DNA of 64,000 bases. Origin: Ornithinibacter sp. (lineage in GTDB: Bacteria; Actinomycetota; Actinomycetes; Actinomycetales; Dermatophilaceae). Shown here one piece after another: positions 1 through 64,000 of this stretch. The stretch covers positions 1 through 64,000 of the forward strand of contig JAQSWG010000005.1 of NCBI GenBank assembly GCA_029266735.1. Reading direction: 5' to 3'. The first letter of the stretch is position 1, and each line of letters begins with the position of its first letter. The notes under the pieces were generated by a model. That model did not search any database, was not told where the DNA came from, and was given only the letters and a program-made list of their open reading frames with translations. A program made the position numbers and the translations under genes.

Positions 1-1014
1 CGTGCCCATCGCGCTCAGGGCCGCCCCGGCCTCCGCCAGGCCGATCGGCTCGCCGGGAGCCAGCAGGTCCCCGAGCACCAGCCGGCCGGCCACGACGTCG
101 TCGAGCATCGCGGGGTAGTCGGCGGCAGCCATCCCGTGGCTGCCCAGCACGTCGAGCTCCCAGCCGATGACCCGGTCCATGGGCACGTCGACCGGCCCGG
201 TCTCCGGTGGCAGCAGGCCCACCTGCACGTGCCGCCCGCGCCGGCCGAGGGACAGGATGCCGGTGCGACAGGCCTCGGGCGACCCGAGTGCGTCGACACT
301 GACCGCCACCCCGCCAGCGGACCACCCGGTGACGACGGCAATGACGGCGTCCGTCCCGACGCGTGCGTCGACGACCTGCTCCGCCCCCAGGTAGAGCGCT
401 CGTTCGAGGGACCCGGCCGACACGTCGACGGCACACACCCGCGCTCCACGGCTGCGGGCGACCTCGACCGCCGCCAGCCCGACGCCGCCGCACCCCAGGA
501 CGAGGACGGTCTCGCCCGCGCGAACCGACGCCCGCCCGACCACCGCCCGGTAGGCCGTGGCGACACGGCAGCCGAGCCCGGCTGCCGCCCCCACATCGAG
601 CTCGTCCGGAAGCTCGACGAGGTTGGTGGCCGCGGCATGGACGACGACGAGCTCCGCGAACGACCCTGGGTCGGTGAAGCCCGGCTGACGCTGGTGCGGG
701 CAGACCTGTCCCGCGCCGGCACGGCAGACGTCGCACCTGCCGCATGCCATGACGAACGGCGACGTCACCCGGCGGCCCACCCAGGCGCGGTCCACCCCCT
801 CCCCGACGGACTCGACGACCCCCGCCAGCTCGTGGCCCGGGACGTGGGGGAAGACGGCGATGTCGGGGTCGTGACCGAGCCACCCGTGCCAGTCACTGCG
901 GCACAGGCCACTGGCGAGCACACGCACGACGGCCCCGCCGGGCGGGGGAGCTGGCTCGGGGACCTCGACCACGTCGAGTGGGGCCCCGAACGCGGCATAT
1001 GTGAGGGCTCTCAC
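1..1014 (-). CDS. Zinc-dependent alcohol dehydrogenase, 3' end cut by window edge
   Basis: Medium-chain dehydrogenase that should oxidise an alcohol with NAD(P)+ in the cytoplasm. The reading frame opens at GTG 1014 and is still open at base 1, so 338 codons are visible and the C-terminus is missing. Catalytic zinc ligands are visible as Cys38 (GLCRSD) and His61-Glu62 (PGHELAG). A second, structural zinc lobe is formed by Cys91, Cys94, Cys97 and Cys105. A Rossmann motif VLGCGGVGLAA follows in the second half. The catalytic and structural zinc sites together mark the zinc ADH branch rather than quinone reductases. It is divergent from the LacI-type gene starting at 1162, so that regulator may control it. 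The substrate cannot be told. Confidence 0.9.
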   Translation of the reverse strand, partial: MRALTYAAFGAPLDVVEVPEPAPPPGGAVVRVLASGLCRSDWHGWLGHDPDIAVFPHVPGHELAGVVESVGEGVDRAWVGRRVTSPFVMACGRCDVCRAGAGQVCPHQRQPGFTDPGSFAELVVVHAAATNLVELPDELDVGAAAGLGCRVATAYRAVVGRASVRAGETVLVLGCGGVGLAAVEVARSRGARVCAVDVSAGSLERALYLGAEQVVDARVGTDAVIAVVTGWSAGGVAVSVDALGSPEACRTGILSLGRRGRHVQVGLLPPETGPVDVPMDRVIGWELDVLGSHGMAAADYPAMLDDVVAGRLVLGDLLAPGEPIGLAEAGAALSAMGT

Positions 1015-1125
1015 GGCACCCAGCGTGCCACCCCCGACCCAGGACCGGAGGGCCGGGGCGACGTGCCGCCCTGCCCCGACCAGCGGCCGACAGGGTCACG
1101 TTTCCGACACGACCTCGACATCCAC

Positions 1126-1183
1126 TGGACAGGGGGGAGCGTCCTGTGACGACAATGAGCCGTGGCGGATGGGAGCGCTCCCA
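1126..1183 (+). promoter_or_regulatory. Leaderless promoter plus CebR-type operator of the LacI-family gene
   Basis: TGGACA at 1126-1131 and GACAAT at 1151-1156 are spaced 19 bases apart. GACAAT lies 5 bases before the GTG at 1162, which suggests a leaderless transcript. A perfect 14-bp palindrome TGGGAGCGCTCCCA occupies 1170-1183, inside codons 3-8 of the gene. This is the consensus known for CebR boxes in Streptomyces, so autoregulation is likely. The -35 assignment is weak; the palindrome is certain. Confidence 0.7.
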
Positions 1184-2286
1184 CCGGGGGCAGGGTCGAG
1201 GTCGACCCGGAACCGACCCGTCCGCACGCGCCTGGCGCCCGTGCCGGTGCCGTCCGGGAACCCGGTGCCGGCACGGGAGCCAGGCGGCCCCCGACCATCG
1301 AGGACGTGGCCCGGGCCGCGGGTGTGGGTCGCGGGACGGCGTCACGGGTGCTCAACGGCTCCGTGCAGGTCTCGCCGGCCGCGCGGGCCGCGGTTCGCAG
1401 AGCCGTCGACGAGCTCGGCTACGTTCCCAACCGGGCGGCACGCTCGCTCGTGACGCGACGGACCGACACCGTCGCACTCGTCGTCTCGGAGCCGGGCGAC
1501 CGGCTCTTCGGGGACCCCTACTTCGCCGCGATACTCCGGGGCATCGGCGAGCGGCTCGCGGAGTCGCCGTACCAGCTCCTGCTGACGATGACCGCCACGT
1601 CGCGCGACCGTGACCGCGTCGCGGCATACCTCACCGACCAGCACGCCGACGGCGTGCTGCTCCTGTCGCTGCACGCCCACGACGACCTCGCTGCCCGCCT
1701 CGAGACGCGCGGTGTTCCGACGGTGTGCGGCGGACGCCCCACGACGAGCCATCCCGCCTGCGTCGTCGACGTCGCGAACCGGGCCGGTGCGCGCTCTGCG
1801 GTCGAGCACCTGCTGGAGCGCGGCCGCCGGCGCATCGCGCTGGTGGCGGGTCCGCAGGACATGTCCTCGGGCCACGACCGCCTCTTGGGCGCTCAGGACG
1901 CCTGGGTGGGCGCCGGCCTCCACGTCGAGCACCTGCTCGTCGTGCCCGGGGACTACAGCGAAGCCAGCGGGGAGGTCGCCGTGCGAGAGCTCCTCTCCCA
2001 CGGCCAGCGTCCGGATGCCGTGTTCGCCGCCTCCGACCTCATGGCGGTGGGCGCCATGAGGGCGTTGCGCGCCGCCGGCCTCCAGGTGCCCGAGGACGTC
2101 GCCGTGGTCGGGTTCGACGACTCCCCGGTCTGCCGGCACACCGAGCCGGAGCTGACCACCGTGCGACAGCCGGTCGTCGAGATGGGGCGGGTGATGGCCG
2201 ACCTCCTCCTCATGAGGATGGTCGGCGGCGACGTGCCGGCGGAGACGGTGCTGCCGACCCAGCTCGTGGTGCGCGCGTCGAGCTGA
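1162..2286 (+). CDS. LacI-family transcriptional regulator, CebR-like
   Basis: Sugar-responsive DNA-binding repressor of 374 residues. The helix-turn-helix lies at about residues 45-65 (PTIEDVARAAGVGRGTASRV), with the GRGT...RVLNGS pattern seen in CebR-type regulators. The periplasmic-binding-protein-like effector domain fills residues about 100-374, with the usual late VVGFDD motif. GTG 1162 is the first in-frame start after stops at 1147 and 1156. The first 40 residues are a low-complexity extension unlike most LacI proteins, yet there is no alternative start before the HTH. A CebR-type palindrome overlaps the first codons. By family, the ligand could be cello-oligosaccharide or another beta-glucoside; no sugar-utilisation genes are visible next to it, only the divergent alcohol dehydrogenase. 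Confidence 0.9.
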   Translation: MADGSAPTGGRVEVDPEPTRPHAPGARAGAVREPGAGTGARRPPTIEDVARAAGVGRGTASRVLNGSVQVSPAARAAVRRAVDELGYVPNRAARSLVTRRTDTVALVVSEPGDRLFGDPYFAAILRGIGERLAESPYQLLLTMTATSRDRDRVAAYLTDQHADGVLLLSLHAHDDLAARLETRGVPTVCGGRPTTSHPACVVDVANRAGARSAVEHLLERGRRRIALVAGPQDMSSGHDRLLGAQDAWVGAGLHVEHLLVVPGDYSEASGEVAVRELLSHGQRPDAVFAASDLMAVGAMRALRAAGLQVPEDVAVVGFDDSPVCRHTEPELTTVRQPVVEMGRVMADLLLMRMVGGDVPAETVLPTQLVVRASS

Positions 2287-2363
2287 ACCACCGTTGCTGG
2301 AGCGGGTGCGCGAGCACGCCGGCCCAGCGGGGCGCTCGCGCCGCCGCCCGCACCGGGACGCCG

Positions 2364-3638
2364 TCACGCGTCGGGGTCGGCAGGGACGAGGACGCCAGCA
2401 CGGCTGAGGGTCCGCCGGAGATCGGCGTCGAGGATCTCTGCGGTCCTCTCACCCCTGAGCACCGCGTCCACGGCGGCGCGGTACCCGGCGGGCACCGGAA
2501 CCCGCCCCACCCGGGTGACCAGCGTGCACTGTCCGTCGCCCGGACCGGTGACCCAGGAGGGAGCGAGGTGCCGACGGGCGCGCCACGTCGTGTGCGGGTC
2601 CTCGGCCGCCACGTGCTGGCGGAGCGTCGCGAGCGGCTCGGCACGCTGCGCTGCCCGAGCGCGGGCCGCGAGCATGCCGGCCAGCTCCTCGTCCGGGACG
2701 GCGTCGAGGGCCGTGTCGACCGCCGCCCGCACCTGTGCGCGGAAGGCTGTGGTCGTCGAGGGGTCCAGGGGGTCCACCCCCACGGGCAGCGACTCGCGGA
2801 GGGCGACGTCGTCGTCGAGCCGGTGGGCTGCAGCGGTGAGAAGGTCCTCGGCGAGGTGCCGCTGAGTCCACACGTGGACGCCGATCGTGAGGTGGATGCT
2901 CGTCCCGCCGAGCGCCGTGGCCGAGTGCAGCCAGCCGCGAGGGACGTAGAGGCAGTCGCCCGGCGCCAGGACCTCGTCGACCTCCGGCGGCTCCTTCGCC
3001 GCTGCCCGCACGGCATCCCGCCGGTCGGTCCACGGCTGGTCCCGCAGTGGCCAGCGGTGCACCGGCGGCCGCACGCGCCAGTGCTTCCGGCCGGCGACCT
3101 GGAGGACGAACACGTCGTGGACGTCGTAGTGGTCGTCGAAGCCCCGGTTCTGGGGCGGGGTGACGTAGGCGTTGACCTGGACCGGGTGGCCGAGGTCGGC
3201 GGCGATCTCCTGCGCCGCCGAGACCACCGGCTGCCAGGTCCGGTGCAGGGCCTGCAGGACGATCGTCGCGCCGTCGGAGAAGAGGCGGAGGACCCTGTCG
3301 TCACTCACCTGGTCGCCGATGCCGGCGCCCACGCCACCACCGAGGGTGTACGTCGAGGGCTCGAGCGTGCGACCCTCCTTGGCCATCCTCAGGAACGGCG
3401 TCCGCAGTGCCCTGGACGCGAGGAGCTCGTCGACGGCAGCCGGGCCGAACAGCTCACGTGTGTCGGGCCGGTCGGCGGCGCGGGTCAGGAGAGGACGGCG
3501 ACCCCAGTGGTCGGCGGCGAACCGCGCCACAGGTTCTGCGACGAGCGAGGCCAGACCGTGGCCCCTGCCCGCGGGCGACGGCGAGGAGCGCCTGCGGGAC
3601 GAGGTGGCCGCTGGCGGCGCGTGCTGCTCCTCGGTCAC
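2364..3638 (-). CDS. JmjC/cupin_4 Fe(II)- and 2-oxoglutarate-dependent oxygenase
   Basis: A 424-residue JmjC-fold protein of the cupin_4 (YcfD/ROXA-like) group, whose known members hydroxylate residues of ribosomal proteins. The iron triad is visible: His170 and Asp172 (DDHYDVHDVF) and His238 (YVPRGWLHSA). The GRKHWRV segment at 183-189 places Lys185 where the 2-oxoglutarate-binding lysine is expected. A C-terminal region of about 180 residues follows, as in YcfD-type enzymes. GTG 3638 overlaps the TGA of the upstream repeat-protein gene by four bases (GTGA), so the two are translationally coupled. The natural substrate is unknown; that small repeat protein is the obvious candidate. It ends tail-to-tail with the LacI gene. 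Confidence 0.87.
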   Translation of the reverse strand: MTEEQHAPPAATSSRRRSSPSPAGRGHGLASLVAEPVARFAADHWGRRPLLTRAADRPDTRELFGPAAVDELLASRALRTPFLRMAKEGRTLEPSTYTLGGGVGAGIGDQVSDDRVLRLFSDGATIVLQALHRTWQPVVSAAQEIAADLGHPVQVNAYVTPPQNRGFDDHYDVHDVFVLQVAGRKHWRVRPPVHRWPLRDQPWTDRRDAVRAAAKEPPEVDEVLAPGDCLYVPRGWLHSATALGGTSIHLTIGVHVWTQRHLAEDLLTAAAHRLDDDVALRESLPVGVDPLDPSTTTAFRAQVRAAVDTALDAVPDEELAGMLAARARAAQRAEPLATLRQHVAAEDPHTTWRARRHLAPSWVTGPGDGQCTLVTRVGRVPVPAGYRAAVDAVLRGERTAEILDADLRRTLSRAGVLVPADPDA

Positions 3639-3973
3639 CGGAGCGAGTCGGCCCCTCCGTCCGCGCCGCCGTCCTGGGCTCCCGGCGTGCCGTCCTCGCC
3701 GGCCCCGCTGTCGGCGAGGCCCTCGGGTCCGCCCCTCAGCCCTTCGGCGCCGCCGTCTGCTCCACCGTCGTGCTCGCCCGCAAGGCCTTCACCTGCTCCG
3801 GCGTCTGCCGGTCCCTCGGTGGCGTAACCGGCTGCGCCGCCGGCGCCACCATCGGCGCCGCCGTCGTGCTCGCCCGGCATGCCCGCGTCGCCGGCCCCGC
3901 TGTCCGCGGGGCCCTCCGCGTTACCGAGCTTGCCGTCACCGTCGGGCAACGGGTCCATCGTGCTGTCGCTCAT
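3635..3973 (-). CDS. Small acidic Gly/Ala/Asp repeat protein, possible substrate of the JmjC oxygenase
   Basis: A 112-residue protein made almost entirely of Gly, Ala, Asp and Glu. The motif DGGADGG recurs at residues 37-43, 69-75 and 101-107, exactly 32 residues apart. Each copy is preceded by a related GPADSGAG-like block, giving three diverged repeats. There is no signal peptide or membrane segment, and no cysteine. ATG 3973 is chosen because a strong ribosome site (AGGAAGG) lies 8 bases upstream; the longer frame from 4126 has no good site. It overlaps the JmjC gene by GTGA. Similar DGGADGGA-rich proteins are, as I recall, labelled 'BatC' in actinobacterial genomes, without known function. 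A repetitive oxygenase substrate or a peptide precursor are both possible. Confidence 0.75.
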   Translation of the reverse strand: MSDSTMDPLPDGDGKLGNAEGPADSGAGDAGMPGEHDGGADGGAGGAAGYATEGPADAGAGEGLAGEHDGGADGGAEGLRGGPEGLADSGAGEDGTPGAQDGGADGGADSLR

Positions 3974-4154
3974 GGTCTGCACCTTCCTCTCGGCGCCACC
4001 GGAGCGGCGGCGCGCGCCCTCATTCCAGCAGCCGGACCGACCGGGCAGGGCTTTGCCGACGTTCGACGGCTCCGTCCGTCGAACGATCGCCCACGGTCGG
4101 CGCGCGGGACTGCTCGACGTGTGCATCCTCGGAGCGCACTGTCACGATGGGCCC

Positions 4155-6026
4155 ATGGCCCTCGACGTCGAGCTCGCGGAGGTCCGGGAGTTCCTGGGAG
4201 AGCACGAGCCGTTCGACTCCCTCCCCCCGGCGGTGCTGGACCGGCTCCCGTCGGTGATGACCGTCGAGTACTTCCGACGCGGCGCCCGGCTCGTCTCCCG
4301 GGGACACGATGACCGCCGGCTGCTCGTCCTGCGCTCGGGTGCCGCCGAGGTCCACGACGCCCAGGGCGACCTCGTCGACCGCGGTGGTGCCGGATGGTGC
4401 TTCGGGCCGATGACCGTCACGCGGGGCGGACCGTCGACGTTCAACGTCACGGCGATCGAGGACTGCCTCGCCCTGATCCTCCCCGAGGCGGACTTCCGCC
4501 TCCTGTGTGCCGAGCATCCGCAGGTCGACGCGTTCTTCGACGCCCAGCGGACGAGGAGGCTGCGCGGCGCGGTGGACTCGCTCCAGCTGTCCTCGAACGG
4601 CAACCCCATCCTCAAGACTCGGGTCCGGGACCTCCTGCGCCGACGGCCAGTGGCTGTCGACCGGACCACGTCGGCGGCCGATGCGGCACGGGTCATGTCG
4701 GACAACGGTGTCTCCTCGCTCCTCGTCCTGGACGGCGAGCGGCTGGCGGGCATCCTCACGGACCGGGACCTGCGCATCCGGGTGCTCGCCGCCGGCGTCG
4801 ACCCGGGTGTGCAGGTGTCAGAGGTCATGAGCGCGGACCCGGTGACCGGTGAGGTCGACTCGCTCGCCTTCGAGGTGCTCCTGCGCATGGTGGGGCGGCA
4901 CGTCCACCACCTGCCGATCGTCGACGGACGCCAGCGCCCAGTTGGCCTCGTGACGACGACCGACCTCCTCCGGGTCGAGCAGGCGAACCCCGTCTATCTC
5001 GCCGGTGACATCACCAAGCAGGTCGATGCCCTCGGCGTGGCACGGGTGTCGAGTCGACTGCCCCGGGTCGTCCAGGCGCTCGTCGAGCAGGATGCGTCCG
5101 CGGACGACATCGGCCGGGTCGTCACGGCCGTCGGGGATGCCGTGGAGCGCCGGCTCCTCACGCTCGCCGAGGCCGACCTCGGGCCTGCCCCCGTGCCCTA
5201 CTGCTGGGTCACCCTCGGCTCGCGAGCCCGGCACGAGCAGGCGCTCGCGGCCGACCAGGACACCGCGGTCATCATCGACGACCGCGTCCGCCCCGACCAG
5301 CTGCCCTGGTTCGAGGCGTTGGCCCGACGGGTGACCGACGACCTCGTCACCTGCGGCTACCCGCGGTGCCCGGGGGACGTCATGGCGACGAACCCCCGGT
5401 GGCGTCAGCCACTTCGGCAGTGGCAGCGACAGTTCTCGCGCTGGCTGTTCGAACCCGTCCCGGAGGCGATCCTGGGGGCCAGCATCTTCTTCGACATGCG
5501 CCCGATCCACGGTGAGGTGTCGCTCCACGACGACCTCCAGCAGCACGTGCTGACGGCGTCGCCGGGGTCACTCCGGTTCCTGGCCCAGCTGGCGAAGCAC
5601 GCGACGAGCAACGAGCCCCCGTTGGGCTTCTTCCGAGGGCTGGTTCTCGAGAAGACCGGTGACCACAAGGACACGCTCGACATCAAACGCGGCGGCGTCG
5701 GTGCCGTCGTCGAGCTGGCTCGGGTCCATGCCCTCTCGATCGGCAGCTCGACGGTGCACACCCAGACCCGGATCGAGGCCGTTCGAGAAGCCGGGGTCCT
5801 CACCCGGGAGACGGCGCGCGACCTGCGGGACGCGTTCGAGTTCATCTCCTACGTGCGGCTGCGGCACCAGGCGGGCCAGGTGCGGCGCGGGGAACCGAGG
5901 GACAACTTCGTCTCCCCGGAGGAGCTCTCCGGGTTCGACAAGCGGCACCTGCGTGATGCCTTCGCCATCGTGCGGGGTGCTCAAGCGGTGCTGAGGCACC
6001 GTTTCCCGATGCAGTTCATGTCGTGA
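4155..6026 (+). CDS. cNMP-binding/CBS-pair/DUF294 nucleotidyltransferase-like protein
   Basis: A 623-residue cytoplasmic protein with an ordered multidomain layout. A cyclic-nucleotide-binding-like domain covers about residues 1-135. Two CBS domains follow at about 155-280 and should bind an adenine nucleotide. A DUF294 nucleotidyltransferase-like domain then carries a GSRARHEQALAADQD motif, and a C-terminal DUF294_C helical domain ends the protein. The GS-R...DQD pattern resembles the active site of GlnE/GlnD-type nucleotidyltransferases. ATG 4155 fits the domain start, although the frame stays open upstream to 3879. The next gene overlaps it by GTGA. The family is thought to be a signalling or nucleotidylyl-transfer module; its target is unknown. 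Confidence 0.88.
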   Translation: MALDVELAEVREFLGEHEPFDSLPPAVLDRLPSVMTVEYFRRGARLVSRGHDDRRLLVLRSGAAEVHDAQGDLVDRGGAGWCFGPMTVTRGGPSTFNVTAIEDCLALILPEADFRLLCAEHPQVDAFFDAQRTRRLRGAVDSLQLSSNGNPILKTRVRDLLRRRPVAVDRTTSAADAARVMSDNGVSSLLVLDGERLAGILTDRDLRIRVLAAGVDPGVQVSEVMSADPVTGEVDSLAFEVLLRMVGRHVHHLPIVDGRQRPVGLVTTTDLLRVEQANPVYLAGDITKQVDALGVARVSSRLPRVVQALVEQDASADDIGRVVTAVGDAVERRLLTLAEADLGPAPVPYCWVTLGSRARHEQALAADQDTAVIIDDRVRPDQLPWFEALARRVTDDLVTCGYPRCPGDVMATNPRWRQPLRQWQRQFSRWLFEPVPEAILGASIFFDMRPIHGEVSLHDDLQQHVLTASPGSLRFLAQLAKHATSNEPPLGFFRGLVLEKTGDHKDTLDIKRGGVGAVVELARVHALSIGSSTVHTQTRIEAVREAGVLTRETARDLRDAFEFISYVRLRHQAGQVRRGEPRDNFVSPEELSGFDKRHLRDAFAIVRGAQAVLRHRFPMQFMS

Positions 6027-6730
6027 GCCTGTTCCGCCGCACCGCCGACCACCGCCGGGTGCGCGCTCTCCGAACGGTCGGTCCCGGGCCGTTGCGCGAC
6101 TACCTGGAGGTCCCGCTGCCGGACCCCGCCACCCCGGTGGACGACCTCGCACTCTTGGCCGTGGACATCGAGACCACCGGCCTCGACCCGCGAACGGACC
6201 GGCTGCTGTCGATCGGCTGGATACCCGTCGACGGACGAGCCATCATCCTCGCGGGCGGACGTCGGGTCGTGGTTCGCGACGGTGGGGAGGTGGGCCGCAG
6301 TGCCACCGTCCATGGTCTCACCGACGACGTCCTCGCCTCGGGGATGCCCCTCGAGGAGGCGGTCCAGGAGCTGCTGCCGAACCTCGCCGGCCGCGTCCTG
6401 CTCGCCCACTTCGCCGGCATCGAGACGGGCTTCCTCTCGCGCGCCTGTCAGCGCATCTGGGGCGGAGAGCTGCCGTGCGCCGTGGTCGACACCATGGTCC
6501 TCGAGCGTCGCGCGCTGGACGAGCGGCCGCACCGGCACGCGTGGGGTGGTGCGGCAGAGCCGGGGGCGCTGCGGTTGGCGGCTGCGCGCGAGCGGCGGGG
6601 CCTCCCGGTCTACCGGGCGCACGAGGCACTCACCGACGCCCTCGCCTGTGCCGAGCTCTACCTCGCGCAGTGTGCCGAGCTGGCCGCGCGGCGCCCCGGC
6701 ACGACCGTGACGCTCCGTCAGGTGACGTGA
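6023..6730 (+). CDS. DnaQ-like 3'-5' exonuclease
   Basis: A 235-residue exonuclease-fold protein of the DEDDh type. Exo I is visible as Asp48-Ile-Glu50 (AVDIETTG) and Exo III as the HEALTDA segment near the end. At Exo II the expected Asp of an AHNxxFD-like motif is replaced by Glu in LLAHFAGIETGFL, which may alter metal binding. GTG 6023 overlaps the stop of the CBS/DUF294 gene (GTGA), so both proteins are made together. I recall this pairing in other bacteria, often next to an acetate symporter, but none is visible here. It could degrade a nucleotide or short RNA linked to its partner instead of proofreading. Confidence 0.85.
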   Translation: MSLFRRTADHRRVRALRTVGPGPLRDYLEVPLPDPATPVDDLALLAVDIETTGLDPRTDRLLSIGWIPVDGRAIILAGGRRVVVRDGGEVGRSATVHGLTDDVLASGMPLEEAVQELLPNLAGRVLLAHFAGIETGFLSRACQRIWGGELPCAVVDTMVLERRALDERPHRHAWGGAAEPGALRLAAARERRGLPVYRAHEALTDALACAELYLAQCAELAARRPGTTVTLRQVT

Positions 6731-6761
6731 GGGTCGGGGCGCCGGGTCTGCGTGGAAGGGC

Positions 6762-6929
6762 TCAGTAGACGCGGGGCGCGGTCGCCTGCGTGATGAGGTA
6801 CAGCTCGTGCGACTGACGCGCCAGGTCGCGATCGGAGTGCTCGGTCCAGCCGCGGCCGTGGTGGCGACTGGTCAGCAGGGAGGAGGCAAGGGCGCGGGCC
6901 TTCTGGAGGGAGGTGGCTGCGGTGTTCAT
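6762..6929 (-). CDS. Small hypothetical protein, 55 residues, divergent from LysR gene
   Basis: The frame runs from ATG 6929 to TGA 6762 and encodes 55 residues beginning MNTAATSLQKARALASSLL and ending with Tyr. The first half can form a basic amphipathic helix and the second is rich in His, Arg and Glu. There is no signal peptide, transmembrane segment or cysteine. A purine-rich GGATAGGGAT precedes the start. It fills most of the otherwise empty 281-base gap between the exonuclease and the LysR gene. Codon choice is as GC-rich as its neighbours, which favours a real gene. I recognise no family. It shares the regulatory gap with the divergent LysR gene. Confidence 0.55.
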   Translation of the reverse strand: MNTAATSLQKARALASSLLTSRHHGRGWTEHSDRDLARQSHELYLITQATAPRVY

Positions 6930-6954
6930 ATCCCTATCCTCACCCTGACCGACA

Positions 6955-7005
6955 CTTCAGCACAACGTCAGTCTGCTAAGGCGTCGTTAAGTCACGCTGT
7001 ACGAT
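6955..7005 (+). promoter_or_regulatory. LysR-type dyad and leaderless promoter
   Basis: This is an AT-richer patch. An interrupted dyad CTTCAGCA (6955-6962) - N11 - TGCTAAG (6974-6980) resembles the T-N11-A form of LysR-family sites. TACGAT at 7000-7005 lies 6 bases before ATG 7012 and would give a leaderless transcript. The dyad sits between the two divergent genes, a usual place for autoregulation. Confidence 0.5.
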
Positions 7006-7011
7006 ATTCCC

Positions 7012-7926
7012 ATGCTCGACCTGCACCGTGTCCGCATCTTCCGCTCGGTCGTCGCCAGCGGGTCGGTGCAGGCTGCGGCCGACAACCTGGGGCTGTCTTC
7101 CTCGGCCGTGAGCCAGCACCTGTCGGCACTCCAGCGCGAGACCGGGCTCTCTCTCTTCCATCGGGTGGGTCGTGGCATCGTGCCCACCGAGGCGGCCTAC
7201 GTGCTCGAGCGGCACAGCGACGAGCTCATGAGCCAGTGGAGCCGGGTCGACCAGCTCGTGGCGGACCTGCGGGAGGGCCGCTCGGGCCGGCTCTCCATCG
7301 GGTACTTCGCCTCCGCCGGCGCGGCCTGGATGCCGTCGCTCGTCAAGCGGCTGCGCAAGGAGTTCCCGGACCTCGTCCTCGAGCTCGTTCTCACCGAGGT
7401 CGACGGCCGCGGGCCGAGGCCGGACATCGACCTCGTCATCGATGCGCCGGACAACCCGGTCCCCAGCGGCTACCGGCGGGTCGACCTCATCGAGGACGAG
7501 TTCGTCGCCGTCGTCCCCCGCGGTCACCCCCTTCAGGACCGGGTCACGGTCGCGCTGTCGGAGCTGCGGGGGGAGACCTGGGTGAGCAACGACTACGCCC
7601 GCAGCGTCGGGCACCGGCTCGTGGTCGCGGCGTGCAACGCGGCGGGGTTCCGCCCCCGGTTCACCGTCCAGGCCCAGGACCACCACACGGCCATCGGCTT
7701 CGTCGGTGCGGGAATCGGGATCTCCGTGCTGCCCCGGCTGGCGGCTCTCAGCCTGCCCGCCGGTGTCGTCCGCCTCGACCTCGCCCCGCCGGTGCCCGTG
7801 CGGCACCTCGCCGCGCTGGTCCGCGACCTCGGCGCCCCGAGCCCGGCGGCCGAGCGCGCCGTCTCGCTGCTCACGGACCTCATCGGACACCCCGGCGCCC
7901 ATCCGCGGCGTTCCTCGCCGGACTAG
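7012..7926 (+). CDS. LysR-family transcriptional regulator
   Basis: A 304-residue activator/repressor. The N-terminal winged helix-turn-helix covers about residues 1-60, with the typical GSVQAAADNLGLSSSAVSQHL pattern split across the turn. The substrate-binding domain fills residues about 90-295 and includes the GIGISVLPRLA segment common in the family. ATG 7012 is supported by the TACGAT element 6 bases upstream and by the domain start. The next gene, a cysteine-desulfurase-like enzyme, begins 85 bases downstream on the same strand, so it is the likeliest target besides the regulator itself and the divergent 55-residue ORF. The inducer is unknown. Confidence 0.92.
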   Translation: MLDLHRVRIFRSVVASGSVQAAADNLGLSSSAVSQHLSALQRETGLSLFHRVGRGIVPTEAAYVLERHSDELMSQWSRVDQLVADLREGRSGRLSIGYFASAGAAWMPSLVKRLRKEFPDLVLELVLTEVDGRGPRPDIDLVIDAPDNPVPSGYRRVDLIEDEFVAVVPRGHPLQDRVTVALSELRGETWVSNDYARSVGHRLVVAACNAAGFRPRFTVQAQDHHTAIGFVGAGIGISVLPRLAALSLPAGVVRLDLAPPVPVRHLAALVRDLGAPSPAAERAVSLLTDLIGHPGAHPRRSSPD

Positions 7927-8011
7927 CATTCTCGGCCCGGCACGCGGCCACGATGCCTGCCCTTGATGAATCCCGAGCCGCGGCACAGCGGCCTGTGGGA
8001 CCCTGTGCGTC

Positions 8012-9730
8012 ATGGCGGCAGCTACCGGGTCGGGGGCGCGCGAGGAGGCGCTCCTCCAGCGCATCCGGGAGTCCGTCCTCGGTGAGGACCACGTCATGGA
8101 GACGCCGTACGGCCGGCGACGGGTCACCTATGCCGACTACACGGCATCCGGCCGCGCCCTGTCCTTCGTCGAGGACTTCATCCGCGACGAGGTGCTCCCG
8201 AGCTACGCGAACACCCACACCGAGTCCAGCGGGACGGGGCTCCAGACCACCCGCCTCAGGGAGGACGCGCGGAGGATCATCCACGAGTCGGTCCACGGCG
8301 ACGAGGACACCGTCGTCATCTTCGCGGGCGCGGGGTGCACCGGCGCCATCGACCGGCTCATCGGTGTCCTCGGGCTGCGGATCCCCTCGGCGCTCGAGGA
8401 CCGGTGGCACCTCTCGACGCACATCCCACCGGACCAGCGGCCGGTCGTGTTCATCGGCCCGTACGAGCACCACTCGAACGAGATCCCATGGCGCGAGTCG
8501 CTCGCTGACGTCGTGACGATCCGCCAGGACGCCGACGGCGGTGCCTGCCAGAGCGACCTGCGGGAGCGCCTGGAGGAGTTCGCCGACCGGCCACTGAAGA
8601 TCGGCTCGTTCAGCGCGGCATCGAACGTCACCGGCATCGTCTCGGACACGTACGGGATGTCGGTGCTCCTGCACGAGTACGGGGCGCTCGCCTTCTGGGA
8701 CTTCGCCGCCGCCGCGCCCTACGTCGACATCGAGATGACCGCCCCACCCGGCGGCGACCCCGCGGCGTACAAGGACGCGATCTTCCTCTCCCCGCACAAG
8801 TTCATCGGTGGGCCGTCCACCCCGGGCGTCCTCGTGGCGCGGCGGGAGCTCTTCACGAACCGCGTGCCTGTCGTGCCCGGGGGCGGCACGGTGGCCTACG
8901 TCAACCCCGAGGAGCACGCCTACCTCAGTGACCCGGAGCACCGGGAGGAGGGCGGGACGCCCGCGATCATCGACTCCATCCGGGCTGGGCTGGTCTTCCA
9001 GCTCAAGGAGGCCGTGGGCGTGCAGACCATCCGCGCCCGGGAGGAGCACTTCCTCGCCCGGGCCGTGGAGGCGTGGCGGCGCGAGCCCTCCATCGAGATC
9101 CTCGGCAACCTCGACGCGCCGCGGCTCTCCATCGTGTCCTTCGTCGTGCGAGGCGCCTCGGGCCACTACCTGCACCACAACTACGTCGTCGCGGTGCTCA
9201 ACGACCTCTTCGGCATCCAGGCTCGCGGCGGCTGCTCGTGCGCCGGCCCCTACGGCCACCGGCTGCTCGGCATCGACCTCGAGCGCTCCCACGAGTTCGA
9301 GCGGGAGATCACCGGCGGTTGCGAGGGGATCAAGCCGGGGTGGGTGCGGGTCAACTTCAACTACTTCCTCTCCGACACCGTCGCCGACTACGTCGTCGAG
9401 GCCGTCCGCTGTGTGGCACGCGACGGCTGGCGGCTGCTCGGCGACTACCTCTTCGACCCGCTCACCGGTCGCTGGCGCCACCGTGCGGGCGTGGTCGAGC
9501 CACCGATCCGGTTGGCGGACATCCGGTATGCCGACGACGGAACCGTCGTCGTGCCCCGAGCGGACATGTGCGGCGGCGAGGAGCTGCTCGCCGAGCACCT
9601 GCGCGACGGCGCGGCCATCCTCGCGGCCGCGACGCCGCCGGAACTAGACGGGCACGGTGCCCGGGTGTCAGAGGAGTTCGAGGCGCTCCGGTGGTTCGAC
9701 CTCCCGCCGAGCGCGCTGACGCAGGCGTGA
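8012..9730 (+). CDS. Class V aminotransferase-fold PLP enzyme, cysteine desulfurase-like
   Basis: A 572-residue PLP-dependent enzyme. The PLP-binding lysine is Lys263 in FLSPHKFIGGP. A cysteine-rich loop RGGCSCAGPYG carries Cys408 and Cys410 at the place of the catalytic cysteine loop of cysteine desulfurases and selenocysteine lyases, which remove sulfur or selenium from (seleno)cysteine. The protein is about 150 residues longer than SufS/IscS, with a C-terminal extension (about 470-572) I do not recognise. No SUF scaffold genes are nearby, so a housekeeping iron-sulfur role is unlikely. ATG 8012 fits the family start, though its upstream signals are weak. It follows the LysR gene and may be its target. 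Confidence 0.83.
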   Translation: MAAATGSGAREEALLQRIRESVLGEDHVMETPYGRRRVTYADYTASGRALSFVEDFIRDEVLPSYANTHTESSGTGLQTTRLREDARRIIHESVHGDEDTVVIFAGAGCTGAIDRLIGVLGLRIPSALEDRWHLSTHIPPDQRPVVFIGPYEHHSNEIPWRESLADVVTIRQDADGGACQSDLRERLEEFADRPLKIGSFSAASNVTGIVSDTYGMSVLLHEYGALAFWDFAAAAPYVDIEMTAPPGGDPAAYKDAIFLSPHKFIGGPSTPGVLVARRELFTNRVPVVPGGGTVAYVNPEEHAYLSDPEHREEGGTPAIIDSIRAGLVFQLKEAVGVQTIRAREEHFLARAVEAWRREPSIEILGNLDAPRLSIVSFVVRGASGHYLHHNYVVAVLNDLFGIQARGGCSCAGPYGHRLLGIDLERSHEFEREITGGCEGIKPGWVRVNFNYFLSDTVADYVVEAVRCVARDGWRLLGDYLFDPLTGRWRHRAGVVEPPIRLADIRYADDGTVVVPRADMCGGEELLAEHLRDGAAILAAATPPELDGHGARVSEEFEALRWFDLPPSALTQA

Positions 9731-9777
9731 CCGACTGGTCGCGCGGCCAGCGTGCGTCCGCCGACCCGCCAAAGCCA

Positions 9778-10119
9778 TCAGCCGAAGGGCGGGTGGAGCA
9801 CCGCCGTGCCGATGACGGCGTCCGTCGTGATCGGCCCGTGGACGTGGGGAAACCGTTCTCCCGTCGTGGAGTTGCCCACCTCCCACCGCAGTGGTGAGGT
9901 GAGGCGAGCCGGGTCGATGGTGAGGAGAACGAGCTCGTCCCGGTACGTGGAGTAGTACCGCTGGAGCACGTCGGCCACCTGCTCCGGTGCCGCGCAGTGG
10001 ACGAAACCCTCCTCCTCGAGGCTACGGCCCAGGGTGGAGCGCCGGTATTCGCCGCTCGCGCGAGCCGCCGCCCAGTGCTCGACCTCCGCGAGGTGGTGGA
10101 TGGGACCCGTCCTCCTCAC
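9778..10119 (-). CDS. DUF952 family protein
   Basis: A 113-residue conserved protein. The segments IHHLAEVEHWAAA, GFVHCAAPEQVADVL, LLTIDPARL and FPHVHGPI match the DUF952 pattern. The domain has no settled function; a fold related to ADP-ribosyltransferases has been suggested for the family. The conserved His residues in HH, VHCA and PHVHG are present. GTG 10119 is chosen because the domain starts within a few residues; the open frame extends upstream, but that part reads as the antisense of the GNAT gene. It is convergent with the desulfurase-like gene (47-base gap) and divergent from the acetyltransferase. Confidence 0.8.
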   Translation of the reverse strand: MRRTGPIHHLAEVEHWAAARASGEYRRSTLGRSLEEEGFVHCAAPEQVADVLQRYYSTYRDELVLLTIDPARLTSPLRWEVGNSTTGERFPHVHGPITTDAVIGTAVLHPPFG

Positions 10120-10209
10120 CGGAGCGACCTGCCGCCCGCGGCCGCGGCTGCGCTGCCCTGCCGTGTGGTGCTCATGCCTGCATCGTGCCGTGTGCGTACA
10201 TTTCCCGGT

Positions 10210-10713
10210 ATGCCGTGCTCCTCCTCCCGCGTCCGTCCCATCCAGCGAGGAGACGTTCCGGAGGTGCTCACGCTCATCCGGGAGCTCGCGGACTACGAGC
10301 AGTCGCTGCACGAGGTGGAGGCGACCGAGGACCAGCTGGCCGACGCCCTCTTTCCCGCGGGCGGCGCGCCGGCGCTCTTCGGCCACGTGGCGGAGGTCGA
10401 GGGTGAGGTCGCGGGCGTTGCCGTGTGGTTCGTGTCCTTCTCGACCTGGACCGGCACCCACGGTATCTGGCTCGAGGACCTCTTCGTCCGTCCGGCCCGC
10501 CGGGGGCTCGGGCTGGGGCAGGAGCTGCTGCGCACCTTGGCCGGCGTCTGTGTGGAGCGTGGCTACTCCCGCCTCGAGTGGTGGGTCCTGGACTGGAACG
10601 CGCCGAGCATCGCCTTCTACGAGTCCATCGGTGCCGTGGTTCAGGACGACTGGACCCGGTACCGGCTGGACGGCCCCGCGCTGCACACCGTGGCGGCGAG
10701 GCCGGCCGACTGA
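10210..10713 (+). CDS. GNAT-family N-acetyltransferase, diamine acetyltransferase-like
   Basis: A 167-residue GNAT enzyme that transfers an acetyl group from acetyl-CoA to an amine. The acetyl-CoA-binding motif is visible in LEDLFVRPARRGLGLGQELL at about residues 94-113, followed by the WWVLDWNAPSIAFYESIGA segment. These are typical of the spermidine/diamine acetyltransferase branch. ATG 10210 is supported by TACATT at 10197-10202, seven bases upstream, and by the start of the fold. The longer frame from 9997 would overlap the DUF952 gene and is not favoured. It ends tail-to-tail with the ABC operon. The substrate is not determinable here. Confidence 0.88.
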   Translation: MPCSSSRVRPIQRGDVPEVLTLIRELADYEQSLHEVEATEDQLADALFPAGGAPALFGHVAEVEGEVAGVAVWFVSFSTWTGTHGIWLEDLFVRPARRGLGLGQELLRTLAGVCVERGYSRLEWWVLDWNAPSIAFYESIGAVVQDDWTRYRLDGPALHTVAARPAD

Positions 10714-10764
10714 GCCGCGACCCCACATCCATCCCGCGAGACTTCCCCGCGGTCGGGACGCCGG

Positions 10765-11472
10765 CTACTCGTCTCCGCGCAGGGTGAAGGACCGCAGCCG
10801 GTCGCCGGTGAACCACAGTGAGCCGACGCTGACGAAGGCCGCCGCGACGACGGCATACGTCAGGCCCGTGCCGACGACCGGCACCAGTGGGCTGATCTCC
10901 CCGGCGACCTCACGCCCCCACCCTCCGATGGCCGCCCACCGGACACCGGCGAACGCGGTGCCGAGCACGCCCTCCCAGATGAGGACGAAGAGAAGCCCGA
11001 TGACCACGGCATGGCGCGTGACGGCTGCCAGCCCGAGGAAGAGTGCCGTGTATGCCGTGCCGGCCACCGCTGCGCCCAGGCCCCACGCGAGTGCCTGGCG
11101 TGGTTCCGACGCGTCGAGGACGAGGCCCACGACGAGGAGCGGCAGCGCGCCGAGCACCATCGTGGCCGCCCAGGCGACGGCGTACTTGCTGCGGGCGATG
11201 ACGTGACGGCTCACCGGCTTGGACAACAGGTAGACGATCGACCCGTCGTCGACCTCGGGGCCGAGGACCGCGGTCGCGGCGAGCAGTGCGACGAGGGGGA
11301 GGGCGAGGGTGAAGCCGAGGTTGGCGACGGACTCGTAGCCGATCTCGTCGTCGGTGAGGATGCTCACCACGACGGCCAGGACGACGAGCACTGCGGGGAT
11401 CAGCACGAGGACCACGCCGCGACGGCGACCGAGGAGTGCCTGGGCGGAGAGGCGGAGGATGGTGGTGTTCAT
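10765..11472 (-). CDS. ABC transporter permease (ABC-2 type), last gene of operon
   Basis: A 235-residue membrane protein with about six hydrophobic segments, for example residues 21-41, 53-70 and 98-117. The pattern resembles ABC-2 type permeases, with an EVDDGSIVYLLSKPVSR cytoplasmic segment. It follows the ATPase gene 11477-12391 and is the fourth gene of a permease/ATPase operon running leftwards. ATG 11472 is taken as start; a GTG at 11484 in the same frame overlaps the ATPase stop and is an alternative. It probably pairs with the ATPase just upstream. The substrate is unknown. Confidence 0.85.
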   Translation of the reverse strand: MNTTILRLSAQALLGRRRGVVLVLIPAVLVVLAVVVSILTDDEIGYESVANLGFTLALPLVALLAATAVLGPEVDDGSIVYLLSKPVSRHVIARSKYAVAWAATMVLGALPLLVVGLVLDASEPRQALAWGLGAAVAGTAYTALFLGLAAVTRHAVVIGLLFVLIWEGVLGTAFAGVRWAAIGGWGREVAGEISPLVPVVGTGLTYAVVAAAFVSVGSLWFTGDRLRSFTLRGDE

Positions 11473-11476
11473 CTGC

Positions 11477-12391
11477 TCATCCACCCACGAGGTAGGCGAA
11501 GACGCTCTCGAGCGACTCGTCGGTCGGCGTCAGCTCGAGGATCCGGATGCCGTGTCCACGCGCGACCACGGGAAGCCGGACCGCGAAGGAGCCGAAGTCG
11601 GACACCGAGACCTCGACACCGCCGCCCCTGCGCAACGACACCGCGACGACGGACGGCTCCGCGATCAGCGCACCCGCGAGCCCGCGGTCGTCGTCGCAGA
11701 CCACGACGTACTGCACCGGCCGGTCGGTCATCAACCGGCGGATCTGACCGAAGTCGCCCGAGGCGGCGTGCCGGCCGGAGACGACGACCTCGATCTGGCG
11801 GGCGACCTGCTCCACCTCCTCGAGGATGTGCGAGCTGAAGAGCACGGTCCGTCCCTCGACGCCCATCTGCCGCAGCAGGGTCATCAGGTGCAGCCGCTGG
11901 CGGGGGTCCACGCCGTTGAACGGCTCGTCGAGCAGCAGCACCGCGGGGTCGTGGACGAGCGCCGAGGCCAGTTTGACCCGCTGCCGCATGCCCTTGGAGT
12001 AGGTGCCGATACGGCGCTCCGCCGGCTCGACCATCTCCACCGTCGCCAGTGCGCGTTCGGTAGAGGCGCCCGGCTCCACCAGCCCGTGCAGCTCGGCGTT
12101 GGCGCGCACGAACTGGCGGCCCGTGAGGTAGCCGAAGCTCAGCTCCCGCTCCGGGACGAGACCGATGGTGCGGTAGGCATCGGTGTGGCGCCAGACCGGC
12201 TCGCCGTCGAGGGTGACGGTGCCGGCCGATGGGGCGAGGAAGCCTGCCATGAGCGCGATGAGAGTCGTCTTGCCGGCCCCGTTCGGACCCAGCAGACCGG
12301 TGACCCCGGGACGCACCGACATCGAGATGCCGTTGACGGCCACCACGTTGCCGTACCACCGGGAGGCGGTGTCGAGGGTGAGGACGCTCAT
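11477..12391 (-). CDS. ABC transporter ATP-binding protein (ABC-2 / NatA-like)
   Basis: A 304-residue ATPase that powers a membrane exporter. Walker A is GPNGAGKTT at about residues 38-46, the signature is the SKGMRQRVKLA variant, Walker B is VLLLDEPFNGVD and the switch histidine lies in LFSSHIL. A C-terminal region of about 90 residues after the core is typical of this ABC-2 group. ATG 12391 overlaps the stop of the preceding permease gene (ATGA), so the two are coupled. The operon order is ATPase, permease, ATPase, permease, suggesting two related half-systems or one hetero-oligomeric exporter. Confidence 0.92.
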   Translation of the reverse strand: MSVLTLDTASRWYGNVVAVNGISMSVRPGVTGLLGPNGAGKTTLIALMAGFLAPSAGTVTLDGEPVWRHTDAYRTIGLVPERELSFGYLTGRQFVRANAELHGLVEPGASTERALATVEMVEPAERRIGTYSKGMRQRVKLASALVHDPAVLLLDEPFNGVDPRQRLHLMTLLRQMGVEGRTVLFSSHILEEVEQVARQIEVVVSGRHAASGDFGQIRRLMTDRPVQYVVVCDDDRGLAGALIAEPSVVAVSLRRGGGVEVSVSDFGSFAVRLPVVARGHGIRILELTPTDESLESVFAYLVGG

Positions 12392-13284
12392 GCCGTGGCC
12401 ACCCTCCGGTATCGCCAGACCAGTCCGCCCAGGCATGCCGCCGACAGGGCGAGGAAGACGACGAGGTAGGTGACCTCCATGGCCGTGCTCGTGGGCGGAG
12501 TGGCGGTCTCGACGTCGGTCCACGACGCCATGAGCCCGCGGTAGAGCGAGTAGGGGGAGAACAGCCCGGCCACCTCTCCCACCTGCGGCTGCCCCTCCTC
12601 TCGCGCGATCTCCTGGATCGCCGTCACGATCCCGTTCCCGATGAGCAGGAGCGCGATGGTGGCGGCGACCGCGAACCCGCGGCGGGTCGACCAGCTGGCG
12701 ATGAGGCCCGCGACCCCGGTGAGCGACAGCGCGAGCAGCGCGGCCAGACCGATCGCCACTGCGGCATCAGCGGTCTGGTCGGAGACGTCCATCTCCCCCA
12801 ACAGCGCCACCGTGTAGAGGACGAGGACCGGGAGGACCAGGAAGAGCAGCGTCGCCCCGAGGAGGGAGGACCAGCGGGCCAGGGCGTAGGTGTCCGACCG
12901 CAGCGGGCGCGCCAGGTAGAGCGAGATGGTGCCGTGCCGGAGGTCCCGCGAGAAGAGCACCGGCGCCTGCGAGGCGACGAAGATGCCGAGGAGCACCTGC
13001 GTCGTGGAGGCGTACTCCGCGAACGCGATCGGCAGCTCGTCCAACCCGACGAGCACCATCACCCCGCCCACGATGAAGGCGGGGAGCAGGTTGAGCCCGA
13101 GGAGCAGGAAGGGGAGGACCTTCGACCTGCCCGAACGGCCCAGGCCGAAGGTGTTGCGGAAGCCGGTGCCGACGAGCGCGCGCGCGATGGGGCCGGACCC
13201 CAGTCGCGGACCGGTATAGGGCCGGTATCCCAGGTCGTGGATGACACTGCGGCCCTCCGGCGTGGCAACGGACGGGTCAGCCAT
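12388..13284 (-). CDS. ABC transporter permease (ABC-2 type)
   Basis: A 298-residue integral membrane protein. After a cytoplasmic N-terminus of about 55 residues containing GYRPYTGPRLG, there are about six hydrophobic segments. The cytoplasmic motif RDLRHGTISLYLARPLRSDTY is characteristic of ABC-2 permeases of this group and corresponds to the SKPVSR motif of the sister permease at 10765. ATG 13284 overlaps the end of the first ATPase gene by eight bases. It sits between the two ATPase genes and probably works with the first. No substrate can be inferred. Confidence 0.87.
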   Translation of the reverse strand: MADPSVATPEGRSVIHDLGYRPYTGPRLGSGPIARALVGTGFRNTFGLGRSGRSKVLPFLLLGLNLLPAFIVGGVMVLVGLDELPIAFAEYASTTQVLLGIFVASQAPVLFSRDLRHGTISLYLARPLRSDTYALARWSSLLGATLLFLVLPVLVLYTVALLGEMDVSDQTADAAVAIGLAALLALSLTGVAGLIASWSTRRGFAVAATIALLLIGNGIVTAIQEIAREEGQPQVGEVAGLFSPYSLYRGLMASWTDVETATPPTSTAMEVTYLVVFLALSAACLGGLVWRYRRVATA

Positions 13285-14203
13285 CTGAGGTCTCCTCGGC
13301 GTCGGCGAAGACGTCCTCGATACGGCGGTGGTCGGCGTGGAGGCGCACGAGGCCGACGCCCAGATCGGTGGCCGTGTCCCGGATGAGGTCGTGGAGGTCC
13401 GGGCTCCCCGCCGCGTCGACGGTGAGCACGGAGCCGCGCGGGATCGTCATCACGCCAACGCCGGTGAGGGCGTCGGCCATCCGCTGCTGTGCGTCCTGGC
13501 CGATCACCTCGACGATGAGGACACCCGTCGCGTCGAGGAAGTCGTCGGTCCGCGAGGCCCGCAACAGCCGGCCACCATCGAGGACCACCACGTGGTCGCT
13601 GACCCTCTCGAGCTCGCCGAGAAGGTGCGAGGTGACGATCACCGCGATGCCGAAGTCACGCCCGATCCGCTGGACCAGGCCCAACATCTCGTCCCTGGCC
13701 GCAGGGTCCAGCCCGTTCGTGGGCTCGTCGAGGAGGACGAGGCTCGGGTCGTGGGCCAGGGCCTGGGCGAGCTTGGCCTTCTGCTTCATGCCGGTGGAGT
13801 AGCCACCCATCGGGCGGTAGCGCTCCTCCGCGAGGCCCACGTGGCGCAGCACCTCGGCAGCCCGCTCGCGGGCTGCCACCCGTGGCAGCCCCGACATCGT
13901 GGCGAGGTGCACGACGAAGTCGCTGGCGCTGACGTCGGGCGGCAGGCAGTCGTGCTCCGGCAGGTACCCGACCGCCGCACGGATCGCGGCGCCGTCGGAG
14001 CCGATGTCGTGTCCCAGCACCTCCGCCCGCCCACCCGTCGCCGGGACGAGACCGAGGAGGACCTTGATCAGGGTCGACTTGCCGGCTCCGTTCGCGCCCA
14101 CGAGCCCGGTGATGCCGGGACCGATGTCGAGGGTCAGCGAGTCGAGGGCGAGCACCGGACCGTAGTCCTTGGTGAGCCGTTCGGTGTGCACGACGGGAAC
14201 CAC
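13277..14203 (-). CDS. ABC transporter ATP-binding protein, first gene of operon
   Basis: A 308-residue ABC ATPase with Walker A GANGAGKST, a YSTGMKQKAKLA signature, Walker B LVLLDEPTNGLD and the switch region VTSHLLGELE. GTG 14203 is preferred to the upstream GTG 14224 and TTG 14212 because a TAGATT element lies seven bases upstream, as in many leaderless genes of this window, and because it leaves only a few residues before the ABC core. It overlaps the next permease gene by eight bases. A hairpin at 14254-14284 separates this operon from the ZIP gene. Confidence 0.9.
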   Translation of the reverse strand: MVPVVHTERLTKDYGPVLALDSLTLDIGPGITGLVGANGAGKSTLIKVLLGLVPATGGRAEVLGHDIGSDGAAIRAAVGYLPEHDCLPPDVSASDFVVHLATMSGLPRVAARERAAEVLRHVGLAEERYRPMGGYSTGMKQKAKLAQALAHDPSLVLLDEPTNGLDPAARDEMLGLVQRIGRDFGIAVIVTSHLLGELERVSDHVVVLDGGRLLRASRTDDFLDATGVLIVEVIGQDAQQRMADALTGVGVMTIPRGSVLTVDAAGSPDLHDLIRDTATDLGVGLVRLHADHRRIEDVFADAEETSDG

Positions 14204-14210
14204 GCGGGCC

Positions 14211-14216
14211 AATCTA
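14211..14216 (-). promoter_or_regulatory. -10 element of the ABC operon (leaderless)
   Basis: Read on the minus strand this is TAGATT, 7 bases before GTG 14203. It fits the TANNNT pattern and spacing of leaderless promoters in this window. No convincing -35 is visible. Confidence 0.6.
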
Positions 14217-14253
14217 GGGCCCACTTACCCCCACGCCACCGGGGCGGTCGGGA

Positions 14254-14284
14254 CGTCAGGGGCCGCTCAGGGTCACCCCTGACG
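14254..14284 (-). terminator. Stem-loop after the ZIP transporter gene
   Basis: Perfect 9-bp arms CGTCAGGGG (14254-14262) and CCCCTGACG (14276-14284) enclose a 13-base loop. The structure begins 53 bases past the ZIP stop codon and lies upstream of the ABC operon promoter. There is no T-run, so it may be a GC-rich terminator or an operator. Confidence 0.45.
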
Positions 14285-14337
14285 CCGGCCCGGTGCCCAC
14301 CAAGGTGCGGATAGCCCACAAAGGTGGCGAGGAGGGC

Positions 14338-15114
14338 TCAGAGGGTCGCGAGGACGAAGGAGAGCACGAATCCGGCTGCGGTGCTGAGCGCCACGGTGGG
14401 TCCACCGTTCTCGTAGGCCTCGGGCATCAGGGTGTCGGCCAGGGAGGCGAGCACGGCGCCGGCCGCGAACGCCAGTGGCATGGACAAGGTCTCCGGCTCC
14501 GCGCGGGACAGCGGTCCCGCTCCCACGACGACCGCAGCGGTGAGCAGGATCGCGCAGACCGTCCACGTGCCGACGATGAAGCGGTGCGACCGCCCCTGCG
14601 CCCGCATCGACGCGCTGCCGACGAGGGACTCGGGAAAGTTGGAGACGAAGATGGCGGCCAGCAGCGCCAGGCCTCCGGTTCCCTCGCCCAACGACACACC
14701 GAGCGCGAGGTTCTCGGGGACGCCGTCGAGCGTGACCGCAGCCAGCAGGGCAAGCCCGGCCGCGCCCTTCACCGACGCCGATGACGCCGGCTTCTCCGCA
14801 GCGGCCGCGTCGGTGTCGAGCTTCTCGCTCCCGTGGTCCTGCGGACGGTGCCCCTCGGCGATCCGGTCGAGCCACTGGCTCAGCAGCGTGAAGACCACAG
14901 CGCCCGCGAGCAGCCCGAGCCCGGCTCGCCAGATCCCACCCTGTTCGTACGAGTCCTCGAACAGCTCGAAGGCGAGAGCCGTGATGAGCGCTCCGGAGGC
15001 GAAGGCGAGCATCGCCGCGAGCACACGCTTCGGGATCTGCACCCAGCCGCCGACGAGCGCCCCCAGCACCAGCGCACTGGAGCCGATCGCGCCGAACAGC
15101 AACGCCTCGCCCAT
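14338..15114 (-). CDS. ZIP-family metal transporter (ZupT-like)
   Basis: A 258-residue membrane protein with about eight hydrophobic segments that should import divalent metals such as zinc. The diagnostic metal-site motifs are visible: LDGVPENLALGVSL in one helix and SNFPESLVGS in the next. A variable polar loop at about residues 90-115 is rich in Glu, Lys and Ala. ATG 15114 is supported by TAGTGC six bases upstream. It stands alone, divergent from the GH99-like gene and separated from the ABC operon by a hairpin. No Zur-type palindrome was recognised upstream. Confidence 0.9.
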   Translation of the reverse strand: MGEALLFGAIGSSALVLGALVGGWVQIPKRVLAAMLAFASGALITALAFELFEDSYEQGGIWRAGLGLLAGAVVFTLLSQWLDRIAEGHRPQDHGSEKLDTDAAAAEKPASSASVKGAAGLALLAAVTLDGVPENLALGVSLGEGTGGLALLAAIFVSNFPESLVGSASMRAQGRSHRFIVGTWTVCAILLTAAVVVGAGPLSRAEPETLSMPLAFAAGAVLASLADTLMPEAYENGGPTVALSTAAGFVLSFVLATL

Positions 15115-15120
15115 GGCAGC

Positions 15121-15126
15121 GCACTA
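15121..15126 (-). promoter_or_regulatory. -10-like element of the ZIP gene
   Basis: Read on the minus strand as TAGTGC, six bases before ATG 15114. It is a weaker match to TANNNT than most in the window but has the same leaderless spacing. Confidence 0.35.
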
Positions 15127-15209
15127 CCCCCGAGCACCCCGCGCCAACCCGTGCCGACCGCGGAGACCCGCGCGGATGTGACCGGTGATCCGACCGCACC
15201 GCCGACCTC

Positions 15210-15215
15210 TAGGAT
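15210..15215 (+). promoter_or_regulatory. -10 element of the GH99-like/GT4 pair
   Basis: TAGGAT lies 40 bases before GTG 15256, so this mRNA would carry a leader of roughly 30 bases that contains a GGAG at 15237-15240. This differs from the leaderless genes around it. Confidence 0.45.
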
Positions 15216-15255
15216 CGTCGTGCTCGCATGACGCCTGGAGAAATGACGGTTTTCG

Positions 15256-16359
15256 GTGATCGAGACAGCCTCGGCGGCCTTCCCGGCCGCCGCGTCCTCG
15301 CTGAAGGCACGCGCCCTGGCGTTCTACCTCCCCCAGTACTTCCCCATCGAGGAGAACGACCAGTGGTGGGGCGCGGGGTTCACCGAGTGGACCAACGCCG
15401 CCCGGGCACGTCGCCTCTACCCCGGGCACCTCCAGCCGACGCTCCCCGGGGACCTCGGCTTCTACGACCTCCGCGTGCCCGAGACCCGGCGGGCCCAGGC
15501 CGACCTCGCGCGTTCCTACGGGGTCGAGGCGTTCGTCTACTGGCACTACTGGTTCGGCGGCGGTGACCGCATCCTCGACCGCCCGTTCCGGGAGGTGCTG
15601 GAGAGCGGCGAGCCAGACCTCGGCTTCGCCCTGGCCTGGGCGAACCAGACGTGGACGGGCATCTGGCACGCTGCGGCAGACCGGGTGCTCAAGCAGCAGA
15701 CGTACCCAGGGCCCGAGGACGACCGCGCCCACTTCGACGCGATCCTCCCGGCCTTCCGGGACGAGCGCTACGTGCGGGTCGGGGGTCGCCCGCTGTTCTA
15801 CGTCTTCCGCCCGGAGGAGCTGCCCGATCCGGCGGCGTTCGTCGACCGCTGGCAGGGGATGGCCAGGGATGCCGGCTTGGAGGGCCTCTACCTCGTCGCG
15901 GAGGCGAGCGACCTGCTCGGCGCCGGCGCCCGATACACGGACGCTGCCGCGGACGGCTTCGACGCCAGCGTCTACATGCGTCTCCCGGCCCGGGTCACCA
16001 GGGCATCCCGGCTCCGGATGCGAGCGATGCGCAAGGCACTGGGCGGACCGGAGATCTGGCCGTACTCGGACTCCGTCGTCGACGAGTACCCTCGCGACCC
16101 CGACGTGCAGCCGTGCATCTACCCGAACTGGGACAACACCCCTCGCGCCGGCCGCCGCGGGCTCGTGCTGCAGGGCTCGACTCCGGAGCTGTTCCGGCGC
16201 AACGTGGAGGCGGCGGTGGCGCTCCTCGGTGACCGCCCCGCCGAGGAGCGGTTGCTGTGGGTGAAGTCCTGGAACGAGTGGGCCGAGGGCAACCACCTCG
16301 AGCCCGACCTCCGCCAGGGGCACGGGTGGCTGAAGGCCCTGCGGGCCGGGTTGTCGTGA
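15256..16359 (+). CDS. Glycoside hydrolase family 99-like (WbsX-type) protein
   Basis: A 367-residue protein of the GH99-like/WbsX group associated with polysaccharide gene clusters. The characteristic N-terminal block is present as AFYLPQYFPIEENDQWWG and GFTEWTN at about residues 22-49. WANQTWTGIW lies near residue 130 and the closing VKSWNEWAEGNHLEPD near residue 345. There is no signal peptide, which is usual for this group. Members act in O-antigen or exopolysaccharide assembly, though their exact reaction is poorly defined. GTG 15256 is the chosen start. The downstream glycosyltransferase overlaps by GTGA, so both are co-translated. Confidence 0.87.
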   Translation: MIETASAAFPAAASSLKARALAFYLPQYFPIEENDQWWGAGFTEWTNAARARRLYPGHLQPTLPGDLGFYDLRVPETRRAQADLARSYGVEAFVYWHYWFGGGDRILDRPFREVLESGEPDLGFALAWANQTWTGIWHAAADRVLKQQTYPGPEDDRAHFDAILPAFRDERYVRVGGRPLFYVFRPEELPDPAAFVDRWQGMARDAGLEGLYLVAEASDLLGAGARYTDAAADGFDASVYMRLPARVTRASRLRMRAMRKALGGPEIWPYSDSVVDEYPRDPDVQPCIYPNWDNTPRAGRRGLVLQGSTPELFRRNVEAAVALLGDRPAEERLLWVKSWNEWAEGNHLEPDLRQGHGWLKALRAGLS

Positions 16360-17522
16360 CCTCCGCGAGCGACGCCGCACCCGGGTCGCCGCACGGACGG
16401 ACCGACGGACCGCTCCGCATCGCGATGATCTCCTACTACCTTCCGAGCGAGAGCAAGATCGGCGTCGGTTACCAGGTACACGCGCTCGCCAACGAGCTGG
16501 TCCTGCGAGGCCACCGGGTCGACGTCTTCAGCCCGTGTGCGCCCGTCGACGGCGCGAGGTACGGCCACGTGCACGTCCCCCTCGGCGGGTCCCTGCGCAC
16601 CTTCCGCTTCGCGGTCGAGATGCGCCGGCGTGACCTGTCGTCCTACGACGTGCTGCACGCCCACGGTGAGGACTACTGGATGTGGCGCCGGCGGGTGCCC
16701 TCGCACGTCCGGACCCTCCACGGGTCCTGCTTCGAGGAGGCGCTGCGCATCCGCGGCGTGAAGGAGCGGCTGCGCATGGTCCTGCTGGGGTTCACCGAGG
16801 TGCTCGCGAGCCTGGTGGCCGACCGCACGGTGCTCATCTCGAGCCAGACCCGTCGCTGGACCCCATGGGTGCGCACCGTCATCCCGAACGGGGTGGACGC
16901 GAACCTGTTCGGGCGCCGCCTGCCGAAGACGGACCACCCGACGGTGCTCTTCGTGGGCACGTGGCAGGGGCGCAAGCGGGGCGCAGAGCTGGCCGACGCG
17001 TTCGCGCGAGACGTCCGGGCGGTCCACCCCGACGCGGAGCTGAGGATGGTCACCCAGGACGCACCCCCCGTGGTCCCCGAGGGGGTCACCGTCCTCGGCC
17101 GGCTGAGCGACGACGAACTGGCGGACGAGTACGGCCGTGCATGGCTCTTCTGTCTGCCGTCGAGCTACGAGGGGTTCGGCATCCCGTACGCCGAGGCGAT
17201 GACGGCCGGCCTTCCGGTCGTGGCCACCCCCAACGTCGGCGCCCGCTACGTGACGGGCGAGGGTGCGTCGGGAGTCCTCGTGGAGCTGCCGGCGCTGGGC
17301 GGTGCACTGGCCGAGCTGCTCTCCGACGGCGAGGAGCGCGAGCGGCTCTCACGCGCGAGTATGACCCGCGCCGAGTCGTTCGACCTGCGCCGGGTGGCCG
17401 ACTCCTACGAAGAGGTCTACCGGTCGGGACTGCGCCGCGCCGACCGACGTGGACGACGCCGGCGGAAGCCCCGTGACGACGTGAGTGTCGGTCGCGACAG
17501 GCCCCGTCCGACCCGCTCCTGA
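16356..17522 (+). CDS. GT4-family glycosyltransferase
   Basis: A 388-residue GT-B fold glycosyltransferase of family 4. The N-terminal domain begins RIAMISYYLPSESKIGVGYQ, a substrate-side loop typical of retaining GT4 enzymes. The C-terminal domain has VLFVGTWQGRKRG and the E-x7-E motif in YEGFGIPYAEAMTAGLPVVA, which binds the nucleotide-sugar. GTG 16356 overlaps the GH99-like stop (GTGA). The C-terminus carries a highly basic tail (about residues 360-388, RRGRRRRK) that could contact membrane phospholipids. No other glycan or flippase genes adjoin the pair, so the acceptor is unclear. Confidence 0.9.
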   Translation: MTSASDAAPGSPHGRTDGPLRIAMISYYLPSESKIGVGYQVHALANELVLRGHRVDVFSPCAPVDGARYGHVHVPLGGSLRTFRFAVEMRRRDLSSYDVLHAHGEDYWMWRRRVPSHVRTLHGSCFEEALRIRGVKERLRMVLLGFTEVLASLVADRTVLISSQTRRWTPWVRTVIPNGVDANLFGRRLPKTDHPTVLFVGTWQGRKRGAELADAFARDVRAVHPDAELRMVTQDAPPVVPEGVTVLGRLSDDELADEYGRAWLFCLPSSYEGFGIPYAEAMTAGLPVVATPNVGARYVTGEGASGVLVELPALGGALAELLSDGEERERLSRASMTRAESFDLRRVADSYEEVYRSGLRRADRRGRRRRKPRDDVSVGRDRPRPTRS

Positions 17523-17529
17523 CCCCAGC

Positions 17530-17551
17530 CTCACACCGCGCTCACACCGCG
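17530..17551. repeat. Short tandem direct repeat between convergent genes
   Basis: CTCACACCGCG occurs twice back to back in the 33-base gap between the GT4 gene and the nadE stop codon. Its role is unknown; it may simply be a replication-slippage duplication. Confidence 0.5.
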
Positions 17552-17555
17552 CGGC

Positions 17556-19637
17556 TCATCCCGGTGGGACGTTGGCCTCCAGCTCGGCCAGCCACGCGGC
17601 CGCCGACGCGTCGGACGGCATCCGCCAGTCTCCACGCGGTGAGAGCGAACCGCCGGCCACCACCTTGGGCCCGTTGGGCAGGGCCGAGCGCTTGAACTGG
17701 TTCCCGAAGAAGCGGCGGTAGAAGACGACCATCCAGTGGCGGATCGTCGGGAGGTCGTATGCCGGCCGTGCGCCCGAGGGGTACCCGGCCGGCCACCCGC
17801 CCCGCTCTCCCTCCGCCCAGGCGTGCTCGGCCAGGAAGGCGATCTTGCTCGGCCGGTAACCCCATCGGAGCACGTGGTAGAGCGTGAAGTCCTGCAGGGC
17901 GTACGGACCCACGGACTCCTCCGTCGACTGGATCTTCTCGCCCTCCCTCGTCGGCACGAGCTCGGGGCTGATCTCCTGGTCGAGGATCTCGAGCAGGGTC
18001 CCGTTGACGGGGCCCTCGAACTGCCCCGAGGAGACCACCCAGCGGATGAGGTGCTGCATGAGGGTCTTGGGGACACCGGAGTTCACCCCGTAGTGCGACA
18101 TCTGGTCGCCGACCCCGTAGGTGCACCAGCCGAGGGCGAGCTCGGACAGGTCACCGGTTCCGAGTACGACGCCGCCGCGCTGGTTGGCTGCCCGGAACAG
18201 GTAGTCCGTGCGCAGCCCGGCCTGCACGTTCTCGAAGGTGACGTCGTAGACGTCGTCCCCCCTGCCGAACGGGTGCCCCAGGTCGGTGAGCATCTGGGTC
18301 GCCGCGGCCCTGATGTCCAGCTCCTCCCAGGTGATCCCGAGGGACTCCATGAGGTGGATGGCGTTGCTCTTCGTCCCCGCTGTCGTCGCGAAACCGGGCA
18401 TCGTGAACCCGAGGATGTGCGTGCGCGGAAGGTCCAGCCGGTCACAGGCCTTCGCCGCGACGATGAGCGCGTGGGTGGAGTCCAGGCCACCGGAGACGCC
18501 GATGACGATGGTCGGGATGCGGGCCGGGTCGCCTCCGCCGATGGAACGCATCCGCTGCTCCAGCCCCGACACCTGGATGTTGTAGGCCTCGTAGCAGTCG
18601 AGCGCGAGCCGGTCCTCGGCGTCCGGCACGAACGGGAACCGGTCGACGACTCGCCGCAGGCCCAGGTCGCCCGAGGGCGGCCGCAGCCGGAACGGGACGA
18701 CGCGGAACCCACCCTGCTCGGCGGCATACGCGTCGGCGTTGTCGTCGAAGCTGCCCATCCGGATCCGCTCCTGCCGCAGCCGGTCGAGGTCGACGTCGAC
18801 GACGGTCCGCCTCGGGCCGTCCGGGAAGCGCTCGGACTCGCCGAGGAGGTCGCCGAGCTCGTAGACCATCGTCATGCCGTCCCAGGAGAGGTCCGTGCTC
18901 GACTCACCGGCGCTGGCCGCGGCATAGACGTATGCCGCGTTGCAGCGCAAGCTCGCCGAGCGAGCCATGAGGTGGCGGTCCTGCGCACGGCCGACCGTGA
19001 TGGGTGATGCCGAGAGGTTGAGCAGGACGTTCGCGCCGGCGAGGGCGGCCTCATGGCTCGGCGGCACCGGCAGCCAGATGTCCTCGCAGACCTCCACGTG
19101 CACGGCGAGCGACGGCAGGTCCTCGGGGCTGAAGACGAGGTCCGGCCCGAACGGCACCTCGCCGTCGACGTCGGCACCGGGCCAGTGCGGTCGCACGAGG
19201 AACTCTCCCTGGTGACCCGCCCCCGCGGCGAACCACCGCTTCTCGTAGAACTCCCGGTAGTTGGGCAGGAACGACTTGGGAACCACGCCGAGCACGTCAC
19301 CTCGGTGGATCACCACGGCGCAGTTGTAGAGCCGGTTGCCGTGTCGCAGTGGTGCCCCCACGACGACGAGCGGCACCAGCCCGGCGCTGGCCTCGGCGAG
19401 GGTGACGAGCGCCGCGTCGACGGCGTCGAGCAGGACGTCCTGCATGAAGAGGTCGTCGACCGCGTACCCCGACAGGCACAGCTCGGGGAAGAGCGCGACG
19501 GCGACACCTTCGTCGTGGCACGCAAGAACCTCGTCGAGCACCCGCTGCGCGTTGGTCGGGGGGTCCGCCAGTGCCACGGGAAGGGTGCACGCGGCCACCC
19601 GGGCGAACCCCTGGGCGTACACGTTCCGGAAGTCCAT
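17556..19637 (-). CDS. nadE: Glutamine-dependent NAD+ synthetase
   Basis: A 693-residue two-domain enzyme that makes NAD+ from nicotinic acid adenine dinucleotide, ATP and glutamine. The N-terminal nitrilase-fold glutaminase has its Glu-Lys-Cys triad at Glu52 (FPELCLSGY), Lys121 ([10 protein letters not shown]) and Cys184 (EVCEDIW). The C-terminal synthetase carries the ATP P-loop SGGLDS. Length and triad spacing agree with the actinobacterial type. ATG 19637 is supported by TAGGCT seven bases upstream on the minus strand, which suggests a leaderless mRNA. It is a single-gene unit, convergent with the GT4 gene. Confidence 0.96.
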
Positions 19638-19644
19638 GCCTGCG

Positions 19645-19650
19645 AGCCTA
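19645..19650 (-). promoter_or_regulatory. -10 element of nadE (leaderless)
   Basis: TAGGCT on the minus strand, 7 bases before ATG 19637. Confidence 0.6.
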
Positions 19651-19718
19651 TTGGGGCTGGCGCCGGGTGACCCGACACGGCTCGTCCCCGGTGGCGGGTC
19701 GGGGTCGGCGGGACGACG

Positions 19719-20690
19719 TCACGGCGTGAGGAGGAGCTTGCCGGTGGCGCGGCGCTCATCGAGGGCGGCGAGCGCTGCGGCGACCTCGTCGAGGGCGCGG
19801 ACCTCGCCGATCACCGGGTCCACCGTGCCGGACAGCAGGAGGGGCAGGAGGTCGTCCCACTGACGACGCAGGTATGCCGGACCGGGCCCGCCGGGAGCGG
19901 TCCACCAGGCACCCCAGCCGACGCCCACGACGGAGATGTTGTGCAGCAGCAGCCGGTTGACCTTCACCTCGGGGATCGCGCCGGCGGTGAACCCGAGGAC
20001 GAGGTGCCGCCCACCCGGGGCGAGCGAGCGCAACGAGTCGTGGATGCGGTCGCCACCGACCGGGTCCACGACGACGTCGACACCGCGACCGCTCGTCAGC
20101 TCGGCCACCGCCTCCCGGAAGCCCTCGGCGAGCACGACCTCGTGGGCCCCGGCCGTCCGTGCCACCTCGACCCGGTCCTCCGACGACACGACCCCGATCA
20201 CGCGGGCGTCCCACGCGGCCGCGAGCTGCACCGCGGCGGTGCCGATGCCGCCCGCCGCCCCGTGCACGAGCACCGTCTCACCGACGGCGAGCCCGGCCCG
20301 CTCACGCAGCGCGAAGTGGCACGTGAGGTAGTTCATGGGGAGGGCCGCCCCCTGCTCGTAGGGCACCGAGTCCGGGAGCGGGAAGACCATGGCCGGGTCC
20401 ACCTCCACCACCTCGGAGAAGCCGCCGAGGAACGGGAAGGCGGCGACCCGGTCACCGACGGCCCACCCGCTGCCCGACGGGGCGGACCGGACCCGGCCGG
20501 CCACCTCCGACCCTGGCACGAAGGGGAGCTCGGGCCTGACCTGGTAGAGACCGCGGGTCAACAGGACGTCCGGGAAGGCCACCCCGGCGGCGGCCACCTC
20601 GATGACCACCCCGTCGCCAGCAGGCTCCGGAAGGTCCACCACCCCCACGGCGGCGGGTCCGTCGAGCCGGGTGACCTGGGCAGCACGCAC
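19719..20690 (-). CDS. NADPH:quinone oxidoreductase-like MDR protein
   Basis: A 323-residue zinc-free medium-chain reductase. The N-terminal GroES-like domain has FVPGSEVAGRV where zinc ADHs have GHE, and there are no structural zinc cysteines. The NADPH-binding motif is VLVHGAAGGIGTAAVQLA at about residues 141-158. Members reduce quinones or enoyl thioesters; the physiological substrate is unknown. GTG 20690 is supported by TACGAT five bases upstream on the minus strand. The MFS gene at 20768 is divergent, 77 bases away. A paralogous MDR gene lies at 52975-53955. Confidence 0.92.
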   Translation of the reverse strand: MRAAQVTRLDGPAAVGVVDLPEPAGDGVVIEVAAAGVAFPDVLLTRGLYQVRPELPFVPGSEVAGRVRSAPSGSGWAVGDRVAAFPFLGGFSEVVEVDPAMVFPLPDSVPYEQGAALPMNYLTCHFALRERAGLAVGETVLVHGAAGGIGTAAVQLAAAWDARVIGVVSSEDRVEVARTAGAHEVVLAEGFREAVAELTSGRGVDVVVDPVGGDRIHDSLRSLAPGGRHLVLGFTAGAIPEVKVNRLLLHNISVVGVGWGAWWTAPGGPGPAYLRRQWDDLLPLLLSGTVDPVIGEVRALDEVAAALAALDERRATGKLLLTP

Positions 20691-20695
20691 GGCTC

Positions 20696-20701
20696 ATCGT
20701 A
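20696..20701 (-). promoter_or_regulatory. -10 element of the MDR gene (leaderless)
   Basis: TACGAT on the minus strand, 5 bases before GTG 20690. Confidence 0.55.
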
Positions 20702-20767
20702 GGCACGCCACGGCGGGACCCGGCGCGGCTCGGGAATGCCCGATGGCGGGAGTGCGCTGCACGTCCA

Positions 20768-22012
20768 GTGCCACAACCCCGCCACGCCACCCTCGCGACC
20801 GTCGCCCTGATCCTCGGTGGCGTCGCCATCGGCACCACCGAGTTCGTGACGATGGGGCTGCTCCCCGACATCGCGGCCGGTGTCGGCGTGGACATCCCCT
20901 CGGCAGGCCACACGATCTCGGCGTACGCCGCGGGGGTGGTCGTCGGCGCTCCGCTGCTCGCGGTGCTCGGCGCGACCTGGCCCCGCAAGATGCTCCTTGT
21001 CGGGCTCATGGCCGCCTTCACGGTCGGCAACGTGCTGAGCGCTGCCGCTCCTGACTACGCCACCTTGGTGGCCGCGCGCTTCCTGGCCGGTCTGCCCCAC
21101 GGTGCGTTCTTCGGTGTCGCTGCCCTCGTCGCCGTCGACCTGGCCGTCCGTGGGCAGGCGGGGCGAGCCGTCGGCCGGGTGATGCTCGGCATCCCCATCG
21201 CGAACGTCCTCGGCGTTCCGGGCGCGACCTGGCTCGGCCAGACGCTGGGCTGGCGCGCCGCCTACTGGCTCGTCACGGTTCTCGGCGTGGCCACGATCAT
21301 CCTCATCGCGTACGCCGTCCCGCACCTCCCGCGGGACCGCTCGCGCACCGTGCGCAACGAGCTCAGCGCCCTGACGAGCCTGCAGGTGTGGCTGACCCTC
21401 GGGGTGGGGGCGGTCGGGTTCGGCGGCATGTTCGCGATGTACTCCTACATCGCGCCGACCGTCACCGACGTCACGGGCCTGCCGGCGTCCGCCGTGCCAC
21501 TGTTCCTCCTCGTCTTCGGGCTGTCGGGTTTCGCGGGCAACCTCGTCGCCGGTCGGATGGGGGACTGGTCGGTCATCCGGTCCGTGGTCATCGGCATCGC
21601 CGGACTCGGGGTGTCGCTGGCGATCTTCGCGGTCGCCGCCCCCTATGCCGTGCCCGCCCTCGTGGTCCTCGCCATGACGTCGGTCCTCGCCTCGGTCCTC
21701 GTCATCAACCTCCAGCTCCGGCTCATGCAGGTGGCAGGGACCGCCCAGACCCTCGCGGCGGCCGGCAACCACGCCGCCCTGAACCTGGCGAACGCCCTCG
21801 GCGCGTGGGTCGGCGGCCTCGTCATCGCGGCCGGCTACGGCTACACCGCACCGTCCCTGGTCGGCGCCGGGCTGGCCGTCGTGGGTCTCGGCATCCTCGC
21901 CGTCTCCGTGCTCGTCCACCGCCGGGACCACCCCGGCCGCGCCACGCTCCGTCCAGCGGGTGCTCCGGAGGCATCCGCCGCCGAGCCGGTGGGAGCCGCA
22001 CCGGTCTCCTGA
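20768..22012 (+). CDS. MFS transporter, AraJ/drug-efflux (DHA1) type
   Basis: A 414-residue permease with about 12 hydrophobic segments. The opening GGVAIGTTEFVTMGLLPDIA and the later RFLAGLPHGAFFGVAALVA are characteristic of the AraJ/YdhP and chloramphenicol-efflux branch of DHA1 exporters. A Pro/Ala-rich cytoplasmic tail follows the last helix. GTG 20768 is chosen from the family start; no strong Shine-Dalgarno sequence or leaderless -10 is visible. It is followed after 48 bases by the crotonase gene, which has its own -10 element, so the two need not be co-transcribed. Confidence 0.9.
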   Translation: MPQPRHATLATVALILGGVAIGTTEFVTMGLLPDIAAGVGVDIPSAGHTISAYAAGVVVGAPLLAVLGATWPRKMLLVGLMAAFTVGNVLSAAAPDYATLVAARFLAGLPHGAFFGVAALVAVDLAVRGQAGRAVGRVMLGIPIANVLGVPGATWLGQTLGWRAAYWLVTVLGVATIILIAYAVPHLPRDRSRTVRNELSALTSLQVWLTLGVGAVGFGGMFAMYSYIAPTVTDVTGLPASAVPLFLLVFGLSGFAGNLVAGRMGDWSVIRSVVIGIAGLGVSLAIFAVAAPYAVPALVVLAMTSVLASVLVINLQLRLMQVAGTAQTLAAAGNHAALNLANALGAWVGGLVIAAGYGYTAPSLVGAGLAVVGLGILAVSVLVHRRDHPGRATLRPAGAPEASAAEPVGAAPVS

Positions 22013-22048
22013 GCCATCCGCTTCTGGGCGTTCAGCGGCCCGTGTCCG

Positions 22049-22054
22049 TAGGCT
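22049..22054 (+). promoter_or_regulatory. -10 element of the crotonase operon (leaderless)
   Basis: TAGGCT lies six bases before ATG 22061, the same word and nearly the same spacing as for nadE. Confidence 0.6.
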
Positions 22055-22060
22055 GGCGGC

Positions 22061-22858
22061 ATGCCGAGCACCGTCACGTGCCGCGTCGAGGGCCACATCG
22101 CCCAGGTCCGGCTCAACCGTCCGGACAAGCTCAACGCCCTGACCCTCGACACACTCCAGGACCTCGCGTCCACGGCCCGGGAGCTCTCGGGCGACCGCAC
22201 GCTGCGCGGCGTCGTGATCGGCGGTGAGGGCGACTCCTTCTGCGCCGGCCTGGACTTCGCCACCGTCCTCGCCGACCCGCCACGGGTGGCCCGCTCGTTC
22301 GTCCCTCACCCGGTCAGGGGCACCAACCTGTTCCAGGAGGCCTGCTGGGCCTGGCGCCGGCTCTCGGTCCCCGTGGTCGCGGCGGTCCACGGCCACTGCT
22401 ACGGCGGTGGCCTCCAGATCGCGCTCGCCGCCGACCTCCGGATGACCACCGCCGACGCCCAGTGGTCCGTGCTGGAGGCCAAGTGGGGGCTCATCCCGGA
22501 CATGGGCGGCATCCAGGCACTGTCACAGCAGGTGCGGATGGACGTCGCGAAGCGGCTCACCATGACCGGCGAGGTCGTCAGTGGGACGCGGGCCGTGGAG
22601 CTCGGACTGGCGAGCGAGGTGCACGAGGAGCCGTTCGTCGCGGCCACGCGGTTCCTCGAGGCGGTCGCGACCCGTTCCCCGGACTCGGTGGCCGCCACCA
22701 AGCGCCTCTTCGGCCGCACGTGGACCGCCGGCGACCGGCGGACGTTCGCGAGGGAGCGGTTCGAGCAGGCGCGACTGCTGGCGACCCGCAACACGACCAT
22801 CGCCCGTGAGGCGGCGATGAAGCGCGTCGTGCCGGTCTTCGACGCGCGGCGACGATGA
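22061..22858 (+). CDS. Enoyl-CoA hydratase/isomerase (crotonase) family protein
   Basis: A 265-residue crotonase-fold enzyme acting on acyl-CoA thioesters. The oxyanion-hole region is visible as HGHCYGGGLQIALAADLR. The first catalytic Glu of classical hydratases (GGGCELA) is replaced, the segment here reading GGGLQIA. The second acidic position is kept in VLEAKWGLIPDMGG, which also has an Asp in place of the usual Gly/Ala. That pattern is closer to isomerase-type crotonases, so hydratase activity is uncertain. ATG 22061 is supported by TAGGCT six bases upstream. The molybdoenzyme gene overlaps its end (ATGA). Confidence 0.88.
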   Translation: MPSTVTCRVEGHIAQVRLNRPDKLNALTLDTLQDLASTARELSGDRTLRGVVIGGEGDSFCAGLDFATVLADPPRVARSFVPHPVRGTNLFQEACWAWRRLSVPVVAAVHGHCYGGGLQIALAADLRMTTADAQWSVLEAKWGLIPDMGGIQALSQQVRMDVAKRLTMTGEVVSGTRAVELGLASEVHEEPFVAATRFLEAVATRSPDSVAATKRLFGRTWTAGDRRTFARERFEQARLLATRNTTIAREAAMKRVVPVFDARRR

Positions 22859-25053
22859 CGGACACCCTGCCCGGAACCGAGGTCCGGCACATCACGTGCA
22901 CGCTCTGCGAGGCGATGTGCGGCCTCGAGGTGCGCCTCGACCATGGCGCGGTCGCGTCGATCCGCGGGCACGAGGCCGACCCGCTGTCACGCGGACACAT
23001 CTGTCCGAAGGCCTTCGCCCTCCAGGACGTCCAGGAGGACCCTGACCGGCTGCGCCGGCCGGTCGTGCGCACCGGCCGGGGCTGGCGGGAGGCGTCCTGG
23101 ACGGAGGCCATCTCCATCGCGGCCACGAAGCTGGTGGACGTCCAACGAGAGCACGGGGACGACGCCCTCGCGATCTACCTCGGCAACCCCACCGTCCACA
23201 GCCTCGGCGCCCTGACGCACCAGCCGCCCCTCGTTCGTCTGCTGAGGACGCGGAACCGCTTCTCCGCGACCTCGGTCGACCAGCTCCCGCACCAGGTCAC
23301 CGCATGGGCGCTCTACGGTCACCAGTACCTCCTTCCCGTGCCCGACATCGACCGCACCGACCTCCTGGTCCTCGTCGGCCACAACCCCATGGCGTCGAAC
23401 GGCTCGCTCTGGACGGTCCCCGACTTCCCGCAGCGCCGTCGAGAGCTCGCCGATCGCGGCGGTCGGCTCGTCGTCGTCGACCCACGCCGCACCGAGACCG
23501 CCGCCGTCGCCGACGAGCACCACTTCGTCCGGCCCGGGTCCGATGCCGCCGTCCTCCTCGCGATCGTGCGAGAGCTGCTCGCCTCGGACCTGGCCCGCCC
23601 GGCGGCATATGTCGACGGGGTCGACCGGGTGCGCGAGGCGGTGTCGGCGTTCACGCCCGAGCTCGCCGAGGACGTCAGCGGGATGCCGGCGGCGGTCGTC
23701 CGCTCCTTGGCGCAGGACCTCGCCGCCGCACGGGCCGCCGCCGTTCACGGACGCATGGGGGTCTCCACCCAGGAGCACGGTGTGGTGTGCCAGTGGGCGA
23801 TCCAGGTGATCAACATCCTCACCGGCAACCTCGACCGACCCGGCGGAACGATGTTCACGACGCCTGCGGTCGACCTCGTCGGGCAGGGCAGGCTGTCACC
23901 CGGAGGGTTCGGGCGGCGCCGCAGCCGGGTACGAGGACTCCCCGGCTTCGGGGGAGAGCTACCGGTGGCAGCCCTCGCCGAGGAGATCACGACCCCGGGG
24001 GACGGTCAGGTCCGGGCCCTGCTGACCGTCGCCGGGAACCCGGTCTCCTCCACCCCCGGTGGCCACCGGCTCGACGAGGCGCTCGCCGGCCTCGAGGCCA
24101 TGGTCGCGATCGACTTCTACGTCAACGAGACCACGCGCCACGCCGACGTCATCCTGCCACCGACGCCGCCGCTCGAGCGGGAGCACTACGACCTCGTCTT
24201 CCACCTCCTCGCCGTGCGGGACACCGCACGTTGGTCACCGGCCCTCCTGCCGAAGCCCGCCGGGGCACTGCACGACTGGGAGATCGCGCGCGACCTCGGC
24301 GCAGCCGTCGTCCGGGCACGGGGTGGCGGTCTGCGGCAACGGTGGTCCAAGGCCACGCTCCGGGCCGAGGCGCGCCTTCGGTTGTCGCCACGTCGCCAGG
24401 TCGACGCCCTGCTCCGCACCTCCGGGGCCCGGCTGTCCGTCGCCAAGCTCGAGCGGATGCCGGCCGGCGCCGACCATGGACCGCTCAGGTCGCGCCTACC
24501 CGGACGCCTGCGGACCCCGCAGCAGCGGATCGACCTCTCGGTGGACTTCGTCCTCGAGGCGCTGCCCGGACTGCCCCAGCAGCTGACCTCAGCCACCCGG
24601 CTCCCGGAGGGACACCTGCTGCTCATCGGGCGGCGCCACCAGCGTGACAACAACTCGTGGCTGCACAACTCGGCCCGGCTCACCCGGGGCCGGCCGCGCC
24701 ACGCCCTCCTCGCCCACCCCGACGACCTGGCCGTGCGCGGCATCCGCGACCGCGACAAGGTGCTCGTCCGGTCCGCGGCCGGGGAGGTGCAGGTGGAGGT
24801 CGCGGCCACGGACGACGTCATGCCGGGAGTCGTGTCCCTGCCGCACGGATACGGCCACCGGCGGTCGGGGGTGCGGCTGCGCGAGGCGACGCGGCTGCCC
24901 GGGGTGTCGATGAACGACCTCACGGACCCGTCGGTCGTCGAGGGCCTGTCCGGCAACGCGGTGCTCAACGGTGTGCCGGTGGTCGTGGAACCGCTGACCG
25001 TCCTCGTCGTGGAAGAGGCCCTTGCCGGGGTGCTGCCGGAGGACCCGGCGTGA
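22855..25053 (+). CDS. Molybdopterin-dependent oxidoreductase with N-terminal [4Fe-4S] site
   Basis: A 732-residue protein of the DMSO-reductase/formate-dehydrogenase superfamily. An N-terminal cluster motif is complete: Cys15, Cys18, Cys22 (CTLCEAMC) and Cys50 (GHICPKA). LVLVGHNPMASNGS and VVVDPRRTETAAVADEH are typical pterin-binding blocks. NNSWLHNS and the following C-terminal beta-barrel form the molydopterin dinucleotide-binding domain. I cannot assign the metal ligand by eye; the region reads SATSVDQLPHQV, with no Cys at the expected place. No Tat motif is present, so it is cytoplasmic. It overlaps the crotonase gene (ATGA) and the YjbR gene (GTGA). The substrate is unknown. Confidence 0.9.
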   Translation: MTDTLPGTEVRHITCTLCEAMCGLEVRLDHGAVASIRGHEADPLSRGHICPKAFALQDVQEDPDRLRRPVVRTGRGWREASWTEAISIAATKLVDVQREHGDDALAIYLGNPTVHSLGALTHQPPLVRLLRTRNRFSATSVDQLPHQVTAWALYGHQYLLPVPDIDRTDLLVLVGHNPMASNGSLWTVPDFPQRRRELADRGGRLVVVDPRRTETAAVADEHHFVRPGSDAAVLLAIVRELLASDLARPAAYVDGVDRVREAVSAFTPELAEDVSGMPAAVVRSLAQDLAAARAAAVHGRMGVSTQEHGVVCQWAIQVINILTGNLDRPGGTMFTTPAVDLVGQGRLSPGGFGRRRSRVRGLPGFGGELPVAALAEEITTPGDGQVRALLTVAGNPVSSTPGGHRLDEALAGLEAMVAIDFYVNETTRHADVILPPTPPLEREHYDLVFHLLAVRDTARWSPALLPKPAGALHDWEIARDLGAAVVRARGGGLRQRWSKATLRAEARLRLSPRRQVDALLRTSGARLSVAKLERMPAGADHGPLRSRLPGRLRTPQQRIDLSVDFVLEALPGLPQQLTSATRLPEGHLLLIGRRHQRDNNSWLHNSARLTRGRPRHALLAHPDDLAVRGIRDRDKVLVRSAAGEVQVEVAATDDVMPGVVSLPHGYGHRRSGVRLREATRLPGVSMNDLTDPSVVEGLSGNAVLNGVPVVVEPLTVLVVEEALAGVLPEDPA

Positions 25054-25355
25054 CGGCGGACGACGCCCGTCGGCTGGCGCTCGGCCTCCCGGACGTCGTG
25101 GAGCGCGACCACCACGGCTTTCCCAGCTTCCGGACCGGGTCGCGGGGGCGGATCTTCGCGACGTTGCCCACGGAGGAGGTCCTCCGCGTCATGCTCGACG
25201 AGGGGTCGATCCGGGAGGCGGTGGCCGAGTGGCCCTGGTGCCGCGAGGGGTGGTGGGGGAAGAGGCTGATGACGGTCGAGGTCGTCCTCGCCGACGCGGA
25301 TGCCTCCTCGGTCGCCGAGCTGCTCGCCGACGGCCACGCCCGCGCCCGGTCCTAG
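25050..25355 (+). CDS. MmcQ/YjbR family protein
   Basis: A 101-residue protein of the MmcQ/YjbR family, a small fold with a double-wing resemblance to DNA-binding proteins but no firm function. Recognisable blocks are ALGLPDVVERDHHGFPSFR, GRIFATL and the terminal LLADGHARAR. GTG 25050 overlaps the stop of the molybdoenzyme gene (GTGA), so it belongs to the same translational unit as the crotonase and molybdoenzyme. Its presence at the end of a catabolic operon may be incidental. Length is slightly below the usual 115-120 residues. Confidence 0.8.
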   Translation: MTADDARRLALGLPDVVERDHHGFPSFRTGSRGRIFATLPTEEVLRVMLDEGSIREAVAEWPWCREGWWGKRLMTVEVVLADADASSVAELLADGHARARS

Positions 25356-25424
25356 ACGCAGGACGGCACTCCCCACCCCCTGGCACTGCCGACGCGTCGA
25401 GACGCCGAGGGTGCGCCCGTTCAG

Positions 25425-25787
25425 CTACTCCGCGGCCGCCAGCCGCGCCGCGTGATCAGCCTCGTCGGCCTCCAGCGCACCGGCCGCGTGGTGCCGAAGT
25501 CGCCACGAGGCGGTGCCGCCCTCGGGCGTCGGGACTCGACCGGACGACAGGGCGCTGACGATGCGTCCACGCACGTCGGCCTCGTGGTCACTCTCGGTCG
25601 CGAACAGCACCCGGACTCGCACCTCCGAGCCGTCCCCCGACGTGGAGGTGTGGTGGGGGGCCAGCGGGCAGGGCCCCGGGTGGTCCCAGGAGCCGCACAC
25701 GGCGAAGGTGATCGCGGCGCCGGGCGCGCCGGCGTCCACGCCGGGACCGAGGACCACGACCGCGTCGTGGGCATATGCCGTCCGCAC
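25425..25787 (-). CDS. Conserved hypothetical protein, 120 residues
   Basis: The frame from GTG 25787 encodes 120 residues starting VRTAYAHDAVVVLGPGVD, with a mixed alpha/beta composition and two cysteines in FAVCGSWDHPGPCPLAPHH. The His-rich CPLAPHH segment could bind a metal, but no family was recognised. The C-terminal third is Ala/Glu/Asp-rich and probably helical. GTG 25787 starts two bases after the TGA of the upstream DUF1801 gene, so expression is probably coupled. Codon usage matches neighbours. Its role is unknown; co-occurrence with DUF1801 is the only clue. Confidence 0.6.
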   Translation of the reverse strand: MRTAYAHDAVVVLGPGVDAGAPGAAITFAVCGSWDHPGPCPLAPHHTSTSGDGSEVRVRVLFATESDHEADVRGRIVSALSSGRVPTPEGGTASWRLRHHAAGALEADEADHAARLAAAE

Positions 25788-25789
25788 GG

Positions 25790-26239
25790 TCAGGAGACCG
25801 CGCGCCTCACGAGCTCGACGACCTTCTTCTCCACGTGCGGGCTCCACCTGACGAGCGCGTACGACACGGGCCACATGTCGCCGTCGTCGAGGTGCGCGTT
25901 GTCCTGGAAGCCCAGCTGGGAGTAGCGGGCGCTGAACTTGCCGGCATCCTGGAAGAAGACGACGACCTTGCCGTCCGCGTCGGCGTAGGAGGGCATGCCG
26001 TACCACGTCTTCGGTGACAGCCCGGGGGCGGTCGTGGTCACGGCGACGTGGACCCGCTCGGCGAGCTCACGGTCCTCCGGCGCCATCTGCGCGATCCGGT
26101 CGAGGACCGCCTGCAGGCCGTCGGCCTTCTTGGCGCCCTTCTTGCCCTCGGCGCGCAGCTCGGCGGCACGCTCCTTCATCGCGGCGCGCTCCTCGGCGGT
26201 GAAACCCTCGGGTGCTGTGGGGGCCTTCTTGGTCGGCAT
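25790..26239 (-). CDS. DUF1801 domain protein (YdhG-like)
   Basis: A 149-residue protein. An N-terminal charged, Lys/Glu/Ala-rich extension (residues 1-42) precedes a DUF1801 core recognisable from TWYGMPSYADADGKVVVFFQDAGKFSARYSQLGFQ, quoted here as separate blocks TWYGMPSYAD and FFQDAGKFSARYS. The family has a YdhG-like fold and no assigned reaction. ATG 26239 has a good ribosome site (GAAAGGA) 9 bases upstream and a TAGCCT -10 element further up. The downstream gene at 25787 begins two bases after the stop. Confidence 0.83.
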   Translation of the reverse strand: MPTKKAPTAPEGFTAEERAAMKERAAELRAEGKKGAKKADGLQAVLDRIAQMAPEDRELAERVHVAVTTTAPGLSPKTWYGMPSYADADGKVVVFFQDAGKFSARYSQLGFQDNAHLDDGDMWPVSYALVRWSPHVEKKVVELVRRAVS

Positions 26240-26432
26240 CGTCGTCGTCCTTTCGACATCTCAGCGGCCTCGCCTGGTCGGGGCCTTGCGTTCACGAGGC
26301 TAGGCGCCCAAGGCATCCGGGTGCTTCTCGGTTCCTGATCGACTCGGACGTCCCTGCAGGGCGCGCTGAGTACGCTTGCGTCGAGCGGGGCGCGAGGCGG
26401 TGTCCTGCACCACGGGCTCGGAGGAGGACGCG

Positions 26433-26657
26433 GTGATTCCGACGATGATCCTCGTGGGCGTGGTCCTCGGCCGATGGTGGAAGGTCGCGCTCGTCGTCGC
26501 AGCTCTCGGATGGCCGCTGCTCCTCGTTGCGACCGGCCTGATGGGCGTCGAACCGGGACTGCTGGTCGCCTCGGCGCTCGCAGTGCTCAATGCCGGGGTG
26601 GGGGTGCTCGCCCACCAGGGGGTGCTCCACGTCTACCGGAGCGCTCGGGCGGCCTAG
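26433..26657 (+). CDS. Small membrane protein, two predicted TM segments
   Basis: A 74-residue hydrophobic protein. Two membrane segments are visible, about residues 13-32 (VALVVAALGWPLLLVATGL) and 38-58 (GLLVASALAVLNAGVGVLA). GTG 26433 is chosen because GGAGGAGG lies five bases upstream; the frame is open to 26376 but lacks a better start. TACGCT about 60 bases upstream may be a -10 element. The last bases overlap the stop of the convergent phosphatase gene. I recognise no family. Confidence 0.65.
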   Translation: MIPTMILVGVVLGRWWKVALVVAALGWPLLLVATGLMGVEPGLLVASALAVLNAGVGVLAHQGVLHVYRSARAA

Positions 26658-27955
26658 TCGAGCGGGGCGCTGGCGCGCGCCGGCTCCGCTCCGGAGACCG
26701 TGTCCCTCGACTGGTCGTGCTGTCCGTGCCAGTCCAGACACAGCACCGTGGCGTCGTCCTTCAGCGCCTGGCCGGCGGCGGCGAGTGCGGCGTCGGCGAG
26801 GGCGCGGACCACCTCCCGCGGGTGGAGGTCCTTCGTGTCGTGGATGGCGCCGGGCAGGTCGACGGTGGCGACGGTGCGTTCGAGCATGCCGTCGGTCACG
26901 AGGACGACGCGGTCCCCGGGCCTCAGCTCCGTCCCGCTGGCCCGGTAGGTGCTGTCGCCGAACATGCCGAGGGGCAGGTCAACCGGCAGGTCGAGGATGC
27001 GAACCTCCGACCCGCGAAGGACGTACGGGGCGACGTGCCCGGCGTTGATGAGGTCGAGGGCGCCGGTTCTCAGCTCGAGTCGGCCGATCAGTCCGGTGAC
27101 GAAGTCATCGCGGGTGTCCTCGGAGAGCGCCTCGTTGGTCGCGTTGGCCTGTTCGAGCAGGGTGGCGCCCCTTCGACGAGCACCGCGCAGAGCTCCGAGG
27201 CACATACTGGCCGTCAGGGCCGCGTTGACACCGTGACCCATGGCGTCGGTCAAGGACAGGTGCAGCAGGTCTCGGGCGAGGCTGTAGTCGAACGTGTCGC
27301 CGCCGATGCTCGCGGTCGGCTCCAGCCATCCGGCAAGGGTGAAGGCGGCAGCCTCACAGGTGCGGGACTCCGGCAGGAGCCGCCGCTGGATCTCGGCGGA
27401 CAGGGTGAACGCGCGGGTGCGCTGCCCCCACTCGAACAGGTCCGTGTGCCGTCGGTTGGCGATCACCACGAAGGCCAACAGGTGTGCGACGTGCCCGATC
27501 TCCGCCAGCACGTCGGGATCCGGCTCTCCCGGCAGGTGGAGCTCGAGGAGACCGATCGACTCACCCCGCTCCGTCACCGGTGCCAGGACGTGCCACAGGT
27601 CCGCGAGCGGCGCTGGCGGCGTCGCACTGCCGGGTGACAGCACCTGCACCGTCTGGGTGCGGATGGCCTGCTCCGCCGGCCCCCCGTCGAAGGGCAGGAC
27701 GGTCGCCGACTCCTGGTCCTCGCGTCGTTCGCCGTCCGCCTGCGAGCTGCGGTATGCCGTCCACTCCGCCCTCAGGGGCACATGGGCCAGCCGGACCAGT
27801 GCCCTGCCGGACAGGTCAGAGATGAGGAAGGACACCGAGACGGCGTCGAAAGCACGGCCGAGCGCTCGGGCGACCTGCTCGATGGCTTCCACCGGTGAGG
27901 CGGCCTCGGCGGCTTCGAGGATGCGGCCCACATCCAGCCTGCGCGACGGCACCAT
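26654..27955 (-). CDS. GAF-domain PP2C-type (SpoIIE/RsbU) protein phosphatase
   Basis: A 433-residue cytoplasmic phosphatase likely to act on an anti-sigma-factor antagonist. A GAF-like sensor domain covers about residues 10-185. The PP2C/SpoIIE catalytic domain follows, with metal-binding acidic motifs in SIGGDTFDYSLARD, LSLTDAMGHGVNAA and VVLVTDGMLER and a closing KDDATVLCLD. The usual VGGDYYD motif is changed to IGGDTFDY, but both acidic positions are kept. ATG 27955 is supported by TACCCT six bases upstream on the minus strand. No anti-sigma genes are nearby, so its partners are encoded elsewhere. Confidence 0.92.
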   Translation of the reverse strand: MVPSRRLDVGRILEAAEAASPVEAIEQVARALGRAFDAVSVSFLISDLSGRALVRLAHVPLRAEWTAYRSSQADGERREDQESATVLPFDGGPAEQAIRTQTVQVLSPGSATPPAPLADLWHVLAPVTERGESIGLLELHLPGEPDPDVLAEIGHVAHLLAFVVIANRRHTDLFEWGQRTRAFTLSAEIQRRLLPESRTCEAAAFTLAGWLEPTASIGGDTFDYSLARDLLHLSLTDAMGHGVNAALTASMCLGALRGARRRGATLLEQANATNEALSEDTRDDFVTGLIGRLELRTGALDLINAGHVAPYVLRGSEVRILDLPVDLPLGMFGDSTYRASGTELRPGDRVVLVTDGMLERTVATVDLPGAIHDTKDLHPREVVRALADAALAAAGQALKDDATVLCLDWHGQHDQSRDTVSGAEPARASAPLD

Positions 27956-27961
27956 GGTCGG

Positions 27962-27967
27962 AGGGTA
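27962..27967 (-). promoter_or_regulatory. -10 element of the phosphatase gene (leaderless)
   Basis: TACCCT on the minus strand, 6 bases before ATG 27955. Confidence 0.55.
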
Positions 27968-28024
27968 GCGGAGGGGCGTGCGCGCCCCTCCCGCCCGAAC
28001 GCCCGTCCGACCGACCGGTGAGGG

Positions 28025-28056
28025 CGTTGGCCGGCGGGCGCCAACGGCGGTCTAAT
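28025..28056 (+). promoter_or_regulatory. Promoter with inverted repeat upstream of PPOX-family gene
   Basis: TTGGCC at 28027-28032 and TCTAAT at 28051-28056 are spaced 18 bases apart. Inverted arms CGTTGG (28025-28030) and CCAACG (28041-28046) cover the -35 and spacer, a good place for a repressor. A ribosome site GAGGAGG follows before GTG 28075, so this transcript is not leaderless. Confidence 0.5.
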
Positions 28057-28074
28057 GGATCGAGGAGGTCCCTC

Positions 28075-28551
28075 GTGCCCAGTGCGTCCACGCTCCGGTT
28101 TCCTCCCGGCTACGGCAGGGCCACCCGCACCATCCCCTGGGCCGATGTCCAGGCGCGGCTCGAAGCCGCAACGGCCTACTGGCTGAGCACCGTGCGACGC
28201 GACGGTCGTCCGCACGTCGTTCCGCTGGACGGTATCTGGGTCGACGACGTCTGGTGGTACGGCGGCGCACCCGACACCGTTCACATCCGCAGCGTCGAGT
28301 CGAACCCCCACGTCGTCATGCACCTGCCGGAGCCGCACCAGGCGGTCATCGTCGAGGGCGTGGTCCGGCGGACGTCCCCCGCGCACGAGCTGGCCCTGCG
28401 GATGGCCGCAGCGGCGAACGAGAAGTACGCACACTACGGCGCCAGGAACGACGCTGCGACGTACGCCTCGGCGCTCGGGCTCTTCCCGACGAAAGTCCTG
28501 GCCTGGTCGGCCTTCCCGTCGGACGCCACGCGCTTCGACTTCCAGCTGTGA
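28075..28551 (+). CDS. Pyridoxamine 5'-phosphate oxidase-fold flavoprotein
   Basis: A 158-residue split-barrel protein of the PPOX family, which bind FMN or F420. The barrel is recognisable from YWLSTVRRDGRPHVVPLDGIW at about residues 35-55 (quoted as YWLSTVRRDGRPHVVPL) and HVVMHLPEPHQAVIVEGVVRR. GTG 28075 has an excellent ribosome site, GAGGAGG, ending six bases upstream. A dyad-bearing promoter precedes it. In actinobacteria such proteins are often F420-dependent reductases; the cofactor cannot be decided here. It is divergent from the GAF-PP2C phosphatase gene. Confidence 0.85.
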   Translation: MPSASTLRFPPGYGRATRTIPWADVQARLEAATAYWLSTVRRDGRPHVVPLDGIWVDDVWWYGGAPDTVHIRSVESNPHVVMHLPEPHQAVIVEGVVRRTSPAHELALRMAAAANEKYAHYGARNDAATYASALGLFPTKVLAWSAFPSDATRFDFQL

Positions 28552-28670
28552 TGTCCAGTCAGGTTGGTGGAGTTCGTGTGACGACTCGGGCTGGCCGCGG
28601 CCCGGTGGATCGCCTCGACCGGTCACCCGGCCTCTCGTCCGCCCCACGGGGAGCCTGCGCCACCACCCTC

Positions 28671-28676
28671 TAGGGT
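28671..28676 (+). promoter_or_regulatory. -10 element of the acyl-CoA dehydrogenase operon (leaderless)
   Basis: TAGGGT, 7 bases before ATG 28684. The identical hexamer precedes the genes at 45576, 45538 and 46280. Confidence 0.65.
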
Positions 28677-28683
28677 CGAGGAC

Positions 28684-29982
28684 ATGGACTTCGCCCCCTC
28701 ACCGCGCGCGGCCGACCTCGTTCAGCGGGTGCGCACGTTCGTCGAGACGGAGGTCGAGCCGGCCGAGCGGCGCGTGCTTCGGGACGTCGCGGAGCGCCGG
28801 GCCCGCGGTGACGACCCCTGGCCGCCGCATGCTCTCATCGAGGAGCTCAAGGCGAAGGCTCGCAGCGAAGGCCTGTGGAACCTCTTCCTGCCCGCGGGTG
28901 ACGGTGACCGGTATGCCGCGCGTTTCGGGACCGACGGCGGCACCGGTCTGACGACCACGGACTACGCCGCGGTCGCCGAGGAGACCGGCCGGTCTGCACT
29001 GGCCCCGCTGGTCCTCAACTGCAACGCACCGGACACCGGCAACATGGAGGTTCTCCTGCGCTACGGCAGCAGCGAGCAGCAGGAGAGGTGGCTCGAGCCG
29101 CTGCTCGACGGCCGGGTGCGCAGCACGTTCCTCATGACCGAGCCGGGCGTCGCGAGCTCTGATGCCACCACCATGGAGGCTCGCGCCACACTCGAGGGCG
29201 ACGACGTCGTGCTGGATGGCCGAAAGTGGTGGTCCACCGGTGTGGGACACCCGGACTGCGCGGTGGGCATCTTCATGGGGCTGACCGAACCCACGGCACA
29301 CCGCCACCGCCAGCACTCGATGGTCGTCGTCCCCATGGGCGCGCCCGGGGTCAGGGTGGAGCGGATGCTTGCGGCCCTCGGTCACTACGACGAGCCGCTC
29401 GGCCACGGTGAGGTGACGCTGAGCAACGTCCGCCTGCCGGTGGACAGCATCCTCGCCGGACCGGGCCGGGCGTTCGAGATCGCCCAGGGCCGCCTCGGGC
29501 CGGGGCGGGTGCACCACTGCATGCGGCTCATCGGCCTCGCGGAGAAGGCCCTCGAGCTCGCGTGCCAGCGCTCCACCCAGCGGGTCGCGTTCGGCAAGCC
29601 CCTGGCCGCCCTCGGGGGCAACCGCGAACGCCTCGCCCGCGCCCGCATCGACATCAACTCGGCTCGTCTGCTCGTCCTCCACGCCGCCTGGAAGCTCGAC
29701 ACCGCCGGCGCCGAGGGCGCCCGCTCCGAGGTGTCCGAGATCAAGGCCGCCGTCCCGCAGATGGCGTGCGACGTCATCGATCTCGCCATCCAGCTGCACG
29801 GTGGCGGTGGCCTGAGCGAGGACTTCCCGCTGGCGGCGGCGTATGCCGGGGCCCGCAGCCTGCGTCTCGCCGACGGGCCGGACGAGGTCCACCTCGGCGT
29901 CGTCGCCCGGCACCTGCTCCGTCCGTATGCCGTCGCGGCGGCCGGTGCAGCCACGGAAGACCCCACGGAGGACGCCGGATGA
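28684..29982 (+). CDS. Acyl-CoA dehydrogenase, ACAD10/11-like
   Basis: A 432-residue FAD enzyme that desaturates or otherwise oxidises an acyl-CoA. The signature blocks FLMTEPGVASSDAT and RKWWSTGVGHPDC lie mid-protein, and the C-terminal helical domain ends with IQLHGGGGLSEDFPLAAAYAGAR. The ASSDATT and KWWSTG wording is that of the ACAD10/11-like group, which acts with a fused or neighbouring APH-fold kinase on hydroxylated acyl-CoAs. That kinase gene is two genes downstream, which supports the assignment. ATG 28684 is preceded by TAGGGT at leaderless spacing. It overlaps the following SDR gene (ATGA). Confidence 0.94.
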   Translation: MDFAPSPRAADLVQRVRTFVETEVEPAERRVLRDVAERRARGDDPWPPHALIEELKAKARSEGLWNLFLPAGDGDRYAARFGTDGGTGLTTTDYAAVAEETGRSALAPLVLNCNAPDTGNMEVLLRYGSSEQQERWLEPLLDGRVRSTFLMTEPGVASSDATTMEARATLEGDDVVLDGRKWWSTGVGHPDCAVGIFMGLTEPTAHRHRQHSMVVVPMGAPGVRVERMLAALGHYDEPLGHGEVTLSNVRLPVDSILAGPGRAFEIAQGRLGPGRVHHCMRLIGLAEKALELACQRSTQRVAFGKPLAALGGNRERLARARIDINSARLLVLHAAWKLDTAGAEGARSEVSEIKAAVPQMACDVIDLAIQLHGGGGLSEDFPLAAAYAGARSLRLADGPDEVHLGVVARHLLRPYAVAAAGAATEDPTEDAG

Positions 29983-30788
29983 CTCGTCGTGCCCTGGTGA
30001 CCGGAGGCGCGTCCGGCCTCGGGCTCGCGCTCACCGAGCTCTTCGTCGCGCGCGGTGACCGGGTGCTCGTCGTCGACCTCGCCGACGAGCGGCCTCCGGC
30101 ACTGCCGGAGCACGCGGCATACCGCCGGGTCGACGTCCGCTCGCAGCAGGACTGGGACTCGGCACTGGCCGAGGTCCGTGAGGAGTGGGGCGGCCTCGAC
30201 CTGCTCGTCAACAACGCCGGCATCGCGACCGGTGGCCGCATCGACGTCGAGTCGATGGTGGACTGGGAACGCGTGGTCGACATCAACCTCCTCGGTGTCG
30301 CCCGGGGCTGCCACACGATGACGCCGCTGTTCAAGGAGCAGCGCAGCGGCCACATCGTCAACGTCGCCTCGCTCGCCGGTCTGGTCCACGGACCGGGGAT
30401 GTCGTCCTACAACGCCACCAAGGCCGGCGTGGTCGCCCTCAGCGAGACGCTCTCGTTCGAGCTCGGGCCGTGGGGGATCGACGTCTCCGTCGTGTGCCCC
30501 GCCTTCTTCCGCACGAACCTCCACGAGTCGTTCGCGGGCAAGGACACCGCCATGCAGGAGGCCGGCACCCGCCTCATCACGGAGGCGAAGGTCGACGCCC
30601 ACGCCATGGCGGGGATCGTCCTCAAGGGCATCGACGCCCGGAAGAAGATCATCCTCACCGACCGTCTGGGGAGGCGCGCCTACCTCACGAAGCGCTTCGC
30701 GCGGCCGCTGTACGACCGGGCCCTCGTCGCCCAGGCGAAGCGGCTCGCCCGGCGCGCGGGCACGAGCGCGGAGGAGTTCGGGCCGTGA
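29979..30788 (+). CDS. Short-chain dehydrogenase/reductase
   Basis: A 269-residue classical-type SDR. The cofactor loop is TGGASGLGLALTE at about residues 8-20, followed by NNAG and the catalytic Ser and the Tyr-x3-Lys in SSYNATKAGV. A longer C-terminus (about residues 190-269) ends in a basic segment. ATG 29979 overlaps the stop of the acyl-CoA dehydrogenase gene and the stop overlaps the kinase start (GTGA), so the three are tightly coupled. It probably oxidises a hydroxyacyl or related intermediate of the same route. Confidence 0.93.
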   Translation: MTRRALVTGGASGLGLALTELFVARGDRVLVVDLADERPPALPEHAAYRRVDVRSQQDWDSALAEVREEWGGLDLLVNNAGIATGGRIDVESMVDWERVVDINLLGVARGCHTMTPLFKEQRSGHIVNVASLAGLVHGPGMSSYNATKAGVVALSETLSFELGPWGIDVSVVCPAFFRTNLHESFAGKDTAMQEAGTRLITEAKVDAHAMAGIVLKGIDARKKIILTDRLGRRAYLTKRFARPLYDRALVAQAKRLARRAGTSAEEFGP

Positions 30789-31861
30789 CCGAGCCGGCCG
30801 GGGCCGAGGCCGTGCGTGCGGAGGACGCGTTCGACGTGGAGAGGGTCGCCTCCTGGCTGCGCGAGCACGGTCCTCCGGGCGGGGACCTCGTCGGCATCCC
30901 CGAGGTCCGCCAGTTCGTCGGCGGCGCCTCGAACCTCACCTACCTCCTCCGGTATGCCGGACGCGACCTCGTCCTGCGCCGTCCGCCGCCGGGCACCAAG
31001 GCCAAGGGAGCCCACGACATGCGCCGGGAGCACGACATCCAGGCGGCGCTGGTCCCCCTGGTCACGGTGGTACCGCGGATGGTGGCGTACTGCGACGACG
31101 AGTCGGTGATCGGCTCCGAGTTCTACGTCATGGAGCGGGTGGAGGGAACCATCCTGCGCCGCGACCTGCCGCCGGACCTCGCAGGCGACCGGGAGCGGGT
31201 GGAGCAGCTCTGCTGCAACGCCGTCGACGTCCTCGTCGCCCTCCACGAGGTGGACGTCGAGGCGAGTGGTCTGGGGCGCCTGGACCGAGGTGACGGCTAC
31301 GTGCGCCGTCAGGTCGAGGGCTGGTCCGGTCGGTACCGTCGGGCCCGGACCGAGGACGTCCCGGACTTCGAAGCGACGATCGCCTGGCTCGAGACCCATC
31401 AGCCGGCCGACCGACCGCACGTCCTCGTCCACAACGACTTCCGCTTCGACAACCTCGTCCTGGCCGCCAACGACCCGACGCGGGTCGTCGCCGTCCTCGA
31501 CTGGGAGATGGCCACCGTCGGTGACCCGCTCATGGACCTCGGGTCGGCGCTCGCGTACTGGGTGCAGGCCGACGACCCCCCGGCATTCCTTGCCATGCGG
31601 CGTCAGCCCACCCATGCGCCGGGGATGCTCACGAGGTCGCAGGTCGTGGCGCGTTACGCCTCGGCCCGGCAGCTCGAGGTGACACCCGGGCAGTGGCGGT
31701 TCTACGACGTCTTCGGCGCCTTCCGGCTCGCCGCGATCGCTCAGCAGATCTACTACCGGTTCCACCACGGCGAGACGAGCAACCCGGCATACGGTGAGTT
31801 CCGCGAGGTCGTCCGCTTCCTCGACCACCGGTGCGCCGCGCTCATCGCCGCGACGTCCTGA
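30785..31861 (+). CDS. APH-fold phosphotransferase, ACAD10/11 kinase-domain type
   Basis: A 358-residue aminoglycoside-phosphotransferase-fold kinase. The catalytic loop HNDFRFDNLV and metal-binding DWEMATVGDPLMDLG are complete, and the N-terminal ATP-binding region has FVGGASNLTYLL and LVLRRPPPG. This branch corresponds to the N-terminal kinase domain of ACAD10/11, which phosphorylates 4-hydroxyacyl-CoAs so that the dehydrogenase domain can convert them to normal enoyl-CoAs. Here kinase and dehydrogenase are separate genes of one operon, which supports hydroxy-fatty-acid catabolism by inference. GTG 30785 overlaps the SDR stop (GTGA). Confidence 0.92.
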   Translation: MTEPAGAEAVRAEDAFDVERVASWLREHGPPGGDLVGIPEVRQFVGGASNLTYLLRYAGRDLVLRRPPPGTKAKGAHDMRREHDIQAALVPLVTVVPRMVAYCDDESVIGSEFYVMERVEGTILRRDLPPDLAGDRERVEQLCCNAVDVLVALHEVDVEASGLGRLDRGDGYVRRQVEGWSGRYRRARTEDVPDFEATIAWLETHQPADRPHVLVHNDFRFDNLVLAANDPTRVVAVLDWEMATVGDPLMDLGSALAYWVQADDPPAFLAMRRQPTHAPGMLTRSQVVARYASARQLEVTPGQWRFYDVFGAFRLAAIAQQIYYRFHHGETSNPAYGEFREVVRFLDHRCAALIAATS

Positions 31862-31874
31862 CCCAGGAGGATCC

Positions 31875-32627
31875 GTGCCCACCACCCTCATCACCGGCGC
31901 CAGCTCCGGCCTGGGGGCCGAGATGGCCCGTCAGCTCGCCGCTCGCGGCTGGGACCTGGCGCTCGCCGCTCGGCGGACCGGACGACTCGAGGAGCTGCGC
32001 GAACACATCCTCACGACGGTCCCGGACCGTCGCATCGAGCTGCGCGCGCTCGACGTCACGGACGACGACCAGGTCTTCGAGGTGTTCCGCGCCTTCCGGG
32101 ACGACTTCGGCACCATCGACAGGGTCATCGTCAACGCCGGCCTCGGAAAGGGCGCTCCGCTCGGCACCGGTCGCTACGACGCGAACCGGCAGACCGCGAT
32201 GACGAACTTCGTCGCGGCGCTGGCCCAGACCGAGGCCGCCATGGAGATCTTCCGCGACCAGCGCCGCGGGCACCTCGTGATGATCTCGTCAGTCTCGGCG
32301 ATGCGCGGGATGCGCAAGACGGTGACGACGTATGCCGCCACCAAGGCCGGTGTCGCGGCGCTGGCCGAAGGGGTCCGCAACGAGATGCTCGGCGAGCCGG
32401 ACCTCGACATCCGGGTGTCGACGATCTATCCCGGCTACATCCGATCCGAGATGAACGAGCGCGTCTCCAGGACCCCCTTCCTCGTCGACACGGAGACCGG
32501 GGTCCGTGCGATGGTCGACGCCATCGAGGCCGAGAGGGCCAACGCCCTGGTGCCGCGGTGGCCCTGGGTCCCGCTCGGGAAGGCGATGCGGCACCTCCCG
32601 CTCTCCCTCGTCCGAAGGATCACCTGA
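31875..32627 (+). CDS. Short-chain dehydrogenase/reductase
   Basis: A 250-residue SDR, the second in this operon. The nucleotide-binding motif TGASSGLGAEMARQLA lies at residues 7-22, NAGLGKG follows, and the catalytic Tyr-x3-Lys is in TYAATKAGVAALAEG with Ser in ISSVSA. It differs clearly from the first SDR, so the two are not a recent duplication. GTG 31875 has AGGAGG four bases upstream, an SD-led start inside an otherwise coupled operon. One base separates its stop from the next start. Confidence 0.93.
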   Translation: MPTTLITGASSGLGAEMARQLAARGWDLALAARRTGRLEELREHILTTVPDRRIELRALDVTDDDQVFEVFRAFRDDFGTIDRVIVNAGLGKGAPLGTGRYDANRQTAMTNFVAALAQTEAAMEIFRDQRRGHLVMISSVSAMRGMRKTVTTYAATKAGVAALAEGVRNEMLGEPDLDIRVSTIYPGYIRSEMNERVSRTPFLVDTETGVRAMVDAIEAERANALVPRWPWVPLGKAMRHLPLSLVRRIT

Positions 32628-32628
32628 C

Positions 32629-33591
32629 GTGGCGCGCGTCCTCGTCACGGCCCGGCTGCCCGGCCACTCCACGGAGCGCCTGGCGGCTGACCACGACCTC
32701 ACCTACCGGGACGTCGACGCGCCGATGCCGCGGGACGATCTGCTCGTTCGCGTGGCCGGCGTGGACGCCGTCGTGGCCGTGCTCGTCGACCGGGTCGACG
32801 CCGAGCTCCTCGATGCGGCTGGGTCGCAGCTCCGGGTCGTGGCCAACGTCGCTGTCGGCTACGACAACGTCGACCTGGCCGCGTGCGCCGAGCGCGACGT
32901 CGTCGTGACGAACACCCCAGGGGTGCTGACCGACGCGACGGCCGACATCGCGATGGCCCTCGTCCTCATGACCACCCGGGGGCTGGGGGCGGCCGAGCGC
33001 CGCGTCCGCACCGGTGAGCCGTGGGGCTGGAGCCTGACGGGTCACCTGGGGACCTCGCTGCGGGGCAGGACGCTCGGCATCGTCGGGCCGGGCGCCATCG
33101 GTCTCGCCACGGCTCGTCGGGCCAAGGCCTTCGGCATGGAGATCCTGCTGACCGGACGCTCGGAGCCGGACCGGCGCGCCGTCGAAGGGCTGGGGGCCCT
33201 GGTCGTCGGGCTCCCCGAGGTGCTCCGGGAATCCGACGTGGTGTCGCTGCACTGCCCGCTCACGCCGGAGACCCGGCACCTCATCGCGGCCGACGAGCTC
33301 CGAGCGATGAAGCGGACGGCACACCTCGTGAACACGTCCCGGGGCCCCGTGGTCGACGAGGGCGCACTGGTGGCGGCGCTCGAGAGCGGCGAGATCGCCG
33401 GGGCCGGCCTCGACGTGTACGAGGAGGAGCCCCACGTGCACCCCGGCCTGCTCCAGCGGGACGACGTCGTGCTGCTGCCCCACGTCGGGTCGGCAACCGT
33501 CGAGACCCGCTCGGCCATGGCCGACCTCGCCGTCGACAACGTGCTCGCCGTCCTCTCGGGTGGGGATCCCCTCAGCCCGGTCCGCGGCTGA
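32629..33591 (+). CDS. D-isomer 2-hydroxyacid dehydrogenase, glyoxylate/hydroxypyruvate reductase-like
   Basis: A 320-residue NAD(P)-dependent enzyme that interconverts a 2-oxo acid and a D-2-hydroxy acid. The NAD motif is LGIVGPGAIGLATARRAKAF at about residues 147-166; the catalytic Arg is in VNTSRGPVVDEGAL, Glu in DVYEEEPH and His in LLPHVGSAT. This is the GhrB/GyaR-like arrangement. GTG 32629 begins one base after the preceding SDR stop, so it is the last gene of the operon starting at 28684. It is convergent with the PPOX gene at 33610. Confidence 0.93.
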   Translation: MARVLVTARLPGHSTERLAADHDLTYRDVDAPMPRDDLLVRVAGVDAVVAVLVDRVDAELLDAAGSQLRVVANVAVGYDNVDLAACAERDVVVTNTPGVLTDATADIAMALVLMTTRGLGAAERRVRTGEPWGWSLTGHLGTSLRGRTLGIVGPGAIGLATARRAKAFGMEILLTGRSEPDRRAVEGLGALVVGLPEVLRESDVVSLHCPLTPETRHLIAADELRAMKRTAHLVNTSRGPVVDEGALVAALESGEIAGAGLDVYEEEPHVHPGLLQRDDVVLLPHVGSATVETRSAMADLAVDNVLAVLSGGDPLSPVRG

Positions 33592-33609
33592 CCTCGAGCG
33601 ACCGGACGA

Positions 33610-34056
33610 TCACCCCGACGGGTCGGTCCCTGACGGCCGCATGTGCAGCCACGGGCGGGTCAGCTCGAAGTGCCGGCCGGTGATCTCGTCGACCTCGATG
33701 GCGATGACGTTGAGCTTCGCGCTGTCGACCCAGGGGCGCAGTGGGAGCTTGTCGGTCTCGTCCGCCTCGCGCCCCTCGAGCTGCCGGGCTCGGCCGCGGA
33801 CCACGACGCTGCGCGCCTCGGTCTCGGTGTACTCGTCGATCTCGAAGGCGACGTCGGCGTTCATCGTGAGGCCGAGCAGCTTGCTGCCCTCCGAGGTCCG
33901 GAAGACGAGTCGGCGCTGGGGGTCCACGGCATAGTTGATGGGGACCAGGTGCACCTCGTCTGCGAGGTGGAAGGCGAGTCGGCCGAACTCGTGGTCGTGG
34001 AGCAGCTGCCAGCTGACGTCCTCGGGGAGCTCGGTCACGGGGGAGTGCTCGGTCAT
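33610..34056 (-). CDS. Pyridoxamine 5'-phosphate oxidase family protein
   Basis: A 148-residue split-barrel flavin-binding protein. FGRLAFHLADEVHLVPINYAVD and LVFRTSEGSKLL are the typical first strands of this family, and ARSVVVRGRARQLE continues the barrel. ATG 34056 has GGAGG nine bases upstream, and TAGGGT lies a further 25 or so bases up, so the mRNA has a short leader. A 10-base direct repeat GGGTGCCTCC occurs twice in that leader (34057 and 34075). It is divergent from the flavin monooxygenase and convergent with the 2-hydroxyacid dehydrogenase. Confidence 0.87.
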   Translation of the reverse strand: MTEHSPVTELPEDVSWQLLHDHEFGRLAFHLADEVHLVPINYAVDPQRRLVFRTSEGSKLLGLTMNADVAFEIDEYTETEARSVVVRGRARQLEGREADETDKLPLRPWVDSAKLNVIAIEVDEITGRHFELTRPWLHMRPSGTDPSG

Positions 34057-34177
34057 GGGTGCCTCCTGGTGCTGGGTGCCTCCGACCCTAGTGACCCCGC
34101 GAGGTGGTGGCACGGGACAGAGAGGGTTCTCACGCCGCGCCGGGCGGACATCTCCACCCCCAGCCACCGGCGCTGGG

Positions 34178-34183
34178 TAGCGT
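34178..34183 (+). promoter_or_regulatory. -10 element of the flavin monooxygenase gene (leaderless)
   Basis: TAGCGT, 6 bases before GTG 34190. Confidence 0.6.
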
Positions 34184-34189
34184 GCGGGC

Positions 34190-35344
34190 GTGGCACACGT
34201 CGAGGCGGTCGTCGTCGGAGCCGGTCCCGGTGGCCTCGCCGCCGCCGCGGCCCTGCAGGCACGGGGCGTCGAGACGCTCGTCGTGGACCGTCGTCCGCAC
34301 GTCGGCAGCTCGTGGCGCAGCCACTACGACCGCCTGCGCCTCCACACCCCCCGGCGGTGGTCAGGGCTGCCCGGACACCCCATCCCGCGGCGCTTCGGGC
34401 GGTGGGTGGCCCGCGACGACGTGGTCCGCTACCTCGAGGAGTACGCCGCCCACCACCGGATACCGCTGCGCCTCGGCTGTGCCGTGACGAGGATCGACCG
34501 CGGGGGAGGCGAGGCCGGGGCCCGATGGCTCGTCCGGCTGGACGACGGCAGCACGATCGAGGCGGCCCACGTCGTCGTGGCGACGGGCTACAACCACACC
34601 CCGGTGACTCCAGAGTGGTCGGGGATGGCCGGGTTCACCGGCGAGGTCGTGCTCGCCAGGGACTACCGCAACGGCAGGCCGTATGCCGGCCGTGACGTCC
34701 TCGTCGTGGGGAGCGGGAACACCGGGACGGAGATCGCGACCGACCTGGCCGAGCACGGTGCGACCCGGGTCTGGCTGTCGGTCCGCACGCCGCCGCACAT
34801 CGTCGCGCGCTCACGCCTGGGCGTGCCGGCCCAGGCCACCGGCATCCTCGTCCGGCGCCTCCCACCGCGGGTGGTGGACCGGCTCGCAGGGGCGCTCGCG
34901 GTGGTGCAGGAACCGGACCTCACGGCATACGGGATGCCGCGCCCCGCTCCCGACGTCTACTCGCGCGTCCTCGTCGGCTCCGTCCCCGTCCAGGACGTCG
35001 GCGTCGTCGACGCCATCCGGGCGCGCCGTGTGGAGCCGGTTGCGGGCGTCGAGTCCCTGGACGGGAGCGAGGTCGTGCTGGCGGACGGGCGGCGCCTGCG
35101 CCCTGATGCGGTCGTCATCGCGGCGGGCTACCGCGCGGCGCTGGAGCCACTCGTCGGGCATCTCGGTGTCCTGGGCCCGCGTGGGCTGCCCGTGGTGCAC
35201 GGTGCCCACGAGCCGACTGGTGCCGCGGGGCTGTGGTTCACCGGGTTCAGGAACCCCATCTCGGGCATGCTCCGTGAGCTGCGGATCGACGCCGAGCGCA
35301 TCGCCGCCGCCGTCAGTCGGGCAGGCGCTCCGTCTCGAACGTGA
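34190..35344 (+). CDS. Flavin-containing monooxygenase / NAD(P)-binding oxidoreductase
   Basis: A 384-residue two-dinucleotide-binding flavoprotein. The FAD site is VVVGAGPGGLAAAAALQARG near the N-terminus, and the NAD(P)H site is VLVVGSGNTGTEIATDLAEHG at about residues 171-191. GYNHTPVTPEW and the terminal GLWFTGFRNPISGMLRELR are those of the YUCCA/CzcO-like single-component monooxygenases. It should oxygenate a small lipophilic substrate or act as a reductase. GTG 34190 is supported by TAGCGT six bases upstream. Its last 32 bases overlap the 3' end of the gene on the other strand. Confidence 0.9.
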   Translation: MAHVEAVVVGAGPGGLAAAAALQARGVETLVVDRRPHVGSSWRSHYDRLRLHTPRRWSGLPGHPIPRRFGRWVARDDVVRYLEEYAAHHRIPLRLGCAVTRIDRGGGEAGARWLVRLDDGSTIEAAHVVVATGYNHTPVTPEWSGMAGFTGEVVLARDYRNGRPYAGRDVLVVGSGNTGTEIATDLAEHGATRVWLSVRTPPHIVARSRLGVPAQATGILVRRLPPRVVDRLAGALAVVQEPDLTAYGMPRPAPDVYSRVLVGSVPVQDVGVVDAIRARRVEPVAGVESLDGSEVVLADGRRLRPDAVVIAAGYRAALEPLVGHLGVLGPRGLPVVHGAHEPTGAAGLWFTGFRNPISGMLRELRIDAERIAAAVSRAGAPSRT

Positions 35345-36608
35345 ACCGGTGCTCGCGCAGCCGCTCGACGAGTGGCATCCCGATGGCCGTTGCGGGCGTG
35401 AGGACACCGGTGGCGTCGGGCAGCCGGTCCCCGTCCTCCGCGAGGGCCAGCGCAGCCTGGCCGAGCATGACGGCCGTGCCGCTGAAGCCCGGGTCGTAGG
35501 GCGCCGCCACCGTCGTCCGGTAGCGCGCCCCGTTCGACGCCTCACCGGTGATCTCGAACCGGAAGCGGCCCTTGGCCTGGGTCTCCTCGTCCGGCCCCTC
35601 CCCGGGCTTGGGGAGGACCCTGTCGAGGAGCACGCGGGTCGGGGGGAACGCCATGCCGGCCAGGGCCGCCAGGAGGCCGACCGAGGTCGCCCCCGCCGTC
35701 ACGGCACCCGCGGGGCCACCGCCGAAGTCGGTGTACTCGACGTAGCGGAAGTCCGGCCCGTAGCCGAGCAGTGAGGCGGAGCGGGCGACGATCCTCGTGT
35801 TGAAGGCGGCCATGACGAACGGGCCGGTGAAGTGGCCGTTGTCCGCGTCCCGTTTGACCGGCGAGGCCTTCACCGCGCCGGCGACCAGGCCCCTGACCCC
35901 GGAGGGACCGGATGTCGTCTGGCCGTCCCCGGACGCGGTCGGCTCCTTCGCCCGCGGTGGCCGACCCCCCTCGGCAAGGGCCCAGGGGTCGCGCATGATG
36001 CGGCGGGCTCCCTTGTCCCTGGTCACCTCGTCGACCTGGGTGCGGAGCGTGTCGACCGTGCCGCCCCCCAGGCTTCCCCGAAAGCTGCGCACCGCCAGTC
36101 GGGTCCGACCGAGCCGGGCGCCGTCGGCCCGAGCCGCCTCGGCGGTGAGGAGCACGCCCAGGTCGCTCGGCACCGAGTCGAAACCACAGGCCGGCACGAT
36201 CCGGGCTCCGGTGCCCTGGGCGGTCGCGTGGTGGGCGGCGATCGCCCGGTGGACGAAGAGGACCTCCCCGGTGATGTCGCAGTAGTCGGTGCCCGCCTCC
36301 GCACAGGCGGCCAGCAGGGCCGCGCCGTACTTGACGTACGGCCCCACGGTCGTGACGACGACCCGCGTGCGGCCGGCCAGGTTTCGCACCGCGTCCTCGT
36401 CGGTGGCGTCGAGGGCGACCAGCGGCCACCCTTCGGCGGCCTCCCCGAGTTCCAGGGTGAGGGACTGGAGCCGCGTCAGGGACCGGCCGGCCAGGGCGAT
36501 GCGCAGGTGGGGTGGCGCCGTGGCGGCGAGGTGTCGCGCGGTGACTCGCCCGGCGGCTCCTGTCGCACCGAACAGGACGAGGTCGAACTCCCGTGCCGTG
36601 TCAGTCAT
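35313..36608 (-). CDS. Saccharopine dehydrogenase-like, trans-acting enoyl reductase family protein
   Basis: A 431-residue Rossmann protein. The N-terminal FDLVLFGATGAAGRVTARHL binds the cofactor; VTTVGPYVKYGAALLAACAEAGTDYCDITGE (quoted as TVGPYVKYG and GTDYCDITGE) is the hallmark of this family. CGFDSVPSDLGV follows. Mycobacterial relatives include the trans-acting enoyl reductase of phthiocerol lipid synthesis, but many homologues have no known role. ATG 36608 is supported by TAGGTT six bases upstream. The gene ends in a 32-base antisense overlap with the flavin monooxygenase. Confidence 0.88.
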   Translation of the reverse strand: MTDTAREFDLVLFGATGAAGRVTARHLAATAPPHLRIALAGRSLTRLQSLTLELGEAAEGWPLVALDATDEDAVRNLAGRTRVVVTTVGPYVKYGAALLAACAEAGTDYCDITGEVLFVHRAIAAHHATAQGTGARIVPACGFDSVPSDLGVLLTAEAARADGARLGRTRLAVRSFRGSLGGGTVDTLRTQVDEVTRDKGARRIMRDPWALAEGGRPPRAKEPTASGDGQTTSGPSGVRGLVAGAVKASPVKRDADNGHFTGPFVMAAFNTRIVARSASLLGYGPDFRYVEYTDFGGGPAGAVTAGATSVGLLAALAGMAFPPTRVLLDRVLPKPGEGPDEETQAKGRFRFEITGEASNGARYRTTVAAPYDPGFSGTAVMLGQAALALAEDGDRLPDATGVLTPATAIGMPLVERLREHRFTFETERLPD

Positions 36609-36614
36609 GACCCC

Positions 36615-36620
36615 AACCTA
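36615..36620 (-). promoter_or_regulatory. -10 element of the saccharopine dehydrogenase-like gene (leaderless)
   Basis: TAGGTT on the minus strand, 6 bases before ATG 36608. Confidence 0.6.
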
Positions 36621-36710
36621 GATGCGGGATAGCGGCGCGGATCGGGCAGAGTGAATTGTCGTCGCTGCCGGCGCCCGCCTGGAGCCGGGCAGCACCGCCT
36701 GAAGCCTGGC

Positions 36711-37760
36711 TCAGCGCCTCGCGAAGGCAGCGGCCTCCCGGGCGGCGTAGAGGCGGTCGACGGCGTCGATGCTCGCGCGACTGGAGAGGTCCACCCCTGC
36801 ACGCGCGGCGGCGGCTCGGGCCTGTGGTGTCGAGAGGTCCGGGGCGAGCACCGTCTCGGGCTCGATCGTGCTGTCGACGGCGGCGTAGGTGCGCTGCTGG
36901 TCGGCAAGCCGCGTGGCCGTGCCCTTGGCCGTCGTGAGGACGGCGGCTGTCGCGACGACGGTCGAGCCGGTCAGGTAGGGGCTCACGGTGGGCGTGTAGC
37001 CGCTGGAGTGCCCGGCGCGGTTGGGGTGGTACGACTCGTTGGTCGGACTCGAGAGGCCGTTGATCCACTCGGAGCTCGAGCACACCGCGTGCCCGAGGAA
37101 GGGAGTCGTGGGGTTCGCGAAGGTGAAGCCGGTGGCGGTGGCGCGCCCGGAGGTCGTCGCGTTCAGCAGGTCCGCCGTCGCGTTGAGCCGCGACATCTCC
37201 GTCGAGGAGAACCACGTGAGGAGGTTGCAGTCGACGCCGTTGAAGAGGCGCGGGTACCCCACGACCGTCACCGTGGCCTGCGGAGCGCGGGCCCGGATGG
37301 CGGCATACAACGTGGTGAGCTGCCCGGGCAGGGTGTTCCGGATGTAGCTCTGCGCGCGGTCGATCGCGGCCGTGCAGTTGCTGAGCCACGCCGGCTGAGC
37401 GCACGTCGTCAGGACGCTGGAGAAGCCCGCGTCGTTCCCGCCGACCGAGATCGACACGTATGCCGTCGACGAGGTCAGCGCGGACAGCTGGCTGGTGGTC
37501 ACGTCGGCGATCTTGGCCCCAGAGCAGGCCCGGAAGTTGAGGGCATACCCCTTGGCAGAGGCGATGAGCGACGGGTAGGCGTAGACCGACCGCAGGCAGC
37601 TGGTCCCGTCGCTGATGTACGAGCGGGTGCCTGTCCCCGAGGAGTAGCTGTCACCGAGGGCGACGTACGACTCGCCCGCGGCGGCCGCCGGGGCCGCCGA
37701 GATGAGGAGTGCCGCGACGGCGGCGAGGGCGACGGTGGACATCGAGCGACGTCTGGTCAT
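36711..37760 (-). CDS. Secreted SGNH/GDSL hydrolase (lipase/esterase)
   Basis: A 349-residue exported esterase. A signal peptide with basic MTRRRS start, hydrophobic core and APAAAA end is cleaved about residue 28. Block I is ALGDSYSSGTG with nucleophile Ser38; block III is VGGND; the Asp/His block V is SYHPNRAGH with His245. Six cysteines (55, 79, 120, 129, 178, 227) in the mature protein suit three disulfides, as in the Streptomyces coelicolor SGNH lipase. A helical C-terminal tail after residue 265 is unusual. ATG 37760 has GGGGAGAC upstream. Confidence 0.92.
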   Translation of the reverse strand: MTRRRSMSTVALAAVAALLISAAPAAAAGESYVALGDSYSSGTGTRSYISDGTSCLRSVYAYPSLIASAKGYALNFRACSGAKIADVTTSQLSALTSSTAYVSISVGGNDAGFSSVLTTCAQPAWLSNCTAAIDRAQSYIRNTLPGQLTTLYAAIRARAPQATVTVVGYPRLFNGVDCNLLTWFSSTEMSRLNATADLLNATTSGRATATGFTFANPTTPFLGHAVCSSSEWINGLSSPTNESYHPNRAGHSSGYTPTVSPYLTGSTVVATAAVLTTAKGTATRLADQQRTYAAVDSTIEPETVLAPDLSTPQARAAAARAGVDLSSRASIDAVDRLYAAREAAAFARR

Positions 37761-37873
37761 GAGCGTCTCCCCAGGATCGGTTGTGGTCCGGCTCACACTA
37801 CGACGAGGCGCGGCCTCCTGCGCCGCAACGGGCTCGACGGCTGCGGCGCCTTTCCCCCGAGCGCCCGAGGTCT

Positions 37874-37891
37874 TATGTTTACCCCGTGAAC
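37874..37891 (+). promoter_or_regulatory. Leaderless promoter of the ROK gene, with imperfect dyad
   Basis: TATGTT at 37874-37879 lies six bases before GTG 37886. GTTTAC (37877-37882) and GTGAAC (37886-37891) form an imperfect dyad over the transcription start, possibly an autoregulatory site. Confidence 0.5.
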
Positions 37892-39082
37892 TCAACGAGT
37901 CCAGCGCCGGGCTCGCAGGCGTCGCTCCGCGAGATGAACCGCCTGCGGGTGCTCGACGCGGTCCGGGAGCACGGGGCGCTGACCCAGGTCGAGATCGCCG
38001 GAGTCACCGGGCTCAGCGCGGCGACAGTGTCGAACCTTGTCAAGGAGCTGGACTCGGCCGGGGCAGTCGTGCTCTCTCCGAGCATTCGCAACGGCCGTCG
38101 AGCCGTGCAGGTGTCCGTCGCGGCATCCCACGGCCTGGTGGCGGCCGTCGTGTTCGGGGACCGGGACGTCCGGGTCGCCCTGGGGACGGGCGGGTCCGAG
38201 GTGGTCAGCCAGACGCGCATGCCGCTGCCGGCCGACCACGCGGCCGACGAGGGGATGACCCGCGGGGCACGCCTGGTGCACGAGCTCGTCGACACGAGCG
38301 GGCACCTCGCCTCGGAGGTCCGGGCCGTGGGGGTCGGACTCCCCGCCCCCATCGACGCGGTCTCCGGTCAGGTGGGCTCCGAGGGGGTGCTGCCCGGATG
38401 GCGGGGAGTCCCCGTGGCCGCGGCGATGGCCGAGGCGCTCGGCACCAAGGTCCTCCTGGACAACACGGCCAACCTCGCCGCTCTGGGCGAGTTCAAGTTC
38501 GGCGCACTGCAGGGAGTGACGAACGGAGTCTTCATCAAGGCGTCCTACGGCGTCGGTGCCGGTCTCATCCTCGGTGGTGAGCTCTTCCGGGGAAGTGCGG
38601 GAACAGCGGGCGAGATCGGGCACGTGACGATCGATGAGGACGGGCCCGTGTGCCGGTGCGGCAACCGCGGCTGCCTCGACACCTTCGTGGGTGCGCAGGC
38701 GGTGCTCCGGGCCGTCCGGGACTCCCACGGCCCGTTGACGCTCCGCGACGTCATCCACCGAGCCTTGGACGGAGATCCGGGGTGCCGCCGAGTGCTCGAG
38801 GACTCCGGTCGCCACATCGGCGTCGCGGTCGCGGGCCTGGTCAACCTGCTCAACCCCGAGGTCGTGGCGCTCGGTGGGCAGGTGGCGCGGGTCGGCGACC
38901 TCCTCCTCCAGCCGATCCGGGACGCCATCGAGCGGTGCGCCATCCCGAGCGCCGCGGCATCCGTGCGCGTGGTCGTGGGTGCCCTGCCCCTCGAGGAGGC
39001 CGACGTGCTCGGTGCACTGGCGCTTGCGGACCAGGTACGGGAGGATGCGGACCGGGCCGCTCTCACCGTCGCCGCACCGTGA
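37886..39082 (+). CDS. ROK-family transcriptional regulator (XylR/NagC-like)
   Basis: A 398-residue regulator with an N-terminal winged helix (about residues 15-70, LTQVEIAGVTGLSAATVSNLVKEL, quoted as TQVEIAGVTGLSAATVSNL) and a C-terminal ROK sugar-kinase-like domain. VGLPAPIDA, GTAGEIGHVTI and the zinc motif CRCGNRGCLDTF are present. The catalytic GDxG-like ATP motif of ROK kinases is not evident, so it is a repressor, not a kinase. GTG 37886 is supported by TATGTT at leaderless spacing; the frame extending to 37781 is not needed. The xylFGH-type operon starts 118 bases downstream behind its own promoter and palindrome, so it is the likely target. Confidence 0.92.
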   Translation: MNSTSPAPGSQASLREMNRLRVLDAVREHGALTQVEIAGVTGLSAATVSNLVKELDSAGAVVLSPSIRNGRRAVQVSVAASHGLVAAVVFGDRDVRVALGTGGSEVVSQTRMPLPADHAADEGMTRGARLVHELVDTSGHLASEVRAVGVGLPAPIDAVSGQVGSEGVLPGWRGVPVAAAMAEALGTKVLLDNTANLAALGEFKFGALQGVTNGVFIKASYGVGAGLILGGELFRGSAGTAGEIGHVTIDEDGPVCRCGNRGCLDTFVGAQAVLRAVRDSHGPLTLRDVIHRALDGDPGCRRVLEDSGRHIGVAVAGLVNLLNPEVVALGGQVARVGDLLLQPIRDAIERCAIPSAAASVRVVVGALPLEEADVLGALALADQVREDADRAALTVAAP

Positions 39083-39101
39083 CCGAATCGTTGTCTCAAA
39101 A

Positions 39102-39145
39102 CCTTGTATTCAAGGCTTGACGGCAACGGCGGATGCGGGTTGAAT
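39102..39145 (+). promoter_or_regulatory. Promoter and palindromic operator of the sugar ABC operon
   Basis: A palindrome CCTTG-TATT-CAAGG occupies 39102-39115. One base later comes TTGACG (39117-39122), then a 17-base spacer and TTGAAT (39140-39145). This is the best sigma-70-like promoter in the window. The palindrome abuts the -35 and is a likely site for the ROK regulator encoded just upstream. The mRNA leader of about 45 bases contains AGGAGAAG before ATG 39200. Confidence 0.7.
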
Positions 39146-39199
39146 CCGAGGCGACCGCACCAGAGAGGCTGCGGACGCCATGGCATAGGAGAAGACCGC

Positions 39200-40291
39200 A
39201 TGACCACTCGAACCTTCCGCATCGCCGGCGCAGCACTCGCGCTCGGCCTCACCGTCACGGGCCTGAGCGCCTGCGGCAGCGACGACGACCCGGGCTCCGA
39301 CGCCAACGCCACCGGCGGCGGAAGCTCCGAGGGCAAGAAGATCGCCCTGCTCCTGCCCGAGAACAAGACCGCCCGCTACGAGGCCTTCGACAAGCCCATG
39401 TTCGAGGCGGGCGTCAAGGCGGGCTGCCCCGACTGCGAGGTCCTCTACAGCAACGCGAACCAGGACGCCGCCAAGCAGCAGCAGCAGGCCGAGGCCGCCA
39501 TCACCCAGGGCGCCGAGGTCATCGTCATGAGCGCCGTCGACGGCAAGTCCGCGGTCACCATCGTGCAGAACGCCAAGTCCCAAGGCGTCCCGGTCATCGC
39601 CTACGACCGGTTCATCGAGGGGGCCGACTACTACGTCTCCTTCGACAACAAGAAGGTCGGCGAGCTCCAGGGCACCGGCCTCGTCGAGGCGATGAAGGCC
39701 GACGGCAAGACCTCCGGCGACATCGTCATGATCAACGGCGCGCCGACCGACGCCAACGCCGCCGACTTCAAGGCCGGCGCCCACAGCGTCCTCGACTCCA
39801 GCGGCTACACGGTCGCCGCCGAGTTCGACACCCCCGACTGGAGCCCGGACAACGCGCAGGAGTGGATGGAGAGCCAGATCGGCAGCGTCCAGGCAAACCT
39901 CGTCGGCGTCTACGCCGCGAACGACGGGACCGCCGGCGGAGCCATCGCGGCGCTCAAGGGTGGCGGCGTCGACCCGCTCCCGCCGGTGACGGGCCAGGAT
40001 GCCGAGCTCGCCGCGATCCAGCGGATCCTCGCCGGTGACCAGGCTCTGACGATCTACAAGGCGATCGAGCCCCAGGCCACGGACGCCGCGAAGAACGCCA
40101 TCGCGCTCGCCAACGACCAGAAGCCGGCCGCCACCGCAGAGAAGGACGGCGTCCCGTCGACCCTGCTCGACCCGGTCGTCGTCACGGCGGAGAACATCAA
40201 GGACACGGTCGTCGCCGACGAGTTCTACGCCGTCGCCGACATCTGCACCCCGGAGTACGCGGACGCGTGCGCCAAGGCCGGCCTCAGCTGA
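39200..40291 (+). CDS. xylF: Sugar ABC transporter substrate-binding lipoprotein (XylF-like)
   Basis: A 363-residue exported lipoprotein. The signal peptide ends in the lipobox LSAC with Cys25, followed by a Ser/Gly/Asp linker. The binding domain starts KKIALLLPENKTARYEAFD and has DRFIEGADYYVSFDN and YAANDGTAGG, closely matching D-xylose-binding XylF. It should deliver a pentose or related sugar to the permease. ATG 39200 has AGGAGAAG five bases upstream. It is the first gene of an operon with the ATPase and permease and lies behind a strong promoter. The exact sugar is inferred from family only. Confidence 0.9.
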   Translation: MTTRTFRIAGAALALGLTVTGLSACGSDDDPGSDANATGGGSSEGKKIALLLPENKTARYEAFDKPMFEAGVKAGCPDCEVLYSNANQDAAKQQQQAEAAITQGAEVIVMSAVDGKSAVTIVQNAKSQGVPVIAYDRFIEGADYYVSFDNKKVGELQGTGLVEAMKADGKTSGDIVMINGAPTDANAADFKAGAHSVLDSSGYTVAAEFDTPDWSPDNAQEWMESQIGSVQANLVGVYAANDGTAGGAIAALKGGGVDPLPPVTGQDAELAAIQRILAGDQALTIYKAIEPQATDAAKNAIALANDQKPAATAEKDGVPSTLLDPVVVTAENIKDTVVADEFYAVADICTPEYADACAKAGLS

Positions 40292-40317
40292 CCCCTCACG
40301 GCATACCCCGCCCCACC

Positions 40318-40333
40318 CTCACAAAGGAGTGAG
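40318..40333 (+). promoter_or_regulatory. Small hairpin enclosing the ribosome site of the ATPase gene
   Basis: CTCAC (40318-40322) and GTGAG (40329-40333) enclose AAAGGA, which is the ribosome site for ATG 40340. Such a stem could lower ATPase translation relative to the abundant binding protein, or shield the 5' segment from decay. Confidence 0.4.
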
Positions 40334-40339
40334 CAGAGC

Positions 40340-41134
40340 ATGACCACCACCTCCCCGGCGTCCGTGCTGTCGATGACCGGAGTGTCCAAGCGCTTCGGCG
40401 CGGTGCAGGCCCTCAAGGACATCGAGTTCGGCGTCGACTCCGGGGAGGTGGTGGCGCTCGTGGGCGACAACGGCGCCGGCAAGTCCACCCTCGTCAAGTG
40501 CATCGCGGGGGTCTACCCTCCCGACGACGGGCACGTCGTCTTCGACAACAGCCCGGTCACCATCACCTCACCCGCCCAGGCGCAGGAGCTCGGCATCGCG
40601 ACGGTGTTCCAGGACCTCGCGCTGTGCGACAACCTCGACGTCGTGAGCAACCTCTATCTCGGCAGCGAGGTCGTCCGGAACCGGGCCCTCGACGAGGTGA
40701 CGATGGAGAAGGAGTCGTGGCGGCTCCTGCGCGAGCTCAGCGCCAAGATCCCGAGCGTGCGCATCCCGGTCGCGAGCCTGTCCGGCGGACAGCGCCAGAC
40801 GGTCGCCATCGCCCGCTCGCTCCTCGGCAAGCCGAAGGTCGTCATGCTCGACGAGCCGACTGCCGCGCTGGGCGTCGCCCAGACCGCGGAGGTGCTCAAC
40901 CTCGTCGAACGCCTGCGCGAGAACGGCCTCGGCGTCATCCTCATCAGCCACAACATGTCCGACGTCATGGCCGTGGCGGACCGCGTCGTCGTGCTGCGGC
41001 TCGGCCGCAACAACGGCGAGTTCCGCGTCAGTGACACCAACGTCCAGGAGATCATCGCCGCCATCACCGGCGCCACGACCAATGCCGTCTCGGCGCGCGC
41101 GGCGCGCAAGGCCCCCCAGGAGGAGCAGGCGTGA
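40340..41134 (+). CDS. xylG: Sugar ABC transporter ATP-binding protein, single-domain
   Basis: A 264-residue ATPase with one ABC domain: Walker A GDNGAGKST, signature LSGGQRQTVAIA, Walker B VVMLDEPTAALG and switch LISHNM. E. coli XylG is a tandem two-domain protein; this single-domain form, as in FrcA-like systems, would work as a homodimer. ATG 40340 has AAAGGAG ten bases upstream, inside a small hairpin. It follows the binding-protein gene by 48 bases and overlaps the permease gene (ATGA is replaced here by a GTGA overlap at 41131). Confidence 0.9.
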   Translation: MTTTSPASVLSMTGVSKRFGAVQALKDIEFGVDSGEVVALVGDNGAGKSTLVKCIAGVYPPDDGHVVFDNSPVTITSPAQAQELGIATVFQDLALCDNLDVVSNLYLGSEVVRNRALDEVTMEKESWRLLRELSAKIPSVRIPVASLSGGQRQTVAIARSLLGKPKVVMLDEPTAALGVAQTAEVLNLVERLRENGLGVILISHNMSDVMAVADRVVVLRLGRNNGEFRVSDTNVQEIIAAITGATTNAVSARAARKAPQEEQA

Positions 41135-42432
41135 GCACCCCCGACACCCCCACCGCGGCGCCGACAGAGGCCGAGATCACCGACCCCACCGCAGTGCCGG
41201 CCGACGTACGCCCCGCCGACCTCCAGGACGAGCGGCTCATCGCGAGCCAGGGCTTCGGTGGCTGGGCCTCGGCCACGTGGGGCCGCCTGCGCAGCGGCGA
41301 CCTGGGCTCGCTGCCCGTCGTCGTCGGGCTCGTCCTCATCTGGGGTGTCTTCTACGCTCTCGAGCCGGCCTTCCTCTCGAGCCGCAACCTCGTCAACCTC
41401 AGCCTGCAGATGGTCGCTGTCGGCACCATCGCGATCGGCGTGGTGCTCGTGCTCCTGCTCGGCGAGATCGACCTGTCCATCGGCTCGATGTCCGGGCTGG
41501 CGGCGGCGATCCTCGCGGTGTTGTTCGTCGCCCGGGAGACCTCGGTGATCATCGCCGTCCTCGCTGCACTGGGTGCGGGCGCGCTCGTCGGCCTTCTCTA
41601 CGGCACCCTGTTCAACCGGTTCGGCGTCCCCAGCTTCGTCATCACCCTCGCCGGCCTCCTCGCCCTGCTCGGCCTCCAGCTGCGTGTGCTCGGCAACCAG
41701 GGGACGATCAACCTGCCGTTCGAGTCCAGCCTCGTCCGCTTCGCGTCCCAGCAGTTCCTCCCCGTGTGGCTGGCCTACGTCCTGGCGGTCCTGGCCCCCG
41801 CGGTGTACGCGCTCAGCGCGTGGCGCCGCAACGCGCGCCGCGCCGAGGCCGGCCTCTCGACGACCCCGCTCAGCCGGCTCGCCCTGCGTGCCCTCGGCCT
41901 CGCCGCGATCCTCATCATCGTCGTCGCGGTGCTCAACCGCGACCGCGGCGTGTCGTACATGTTCCTCGCGTTCCTCGTCCTCGTCGTCATCATGGACCTC
42001 GCCATCCGACGCACGACGTGGGGCCGATCGGTCCTCGCCATCGGTGGCAACGTCGAGGCGGCACGGCGGGCCGGCATCAACGTCAAGCGGATCTACCTGT
42101 CGGTCTTCACCCTGTGCTCGACCTTCGCGGCGCTGGGCGGCATCTTCGCAGCCTCTCGGCTTGCCTCGGCCAACCAGAGCAGCGGCGGAGGGGACACCAA
42201 CCTCAACGCCATCGCCGCGGCGGTCATCGGAGGCACCAGCCTCTTCGGTGGTCGCGGCTCGGCCTACTCGGCGCTGCTGGGCATCCTGGTCATCCAGTCG
42301 ATCTCGAACGGTCTCGACCTCCTCGCGGTCGAGTCGAACGTCAAGTTCATGGTGACCGGAGCCGTCCTCCTCCTCGCCGTCATCATCGACAGCCTGAGCC
42401 GGCGCAGCCGGGCGGCCCACGGCCGGGCCTGA
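41131..42432 (+). CDS. xylH: Sugar ABC transporter permease (XylH/RbsC-like)
   Basis: A 433-residue membrane protein. A long cytoplasmic N-terminus of about 65 residues precedes roughly ten hydrophobic segments. VLLLGEIDLSIGSMSGLAA and GTLFNRFGVPSFVITLAGLL are the conserved blocks of the ribose/xylose permease family; GGTSLFGGRGSAYSALLG lies near the end. A charged linker (about residues 225-255, RRNARRAEAGLS) interrupts the helices, as in XylH. GTG 41131 overlaps the ATPase stop. It completes the xylFGH-type importer. Confidence 0.92.
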   Translation: MSTPDTPTAAPTEAEITDPTAVPADVRPADLQDERLIASQGFGGWASATWGRLRSGDLGSLPVVVGLVLIWGVFYALEPAFLSSRNLVNLSLQMVAVGTIAIGVVLVLLLGEIDLSIGSMSGLAAAILAVLFVARETSVIIAVLAALGAGALVGLLYGTLFNRFGVPSFVITLAGLLALLGLQLRVLGNQGTINLPFESSLVRFASQQFLPVWLAYVLAVLAPAVYALSAWRRNARRAEAGLSTTPLSRLALRALGLAAILIIVVAVLNRDRGVSYMFLAFLVLVVIMDLAIRRTTWGRSVLAIGGNVEAARRAGINVKRIYLSVFTLCSTFAALGGIFAASRLASANQSSGGGDTNLNAIAAAVIGGTSLFGGRGSAYSALLGILVIQSISNGLDLLAVESNVKFMVTGAVLLLAVIIDSLSRRSRAAHGRA

Positions 42433-42511
42433 GCTCCACCGGTCCGCCCGACCGACCCCCGCCCCACGGTCCACGGCCGCACCCGTGGTCATCCGCTCGA
42501 GCGACCCCGCG

Positions 42512-42517
42512 TAGCAT
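42512..42517 (+). promoter_or_regulatory. -10 element of the sucrase/ferredoxin-like gene (leaderless)
   Basis: TAGCAT, 6 bases before GTG 42524. Confidence 0.6.
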
Positions 42518-42523
42518 CGCGCC

Positions 42524-43414
42524 GTGGCCCTGACAGACCTCTCGCGCTGCTCAGCCGCGTCCCGCTACCGGCGGGATCCGCAGGCCGGCACCGCACCGGT
42601 CGCCTCCCGATGGCTCCTCATCGAGCACCCGGGTCCCTGGTCCAAGCAGCCCCTCGACACGCCGCCGCTCCTCGGTGCGGTCGGCGCGGAGGTCGAGAAG
42701 GTCTGTGGCTCCTTCGGTGGCCGCGTGCTCCTCGTCCGCCGGCCCGGCCGCCGGGAGCCCGGGGACGACCTCCTCTCCTGGTATGCCGTCGACACGGTCC
42801 GTCGCACCTGGGTGCGCGGCACGTGGAGGACCTCGGAGAACCTCCTCCACGCGGCTCATGCGCTCGGCGTCCCGCTCAGCGACAGCGACGAGGACGCCGA
42901 GCCCATGGTGCTCGTGTGCACGCACGGCACCCGCGACGCGTGCTGCGCGGTGCGCGGTCGGCCCATCGTCGCGACGCTGGCGCGGGCCCTGCCCGAGGAG
43001 ACGTGGGAGTGCACCCACCTGGGCGGCCACCGGTTCGCGGGAACGCTCCTCTCCCTTCCGGACGGCACCTGTCTCGGGCGGCTGGACCCCGACACCGTCG
43101 TGGGGGCGGTGAGCTCCCACCGTGAGGGTCGGGTCGACGCGAAGTACCTCCGGGGGGTCACCCGCTGGGAGCCGGCGGTCCAGGCCGCGGTCGCTGCCGT
43201 GCTCGCCGCCCACGGCCCGGGCGACCTCGACAACCTCGTCCCCGGCCGGATCGACGCAGAGGGCGACTCCACCCGGGTCGACGTCCTGGGCCGGGAGCCG
43301 ATGCCCGAGCGAGTGACGGTCGACGTCAGAGCGGAGGCCCTGCCCGACGCCCCCCTGAGCTGCGGCGACAAGGCCAAGCAGCACACGGCATACCGGGCGG
43401 TGCTGCGCCCCTGA
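42524..43414 (+). CDS. Sucrase/ferredoxin-like family protein
   Basis: A 296-residue protein of the Suc_Fer-like family, whose domain is thioredoxin-like and related to [2Fe-2S] ferredoxins. The conserved blocks are visible: an early RCS motif, WLLIEHPGPWS, VCTHGTRDACCAVRGRP with Cys132, Cys140 and Cys141, and THLGGHRFAGTLL. These Cys and His residues are candidates for cluster binding. The biochemical role is unknown, despite the family name derived from a yeast sucrase suppressor. GTG 42524 is supported by TAGCAT six bases upstream. It ends 3 bases from the stop of the convergent phosphoesterase gene. Confidence 0.85.
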   Translation: MALTDLSRCSAASRYRRDPQAGTAPVASRWLLIEHPGPWSKQPLDTPPLLGAVGAEVEKVCGSFGGRVLLVRRPGRREPGDDLLSWYAVDTVRRTWVRGTWRTSENLLHAAHALGVPLSDSDEDAEPMVLVCTHGTRDACCAVRGRPIVATLARALPEETWECTHLGGHRFAGTLLSLPDGTCLGRLDPDTVVGAVSSHREGRVDAKYLRGVTRWEPAVQAAVAAVLAAHGPGDLDNLVPGRIDAEGDSTRVDVLGREPMPERVTVDVRAEALPDAPLSCGDKAKQHTAYRAVLRP

Positions 43415-43417
43415 CCG

Positions 43418-45538
43418 TCAGCCGGTCGACACACTCGCGACGGGAACCGTGAGCAGAGGCAGGTCCGGTGAGCACGTGCGGGCCGGGTCGGCGTCACGGC
43501 GGTCGACCCGTCGGCCGTTGACGAGGGAGACGTCGTCGTATGCCGGGCGCCCCTCGACCACGTCGCGGAACCGGTAGCGCGTCAGTGACGCCAGGCGGCA
43601 GTCGGTGCCGAAGGTCAGCACGTCGAAGGCGGACGGCTGGCCGACGAGCTCCTCACCGCCCTCGTCGGCGAGGAAGTGGCTGAGCGGGCCGCCGCCGGTG
43701 AACGTGCCGGCCTGGACCCGGTTCCCCTCCAGGTCCACCGAGTGCATGTGCCCGTTGACGAGGACGCCGCCCTCGAGGCCCTGCACCGCCCATGGCTCGT
43801 GGCCCACCACGAGGTCCGGGACAGGGCGCCCCGTGAAGGCGGCGGTGAACGCCTCGCGGGCCGGCACCTGCTTGGCGGGCGACCCCCGACCGGAGTCACC
43901 GAACCACCGGGGGTCGTTGAAGCCGGCGACTCTCACGCCCGCGACCTGTACCTGCGTGTAGTCGCCCGAACCTGACTGCAGCAGAATGACATTCGGCACC
44001 TCGGCAAGCCGGTCGAGGAGGGCCGTGTCCGTGGGGCTCGTCGCGTCGTGGTTGCCCCGGACGAAGAGGTACGGCACGCCGAGCGACTCGATGCCCGCGA
44101 ACAGGTCAGCCGCCTCGGCCTCCTGCACCGTGCCGAAGTTCACGAAGTCACCCGCGTCGACGACGACACCGATGGACTCCTCCTCGACGATGCTGCGCAT
44201 GAGGCCGTACTGGTTGCCGCCGTGGATGTCGCTCACGACGAGGACGCGCACCGACGTCTCCGACTCCAGGGGGGCGGCCGCATACTTCTGCTGGAGCGCG
44301 GTCGAGAGCGCGATGACGTTGCGCAGGTAGGGAGCAACCTGCGCGGCCCGCGCCTCCACGTCCGAGAGGATCCCCTGGTTCTGCTGAAGGGTGCCGAGCA
44401 CCCCGGTGGACGTGAACGTCTCCTGCCGGTCTGCGCGGTAGGTCGACCAGAGCGCCCCGGCGGTGAGGGCCACGGAAGCGAGACCCGCGACGAGCCCGCC
44501 GACGACGAGGCCGATCGGCGGTCGCCTCCGGCGCAGCACGGCATACCCGACCCAGGTGAGCACCACGACGATGAAGGCACCGGCGGCGAACCGGACCATG
44601 ACGTCGACGGCCGCGGCGCGGATGGCGGCGTTGAGCTCCTCGGGTCCGGGTCGAAGGGTCGACAGGGTGACGCCGGGGCGCGAGAGCACGGTGGTGATGC
44701 TCGCCTTCACCTGCGGTACAGCACGCACGCCAGGGGCGAGGCCGGAGAACCCGACCTCGATGTCGCCGAAGGCGGTCGTCGCGACCAGCTCGGAGCTGCG
44801 AGCCGGGTTGGGGTCCAGGGTGACGCTGGACCGGTAGTGCCGGGTCTCGGCGGTGGCCGGCGCGACGGCCGTGACAGCCGCCCCGACGATCGCGCACGCC
44901 ACGGTCAACGCGGTGACGGCGAGCCCCAGCCTCACCCTGCGGGGGCCGACGCGGTGCCCGGCCCACCACCAGAGGCCCACCGCCGTCACGAGTGGCCAGA
45001 TGACGGTGGACGCCGCGACGACCCGCTCGTGGAGGCCGAACGCCGGGCCGCCGAGCCCCACCGCGAGCGAGGCCACCGACGCGGTGAGCACCACGGCGGC
45101 CGGCCGAGCCACTCGTGGGTCGAGGACCGGAGGTCCGTCCGAGCGTGACGCGAACCAGGGCCACACTCCGAGGAGGACGAACGAGGTGGCGGCGACGAGG
45201 GTGTGCGTGAGTGAGGACTCGGCCCGCGAGGGAAGTGGCACGGCGGCGACGCCCAGCGTGGCGACCCCTGCCGCGGCGAGGAGGACGCGCCCCACCGGGC
45301 GAGCGGGCACCAGCGCCCAGGCGGTGACGAGATGGGCGAGCCCGGTGATGACCAGGGCCGTCGCCATCACCCACCGGTGGGCGGTGCCCGACGCGGCGAG
45401 GGCGCTGACCGACTCGACCCGCGGGTCGAAACCCTCCGGTTGGACAGCCGCCGCCCAGGTCCAGCCGCCGATGAGCGCGACGGCGGCCGTCGTCGCGCTG
45501 AGGACGGCCGTGCGGGGCCGGCCGGCTGGATGGGGCAT
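43418..45538 (-). CDS. DUF998-metallophosphoesterase fusion membrane protein
   Basis: A 706-residue protein with two modules usually separate. Residues 1 to about 215 form a six-helix DUF998-like membrane domain (DPRVESVSALAASGTAHRW and later helices). After an exported-looking stretch and two more hydrophobic helices near 330-400, a calcineurin-like phosphoesterase domain begins about residue 450. Its metal motifs are complete: VVSDIHGGNQYG, DAGDFVNFG, VRGNHDA, VVGHEPW and NGHMHSVD. The domain order suggests a membrane-anchored phosphodiesterase or phosphatase. ATG 45538 is supported by TAGGGT seven bases upstream, inside a perfect palindrome shared with the divergent HAD gene. The open frame continues far upstream, but that part is antisense to the HAD gene. 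Confidence 0.85.
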   Translation of the reverse strand: MPHPAGRPRTAVLSATTAAVALIGGWTWAAAVQPEGFDPRVESVSALAASGTAHRWVMATALVITGLAHLVTAWALVPARPVGRVLLAAAGVATLGVAAVPLPSRAESSLTHTLVAATSFVLLGVWPWFASRSDGPPVLDPRVARPAAVVLTASVASLAVGLGGPAFGLHERVVAASTVIWPLVTAVGLWWWAGHRVGPRRVRLGLAVTALTVACAIVGAAVTAVAPATAETRHYRSSVTLDPNPARSSELVATTAFGDIEVGFSGLAPGVRAVPQVKASITTVLSRPGVTLSTLRPGPEELNAAIRAAAVDVMVRFAAGAFIVVVLTWVGYAVLRRRRPPIGLVVGGLVAGLASVALTAGALWSTYRADRQETFTSTGVLGTLQQNQGILSDVEARAAQVAPYLRNVIALSTALQQKYAAAPLESETSVRVLVVSDIHGGNQYGLMRSIVEEESIGVVVDAGDFVNFGTVQEAEAADLFAGIESLGVPYLFVRGNHDATSPTDTALLDRLAEVPNVILLQSGSGDYTQVQVAGVRVAGFNDPRWFGDSGRGSPAKQVPAREAFTAAFTGRPVPDLVVGHEPWAVQGLEGGVLVNGHMHSVDLEGNRVQAGTFTGGGPLSHFLADEGGEELVGQPSAFDVLTFGTDCRLASLTRYRFRDVVEGRPAYDDVSLVNGRRVDRRDADPARTCSPDLPLLTVPVASVSTG

Positions 45539-45543
45539 GCGAT

Positions 45544-45570
45544 CCACCCTAGGTCGGCGACCTAGGGTGG
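45544..45570. promoter_or_regulatory. Perfect 27-bp palindrome holding two symmetric divergent leaderless promoters
   Basis: Arms CCACCCTAGGTCG (45544-45556) and CGACCTAGGGTGG (45558-45570) are perfect inverted copies around one central G. Each arm contains TAGGGT reading outward. Each TAGGGT ends exactly seven bases before its start codon: ATG 45576 on the plus strand and ATG 45538 on the minus strand. The whole intergenic gap is 37 bases. Confidence 0.85.
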
Positions 45571-45575
45571 CCCCC

Positions 45576-46277
45576 ATGCCGCCCTCCGCCTCGGTCGACG
45601 TGCCCCTCGACTCGCCCTTCGACTCGCCGTTCGAGGGCGTCCTGCTCGACATGGACGGGACGCTCATCGACTCGATCGCCGCCGTCGAGCGGTCGTGGGT
45701 CCGGTGGTCGCAGGAGTACGGCATCGACCCGCTGCGCCTGACGGGCTTCCACGGGGTCACCGCGGCCAACGTCATCGCCGAGCTCCTTCCCCAGGACGTC
45801 CGGGATGCAGCACACCGCCGGATCCGTGACATCGAGGTCGCCGACGTCGACGGGATCGTCGTCCTGCCCGGTGCCGCAGAGCTGCTGGACGCGCTGGCGG
45901 ACGGTGGTGTCCCGACCGCGATCGTCACGTCGGGCACGCACGACCTGGCGGAGGCCAGGATCCGCGCCACCCGCCTGCGCCACCCCCCGGTCGTCGTCAC
46001 GGCGTCGGACGTCGAGCGGGGCAAGCCGTGGCCGGACCCGTGGCTCGAGGGTGCACGGCGGCTCGGCGTCGACCCGACGGCGTGCCTCGTCGTCGAGGAC
46101 TCGGTCGCCGGCCTGGAGGCGGCGCGGGCGGCCGGCTGCCCGGCGCTCGTCGCCGTGCTGGGCACGGCACCACCGGACGAGCTCGAGTCCGTGGCCGACC
46201 TCGTCGTGCCCGACCTCTCGGCGCTGAAGGTCGTCGTCGACAAGGGCCGCGTCCGACTGCTCGGGCCTAGGGTCTAG
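45576..46277 (+). CDS. HAD-superfamily phosphatase (sugar-phosphatase-like)
   Basis: A 233-residue HAD subfamily IA hydrolase. Motif I is LLDMDGTLIDS at about residues 23-33 with two nucleophile-region aspartates, motif II is VTSGT, and motifs III/IV are KPWPDPWLEGARRLG and LVVEDSVAGLEAARAAG. The latter wording is typical of 2-deoxyglucose-6-phosphate or glycerol-3-phosphate phosphatases. The first 18 residues contain a duplicated DSPFDSPF segment. ATG 45576 is fixed by the symmetric TAGGGT promoter. The next gene starts 3 bases after the stop but also has its own TAGGGT element inside the HAD 3' end. Confidence 0.92.
   Translation: MPPSASVDVPLDSPFDSPFEGVLLDMDGTLIDSIAAVERSWVRWSQEYGIDPLRLTGFHGVTAANVIAELLPQDVRDAAHRRIRDIEVADVDGIVVLPGAAELLDALADGGVPTAIVTSGTHDLAEARIRATRLRHPPVVVTASDVERGKPWPDPWLEGARRLGVDPTACLVVEDSVAGLEAARAAGCPALVAVLGTAPPDELESVADLVVPDLSALKVVVDKGRVRLLGPRV
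46268..46273 (+). promoter_or_regulatory. -10 element of the FAD dehydrogenase gene (leaderless), inside HAD gene end
   Basis: TAGGGT, 6 bases before ATG 46280 and within the last codons of the HAD gene. Confidence 0.6.
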
Positions 46278-46279
46278 CC

Positions 46280-47953
46280 ATGGATGCCGATGCCGTCGTC
46301 GTCGGTGCCGGGCTGGCCGGGCTCGTCGCCACCTGCGAGCTGGCCGATGCCGGTCGATCCGTCGTCCTGCTCGACCAGGAGAGCGACGCCAACCTCGGCG
46401 GGCAGGCGTGGTGGAGCTTCGGCGGGCTGTTCCTCGTGGACACCCCGGAGCAGCGCCGGATGGGGATCTCGGACTCCTTCGAGCTGGCCTGGCAGGACTG
46501 GGAGGGGACGGCCGCGTGGGACCGGCTCGTCGGTCCCGACGGCTCACCCGGGCCGGACCACTGGGGCCGCACCTGGGCCCGCGCGTACGTCGAGTGGGCC
46601 GCCGGCGAGAAGCGCGCCTGGTTGCGCGAGCTCGGCGTCTCCTTCTTTCCTGTCGTCGGGTGGGCCGAGCGCGGTGACGGCACGAGTGGCGGCCACGGGA
46701 ACTCGGTGCCGCGCTTCCACATCCCGTGGGGGACGGGCACCGGTCTCGTCGCGCCGTTCGAGCGACGGCTGCGCGAGCACATCGCCGGAGGTCGGGTCTT
46801 CTACCGGCCGCGCCACCGCGTCGACGAGCTCGTTCTCAGTGGGGAGGCCGTCACGGGCGTGCGCGGTGCGGTGCTCGCGCCGGACGCCTCACCCCGGGGC
46901 GTCGCCTCGAACCGGGACGTCACCGGAGGCTTCGAGTACGGAGGGATGGCGGTCGTCGTCTCCTCCGGGGGCATCGGGGGCGATCACGACCTCGTCCGCG
47001 CCAACTGGCCGGCACGGCTGGGCACACCGCCGGCCGACCTCCTGACCGGTGTCCCGGCATACGTCGACGGACGCATGCTGACCATCACGGAGCAGGCGGG
47101 CGGCACGGTCGTCAACCGTGACCGGATGTGGCACTACGTCGAGGGGGTGCGCAACTGGGACCCGGTCTGGCCGGGCCATGCCATCCGCATCCTTCCTGGA
47201 CCCAGCGCCATGTGGTTCGACGGGCGGGGAGACCGGCTGCCGGCGCCCTTCCTTCCCGGCTTCGACACTCTGGGCACCTTGGACCACTTGCGGCACACCG
47301 GTTTCGACCACTCGTGGTTCGTGCTCAACCGGTCCCTCGCGGGCAAGGAGTTCGCGCTCTCGGGGTCGGAGCAGAACCTCGACCTCACCCACCGGCGCTA
47401 CCGCGACGTCCTCCGGCGGCCCGTCAGCAAGGTCACGCCGTCCGTGCAGGCCTTCCTCGACCACGGTGAGGACTGGCTGACAGCCGACACCATCGGTGCG
47501 CTCGTGGCGAGGATGAACGCCCTCACCCCGCAGGCTCCCCTCGACCCCGCCCACATCGAGCGCCAGATCGTGGCACGCGACCGGCAGGTCGACAACGCGT
47601 ACACCAAGGACGCGCAGGTCGCAGCGATCCGCGTCGCGCGGCGCTATCGAGGGGACAGGCTCACCAAGCGGGCCCACCCGCTGCACCGCATCCTCGACCC
47701 CAAGCACGGTCCCCTCGTGGCGGTGCGCCTGCGGGTGCTGTCGCGCAAGACGCTCGGCGGCCTGCACACCGACCTGCGCGGTCGGGTGCTCGGCGCCTCG
47801 GGAGAGCCGGTGCCGGGCTTGTACGCCGCGGGTGAGGTGGCCGGGTTCGGGGGCGGCGGCGTACACGGGTACCGCGCGCTGGAGGGGACGTTCGTCGGGG
47901 GCTGCCTGTTCTCCGGGAGAACGGCGGGACGCAGCGCCGCGACGGACCTGTGA
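46280..47953 (+). CDS. FAD-binding dehydrogenase, KsdD-like (FAD_binding_2)
   Basis: A 557-residue flavoprotein of the fumarate-reductase/3-ketosteroid-dehydrogenase superfamily. The N-terminal VVVGAGLAGLVATCELADAG and the following LLDQE bind FAD. The end of the protein has GLYAAGEVAGFGGGGVHGYR and EGTFVGGCLFSGRTAG, which close the flavin site. A large insertion with GGQAWWSFGGLFLVD is characteristic of the uncharacterised 'putative FAD-binding dehydrogenase' branch, so steroid activity should not be assumed. ATG 46280 is supported by TAGGGT six bases upstream. The MFS gene overlaps its stop (GTGA). Confidence 0.9.
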   Translation: MDADAVVVGAGLAGLVATCELADAGRSVVLLDQESDANLGGQAWWSFGGLFLVDTPEQRRMGISDSFELAWQDWEGTAAWDRLVGPDGSPGPDHWGRTWARAYVEWAAGEKRAWLRELGVSFFPVVGWAERGDGTSGGHGNSVPRFHIPWGTGTGLVAPFERRLREHIAGGRVFYRPRHRVDELVLSGEAVTGVRGAVLAPDASPRGVASNRDVTGGFEYGGMAVVVSSGGIGGDHDLVRANWPARLGTPPADLLTGVPAYVDGRMLTITEQAGGTVVNRDRMWHYVEGVRNWDPVWPGHAIRILPGPSAMWFDGRGDRLPAPFLPGFDTLGTLDHLRHTGFDHSWFVLNRSLAGKEFALSGSEQNLDLTHRRYRDVLRRPVSKVTPSVQAFLDHGEDWLTADTIGALVARMNALTPQAPLDPAHIERQIVARDRQVDNAYTKDAQVAAIRVARRYRGDRLTKRAHPLHRILDPKHGPLVAVRLRVLSRKTLGGLHTDLRGRVLGASGEPVPGLYAAGEVAGFGGGGVHGYRALEGTFVGGCLFSGRTAGRSAATDL

Positions 47954-49290
47954 GCAGCGACGACACCCTCGGATCCGGGACCACCGCGCAACGTCGCGGT
48001 GCCACCGGTGGGACGGACACGCAGGAGCCGGCGGCCTCCTCGCCACCGCCTCCGCCGCTGCGGCACGACCGGGACTTCCGGCGCTACTGGCTGGCTCGCG
48101 AGGTGTCGATCGCCGGCACCCTCGTCACCGCCGTCGCCCTGCCCGTGCTCGTCTACCGCCTCAGCGGCAGCCCCTCCCTGACCGCGCTCATCACCGTCGT
48201 CGAGGGGTTGCCCTACCTCGTGCTCGGCCTCTTCTCCGGGGCGCTGTCGGACCGCCTCGACCGCCGTCGCGTCATGGTCGCCGCCGACGTCGTCGCCGCA
48301 CTCACCATGGCGTCGATCCCCATCGCCTGGGGGCTGGGCGCCCTGACCGTGGTGCACGCGCTCGTCGCCGGTTTCCTCACGCAGGCGGCATTCGTCTTCT
48401 TCGACGGCGCAGCGTTCGGGGCCCTCCCGGCGATCGTGGGACGTGACCGCATCGGACAGGCCAACGCCGCCGTGTGGGGTGTGGGGTCGTTCCTCGACCT
48501 CGGCGTCCCGATGCTGACGGGAGTGGCCCTGGCGTTCATCCACCCCGCCGTCCTGCTCGCGGTGGACGCGCTGTCGTTCGCCCTGTCGGCGGCCTGCGTG
48601 GCGACCATCCGAACCCGACTGTCCGAGCCACGGGAGGGTCAGCCACCGCTGCGCCCGCGGGTGCTGCTCACGGAGGTGGCCGCCGGCCTGCGTTTCCTCT
48701 GGCGGCACGTGGGGGTGCGGTCCCAGACGGTGATCGGCTTCCTCCTGTCCTTCTCGGGCGCCGGGTTCATGGCGCTCTCGGTGCCGTATGCCGACCGCCT
48801 CCTCGACGTGGGGACGAGCGGTTGGCGGTTCGGTCTCGTCTTCGCCGCGTGGGGGATCGGAGGCATGCTCGTCGCGGTGATCACCCCGCGCCTGCTGAGG
48901 GTGGTCTCACCCAACCGGCTGGCACTGCTGTGGCTGCCGGTCGCGGCCGTGTCGGGCATCGTCGTCGTGACCGCGTCGTCCTGGCAGGTGGCCGTGGCGG
49001 TGATGGTCGTCTGGGGCGTCTCGTACCAAGGGGTCATCCTCAACTCGATGACCTATCGCCAGCAGGTGACGCCGGAACCGCTGCTCGGCCGGGTCAACAC
49101 CGCCGGGAGGATGCTGTCCTTCGGGGTGGGGTGGACCGGCGGTGCGCTGGTGGCGAGCGCCCTGGCGGGGGCGGTGGGGCTGCGCCCGGCGCTCGTCGCA
49201 GTGGTCTCGGTGGGTGTGGTGGCCGCAGCGTTCGGGTGGCTCTCGCCACTGCGGACGTTGGATGTCCGTGGGGCGACGACACCCCACTGA
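47950..49290 (+). CDS. MFS transporter, enterobactin-exporter-like (MFS_3)
   Basis: A 446-residue permease with about 12 hydrophobic segments. A disordered N-terminus of about 35 residues precedes RHDRDFRRYWLAREVSIAG, the usual opening of this exporter branch. SGALSDRLDRRRVMVAADVV is the conserved loop between helices 2 and 3. The second half begins after a loop rich in Pro and Arg (about residues 222-240). GTG 47950 overlaps the stop of the FAD dehydrogenase (GTGA), so the pair may make and export, or protect against, one compound. The substrate is unknown. Confidence 0.9.
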   Translation: MSSDDTLGSGTTAQRRGATGGTDTQEPAASSPPPPPLRHDRDFRRYWLAREVSIAGTLVTAVALPVLVYRLSGSPSLTALITVVEGLPYLVLGLFSGALSDRLDRRRVMVAADVVAALTMASIPIAWGLGALTVVHALVAGFLTQAAFVFFDGAAFGALPAIVGRDRIGQANAAVWGVGSFLDLGVPMLTGVALAFIHPAVLLAVDALSFALSAACVATIRTRLSEPREGQPPLRPRVLLTEVAAGLRFLWRHVGVRSQTVIGFLLSFSGAGFMALSVPYADRLLDVGTSGWRFGLVFAAWGIGGMLVAVITPRLLRVVSPNRLALLWLPVAAVSGIVVVTASSWQVAVAVMVVWGVSYQGVILNSMTYRQQVTPEPLLGRVNTAGRMLSFGVGWTGGALVASALAGAVGLRPALVAVVSVGVVAAAFGWLSPLRTLDVRGATTPH

Positions 49291-49336
49291 CGGACTGCCG
49301 ACCGGGGGCCGTGGGCCGGCCGGCGCACCGACAGCG

Positions 49337-49731
49337 TCAGGGCGCGCGCCACTCCCATTCGTCCTCGTCGTCCACCACGGTGCCCGTCGGCGCGAGACCC
49401 GCACGTTCGGCCACCCGTCGGGATGCCGCGTGGTCGCCCCTGACGCGGGCCACGAGGCGGCGGGTGCCGGCGGCGCGCAAGGCCGTGACCATCGCCCCGA
49501 CGGCCTCGCTCGCGTAGCCCAGACCCTGCCAGGTCCTTCCGATGACCCACGCCACCTCCACGTCGGCGCTGGCTCGCTCGAGGCTGGCCTGGACGTAGCC
49601 GATCGCCGTGCCGTCCGACCGGAGGCGCACGACCCAGTTGAGCCAGGTCTCACGCCCGTCCGGCGACACCTCCGTGACCTGGACCCGGATGCACCACGAG
49701 CGTGAACGACGTGGGTCCTCGAGCCGGGCTC
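49337..49731 (-). pseudogene. GNAT acetyltransferase, N-terminal half missing
   Basis: The readable part from GTG 49669 encodes 110 residues with TWLNWVVRLRSDGTAIGYVQASL, VAWVIGRTWQGLGYASEAVGAM and AERAGLAPTG, the second half of a GNAT fold including the acetyl-CoA-binding motif. Homology continues upstream of that GTG as LEDPRRSRSWCIRVQVTE with no start codon, until an in-frame TGA just beyond 49731. The preceding about 80 residues of a normal GNAT are absent, since the OsmC gene ends at 49792. It therefore looks like a 5'-truncated remnant. A short functional product from GTG 49669 is less likely. Confidence 0.65.
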
Positions 49732-49791
49732 ACGTGGAGCGGCCCGGACCAGGAGGCGGGTCGGCACTGTCGACGGGGGATCCGGGCCGGC

Positions 49792-50220
49792 TCACCCGAC
49801 GAGGGCCGCCTCGAGCGAGATCGGGACGGCCTGGAGTGCCTGGCTGACCGGGCAGCCGGTCCTCGCGCCCTCGGCCGCCTCCTGGAACTGGTCGGCCGAC
49901 ATGCCCGGCACGACGCCGGTGACCTTGATCGCGACGCCGGTGATTCCGGTGCCGGGCTGGAAGGTCACGTCGGCAGTGGTGTCGAGCGAGGTCGCCGGTG
50001 TCCCGGCCCGAGCCAGCGCCCCGGACAGAGCCATCGAGAAGCACGAGGAGTGAGCCGCGGCGATGAGCTCCTCGGGGCTGGTGCGGCCGTCCGGCTCCTC
50101 CGCGCGTGACGCCCACGTCACGTTGAACGTGCCGATGCCCGAGGACTGCATGGTGACCTGGCCGGCTCCCTCGTTCAGGGTGCCCTCCCAGTGAGAGGTG
50201 GCGGTGCGACTCGTGGCCAT
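49792..50220 (-). CDS. osmC: OsmC-family peroxiredoxin
   Basis: A 142-residue thiol peroxidase that reduces organic hydroperoxides. The two catalytic cysteines are Cys60 (AAAHSSCFSMALS) and Cys123 (TGCPVSQALQ). The opening TATSHWEGTLNEGAGQV and the block RTSPEELIAAAH match OsmC rather than Ohr. ATG 50220 has GAAGGAG nine bases upstream. The gene follows bpa on the same strand across a 53-base gap. Reducing partners cannot be identified here; the truncated GNAT lies downstream. Confidence 0.94.
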   Translation of the reverse strand: MATSRTATSHWEGTLNEGAGQVTMQSSGIGTFNVTWASRAEEPDGRTSPEELIAAAHSSCFSMALSGALARAGTPATSLDTTADVTFQPGTGITGVAIKVTGVVPGMSADQFQEAAEGARTGCPVSQALQAVPISLEAALVG

Positions 50221-50273
50221 CGTGGTGCTCCTTCGCTCGTGGGTTGGTGGTCCGGCTGCTGCCGTTGTTGCGG

Positions 50274-50906
50274 TCAGAGGTACTGGCCGGTGCCCTCGGC
50301 ATGGGTCGCCTCGCCCTTGGGCGGGCCGGTGCGCGGCATCCCCGGTGCGCTCGGCGGCACCTGCTGGCGCGTCACGCCAGGCGGCAGTGCACGCATCTGC
50401 TGCAGCTGTGCCTGCGCGGCCATCTGCTGCGCGACGAGCGCGGTCTGGATGCCGTGGAAGAGGCCCTCCAGCCAGCCGACGAGCTGGGCCTGGGCGATGC
50501 GCAGCTCTGCATCGGAGGGCGCGTCGTCCTTGAAGGGCAGCGCGATGCGCTCGAGCTCGTCGACGAGCTCGGGGGCCAGCCCGTCCTTGAGCTCGCCGAT
50601 GGAGCGCTCGTGGATGTCGGCCAGTCGGGCCCGGCCCTTCTCGTCGAGCGGGGCGCTGCGCACCTCCTCGAGGAGCTGCTTGACCATCGAGCCGATGCGC
50701 ATGACCTTGGCCGGGTGCTCCACGAGGTCGGCGGGGTTCGCCACGCGTTGGGGCTCCGGGGGCACGGGCTCGTGGGGTGCGACGCCCATCCCGTCGGGGG
50801 TGACGACGACCACCCTCTCGCCGTCACTCGTCACCGTGGTCGGCACCATGCGGTCGTCGCCCTCGTCCGCGTCCTGGTTCTCGTCGCTGCGGGGCTGCTC
50901 GGTCAT
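50274..50906 (-). CDS. bpa: Bacterial proteasome activator Bpa/PafE
   Basis: A 210-residue ring-forming, ATP-independent activator of the actinobacterial 20S proteasome. A disordered acidic N-terminus (about residues 1-55) precedes a helical core with ADLVEHPAKVMRIGSMVKQL, HERSIGELKDGLAPELVDEL and AQAQLVGWLEGLFHGIQTAL. The protein ends exactly in GQYL, the motif that docks into the proteasome alpha-ring pockets. In mycobacteria, Bpa helps remove misfolded proteins such as HspR. ATG 50906 is the family start. No prcBA, mpa or pafA genes lie in this window, so a proteasome elsewhere in the genome is predicted. Confidence 0.95.
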   Translation of the reverse strand: MTEQPRSDENQDADEGDDRMVPTTVTSDGERVVVVTPDGMGVAPHEPVPPEPQRVANPADLVEHPAKVMRIGSMVKQLLEEVRSAPLDEKGRARLADIHERSIGELKDGLAPELVDELERIALPFKDDAPSDAELRIAQAQLVGWLEGLFHGIQTALVAQQMAAQAQLQQMRALPPGVTRQQVPPSAPGMPRTGPPKGEATHAEGTGQYL

Positions 50907-51041
50907 GGCTTCATCCTGCCCCACGATCACCGCGGCGGTCGTGGAGCGACCAGCCCGGCGTCGGGCACCACCACCACCGGACGCTGCAGCTCGGGTGCCC
51001 GGCGGCATGCCGGCTGCGGCGCGCTGCCGGCGCGGTCCCCG

Positions 51042-52286
51042 TCAGGCCGTTGCGAGGTCCGTGCGGGCCGCCTCGGGCTCGGCACGAGTGACCCGACGCA
51101 GGAGCGGTTGGCCCGCCGCCGCGAGGAGCGCCGCGGTCAGCGCGGCCCCCACCGTCACCGCGAAGGCCCCGGAGTGCCCGTGGAGGTCGGCGAGCCGTCC
51201 GGCACTGGCCGAGCCGACGGCATACCCGATGCCGGTGGCGCCGGCGAGCAGGGTCATGGCGGCCCCGACCTTCTCCGCGGGCGCTGCGCGCTCCCCGAGC
51301 ATGAACACGCTGATCATGTAGGGCGCGACGACGAAGCCGAGCACGAGGACGACGACGACGAGCCGCGCGATCGTGTCGGTGACGAGAAGGGGCACGGACA
51401 GCACCGCCAGTCCTGCGGCGGCTGTGAGAACCCTTGCGGGATACCCGAAACGGGCAGGCAGTGCAGCCACCGCCAGTCCCGCGACCACCGAGCCGACTCC
51501 CAGGCTGGCGTGCACGAGACCGGCGATGCCGGGCTGCCCGGAGACGGTGGCCAGCACGGTGGTCCCGGTCTGGACGGAACCGAAGACGACGCCGATGAGC
51601 AGCTGTGCCACGAGGAGCACGACGAATGCGGCGGTGAGCAGGCGGGCGCCCGGGCTCCCGTCGGGCCGGTGGGCGAGGGTGAGCCGGGCGGTGTGGTGGA
51701 GGGCGAACCAGCACCCGAACACGAGGAGCACGCTCGCCGCCACGACGAGCGCCACCTGCGGGCTGGCCAGCACGACGACGAGCCCGAGCAGGGCAGGACC
51801 GAGCACGAACGAGGCCTCGTCGGCGGCGCCCTCGTAGGAGAACGCGGCGTCCATGAGGCGTGGCTGACGGTGGCCGGTGTCCCGGGTGATGGGGCGCCAG
51901 CGCACCCGGGCGAGAGGGCCGATCTGCGGCATCGCGGCGCCTGCCAGCGCTGCGCTCGCGACGACGAGGACCGGACTGACCCCGGCATCCGCCAGCGCCA
52001 CGAGCACGAGGAGCCCGAGGCCTCCGACCACCGACTGCACGAGGACGACGGGGCGCTGGCCCACCCGGTCCGCGAGGGAGCCGGCTATGGGGGAGCCCAC
52101 GGCATTCGCCACGGCCAGGGCGCCGGCCGCTGCTCCACCGACGCCGTACGAACCGGTGGTCCCCGCGACGAGGAGGAGCGTCCCCATCTGCCCCATCGCG
52201 AGCGGAAGACGGCCGACGAACGCCACGACGACGTAGAGCGGTCCGGCCAGGGTGAAGAGGCGGCGGTAGGAGGCCAGTGGTGACAT
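51042..52286 (-). CDS. MFS transporter
   Basis: A 414-residue permease with about 12 hydrophobic segments, starting SYRRLFTLAGPLYVVVAFVGRLPLAMGQM (quoted as YRRLFTLAGPLY and GRLPLAMGQM). SLADRVGQRPVVLVQSVVGG is the conserved loop between helices 2 and 3. RVRWRPITRDTGHRQPRLMDAAFSYEG in the central region, quoted as RWRPITRDTGHRQ, is distinctive for a subgroup of actinobacterial exporters. ATG 52286 is chosen at the family start; the frame is open to 52424. A dyad and -10 element lie about 90 bases upstream. The substrate is unknown. Confidence 0.88.
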   Translation of the reverse strand: MSPLASYRRLFTLAGPLYVVVAFVGRLPLAMGQMGTLLLVAGTTGSYGVGGAAAGALAVANAVGSPIAGSLADRVGQRPVVLVQSVVGGLGLLVLVALADAGVSPVLVVASAALAGAAMPQIGPLARVRWRPITRDTGHRQPRLMDAAFSYEGAADEASFVLGPALLGLVVVLASPQVALVVAASVLLVFGCWFALHHTARLTLAHRPDGSPGARLLTAAFVVLLVAQLLIGVVFGSVQTGTTVLATVSGQPGIAGLVHASLGVGSVVAGLAVAALPARFGYPARVLTAAAGLAVLSVPLLVTDTIARLVVVVLVLGFVVAPYMISVFMLGERAAPAEKVGAAMTLLAGATGIGYAVGSASAGRLADLHGHSGAFAVTVGAALTAALLAAAGQPLLRRVTRAEPEAARTDLATA

Positions 52287-52362
52287 CGGGTGCTTCCTGG
52301 TCACGCGCCCGGGGAGGGCGGAGCGAGTGTGCGCCGAACCCGCCTCCAAGGACGCACCAGGA

Positions 52363-52384
52363 ACCCTCAGCAGGGTCCATCCTA
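52363..52384 (-). promoter_or_regulatory. -10 element and dyad upstream of the MFS gene
   Basis: On the minus strand TAGGAT (52384-52379) is followed by a perfect dyad ACCCT (52363-52367) - CAGC - AGGGT (52372-52376) at the likely transcription start. The MFS mRNA would have a leader of about 85 bases. The dyad may be a repressor site or a 5' hairpin. Confidence 0.45.
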
Positions 52385-52499
52385 GCGCCGGCCCGCGCCG
52401 GCGCTGGCAGTCACCGATACCCACCCGGGCGCACGTGCCCGGCTGGGCGTCGTCGCTCCTCCACCGCAGACGCCCGCACGCAGCGGAGAGCCTGACAGG

Positions 52500-52625
52500 A
52501 TGCTGCCCGTGAGCCCCGTGCAGATCCGTCCCGTCGGGGGTGCCTCAGGGTGCCTCGTGATGATCCTCGTCTCGGTCGTGCTGTCGGTGCTGCTGACGGT
52601 GGGCCTCAACCTGCTTCTCCGGTGA
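52500..52625 (+). CDS. Small single-pass membrane protein, 41 residues
   Basis: ATG 52500 opens a 41-codon frame. After a short polar N-terminus (LPVSPVQIRPVGGASG), residues about 18-40 are one continuous hydrophobic helix containing CLVMILVSVVLSVLLTVGL, then a terminal Arg and stop. This is the shape of small actinobacterial membrane proteins, but I cannot name a family. A GGAG lies about 11 bases upstream; GTG 52509 is an alternative start. It is convergent with the DUF1304 gene, only 9 bases apart. Confidence 0.6.
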   Translation: MLPVSPVQIRPVGGASGCLVMILVSVVLSVLLTVGLNLLLR

Positions 52626-52634
52626 CGGCTGCCG

Positions 52635-52934
52635 TCACCGGGCGAGGGAGACCGCACCGAAGAGGCCGGCCACGAGGACGCAGGACAGGGTGTAGACGGC
52701 GAAGGCGAAGCGGTGCTCCGGGGGTCCGACGAGGGCGAGGACGAGTCCTGCCACGAGGAAGCCGTTGTACAGGCCCTGGTTCGCGGCGAGCACCTTCGTC
52801 TGCGCGGCGAGCTCGCGGCTGGTGCCGAAGGCGGCTCGGCCGCGGGGTGTGTCCCAGAGCGCCATCTCGAGGACGACGATGGCGACGTGGATGAGCGCCA
52901 CCAGGGCGGTGAGGACCGTGGCGACCGTCGTCAT
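52635..52934 (-). CDS. DUF1304 family membrane protein
   Basis: A 99-residue membrane protein with four hydrophobic segments. The opening VLTALVALIHVAIVVLEMALWD with the HxxIxxxEM pattern and the later LAANQGLYNGFLVAGLVLA are diagnostic of DUF1304; both are quoted here only in part (ALVALIHVAIVVLEM and NQGLYNGFLVAG). No function is established. ATG 52934 is the natural start. The quinone oxidoreductase gene ends 40 bases upstream on the same strand, so both could share a transcript. Confidence 0.85.
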   Translation of the reverse strand: MTTVATVLTALVALIHVAIVVLEMALWDTPRGRAAFGTSRELAAQTKVLAANQGLYNGFLVAGLVLALVGPPEHRFAFAVYTLSCVLVAGLFGAVSLAR

Positions 52935-52974
52935 GGCCGATGTCTACCGCATCGGGGGCGCCGGGGAGAAAGGC

Positions 52975-53955
52975 TCACGCCGTCGTGAGGAGGACCTTGC
53001 CGACGTGGCTGCTCGACTCGAGCTCGCGGTGCGCAGCGGCGGCATCCGCAAGGGGGTGGCGTGCGTGCACCACGGGCCGCACCCGACCCGCCTCGACCAG
53101 CGGCCACACGTGCTCGCGGACGGAGGCGACGATCGCCGCCTTCTCCGCCGGACGACGTGCGCGGAGGAAGGTCGCGGTGACGGATCCCCGCTTCGCCAGC
53201 AGCGCCGCGATGTCGAGCTCGCCACGGGTGCCCCCCTGCATGCCGATGATCACGAGCCGGCCACCGGTGGCTAGCGCGGAGACGTTGCGGGGTAGGTACT
53301 TCGCTCCGATGATGTCGAGGATGACGTCGACGCCGTGCCCGTCCGTGGCCTCCTCGAGGCGCTCGACGAAGTCCTCCTCGCGATAGTTGACGAGCACCGC
53401 TGCCCCGAGGCGGCGACAGGCGTCGAGCTTGTCGGCTGAACCGGCCGTCACGGCCACGCGGGCGCCCTTCTCGTGGGCCAGCTGGATCGCCATCGTCCCG
53501 ATGCCCGACGACCCGCCGTGCACCAGCAGGGTCTCGCCGGCCCGGAGGTCGGCAGTGAGGAAGACGTTGGACCACACGGTGCAGACGACCTCCGGCAGTG
53601 CCGCGGCATCGACGAGGGACACCCCCGCCGGCACGGGAAGCAGCTGGCCGACCGGCACCCGCACCCTCTCGGCGTACCCACCTCCGGCGAGCAGCGCACA
53701 CACCTCGTCCCCGACCCTCCACGCGTCGACACCCTCGCCCAGCTCGTCCACGACCCCACTGACCTCGAGGCCCGGCACGTCCGACTCGCCACGCGGGGGC
53801 GGGTAGTGGCCCTGGCGCTGGAGAGTGTCGGCGCGGTTGACCCCGGCGGCCACGACGCGCACGACCACCTCGCCGGCACCCGCCTCCGGCGGGTCGACGT
53901 CGGAGAGGACGAGCGCGTCCGGGCCGCCGTACTCCGGGATGGTGATGGCCTTCAT
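52975..53955 (-). CDS. NAD(P)H:quinone oxidoreductase, PIG3-like MDR
   Basis: A 326-residue zinc-free medium-chain reductase resembling TP53I3/PIG3. MKAITIPEYGGPDAL and VAAGVNRADTLQRQGHYPPP are the typical N-terminal blocks; the NADPH motif is LLVHGGSSGIGTMAIQLAHE at about residues 143-162. It should reduce ortho-quinones with NADPH. ATG 53955 is supported by TACCGT seven bases upstream on the minus strand. The paralogue at 19719 shares the fold but belongs to a different subgroup. Confidence 0.93.
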   Translation of the reverse strand: MKAITIPEYGGPDALVLSDVDPPEAGAGEVVVRVVAAGVNRADTLQRQGHYPPPRGESDVPGLEVSGVVDELGEGVDAWRVGDEVCALLAGGGYAERVRVPVGQLLPVPAGVSLVDAAALPEVVCTVWSNVFLTADLRAGETLLVHGGSSGIGTMAIQLAHEKGARVAVTAGSADKLDACRRLGAAVLVNYREEDFVERLEEATDGHGVDVILDIIGAKYLPRNVSALATGGRLVIIGMQGGTRGELDIAALLAKRGSVTATFLRARRPAEKAAIVASVREHVWPLVEAGRVRPVVHARHPLADAAAAHRELESSSHVGKVLLTTA

Positions 53956-53962
53956 GCCGCAC

Positions 53963-53968
53963 ACGGTA
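53963..53968 (-). promoter_or_regulatory. -10 element of the PIG3-like gene (leaderless)
   Basis: TACCGT on the minus strand, 7 bases before ATG 53955. It overlaps one copy of the abundant GTATGCC word. Confidence 0.5.
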
Positions 53969-54067
53969 TGCCGGTGAGAACGCCGTGGTCGCCCATCAGG
54001 AATGTCGTTGACGTCGTCGCCGGGGTGGGTCGACACTGAGGAGCTCGGACGGGGAGGGAGTTGGCAG

Positions 54068-54222
54068 ATGAAGAACGTCCTGTGCCTCGTCGGCCGGCAC
54101 TCATGGCAGCACCACGTGATGGCGGCCGGACTGCCGGCTTCGACCTGTGCTCGCGGTGCGGGACGGAACGGGCCTCCTATGACAAGGGAAACCCGTCGTT
54201 CAAGGGACCGCTGATCGGCTGA
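54068..54222 (+). pseudogene. Small zinc-ribbon protein, frameshifted
   Basis: ATG 54068, preceded by GGGGAGGGAG, starts MKNVLCLVGRHSWQHH. In the same frame the sequence then turns into unlikely Ala/Arg-rich residues. From about 54115, the neighbouring frame reads RDGGRTAGFDLCSRCG and then TERASYDKGNPSFKGPLIG to a stop at 54220-54222. Together the halves make a coherent protein of about 50 residues with a CxxC zinc-ribbon half-site, so one base has been gained (or two lost) between about 54104 and 54117. It could be a true pseudogene or an assembly error in a GC-rich stretch. Confidence 0.6.
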
Positions 54223-54224
54223 CG

Positions 54225-54238
54225 GCACCACGTGGTGC
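54225..54238. repeat. Perfect 14-bp palindrome between zinc-ribbon remnant and PhoX gene
   Basis: GCACCACGTGGTGC begins two bases after the zinc-ribbon stop codon. It could end that transcript as a stem or act as an operator for the phosphatase gene 130 bases downstream. Confidence 0.4.
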
Positions 54239-54370
54239 ACCGGTCACCGTCGGGGTGGTGCAGGGACGACGCCACGTCTGCGGCCCGGATGATCGGTCGG
54301 GTTCTTCCCCCCGGGGCGGTACGTCACTACGGTGGGTCGATCCTGCTGTCAGCGCTGATAGGGAGCCACC

Positions 54371-55819
54371 ATGTCGATCGAACGCCGCACCGTGCTCAAG
54401 GGAACAGCCGCCGTCGCGGGCGGAGCGGTGCTCGGGGGACCGTTCCAAGGCCTCGTCGCAGGCCCCGCGGCCGCCCTGGGCGCTCCGGCCTTCCGGGCAC
54501 TGCGGGCGCTGCCCGACGAGCGGGACGGCGTCGTGCGCCTCCACCTGCCCGAGGGCTTCCGTTACCGGTCGTTCCACGACACGACGACCGCGGTCGTCCT
54601 CGACGACGGCACGCTGCTACCGGGCCGGCACGACGGCATGGCCGCCTTCGCGAACGAGGCCGGACGGGTCACGCTCGTGCGCAACCACGAGGTCAACGCA
54701 CCCGGCCCCGCCTTCGGTCCCGTCGGTGACCACACCTACGACCCGATGGCCCAGGGCGGGTGCACCGTCATCGACACCACGCTCACCGGTGAGGTCGAGG
54801 AGGCGTGGACCGGCATCAACGGCACCCAGATGAACTGCTCCGGTGGCCCGATGCCGTGGGGCACCTGGATCACGTGCGAGGAGACCGTCAACGGGCCGGA
54901 TGTCGGCGCCGACTTCACGAACGTCTCCAACGTCCCGCTGACCCAGCCCCACGGGTACATCTTCGAGGTGCCCACGACCGGGCGCTCGGATGCCGAACCG
55001 GTGACCCACGCAGGTCGGTTCGCCCACGAGTCGGTCGCCTTCGACCCGCGGGGCGGCAGCCTGTACCTCAGCGAGGACAACTTCGGGTTCCCCTCGGGCT
55101 TCTACCGGTACACCCCGCCGACCTCGCCGATGCAGACCCGCCGCCTCGCCGACGGTGGTCGGCTCCAGATGCTCAAGGTCAAGGGCGTCGACGAGGCGCA
55201 CCTCGAGGCGTCACAGGAGAAGGGCGCCCGCTACCACGTCGAGTGGGTCGACATCGACGACCCGGCACCGACCTTCCAGTACACCGCAGGTCAGCCCGCC
55301 CCCACGACGAACAACGCCGCGCTGGTGTACGTCGGGGACCAGGGACGCGAGCAGGGCGCCGCACACTTCTCACGGCTCGAGGGGACGGTCTACGACAACG
55401 GCGTCGTCTACTTCACCTCGACCCAGGGCGGTGGCGCGGCGATGACCGGGCCCAACACCGTCACCGGCTACGGCAACGGCTTCGGGCAGGTCTGGGGCTA
55501 CGACACGCGGTCCGAGACCCTCTTCCTCGTGTACGAGTCGCCGAGCCGGCAGGTGCTCGACTTCCCGGACAACATCACGACGAGCCGCCGGGGCACGTTG
55601 ATCCTCTGCGAGGACAACGTCGACGACAACTACGTCCGCGGCCTGTCCCGGGGCGGCCAGCTCTGGAACATCGCCCTCAACCGGCTCGCCGGGCGCACCA
55701 ACGACGAGTTCGCCGGCTCGACCTTCAGCCCGGACGGGCACACCCTCTTCGTCAACATCCAGGCGAGCCGGGGCATGTCGTTCGCGATCTGGGGACCCTG
55801 GGAGCGCATCGGGGTGTGA
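54371..55819 (+). CDS. Tat-exported PhoX-family alkaline phosphatase (DUF839)
   Basis: A 482-residue secreted protein of the PhoX/DUF839 family, calcium- and iron-dependent phosphatases. The Tat signal is ERRTVLKGTAAVAGGAVLGG, followed by a hydrophobic stretch and an Ala-rich cleavage region. Family blocks include LVRNHEVNAPGPAFG, NCSGGPMPWGTWITCEETVN, FAHESVAFDPRGGSLYLSED and LFVNIQASRGMSFAIWGPW. The single Glu/Asp-rich metal segments are kept. ATG 54371 has AGGGAG seven bases upstream. It stands alone; no clear PhoP box was found, so phosphate regulation is only possible. Confidence 0.9.
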   Translation: MSIERRTVLKGTAAVAGGAVLGGPFQGLVAGPAAALGAPAFRALRALPDERDGVVRLHLPEGFRYRSFHDTTTAVVLDDGTLLPGRHDGMAAFANEAGRVTLVRNHEVNAPGPAFGPVGDHTYDPMAQGGCTVIDTTLTGEVEEAWTGINGTQMNCSGGPMPWGTWITCEETVNGPDVGADFTNVSNVPLTQPHGYIFEVPTTGRSDAEPVTHAGRFAHESVAFDPRGGSLYLSEDNFGFPSGFYRYTPPTSPMQTRRLADGGRLQMLKVKGVDEAHLEASQEKGARYHVEWVDIDDPAPTFQYTAGQPAPTTNNAALVYVGDQGREQGAAHFSRLEGTVYDNGVVYFTSTQGGGAAMTGPNTVTGYGNGFGQVWGYDTRSETLFLVYESPSRQVLDFPDNITTSRRGTLILCEDNVDDNYVRGLSRGGQLWNIALNRLAGRTNDEFAGSTFSPDGHTLFVNIQASRGMSFAIWGPWERIGV

Positions 55820-55842
55820 CGCCCCCGTACCGCAGACCGGGG

Positions 55843-56552
55843 TCAGCGGTGTCCTCGGCCCAGCCGGGCGCTGAGCGCGGCCGCGGCCGCTCGCACAGCG
55901 GCCACCAGCCGGGTCGTCCCCCCCGCGTCGACGTCGGCCTGGGGATAGGTCACGGCCACCCCCGCCACCGGGTAGTCGTTGTGGTCGAGCACCGCCGCTG
56001 GCGCACGGCCTGCAGCTGCGCACGCAGCTGCGTCGTCGACGTCGGGCCGTGGCCGTCCCGCTGGACCAGGGCCGTCCGGTCCGGGTACAGGGCACGGACC
56101 TGGGCGGCCGGGAGCGCGGCGAGCATCGCCATACCGGATGCCGTGAGCGCTGCCGGCAGCCGCACGCCGACGTCGGTGACGAGGTGCGGCCGGCCGGGCG
56201 CTCGCTGCTCGATGACGTAGAGCACGTCCCGCCCGTGCAGCACCGCGAGGTGCGCGCTGTGTCCCGTGGTGTCGACGAGCCGGTCCATGACCCCGCGCGC
56301 CATCCGCTCCAGCGGCGCCTGGCGCTGGTAGGCGGACCCGAGCTCGTATGCCGCCAGCCCGAGCCCGTAGCGACGCTCCTCCGGGAGGTGGCGCACGTAA
56401 CCGCGGTCCGCGAGCACGCCGAGCAGGTGGTACACGGTCGACCGGGGAAGGCCGAGGTCGCGCGCGATGGCGGCCGCCGGCACCGGCTCGCCCCGGCGGG
56501 CGATGAGGGCGAGCACGTCGAGGGCGTGTCCGGCGGCGGGGGCGTTGGCCAC
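55843..56552 (-). pseudogene. IclR-family regulator disrupted by internal deletion/frameshift
   Basis: From GTG 56552 the sequence encodes a normal IclR start: helix-turn-helix with AIARDLGLPRSTVYHLLGVL, then AHLAVLHGRDVLYVIEQRA and LTASGMAMLAAL. After LRAQLQAVRQRR the frame is lost and stops at 55950. A second frame then reads AVLDHNDYPVAGVAVTYPQAD and runs on to a stop at 55843, matching the end of the effector domain. Between them the conserved block (GYAxxxxE...AAP-like) is missing, so about 50 bases were lost out of frame. Start GTG 56552 follows the response-regulator stop by two bases, so it was part of that operon. Confidence 0.75.
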
Positions 56553-56554
56553 GG

Positions 56555-57232
56555 TCAGCCGACCCAGCGGTAGCGGCGCTCGGGGCGCCCGGTCGTCCCG
56601 TAGCGGAGTCGCACGTCGGCGCGACCGGTCGTCACGAGGTGCTCGAGGTATCGGCGCGCGCTCACCCGGGACAGTCCCACGGCCTCTGCCGCCTCGGTCG
56701 CGGAGACGGCGGTGTCGGCACCGCGCAGCGCGTCCTCCACCAGCCGGGCCGTCTCGGCGCTCATCCCCTTCGGAAGCGCGGCGGGAGGGCCCTGTGCCCG
56801 GGCCGGCCCGACGAAGGCGCGGTCGACGTCCTCCTGGCCGCGCACCTCCGTGCGGTCGAGGAGATGGCGCTGCGCGGCATACCGGTGGAGGCGCTCCTCG
56901 AGGTCGGGGAAGCCGAACGGCTTGAGCAGGTAGTCCGCGACGCCGAGTCGCACGGCCGACCGGACCGCCTCGCCCTCCTTCGCGGCGGTGATGACGATGG
57001 CGTCGCACGGGTGCGGACCGGAGCGCAGGTCCGCGAGCAGGTCGAGGCCGAACCGGTCGGGGAGGTAGAGGTCGAGGAGCAGCAGGTCGGGCCTCAGGCG
57101 GGCCACCGCCTCAGCGGCCTCCGCGCCGGAGTGCGCCACTCCCACCACCTCGAACCCGTCGACGCGGTCGACGAAGCCGATGTGGATCCGCGCCACCATG
57201 AAGTCGTCGTCCACGACGAGGACCCGGATCAC
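56555..57232 (-). CDS. CitB/DctR-like response regulator
   Basis: A 225-residue response regulator. The receiver domain has acidic residues at 8-10 (VVDDD), phosphoacceptor Asp54 (LLLLDLYLPD) and Lys104 (YLLKPFGF). The C-terminal output domain (about residues 155-225, VSATEAAEAVGLSRVSARRYL) is a winged helix of the CitT/CitB/DcuR kind. ATG 57232 overlaps the kinase stop by four bases, so both are made together. The pair likely activates the divergent tctCBA operon in response to a di- or tricarboxylate. The broken IclR gene follows two bases after its stop. Confidence 0.92.
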   Translation of the reverse strand: MIRVLVVDDDFMVARIHIGFVDRVDGFEVVGVAHSGAEAAEAVARLRPDLLLLDLYLPDRFGLDLLADLRSGPHPCDAIVITAAKEGEAVRSAVRLGVADYLLKPFGFPDLEERLHRYAAQRHLLDRTEVRGQEDVDRAFVGPARAQGPPAALPKGMSAETARLVEDALRGADTAVSATEAAEAVGLSRVSARRYLEHLVTTGRADVRLRYGTTGRPERRYRWVG

Positions 57233-58920
57233 GGGAGCACGTCCGCGGGAACGGGCGCGGCGACGGCCGACACCCCGAGGCGGGCGACGAACGACGTCAC
57301 GCCGTCCTCCCGCGCGACGTGGATCTCACCACCGCGGCGTCGGCAGACGAGCCGGGTCAGCGCCAGGCCCAGGCCGTGCTGCATCGGGTCGACGCGCTTC
57401 GTCGTGACCCCGTGCTCGAACACCGAGGGCAGCAGGTCGTCCGGGATGCCGGGCCCGGAGTCCGACACGACGATCTCGACGGTGCTCGCGTCCTGGCGGA
57501 TCCGCACCCGGACCCAGGGTGAGGCCGCCGGCCCCCGGGGCGCGTGCTCGAGGGCGTTGTCGACGAGGTTCCCCACGACGGTCGCCACGTCGGCTGCGTC
57601 ACCCGGCTCCAGCCGCTCCAAGGTCGTCTCGTCGCTGATCGTGAGGTCCACGCGTCGCTCGTTGGCCGTGGCGACCTTGGCCATGAGCAGCGCTGCGATC
57701 GTCGGCTCCCGGACGAGCGTGTTGACCGTGAGGTCGAGGGCGTGGCGGCGCTCGCTCAGGGCGTCGACGTAGCGGACCACCTCCTCGTGCTCACCGATCT
57801 GGATGAGGCCGCTGATCGTGTGCAGCTGGTTGGCGAACTCGTGGGCCTGGGCGCGCAGGACGTGGGCCGTGGAGCGGAACGACCCGATCTCGCGCTCGAG
57901 GTCGGCCAGGGCCGTGCGGTCCCGCATCGTCGTGACCGTTCCGAGCAGCCGGTCTCCGCTCATGACGCGCATCGTGCTCATGACGAGCACGCGGCCACGT
58001 CGGATGACGACCTCGTCCCGTGCCGCCGTGACGTGGTCCTCGCGGCGCTCCGGCTCGGGGGGTTCACCGACGGCGGGTCCGGAGTTCTCGCCCACGAGCA
58101 CCTCTCGCAGCCGACCCTCGATCCGAAGGTCGTCGATCGACGTCCCGATCGCGTGTTCGGGCAGGTCGAGCAGCTGCCGGGCGACCTCGTTGACCAGCGT
58201 GATGCGGTGCTGCGGGTCGAGGGCCACCACCCCCTCCGCGATGCCGTGGAGCATGGCCTCCCGGTGCTCGGCGAGACCCGCGATCTCGCGCGGCTCCATG
58301 CCCCGGGTCTGCCGCTTGATCCGGCGCGAGAGGAGCCACGACCCGACGAGCCCCACCACCAGGGCGATCCCGAGGTAGGTGAGCAGGTACGAGGACGTGC
58401 CCTGGAGCCGGTTCCACGTCGACGGAACCCGCTCGGCCACCATGACGGCGCCCAGGTGGGCGCCCACGGCATCCTCGGACTCCCCGAGCACCGGCACCTG
58501 CGAGACGAGGTGCTCGACGCCGTCGAGCTCGAGGGTGCCCGACCAGCTCGCACCGACCTCGACCCGTGGGTCGCCGATCGGCAGCCGGCCTCCCTCGAGC
58601 GACGGGTCCGTCGACACCCGGACGTCGAGGTCCGGCTCGGCGAAGCTCACAGACGACACCGCCGTCTGCGTCACGAGCGTCTGGGCGAGGGTGGCCAGGC
58701 CGGTGCGGGTGCCCGTCTCGGCCAGGCGGGCCCGCACGAGGGGGCTGCCGGCGACCTGCTCCGCCAGGCCCGCGACCCGGCGGCCCTCCACCCGCTCGAA
58801 CGTCGCCTCCGACTGGGCCAGCGAGACGCCGGCGACCGCGACGAGGACGACGACGATGATCCCGAGCTGGAGGGCGAAGAGCTGGCCCGCCAGCGTCGGT
58901 CGTCGTCGCAGCCTGACCAC
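57229..58920 (-). CDS. CitA/DcuS-like sensor histidine kinase
   Basis: A 563-residue membrane sensor. A transmembrane helix at about residues 14-34 and a second near 178-198 frame an extracytoplasmic PDC/PAS-like sensor domain. A cytoplasmic PAS domain (about 215-330) follows. The dimerisation box AHEFANQLHTISGLIQ holds His360, and the ATPase domain has NLVDNALEHA, DSGPGIPDDLL and GLGLALTRLV. This layout defines the citrate/dicarboxylate sensor group. GTG 58920 is the start, with AGAAGG about 12 bases upstream. It is divergent from the TctC gene, strongly suggesting it senses that transporter's substrate. Confidence 0.94.
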   Translation of the reverse strand: MVRLRRRPTLAGQLFALQLGIIVVVLVAVAGVSLAQSEATFERVEGRRVAGLAEQVAGSPLVRARLAETGTRTGLATLAQTLVTQTAVSSVSFAEPDLDVRVSTDPSLEGGRLPIGDPRVEVGASWSGTLELDGVEHLVSQVPVLGESEDAVGAHLGAVMVAERVPSTWNRLQGTSSYLLTYLGIALVVGLVGSWLLSRRIKRQTRGMEPREIAGLAEHREAMLHGIAEGVVALDPQHRITLVNEVARQLLDLPEHAIGTSIDDLRIEGRLREVLVGENSGPAVGEPPEPERREDHVTAARDEVVIRRGRVLVMSTMRVMSGDRLLGTVTTMRDRTALADLEREIGSFRSTAHVLRAQAHEFANQLHTISGLIQIGEHEEVVRYVDALSERRHALDLTVNTLVREPTIAALLMAKVATANERRVDLTISDETTLERLEPGDAADVATVVGNLVDNALEHAPRGPAASPWVRVRIRQDASTVEIVVSDSGPGIPDDLLPSVFEHGVTTKRVDPMQHGLGLALTRLVCRRRGGEIHVAREDGVTSFVARLGVSAVAAPVPADVLP

Positions 58921-59020
58921 TATGAACTCAACCTTCTCTGCTGACAGAAGCGCGACAGCGGCCCCGCCGCCACGTCACGATCATGACGTTCGAGTCCTCC
59001 ACATGAAAGCGATCTCACCC

Positions 59021-60034
59021 ATGAGAACTCACCGCATCGCCCTCGGAGCGGTCCTCGCCGCGGCGCTGGCCGTCACCGGCTGCGGGGCCACGAAGGACCA
59101 GGGCTCCACCGACTCCACGGCGTCGGCCACCGGCGGCGGCGCGCCGGCATCCGGGCTCCAGTACATGGTTCCCAACGCGCCCGGCGGCGGCTACGACACC
59201 ACTGCCCGCGCCGCCGCCCAGGTGATGGAGAAGGAGGGCATCACCGAAACCGTGCAGGTCTTCAACCTCCCGGGCGCCGGTGGCACCGTCGGCCTCCAGC
59301 GCGTCGTCAACGAGAAGGGCAACGGCAAGCTCGCCATGCAGATGGGCCTCGGCGTCGTCGGCGCGGCCTACACGCAGAACACTCAGGCCTCCCTCAACGA
59401 CACCACCCCGATCGCCAAGCTCATCGAGGAGGCCGGCGCGATCGTCGTGCCCAAGGACTCCCCGTACACCGACATCAACCAGCTCGTCGACGCCTGGAAG
59501 AAGGACCCGGGCTCCCTCGCGGTCGGTGGCGGTTCCTCCCCGGGTGGCCCCGACCACCTGCTCCCCATGCAGCTGGCCCAGGCGGTCGGCATCGACCCGA
59601 AGGCGGTCAGCTTCGTCTCCTACGACGGCGGCGGTGAGTTGCTGCCGGCGCTGCTGGGCAACAAGATCGCCTTCGGCGCCAGCGGGTTCGGCGAGTTCCT
59701 CGACCAGGTCGAGGCCGGCGACGTGCGCGTGCTCGCGGTGACCAGCCCCGAGCGCGTCGACGCCCTCAAGGACGTCCCCACGCTCAAGGAGAGTGGCATC
59801 GACCTGGAGTTCACCAACTGGCGCGGCGTCGTGGCGCCTCCGGGGATCTCCGAGGAGGACAAGGCCGTCTGGATCGACGCCTTCACCCGCATGCACGACA
59901 GCGACGCCTGGAAGGCAGAGCTCGAGAAGCGCGGCTGGGTCGACGCCTTCGCCACCGGCGAGGAGTTCGGAACCTTCCTCAAGGAGCAGGACACCGAGGT
60001 AGCCGAGCTCCTGAAGACGCTCGGCCTGGCATGA
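59021..60034 (+). CDS. tctC: Tripartite tricarboxylate transporter substrate-binding protein (TctC)
   Basis: A 337-residue exported lipoprotein of the TTT/Bug family. The signal peptide ends in the lipobox AVTGC, followed by a Thr/Ser/Gly linker. The binding domain starts LQYMVPNAPGGGYDTTARA and NLPGAGGTVGLQRV, hallmarks of TctC/Bug proteins; NWRGVVAPPGI lies near the end. It captures a tricarboxylate or another carboxylate outside the membrane. ATG 59021 gives a standard lipoprotein leader; ATG 59003 in the same frame adds six residues and is equally possible. It overlaps the TctB gene (ATGA). Confidence 0.92.
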   Translation: MRTHRIALGAVLAAALAVTGCGATKDQGSTDSTASATGGGAPASGLQYMVPNAPGGGYDTTARAAAQVMEKEGITETVQVFNLPGAGGTVGLQRVVNEKGNGKLAMQMGLGVVGAAYTQNTQASLNDTTPIAKLIEEAGAIVVPKDSPYTDINQLVDAWKKDPGSLAVGGGSSPGGPDHLLPMQLAQAVGIDPKAVSFVSYDGGGELLPALLGNKIAFGASGFGEFLDQVEAGDVRVLAVTSPERVDALKDVPTLKESGIDLEFTNWRGVVAPPGISEEDKAVWIDAFTRMHDSDAWKAELEKRGWVDAFATGEEFGTFLKEQDTEVAELLKTLGLA

Positions 60035-60546
60035 GCACCGAGGGCACCACGGCCCCCGCCCGGGTCAGGGACCGCGCACAGTTCGGCCTGTGCGCGGCCC
60101 TGGCCCTGGTCGGGCTGGTCGTCATCTGGGATGCCACCCGGATCGGCGCCGCGACGAGCAGCAACGACCCGGTCGGCCCGAGGGCACTGCCCTTCATCAT
60201 CGGCGCCGCGCTCCTCCTGGTGTCGGCGCTCTACGCCCTCGACGTCTTCCGCGGCGGGGTCGGTGAGCAGGAGGCCGGTGAGGACATCGAGCTCGGCCAC
60301 CCGGCCGACTGGAAGACCGTCGGCATGCTCGCCGCCGCCTTCCTCCTCAACGCCGTGCTCATGGAGCCGCTCGGCTGGGTCATCAGCGGGGCCCTCCTCT
60401 TCGCCATGGCCGCGTTCGCCCTGGGCAACCGCCATCATGTGCGAGGGCTGGCCATCGGGCTCGCCCTCAGCCTCATCACGTTCTACGCCTTCGCGATCGG
60501 CCTCGGCGTCAACCTGCCGGCCGGCATCCTCCAGGGAATCCTCTGA
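60031..60546 (+). CDS. tctB: Tripartite tricarboxylate transporter small membrane subunit (TctB)
   Basis: A 171-residue membrane protein with four hydrophobic segments, about residues 19-36, 52-68, 96-131 (two helices) and 139-165. [19 protein letters not shown] is the conserved second-helix block of TctB. It forms the transporter with TctA. ATG 60031 overlaps the TctC stop by four bases and its stop shares one base with the TctA start (TGATG), so all three subunits are translated in series. Confidence 0.92.
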
Positions 60547-62123
60547 TGGACAACATCTCCGCACTCCTCGGCGGCTTCGCCGACGTCATCACGCCGGTGA
60601 ACCTCCTCATCGCGCTGCTCGGGGTGACCGTCGGCACGGCCGTCGGGGTGCTCCCCGGCATCGGCCCGGCCATGACGGTTGCGCTCCTGCTGCCGCTCAC
60701 CTACGGGCTCCCGGTCGAGCAGTCGCTCATCCTCTTCGGCGGCATCTTCTACGGCGGGATGTACGGCGGGTCGACGACGTCGATCCTGCTCAACACGCCC
60801 GGCGAGTCGGCCTCGGTCGTCACCGCCCTCGAGGGCAACAAGATGGCAAAGACGGGCCGGGCCGCGCAGGCGCTCGCGACGTCGGCGATCGGCTCGTTCG
60901 TCGCCGGCACGATCGGCACGATGCTCATCGTCCTCGTCATGCCTCAGGTCGTCGACTTCGCGATCACCCTCGGCTCGCCCGAGTTCCTCGCGATCATCCT
61001 CGTCGCCTTCGTCGGAACCGCCGCCATCCTGGGCTCGTCCCGGGTGCGTGGCTTCGCCGCCCTCCTCATGGGCATCACGCTGGGCCTCGTGGGCACGGAC
61101 TTCGTCACCGGCCAGCAGCGGCTCACCTTCGGCAGCCCGTTCCTCGCCGACAACATCGACGTCATCGTCATCGCGGTCGGCATCTTCGCCGTGGGCGAGG
61201 CGCTCTGGGTGGCCGCCCACCTGCGGCGCAGGGCCGCGACGGTGATTCCGGTGGGCCGCCCCTGGCTGTCCAGGGCGGACTGGGGGCGCTCGTGGAAGCC
61301 GTGGCTTCGCGGCACGGCGCTCGGCTTCCCGTTCGGAGCCATCCCCGCGGGCGGTGCGGAGATCCCCACCTTCATGTCCTACCTGACCGAGCGCAGGCTC
61401 TCCAAGCACCCCGAGGAGTTCGGCAAGGGTGCCATCGAGGGCGTGGCCGGTCCGGAGGCCGCCAACAACGCCTCGGCCGCGGGCACCATGGTGCCGCTCC
61501 TGGCGCTCGGGCTGCCGACGAACGCGACCGCCGCCATCATCATCGCGGCGTTCATGAGCTATGGGATCGAGCCGGGCCCGCTGCTGCTCACCAAGCAGCC
61601 GGACCTCGTGTGGATGCTCATCGCGAGCCTGTTCATCGGCAACTTCTTCCTCCTCGTCCTCAACCTGCCGCTGGCGCCGACGTGGGCCAAGCTGCTGCGC
61701 ATCCCGCGCCCCTACCTCTACGCGGGGATCCTCTTCTTCGCGTCCATGGGTGCGTATGCCGTGCAGGGGCAGCCGTTCGACCTGTACCTCCTGCTCGCCC
61801 TGGGCTTCATCGGGTTTGCCATGCGTCGCTTCGGCCTGCCGGTGCTGCCGCTCATCGTCGGCGCCATCCTGGGCCCGCTCTTCGAGCGGCACCTGCGGCG
61901 GTCCCTGCAGACCAGCGGAGGAGACATCTCGGGGCTCGTCGGTGGACCCGTGGCCCTCGTCTGCTACTTCATCATCCTCGGCGTGCTCGTGTGGCCGCTC
62001 GTGGCCCGCCTCCGCCGAGGTGCCCGGGGCGACGACGACGACGCCGACCACGGTGGCGACGACACTCCCTCCGGGCCCGTGTCGACCTCCACCACCCACA
62101 CCTGGGAAGGACCCGGATCATGA
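60546..62123 (+). CDS. tctA: Tripartite tricarboxylate transporter large membrane subunit (TctA)
   Basis: A 525-residue permease with about 12 hydrophobic segments. The family blocks are [41 protein letters not shown] (quoted as [14 protein letters not shown]) and the second-half copy [39 protein letters not shown] follows. It carries the substrate across the membrane with sodium or proton coupling in known members. A charged tail rich in Asp ends the protein. ATG 60546 overlaps the TctB stop and its own stop overlaps the stress-protein start (ATGA). Confidence 0.95.
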
Positions 62124-62518
62124 CCGTGCTGGTCGGCTACGTCCCCACCCCGCTCGGCGAGGCGACGCTGCGCGCCGGGGTCGAGGAGGCGCGGCGGCGC
62201 GCCGAGCGCCTCGTCGTCGTCAACATGTCGCGCGACGACGTCCTCGTCGACGCGCACCGGGCGGGGCCGGACGACCTCGACAGGGTCGAGCGCGACGTCG
62301 CCGAGCTCGGGGTCGACGTCGAGGTGGTGCGCATCGAGGAGGGTGGCGACCCGGCCGACGCACTCATCCACGCGGCCCACGAGCGGGCGGCATCCGTCAT
62401 CGTCATCGGGCTCAGGCACCGCAGCCCGGTGGGCAAGCTCATCATGGGCTCGACCGCCCAGCGGATCCTGCTCGACGCCCGCTGCCCGGTGCTCGCCGTC
62501 AAGGAGGACGGCGGGTGA
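62120..62518 (+). CDS. Universal stress protein (UspA family)
   Basis: A 132-residue single-domain Usp. [20 protein letters not shown] is the opening strand and helix; the ATP-binding pattern G-x2-G-x9-G-(S/T) is approximated by [25 protein letters not shown]-like RCPVLAVKE closes the fold. ATG 62120 overlaps the TctA stop (ATGA) and the stop overlaps the next start (GTGA). Usp proteins are often attached to transporter operons and may bind nucleotides to adjust activity; here direct regulation of the TTT system is plausible but unproven. Confidence 0.9.
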
Positions 62519-63003
62519 CCTTCACGACCGCCGACCTCTACGACGAGCACGGGGAGGCGCTCCAGTCCTGCTCGGTGCAGCTGCGGCAGTACGGCGGGCG
62601 CACGGCGTTCACCGGTGTCGTGAGCACCGTGCGCTGTCACCGGGACAACGCCCTGGTCAAGGCGGCGCTCGCGGAGCCCGCCGATGGTCGGGTCCTCGTC
62701 GTGGACGGCGATGGGTCGCTCGAGTCGGCCCTCATGGGCGACCTCATCGCCGCCTCGGCGGTCGAGAACGGCTGGACGGGCGTCGTCATCCACGGCGCCG
62801 TCCGCGACGTCGTGGCGATCCGGGGCCTCCAGCTCGGCGCCCTCGCGCTGGGGTCGAACCCTCGCAAGAGCGCCAAGGACGGTGTCGGCGACCGGGACGT
62901 CCCGGTCTCGTTCGGTGGCGTCGAGTTCGTCCCCGGTCAGCGGCTCTGGGCCGACGAGGACGGCATCCTCGTCACGCGCCCCGCGCACGAGGGGACTGGA
63001 TAA
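62515..63003 (+). CDS. RraA-fold protein (HMG/oxaloacetate aldolase-like or RNase E regulator-like)
   Basis: A 162-residue protein of the RraA family. TADLYDEHGEALQSC, DGDGSLESALMGDLIAASAVENGW (quoted as SALMGDLIAASAVENGW) and GVVIHGAVRDVVAIRGLQLG are the family blocks, with the GDLIA...GAVRD catalytic segment of class II HMG/CHA aldolases and oxaloacetate decarboxylases. Located at the end of a tricarboxylate transporter operon, an aldolase or decarboxylase role fits better than RNase E inhibition. GTG 62515 overlaps the Usp stop (GTGA). Confidence 0.87.
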   Translation: MTFTTADLYDEHGEALQSCSVQLRQYGGRTAFTGVVSTVRCHRDNALVKAALAEPADGRVLVVDGDGSLESALMGDLIAASAVENGWTGVVIHGAVRDVVAIRGLQLGALALGSNPRKSAKDGVGDRDVPVSFGGVEFVPGQRLWADEDGILVTRPAHEGTG

Positions 63004-63113
63004 ACCGGCGTCCCCCGTGCCCGCGCGACACCCAGAGGCACACTCGAAGGGTGGCGTGTGGCCCTCCCGGCACTCGGTGGGGGGCCACTGGCCACCTCTC
63101 GCGGTCGTCCCGT

Positions 63114-63129
63114 GTCTCGGACCCGAGAC
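63114..63129. promoter_or_regulatory. Dyad between the RraA-like gene and hutH
   Basis: GTCTCGG (63114-63120) and CCGAGAC (63123-63129) are perfect inverted 7-bp arms separated by AC, 55 bases before the hutH start. It could be an operator for hutH or part of the terminator of the TTT operon. The rest of the 180-base gap holds another GC-rich potential stem (GGTGGC near 63050 with GCCACC near 63092) and no gene. Confidence 0.4.
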
Positions 63130-63183
63130 GGTATGCCGCCGCCGTGTGCCACCGGCGAGCGGCCCGGGGCTCCAATGGACGGC

Positions 63184-64000
63184 ATGAGCAGCGCACCGTC
63201 CGGCTCGGCGGGCCCCAGCCGGGAGCGGGTCACCGTCGGCAGGGAGCCCCTGACGATCGACGAGGTCGTCCGGGTGGCCCGTCACGGCACTCGGGTCGTG
63301 CTCGCCGACGAGGCGCTCGCCGAGGTGCGCCGCACCCGCGCCGTGGTTCGCGGCCTGGCGGACGGTGCCGAGCCCCACTACGGGGTGTCGACCGGCTTCG
63401 GCGCGCTCGCGACGCGGCACATCCCCGTCACGCTGCGCCGACAGCTCCAGCGCTCGCTCGTCCGGTCACACGCGGCGGGGTCCGGGCCCGAGGTGGAGCG
63501 GGAGGTCGTGAGAGCCCTCATGCTGCTGCGGATCTCCACCCTCGCAACCGGACGCACCGGCATCCGGGAGGAGACGCTGCTGGCGTACGTCGCGATGCTG
63601 GACGCCGGCCTCACCCCGGTCGTCCACGAGTACGGCTCGCTGGGGTGCTCCGGTGACCTGGCACCGCTCGCGCACTGCGCCCTCGCGCTCATGGGGGAGG
63701 GTGAGGTCCGCGACGCCTCGGGGGTCCGGATGCCGTCCGCCCAGGCGCTCTCGACGGCCGGCATCTCGCCGGTCGAGCTCGAGGAGAAGGAGGGTCTGGC
63801 GCTCATCAACGGGACCGACGGCATGCTGGGGATGCTGTGCCTCGCGATCGCCGACCTTCGCGAGCTGCTCGTCGTGGCCGACGTGACAGCGGCGATGTCG
63901 GTCGAGGGCCTGCTCGGGACCGACGACGTCTTCGCCGCCGACCTTCAGGCGCTGCGACCGCAGCCCGGGCAGGCCGTGTCTGCTGCGAACATCCGAAAGG
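63184..64000 (+). CDS. hutH: Histidine ammonia-lyase, 3' end cut by window edge
   Basis: The first 272 codons of a MIO-dependent lyase that converts L-histidine to urocanate and ammonia. Catalytic Tyr66 is in PHYGVSTGFGALA. The MIO-forming triad reads Cys155-Ser156-Gly157 in GSLGCSGDLAPLAHCALAL, with Cys in place of the usual Ala. EKEGLALINGTDGMLGML and AMSVEGLLGT follow as in HutH. ATG 63184 is the start; TCCAAT at 63171-63176 could be a leaderless -10. The remaining 230 or so residues lie beyond the window. No other hut genes are upstream. Confidence 0.93.
   Translation, partial: MSSAPSGSAGPSRERVTVGREPLTIDEVVRVARHGTRVVLADEALAEVRRTRAVVRGLADGAEPHYGVSTGFGALATRHIPVTLRRQLQRSLVRSHAAGSGPEVEREVVRALMLLRISTLATGRTGIREETLLAYVAMLDAGLTPVVHEYGSLGCSGDLAPLAHCALALMGEGEVRDASGVRMPSAQALSTAGISPVELEEKEGLALINGTDGMLGMLCLAIADLRELLVVADVTAAMSVEGLLGTDDVFAADLQALRPQPGQAVSAANIRK

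Follow-up and report, generated by a model that had tools for sequence, protein, structure and literature searches.

The stretch of DNA analysed here (the window, 64,000 nucleotides at its full length) stems from Ornithinibacter sp. Close to its start two overlapping genes lie on the minus strand, one for a small repetitive peptide and one for a predicted oxygenase, with the following features:

3635-3973, minus strand: putative precursor or substrate peptide gene, Asp/Gly/Ala-rich, 112 aa, ATG start (ORF call; relatives have peptides in this position)
3842-3868, minus strand: repeat unit 1, HDGGADGGA, residues 36-44
3746-3772, minus strand: repeat unit 2, HDGGADGGA, residues 68-76
3650-3676, minus strand: repeat unit 3, QDGGADGGA, residues 100-108
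3635-3638, minus strand: GTGA, overlap of the peptide stop and the oxygenase start (both ORF ends)
2364-3638, minus strand: JmjC_2 (cupin_4) predicted Fe(II)/2-oxoglutarate oxygenase, 424 aa, GTG start, NO66/MINA architecture (PF08007)
3123-3131, minus strand: HxD motif with H170 and D172 as predicted iron ligands (conserved in all of 25 and all of 67 sequences)
2925-2927, minus strand: H238, predicted distal iron ligand, invariant in the same alignments
2382-2585, minus strand: C-terminal winged-helix domain, residues ~352-419, short form in the window lineage (AF2 secondary structure)

Both open reading frames and the GTGA that they share were found where the first-pass annotation had placed them, and the motif DGGADGG does start at residues 37, 69 and 101 of the peptide, with a period of 32 residues. 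Judging from the sequence, the overlap is likely to couple the translation of the peptide and the oxygenase. Four nucleotides was also the most frequent overlap or gap between the two genes in the named relatives (the best 80 of at least 553), with 29 of 70 junctions, in a count that is biased to overlaps, since it accepted the first start codon met when reading onward from a point 14 nt ahead of the stop. The strict 32-residue period did not prove to be a general feature: across the peptides of the relatives the spacings between [HQ]DGGAD motifs were mostly 23 (53 cases) or 24 residues (23 cases) and 32 was encountered only six times, where the count includes loci duplicated between the sets.

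The three 9-codon units of the window peptide differ from each other at third codon positions only (5, 5 and 6 differences), and all of these are silent except for a single one that changes His to Gln. Between the window peptide gene and that of its nearest relative (L079, an uncultured Tetrasphaera whose oxygenase is 94% identical to that of the window) we observed 11 synonymous codon changes and one non-synonymous change. The restriction of the repeat variation to third positions and the 11:1 excess of synonymous changes indicate selection on a protein rather than a recent DNA repeat. A low-complexity frame that arose by chance in GC-rich DNA next to a JmjC gene would have the low complexity that we see, in a genome that is indeed GC-rich, and the peptides matched no family in Pfam and NCBIfam (the only matches were far below the curated cut-offs). 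We nevertheless regard such a frame as extremely improbable, because the peptide is conserved across families, its repeats vary as described and no dense arrays occur elsewhere: in a six-frame scan of 747,916 bases, covering the window and the regions of 40 relatives, all 26 ORFs with at least four D[GS][GS][AT] motifs within 100 aa were located directly upstream of this oxygenase. The accompanying Fisher values serve as description only, as the genomes are not independent. In the region 5′ of the peptide gene we found no common RNA structure (mean z −0.29 over 77 loci, 5 of them below −2, compared to a mean z of 0.09 over 74 control loci with none below −2). A shared promoter or regulator box was not found either; by eye the conservation was lineage-local.

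The assignment of the second gene to the cupin_4 JmjC enzymes was confirmed by its match to PF08007 (JmjC_2, E 3.7e-28). The AF2 model of the protein has a mean pLDDT of 91.8, and its top match among solved structures extends over nearly the full chain of NO66 (Z 26.6, rmsd 4.8, 379 residues), followed by MINA (Z 25.4) and YcfD (Z 19.1). The family combines a 2OG-oxygenase fold with an invariant HxD...H motif, where we take the role of H170, D172 and H238 as iron ligands from family knowledge. The architecture is of the NO66 type, a JmjC domain followed by a helical part and a winged helix at the C-terminus. NO66, MINA53 and YcfD share this layout, but their known substrates are ribosomal proteins, whereas the window enzyme is preceded by the gene for an acidic repeat peptide.

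In order to see how regularly the two genes occur together we examined three sets of loci. With the oxygenase as query (E ≤ 1e-20) 45 of the 198 genomes of the window's order were matched at 48 places, of which 43 were read (G185, G032, G163, G033:C72 and G107:C27 were left out). An acidic peptide ORF lies immediately upstream of the oxygenase in 39 of these 43 regions; two of the 39 (L045 and L050) have a peptide that is acidic yet non-repetitive. The four exceptions are L020, where the contig ends, and L068-L070, whose oxygenases are distant (30-35% identity) and have no such peptide upstream. For the named relatives, which include Phycicoccus, Knoellia, Terrabacter, Nocardioides, Streptomyces, Blastococcus, Arthrobacter, Leifsonia and other genera, a D/G/A repeat peptide was found upstream in 75 of the 78 loci with upstream DNA (L083 and L123 have none), some of the 75 being cut by contig ends or masked. 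The remaining three carry non-repetitive acidic peptides (L141, L155) or no peptide (L137). Across the phylum, 58 of 396 genomes matched an alignment of the oxygenase. The best 30 loci from these genomes include five that duplicate the order set, and each of the other 25 has an Asp-rich peptide upstream of the oxygenase. The named set overlaps the other loci by at least eight contigs, so the three sets are not additive.

The reverse comparison started from the repeats. At least two clustered [HQ]DGGADxxA matches were detected in 19 of the 198 order genomes, all 19 of which are oxygenase-positive and have the cluster at the oxygenase gene. The other 23 of the 42 genomes with any [HQ]DGGAD match contain single or scattered matches. 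No orphan clustered arrays were found in the 153 oxygenase-negative genomes of the order; single [HQ]DGGAD matches do occur there (e.g. in G091, G027 and G129), and the one in G129 lies where a contig ends, so that it may stem from a truncated array.

The pair is therefore a conserved unit that recurs across actinobacteria, a small peptide gene next to the gene for a putative modifying enzyme, and the rare co-occurrence that would have spoken against a substrate-enzyme pair was not found. The first-pass annotation had proposed a substrate and its enzyme. The conserved pairing lends this idea strong genomic support. The strict 32-residue periodicity that it had noted gives way to a spacing of mostly 23-24 in the relatives. 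The accompanying suggestion of a hydroxylated structural protein gained nothing that would favour it over a modified peptide. A different possibility is that the enzyme is an oxygenase of the ribosomal type and that the acidic peptide, instead of being its substrate, serves as its regulator or chaperone or as a buffer for its metal. The NO66/MINA/YcfD architecture would fit, as would the single PF08007 match that was found in the window's genome (94% complete). We consider this quite improbable, since only the 45 of 198 order genomes carry the enzyme and since the number and type of the repeats vary between lineages, which suits a multi-site substrate better than a regulator.

Several types of repetitive core can be distinguished. 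Type A reads EGPADGGAxxxPGxHDGGADGGA, with variants, and has the spacing of mostly 23-24 residues; type B reads GDADSGDSDATQVDPAGSDPAG and type C STDADAD; further types are DADGTDADGTD, DADASDADAAD and ADGTDQGVPGGTYGPRDAG. The repeat content ranges from two units up to long DGGA runs, and the type differs by lineage. The peptides of L040 and L053 consist almost entirely of DGGA tandem units with a near-perfect 4-residue period. In the peptide gene of L042 a VVLTRRRR stretch breaks the repeat run, as if by a frameshift or an assembly error. The peptide of L182 contains repeats of ADGTDQGVxGGTxGPRDAG behind a LGDDDIS leader, and this locus has no PF06999 match within 4.2 kb.

For the composition we counted the last 60 residues of 132 peptides. 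The peptide-oxygenase pairs do not include L083, L123 (no upstream DNA), L020, L175, L184 and L185, nor L084, L109, L122, L128, L142 and L155, in which the oxygenase ORF is cut or oversized, and the composition count further omits L137, L152 and L068-L070. Asp makes up at least 12% in all 132 peptides, a figure that is inflated as the choice of ORFs favoured acidic frames. Absence of His, Asn and Cys played no part in that choice: His is absent in 43 of the peptides, Asn in 90 and Cys in all 132. Tyr is present in only five. As Asp is found in every peptide while His and Asn are often and Cys is always missing, Asp is our best guess for the modified residue. It is unlikely, though conceivable, that the peptide is the substrate but that His, Asn, Pro or a Gly/Ala position is modified in place of Asp. 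The closest solved relatives NO66 and MINA are His hydroxylases (YcfD acts on Arg), 193 of 285 units have His in front of DGGAD, and none of the 132 peptides lacks Gly or Ala (with minima of 2% and 3%). However, the position before DGGAD varies, with Ala in 41 units, Gln in 31 and Gly in 11, and 43 peptides have no His at all in their last 60 residues.

The first-pass annotation, which dealt with the pair, had missed that a third gene usually belongs to the unit. It encodes a sucrase/ferredoxin-like protein, and the window has a copy of it at a distance of ~39 kb from the oxygenase:

42524-43414, plus strand: sucrase/ferredoxin-like protein (PF06999), 296 aa, predicted [2Fe-2S] thioredoxin-like ferredoxin (Pfam, motif)

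This copy scores 80.5 bits against a cut-off of 34.9, contains the CX8C...HX3H motif and shares 49% identity with the operon copy of L031 in an alignment of 287 aa. In relatives the gene usually adjoins the oxygenase. PF06999 follows directly in 33 of 41 order regions and in 56 of the 80 named loci (two of the other 24 end at the oxygenase), and it is adjacent in 24 of the 30 phylum loci, plus one weak case, where five of the 30 duplicate order loci. In the order (n = 198) 42 of the 45 genomes with the oxygenase contain PF06999, compared to 12 of the 153 others. The corresponding slot behind the window oxygenase is occupied by a convergent ORF at 1162-2286, which we take to be a LacI-type regulator. 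CX8C together with HX3H is the motif given for Aim32 in the available text of PMC8482512, and the window copy shares with Apd1/Aim32 both the PF06999 family and this motif. The operon copies differ from Apd1/Aim32 in that they lie beside an oxygenase and mostly have HX3D (81 of 87 sequences), whereas the displaced copy of the window has HX3H like the Aim32 type. In the HX3D copies the [2Fe-2S] cluster may have an Asp among its ligands.

In a comparison of the neighbourhoods no further family was found at a fixed place beside the pair across lineages, so among cross-lineage families neither the protease nor the exporter of the usual RiPP route is seen. One neighbour cluster is common to 11 order loci at scattered places and the other neighbours are lineage-local. 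Large clusters of opposite-strand neighbours were discarded, as we interpreted them as antisense ORFs of the same genes.

A dedicated redox partner is unusual for a plain 2OG hydroxylase. The PF06999 protein, as a redox partner dedicated to the oxygenase, is thus a reason to consider a reaction beyond hydroxylation (desaturation, a cross-link, a macrocycle or oxidative cleavage) for which the [2Fe-2S] partner would donate electrons to the oxygenase acting on the peptide. A 2025 paper on RiPP macrocyclisation by a 2OG-dioxygenase is moreover cited for bacterial JmjC contexts in the available text of PMC12710340. The composition of the peptides speaks against it, as the last 60 residues lack Cys throughout and Tyr nearly so and as Asp, Gly, Ala, Ser and Thr account for most of the residues in many cores, and we judge a reaction of this kind to be rather improbable.

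A second element that the first-pass annotation had missed is found in a part of the relatives. A leader motif like LSDDDIxT stands at the start of the peptide in 54 of 131 pairs, and in exactly these 54 pairs the C-terminal helix of the enzyme is longer, with an end of the RRLLRE type, while the other 77 pairs have neither. This agreement was reached with patterns that were widened after a stricter count gave 13 mismatches (by eye, pattern misses), and L067 was labelled manually after a reading of its sequence; L137, L152, L068-L070 and L134 are not part of these counts. The window peptide is among the 77 without a leader and its enzyme carries the short winged helix. In a tree built from the catalytic domain both traits, leader and long helix, change once and on the same branch, which amounts to a single event and gives no statistical proof of co-evolution.

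The C-terminal domain of a leader-bearing relative was folded alone (pLDDT 90.6; its second helix has only 3 residues). With Foldseek its best match was the winged helix of NO66/MINA, followed by TruD, PqqD and the PbtF RRE. The Z scores from VIA-align were 7.8 for PqqD, 7.2 for TbiB1 and 7.0 for PbtF, compared to 7.8 for Rv2067c and 7.3 for GdmN, which are not RREs, and at scores of 7-8 the similarity may go no further than a common arrangement. On the basis of these models RRE-like is a fair description of the domain in the leader-bearing branch, where it may also act as an RRE.

Taken together, we think it probable that the unit is a RiPP-like system, in which the peptide would be the dedicated substrate of the oxygenase and its repeats would be hydroxylated, most likely on Asp, with guidance by a leader in one branch. 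The peptide would be produced together with the JmjC_2 oxygenase that is encoded directly behind it. Using Fe(II), 2-oxoglutarate and O2 the enzyme would then oxidise side chains in each repeat, the most likely reaction being a multi-site beta-hydroxylation of Asp. In the leader branch the RRE-like C-terminal winged helix may hold the N-terminal LxDDDIxT while the repeats pass the active site. As the window branch has neither the leader nor the long form of the domain, we propose that there the enzyme binds the repeats directly. The sucrase/ferredoxin-like protein might keep the iron of the oxygenase reduced, or it might handle iron or another metal on the product.

Hydroxyaspartate is an iron ligand of some siderophores. 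A more tentative, and in our view doubtful, extension is that the products form a class of poly-beta-hydroxyaspartyl peptides that is widespread in actinobacteria, i.e. a ribosomal metal-binding polymer which the [2Fe-2S] partner loads with metal or from which it reductively releases it. The Asp/Gly/Ala or Asp/Ala/Thr repeats would in this case become arrays of hydroxyaspartate.

The closest known counterparts are the biphenomycin-type RiPPs, where a JmjC oxygenase (PbsQ, BpmG or BipG) is likewise encoded in one cluster with a ribosomal precursor (available text of PMC12257519 and PMC12707348). PbsQ and BpmG hydroxylate one residue of a RiPP precursor (PMC12257519), which makes the proposed JmjC chemistry on a peptide plausible. 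According to the same two sources one Orn within a short aromatic motif receives the hydroxyl once an MNIO and an arginase have acted, and the clusters include a protease and a transporter. In the actinobacterial unit, in contrast, the oxygenase is the only putative modifying enzyme that was found beside the repeat peptide. Bregman et al. (2025) reported PF08007 JmjC proteins with RRE-like domains from fish and algae, whose closest bacterial homologues (~30% identity) occur in RiPP-like contexts (PMC12710340); in the available text this is a short remark, which mentions neither a precursor family nor repeats, and neither a leader nor a third gene. In the literature covered, which did not include most subscription papers, we found no published description of the peptide family or of the three-gene unit, and both are provisionally regarded as undescribed.

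If the proposed RiPP-like reading is correct, the system of two or three genes would represent a minimal and common family in which one oxygenase is combined with acidic cores made of repeats and with a redox protein linked to them. The NO66/MINA/YcfD fold would also be tied to leader-guided peptide modification, which bears on the origin of those enzymes.

Two observations were made on more distant oxygenases. At L069 (G107:C4) the distant JmjC homologue is preceded by a 37-residue acidic ORF ending in GCVGQFNAA, which may encode a precursor of a different kind. A search of plasmids for the oxygenase gave one cyanobacterial match with 33% identity over 59% of the query, at 3941-5161 of L190, a plasmid of Pseudanabaena galeata, and a gene for a LanM lanthipeptide synthetase lies nearby.
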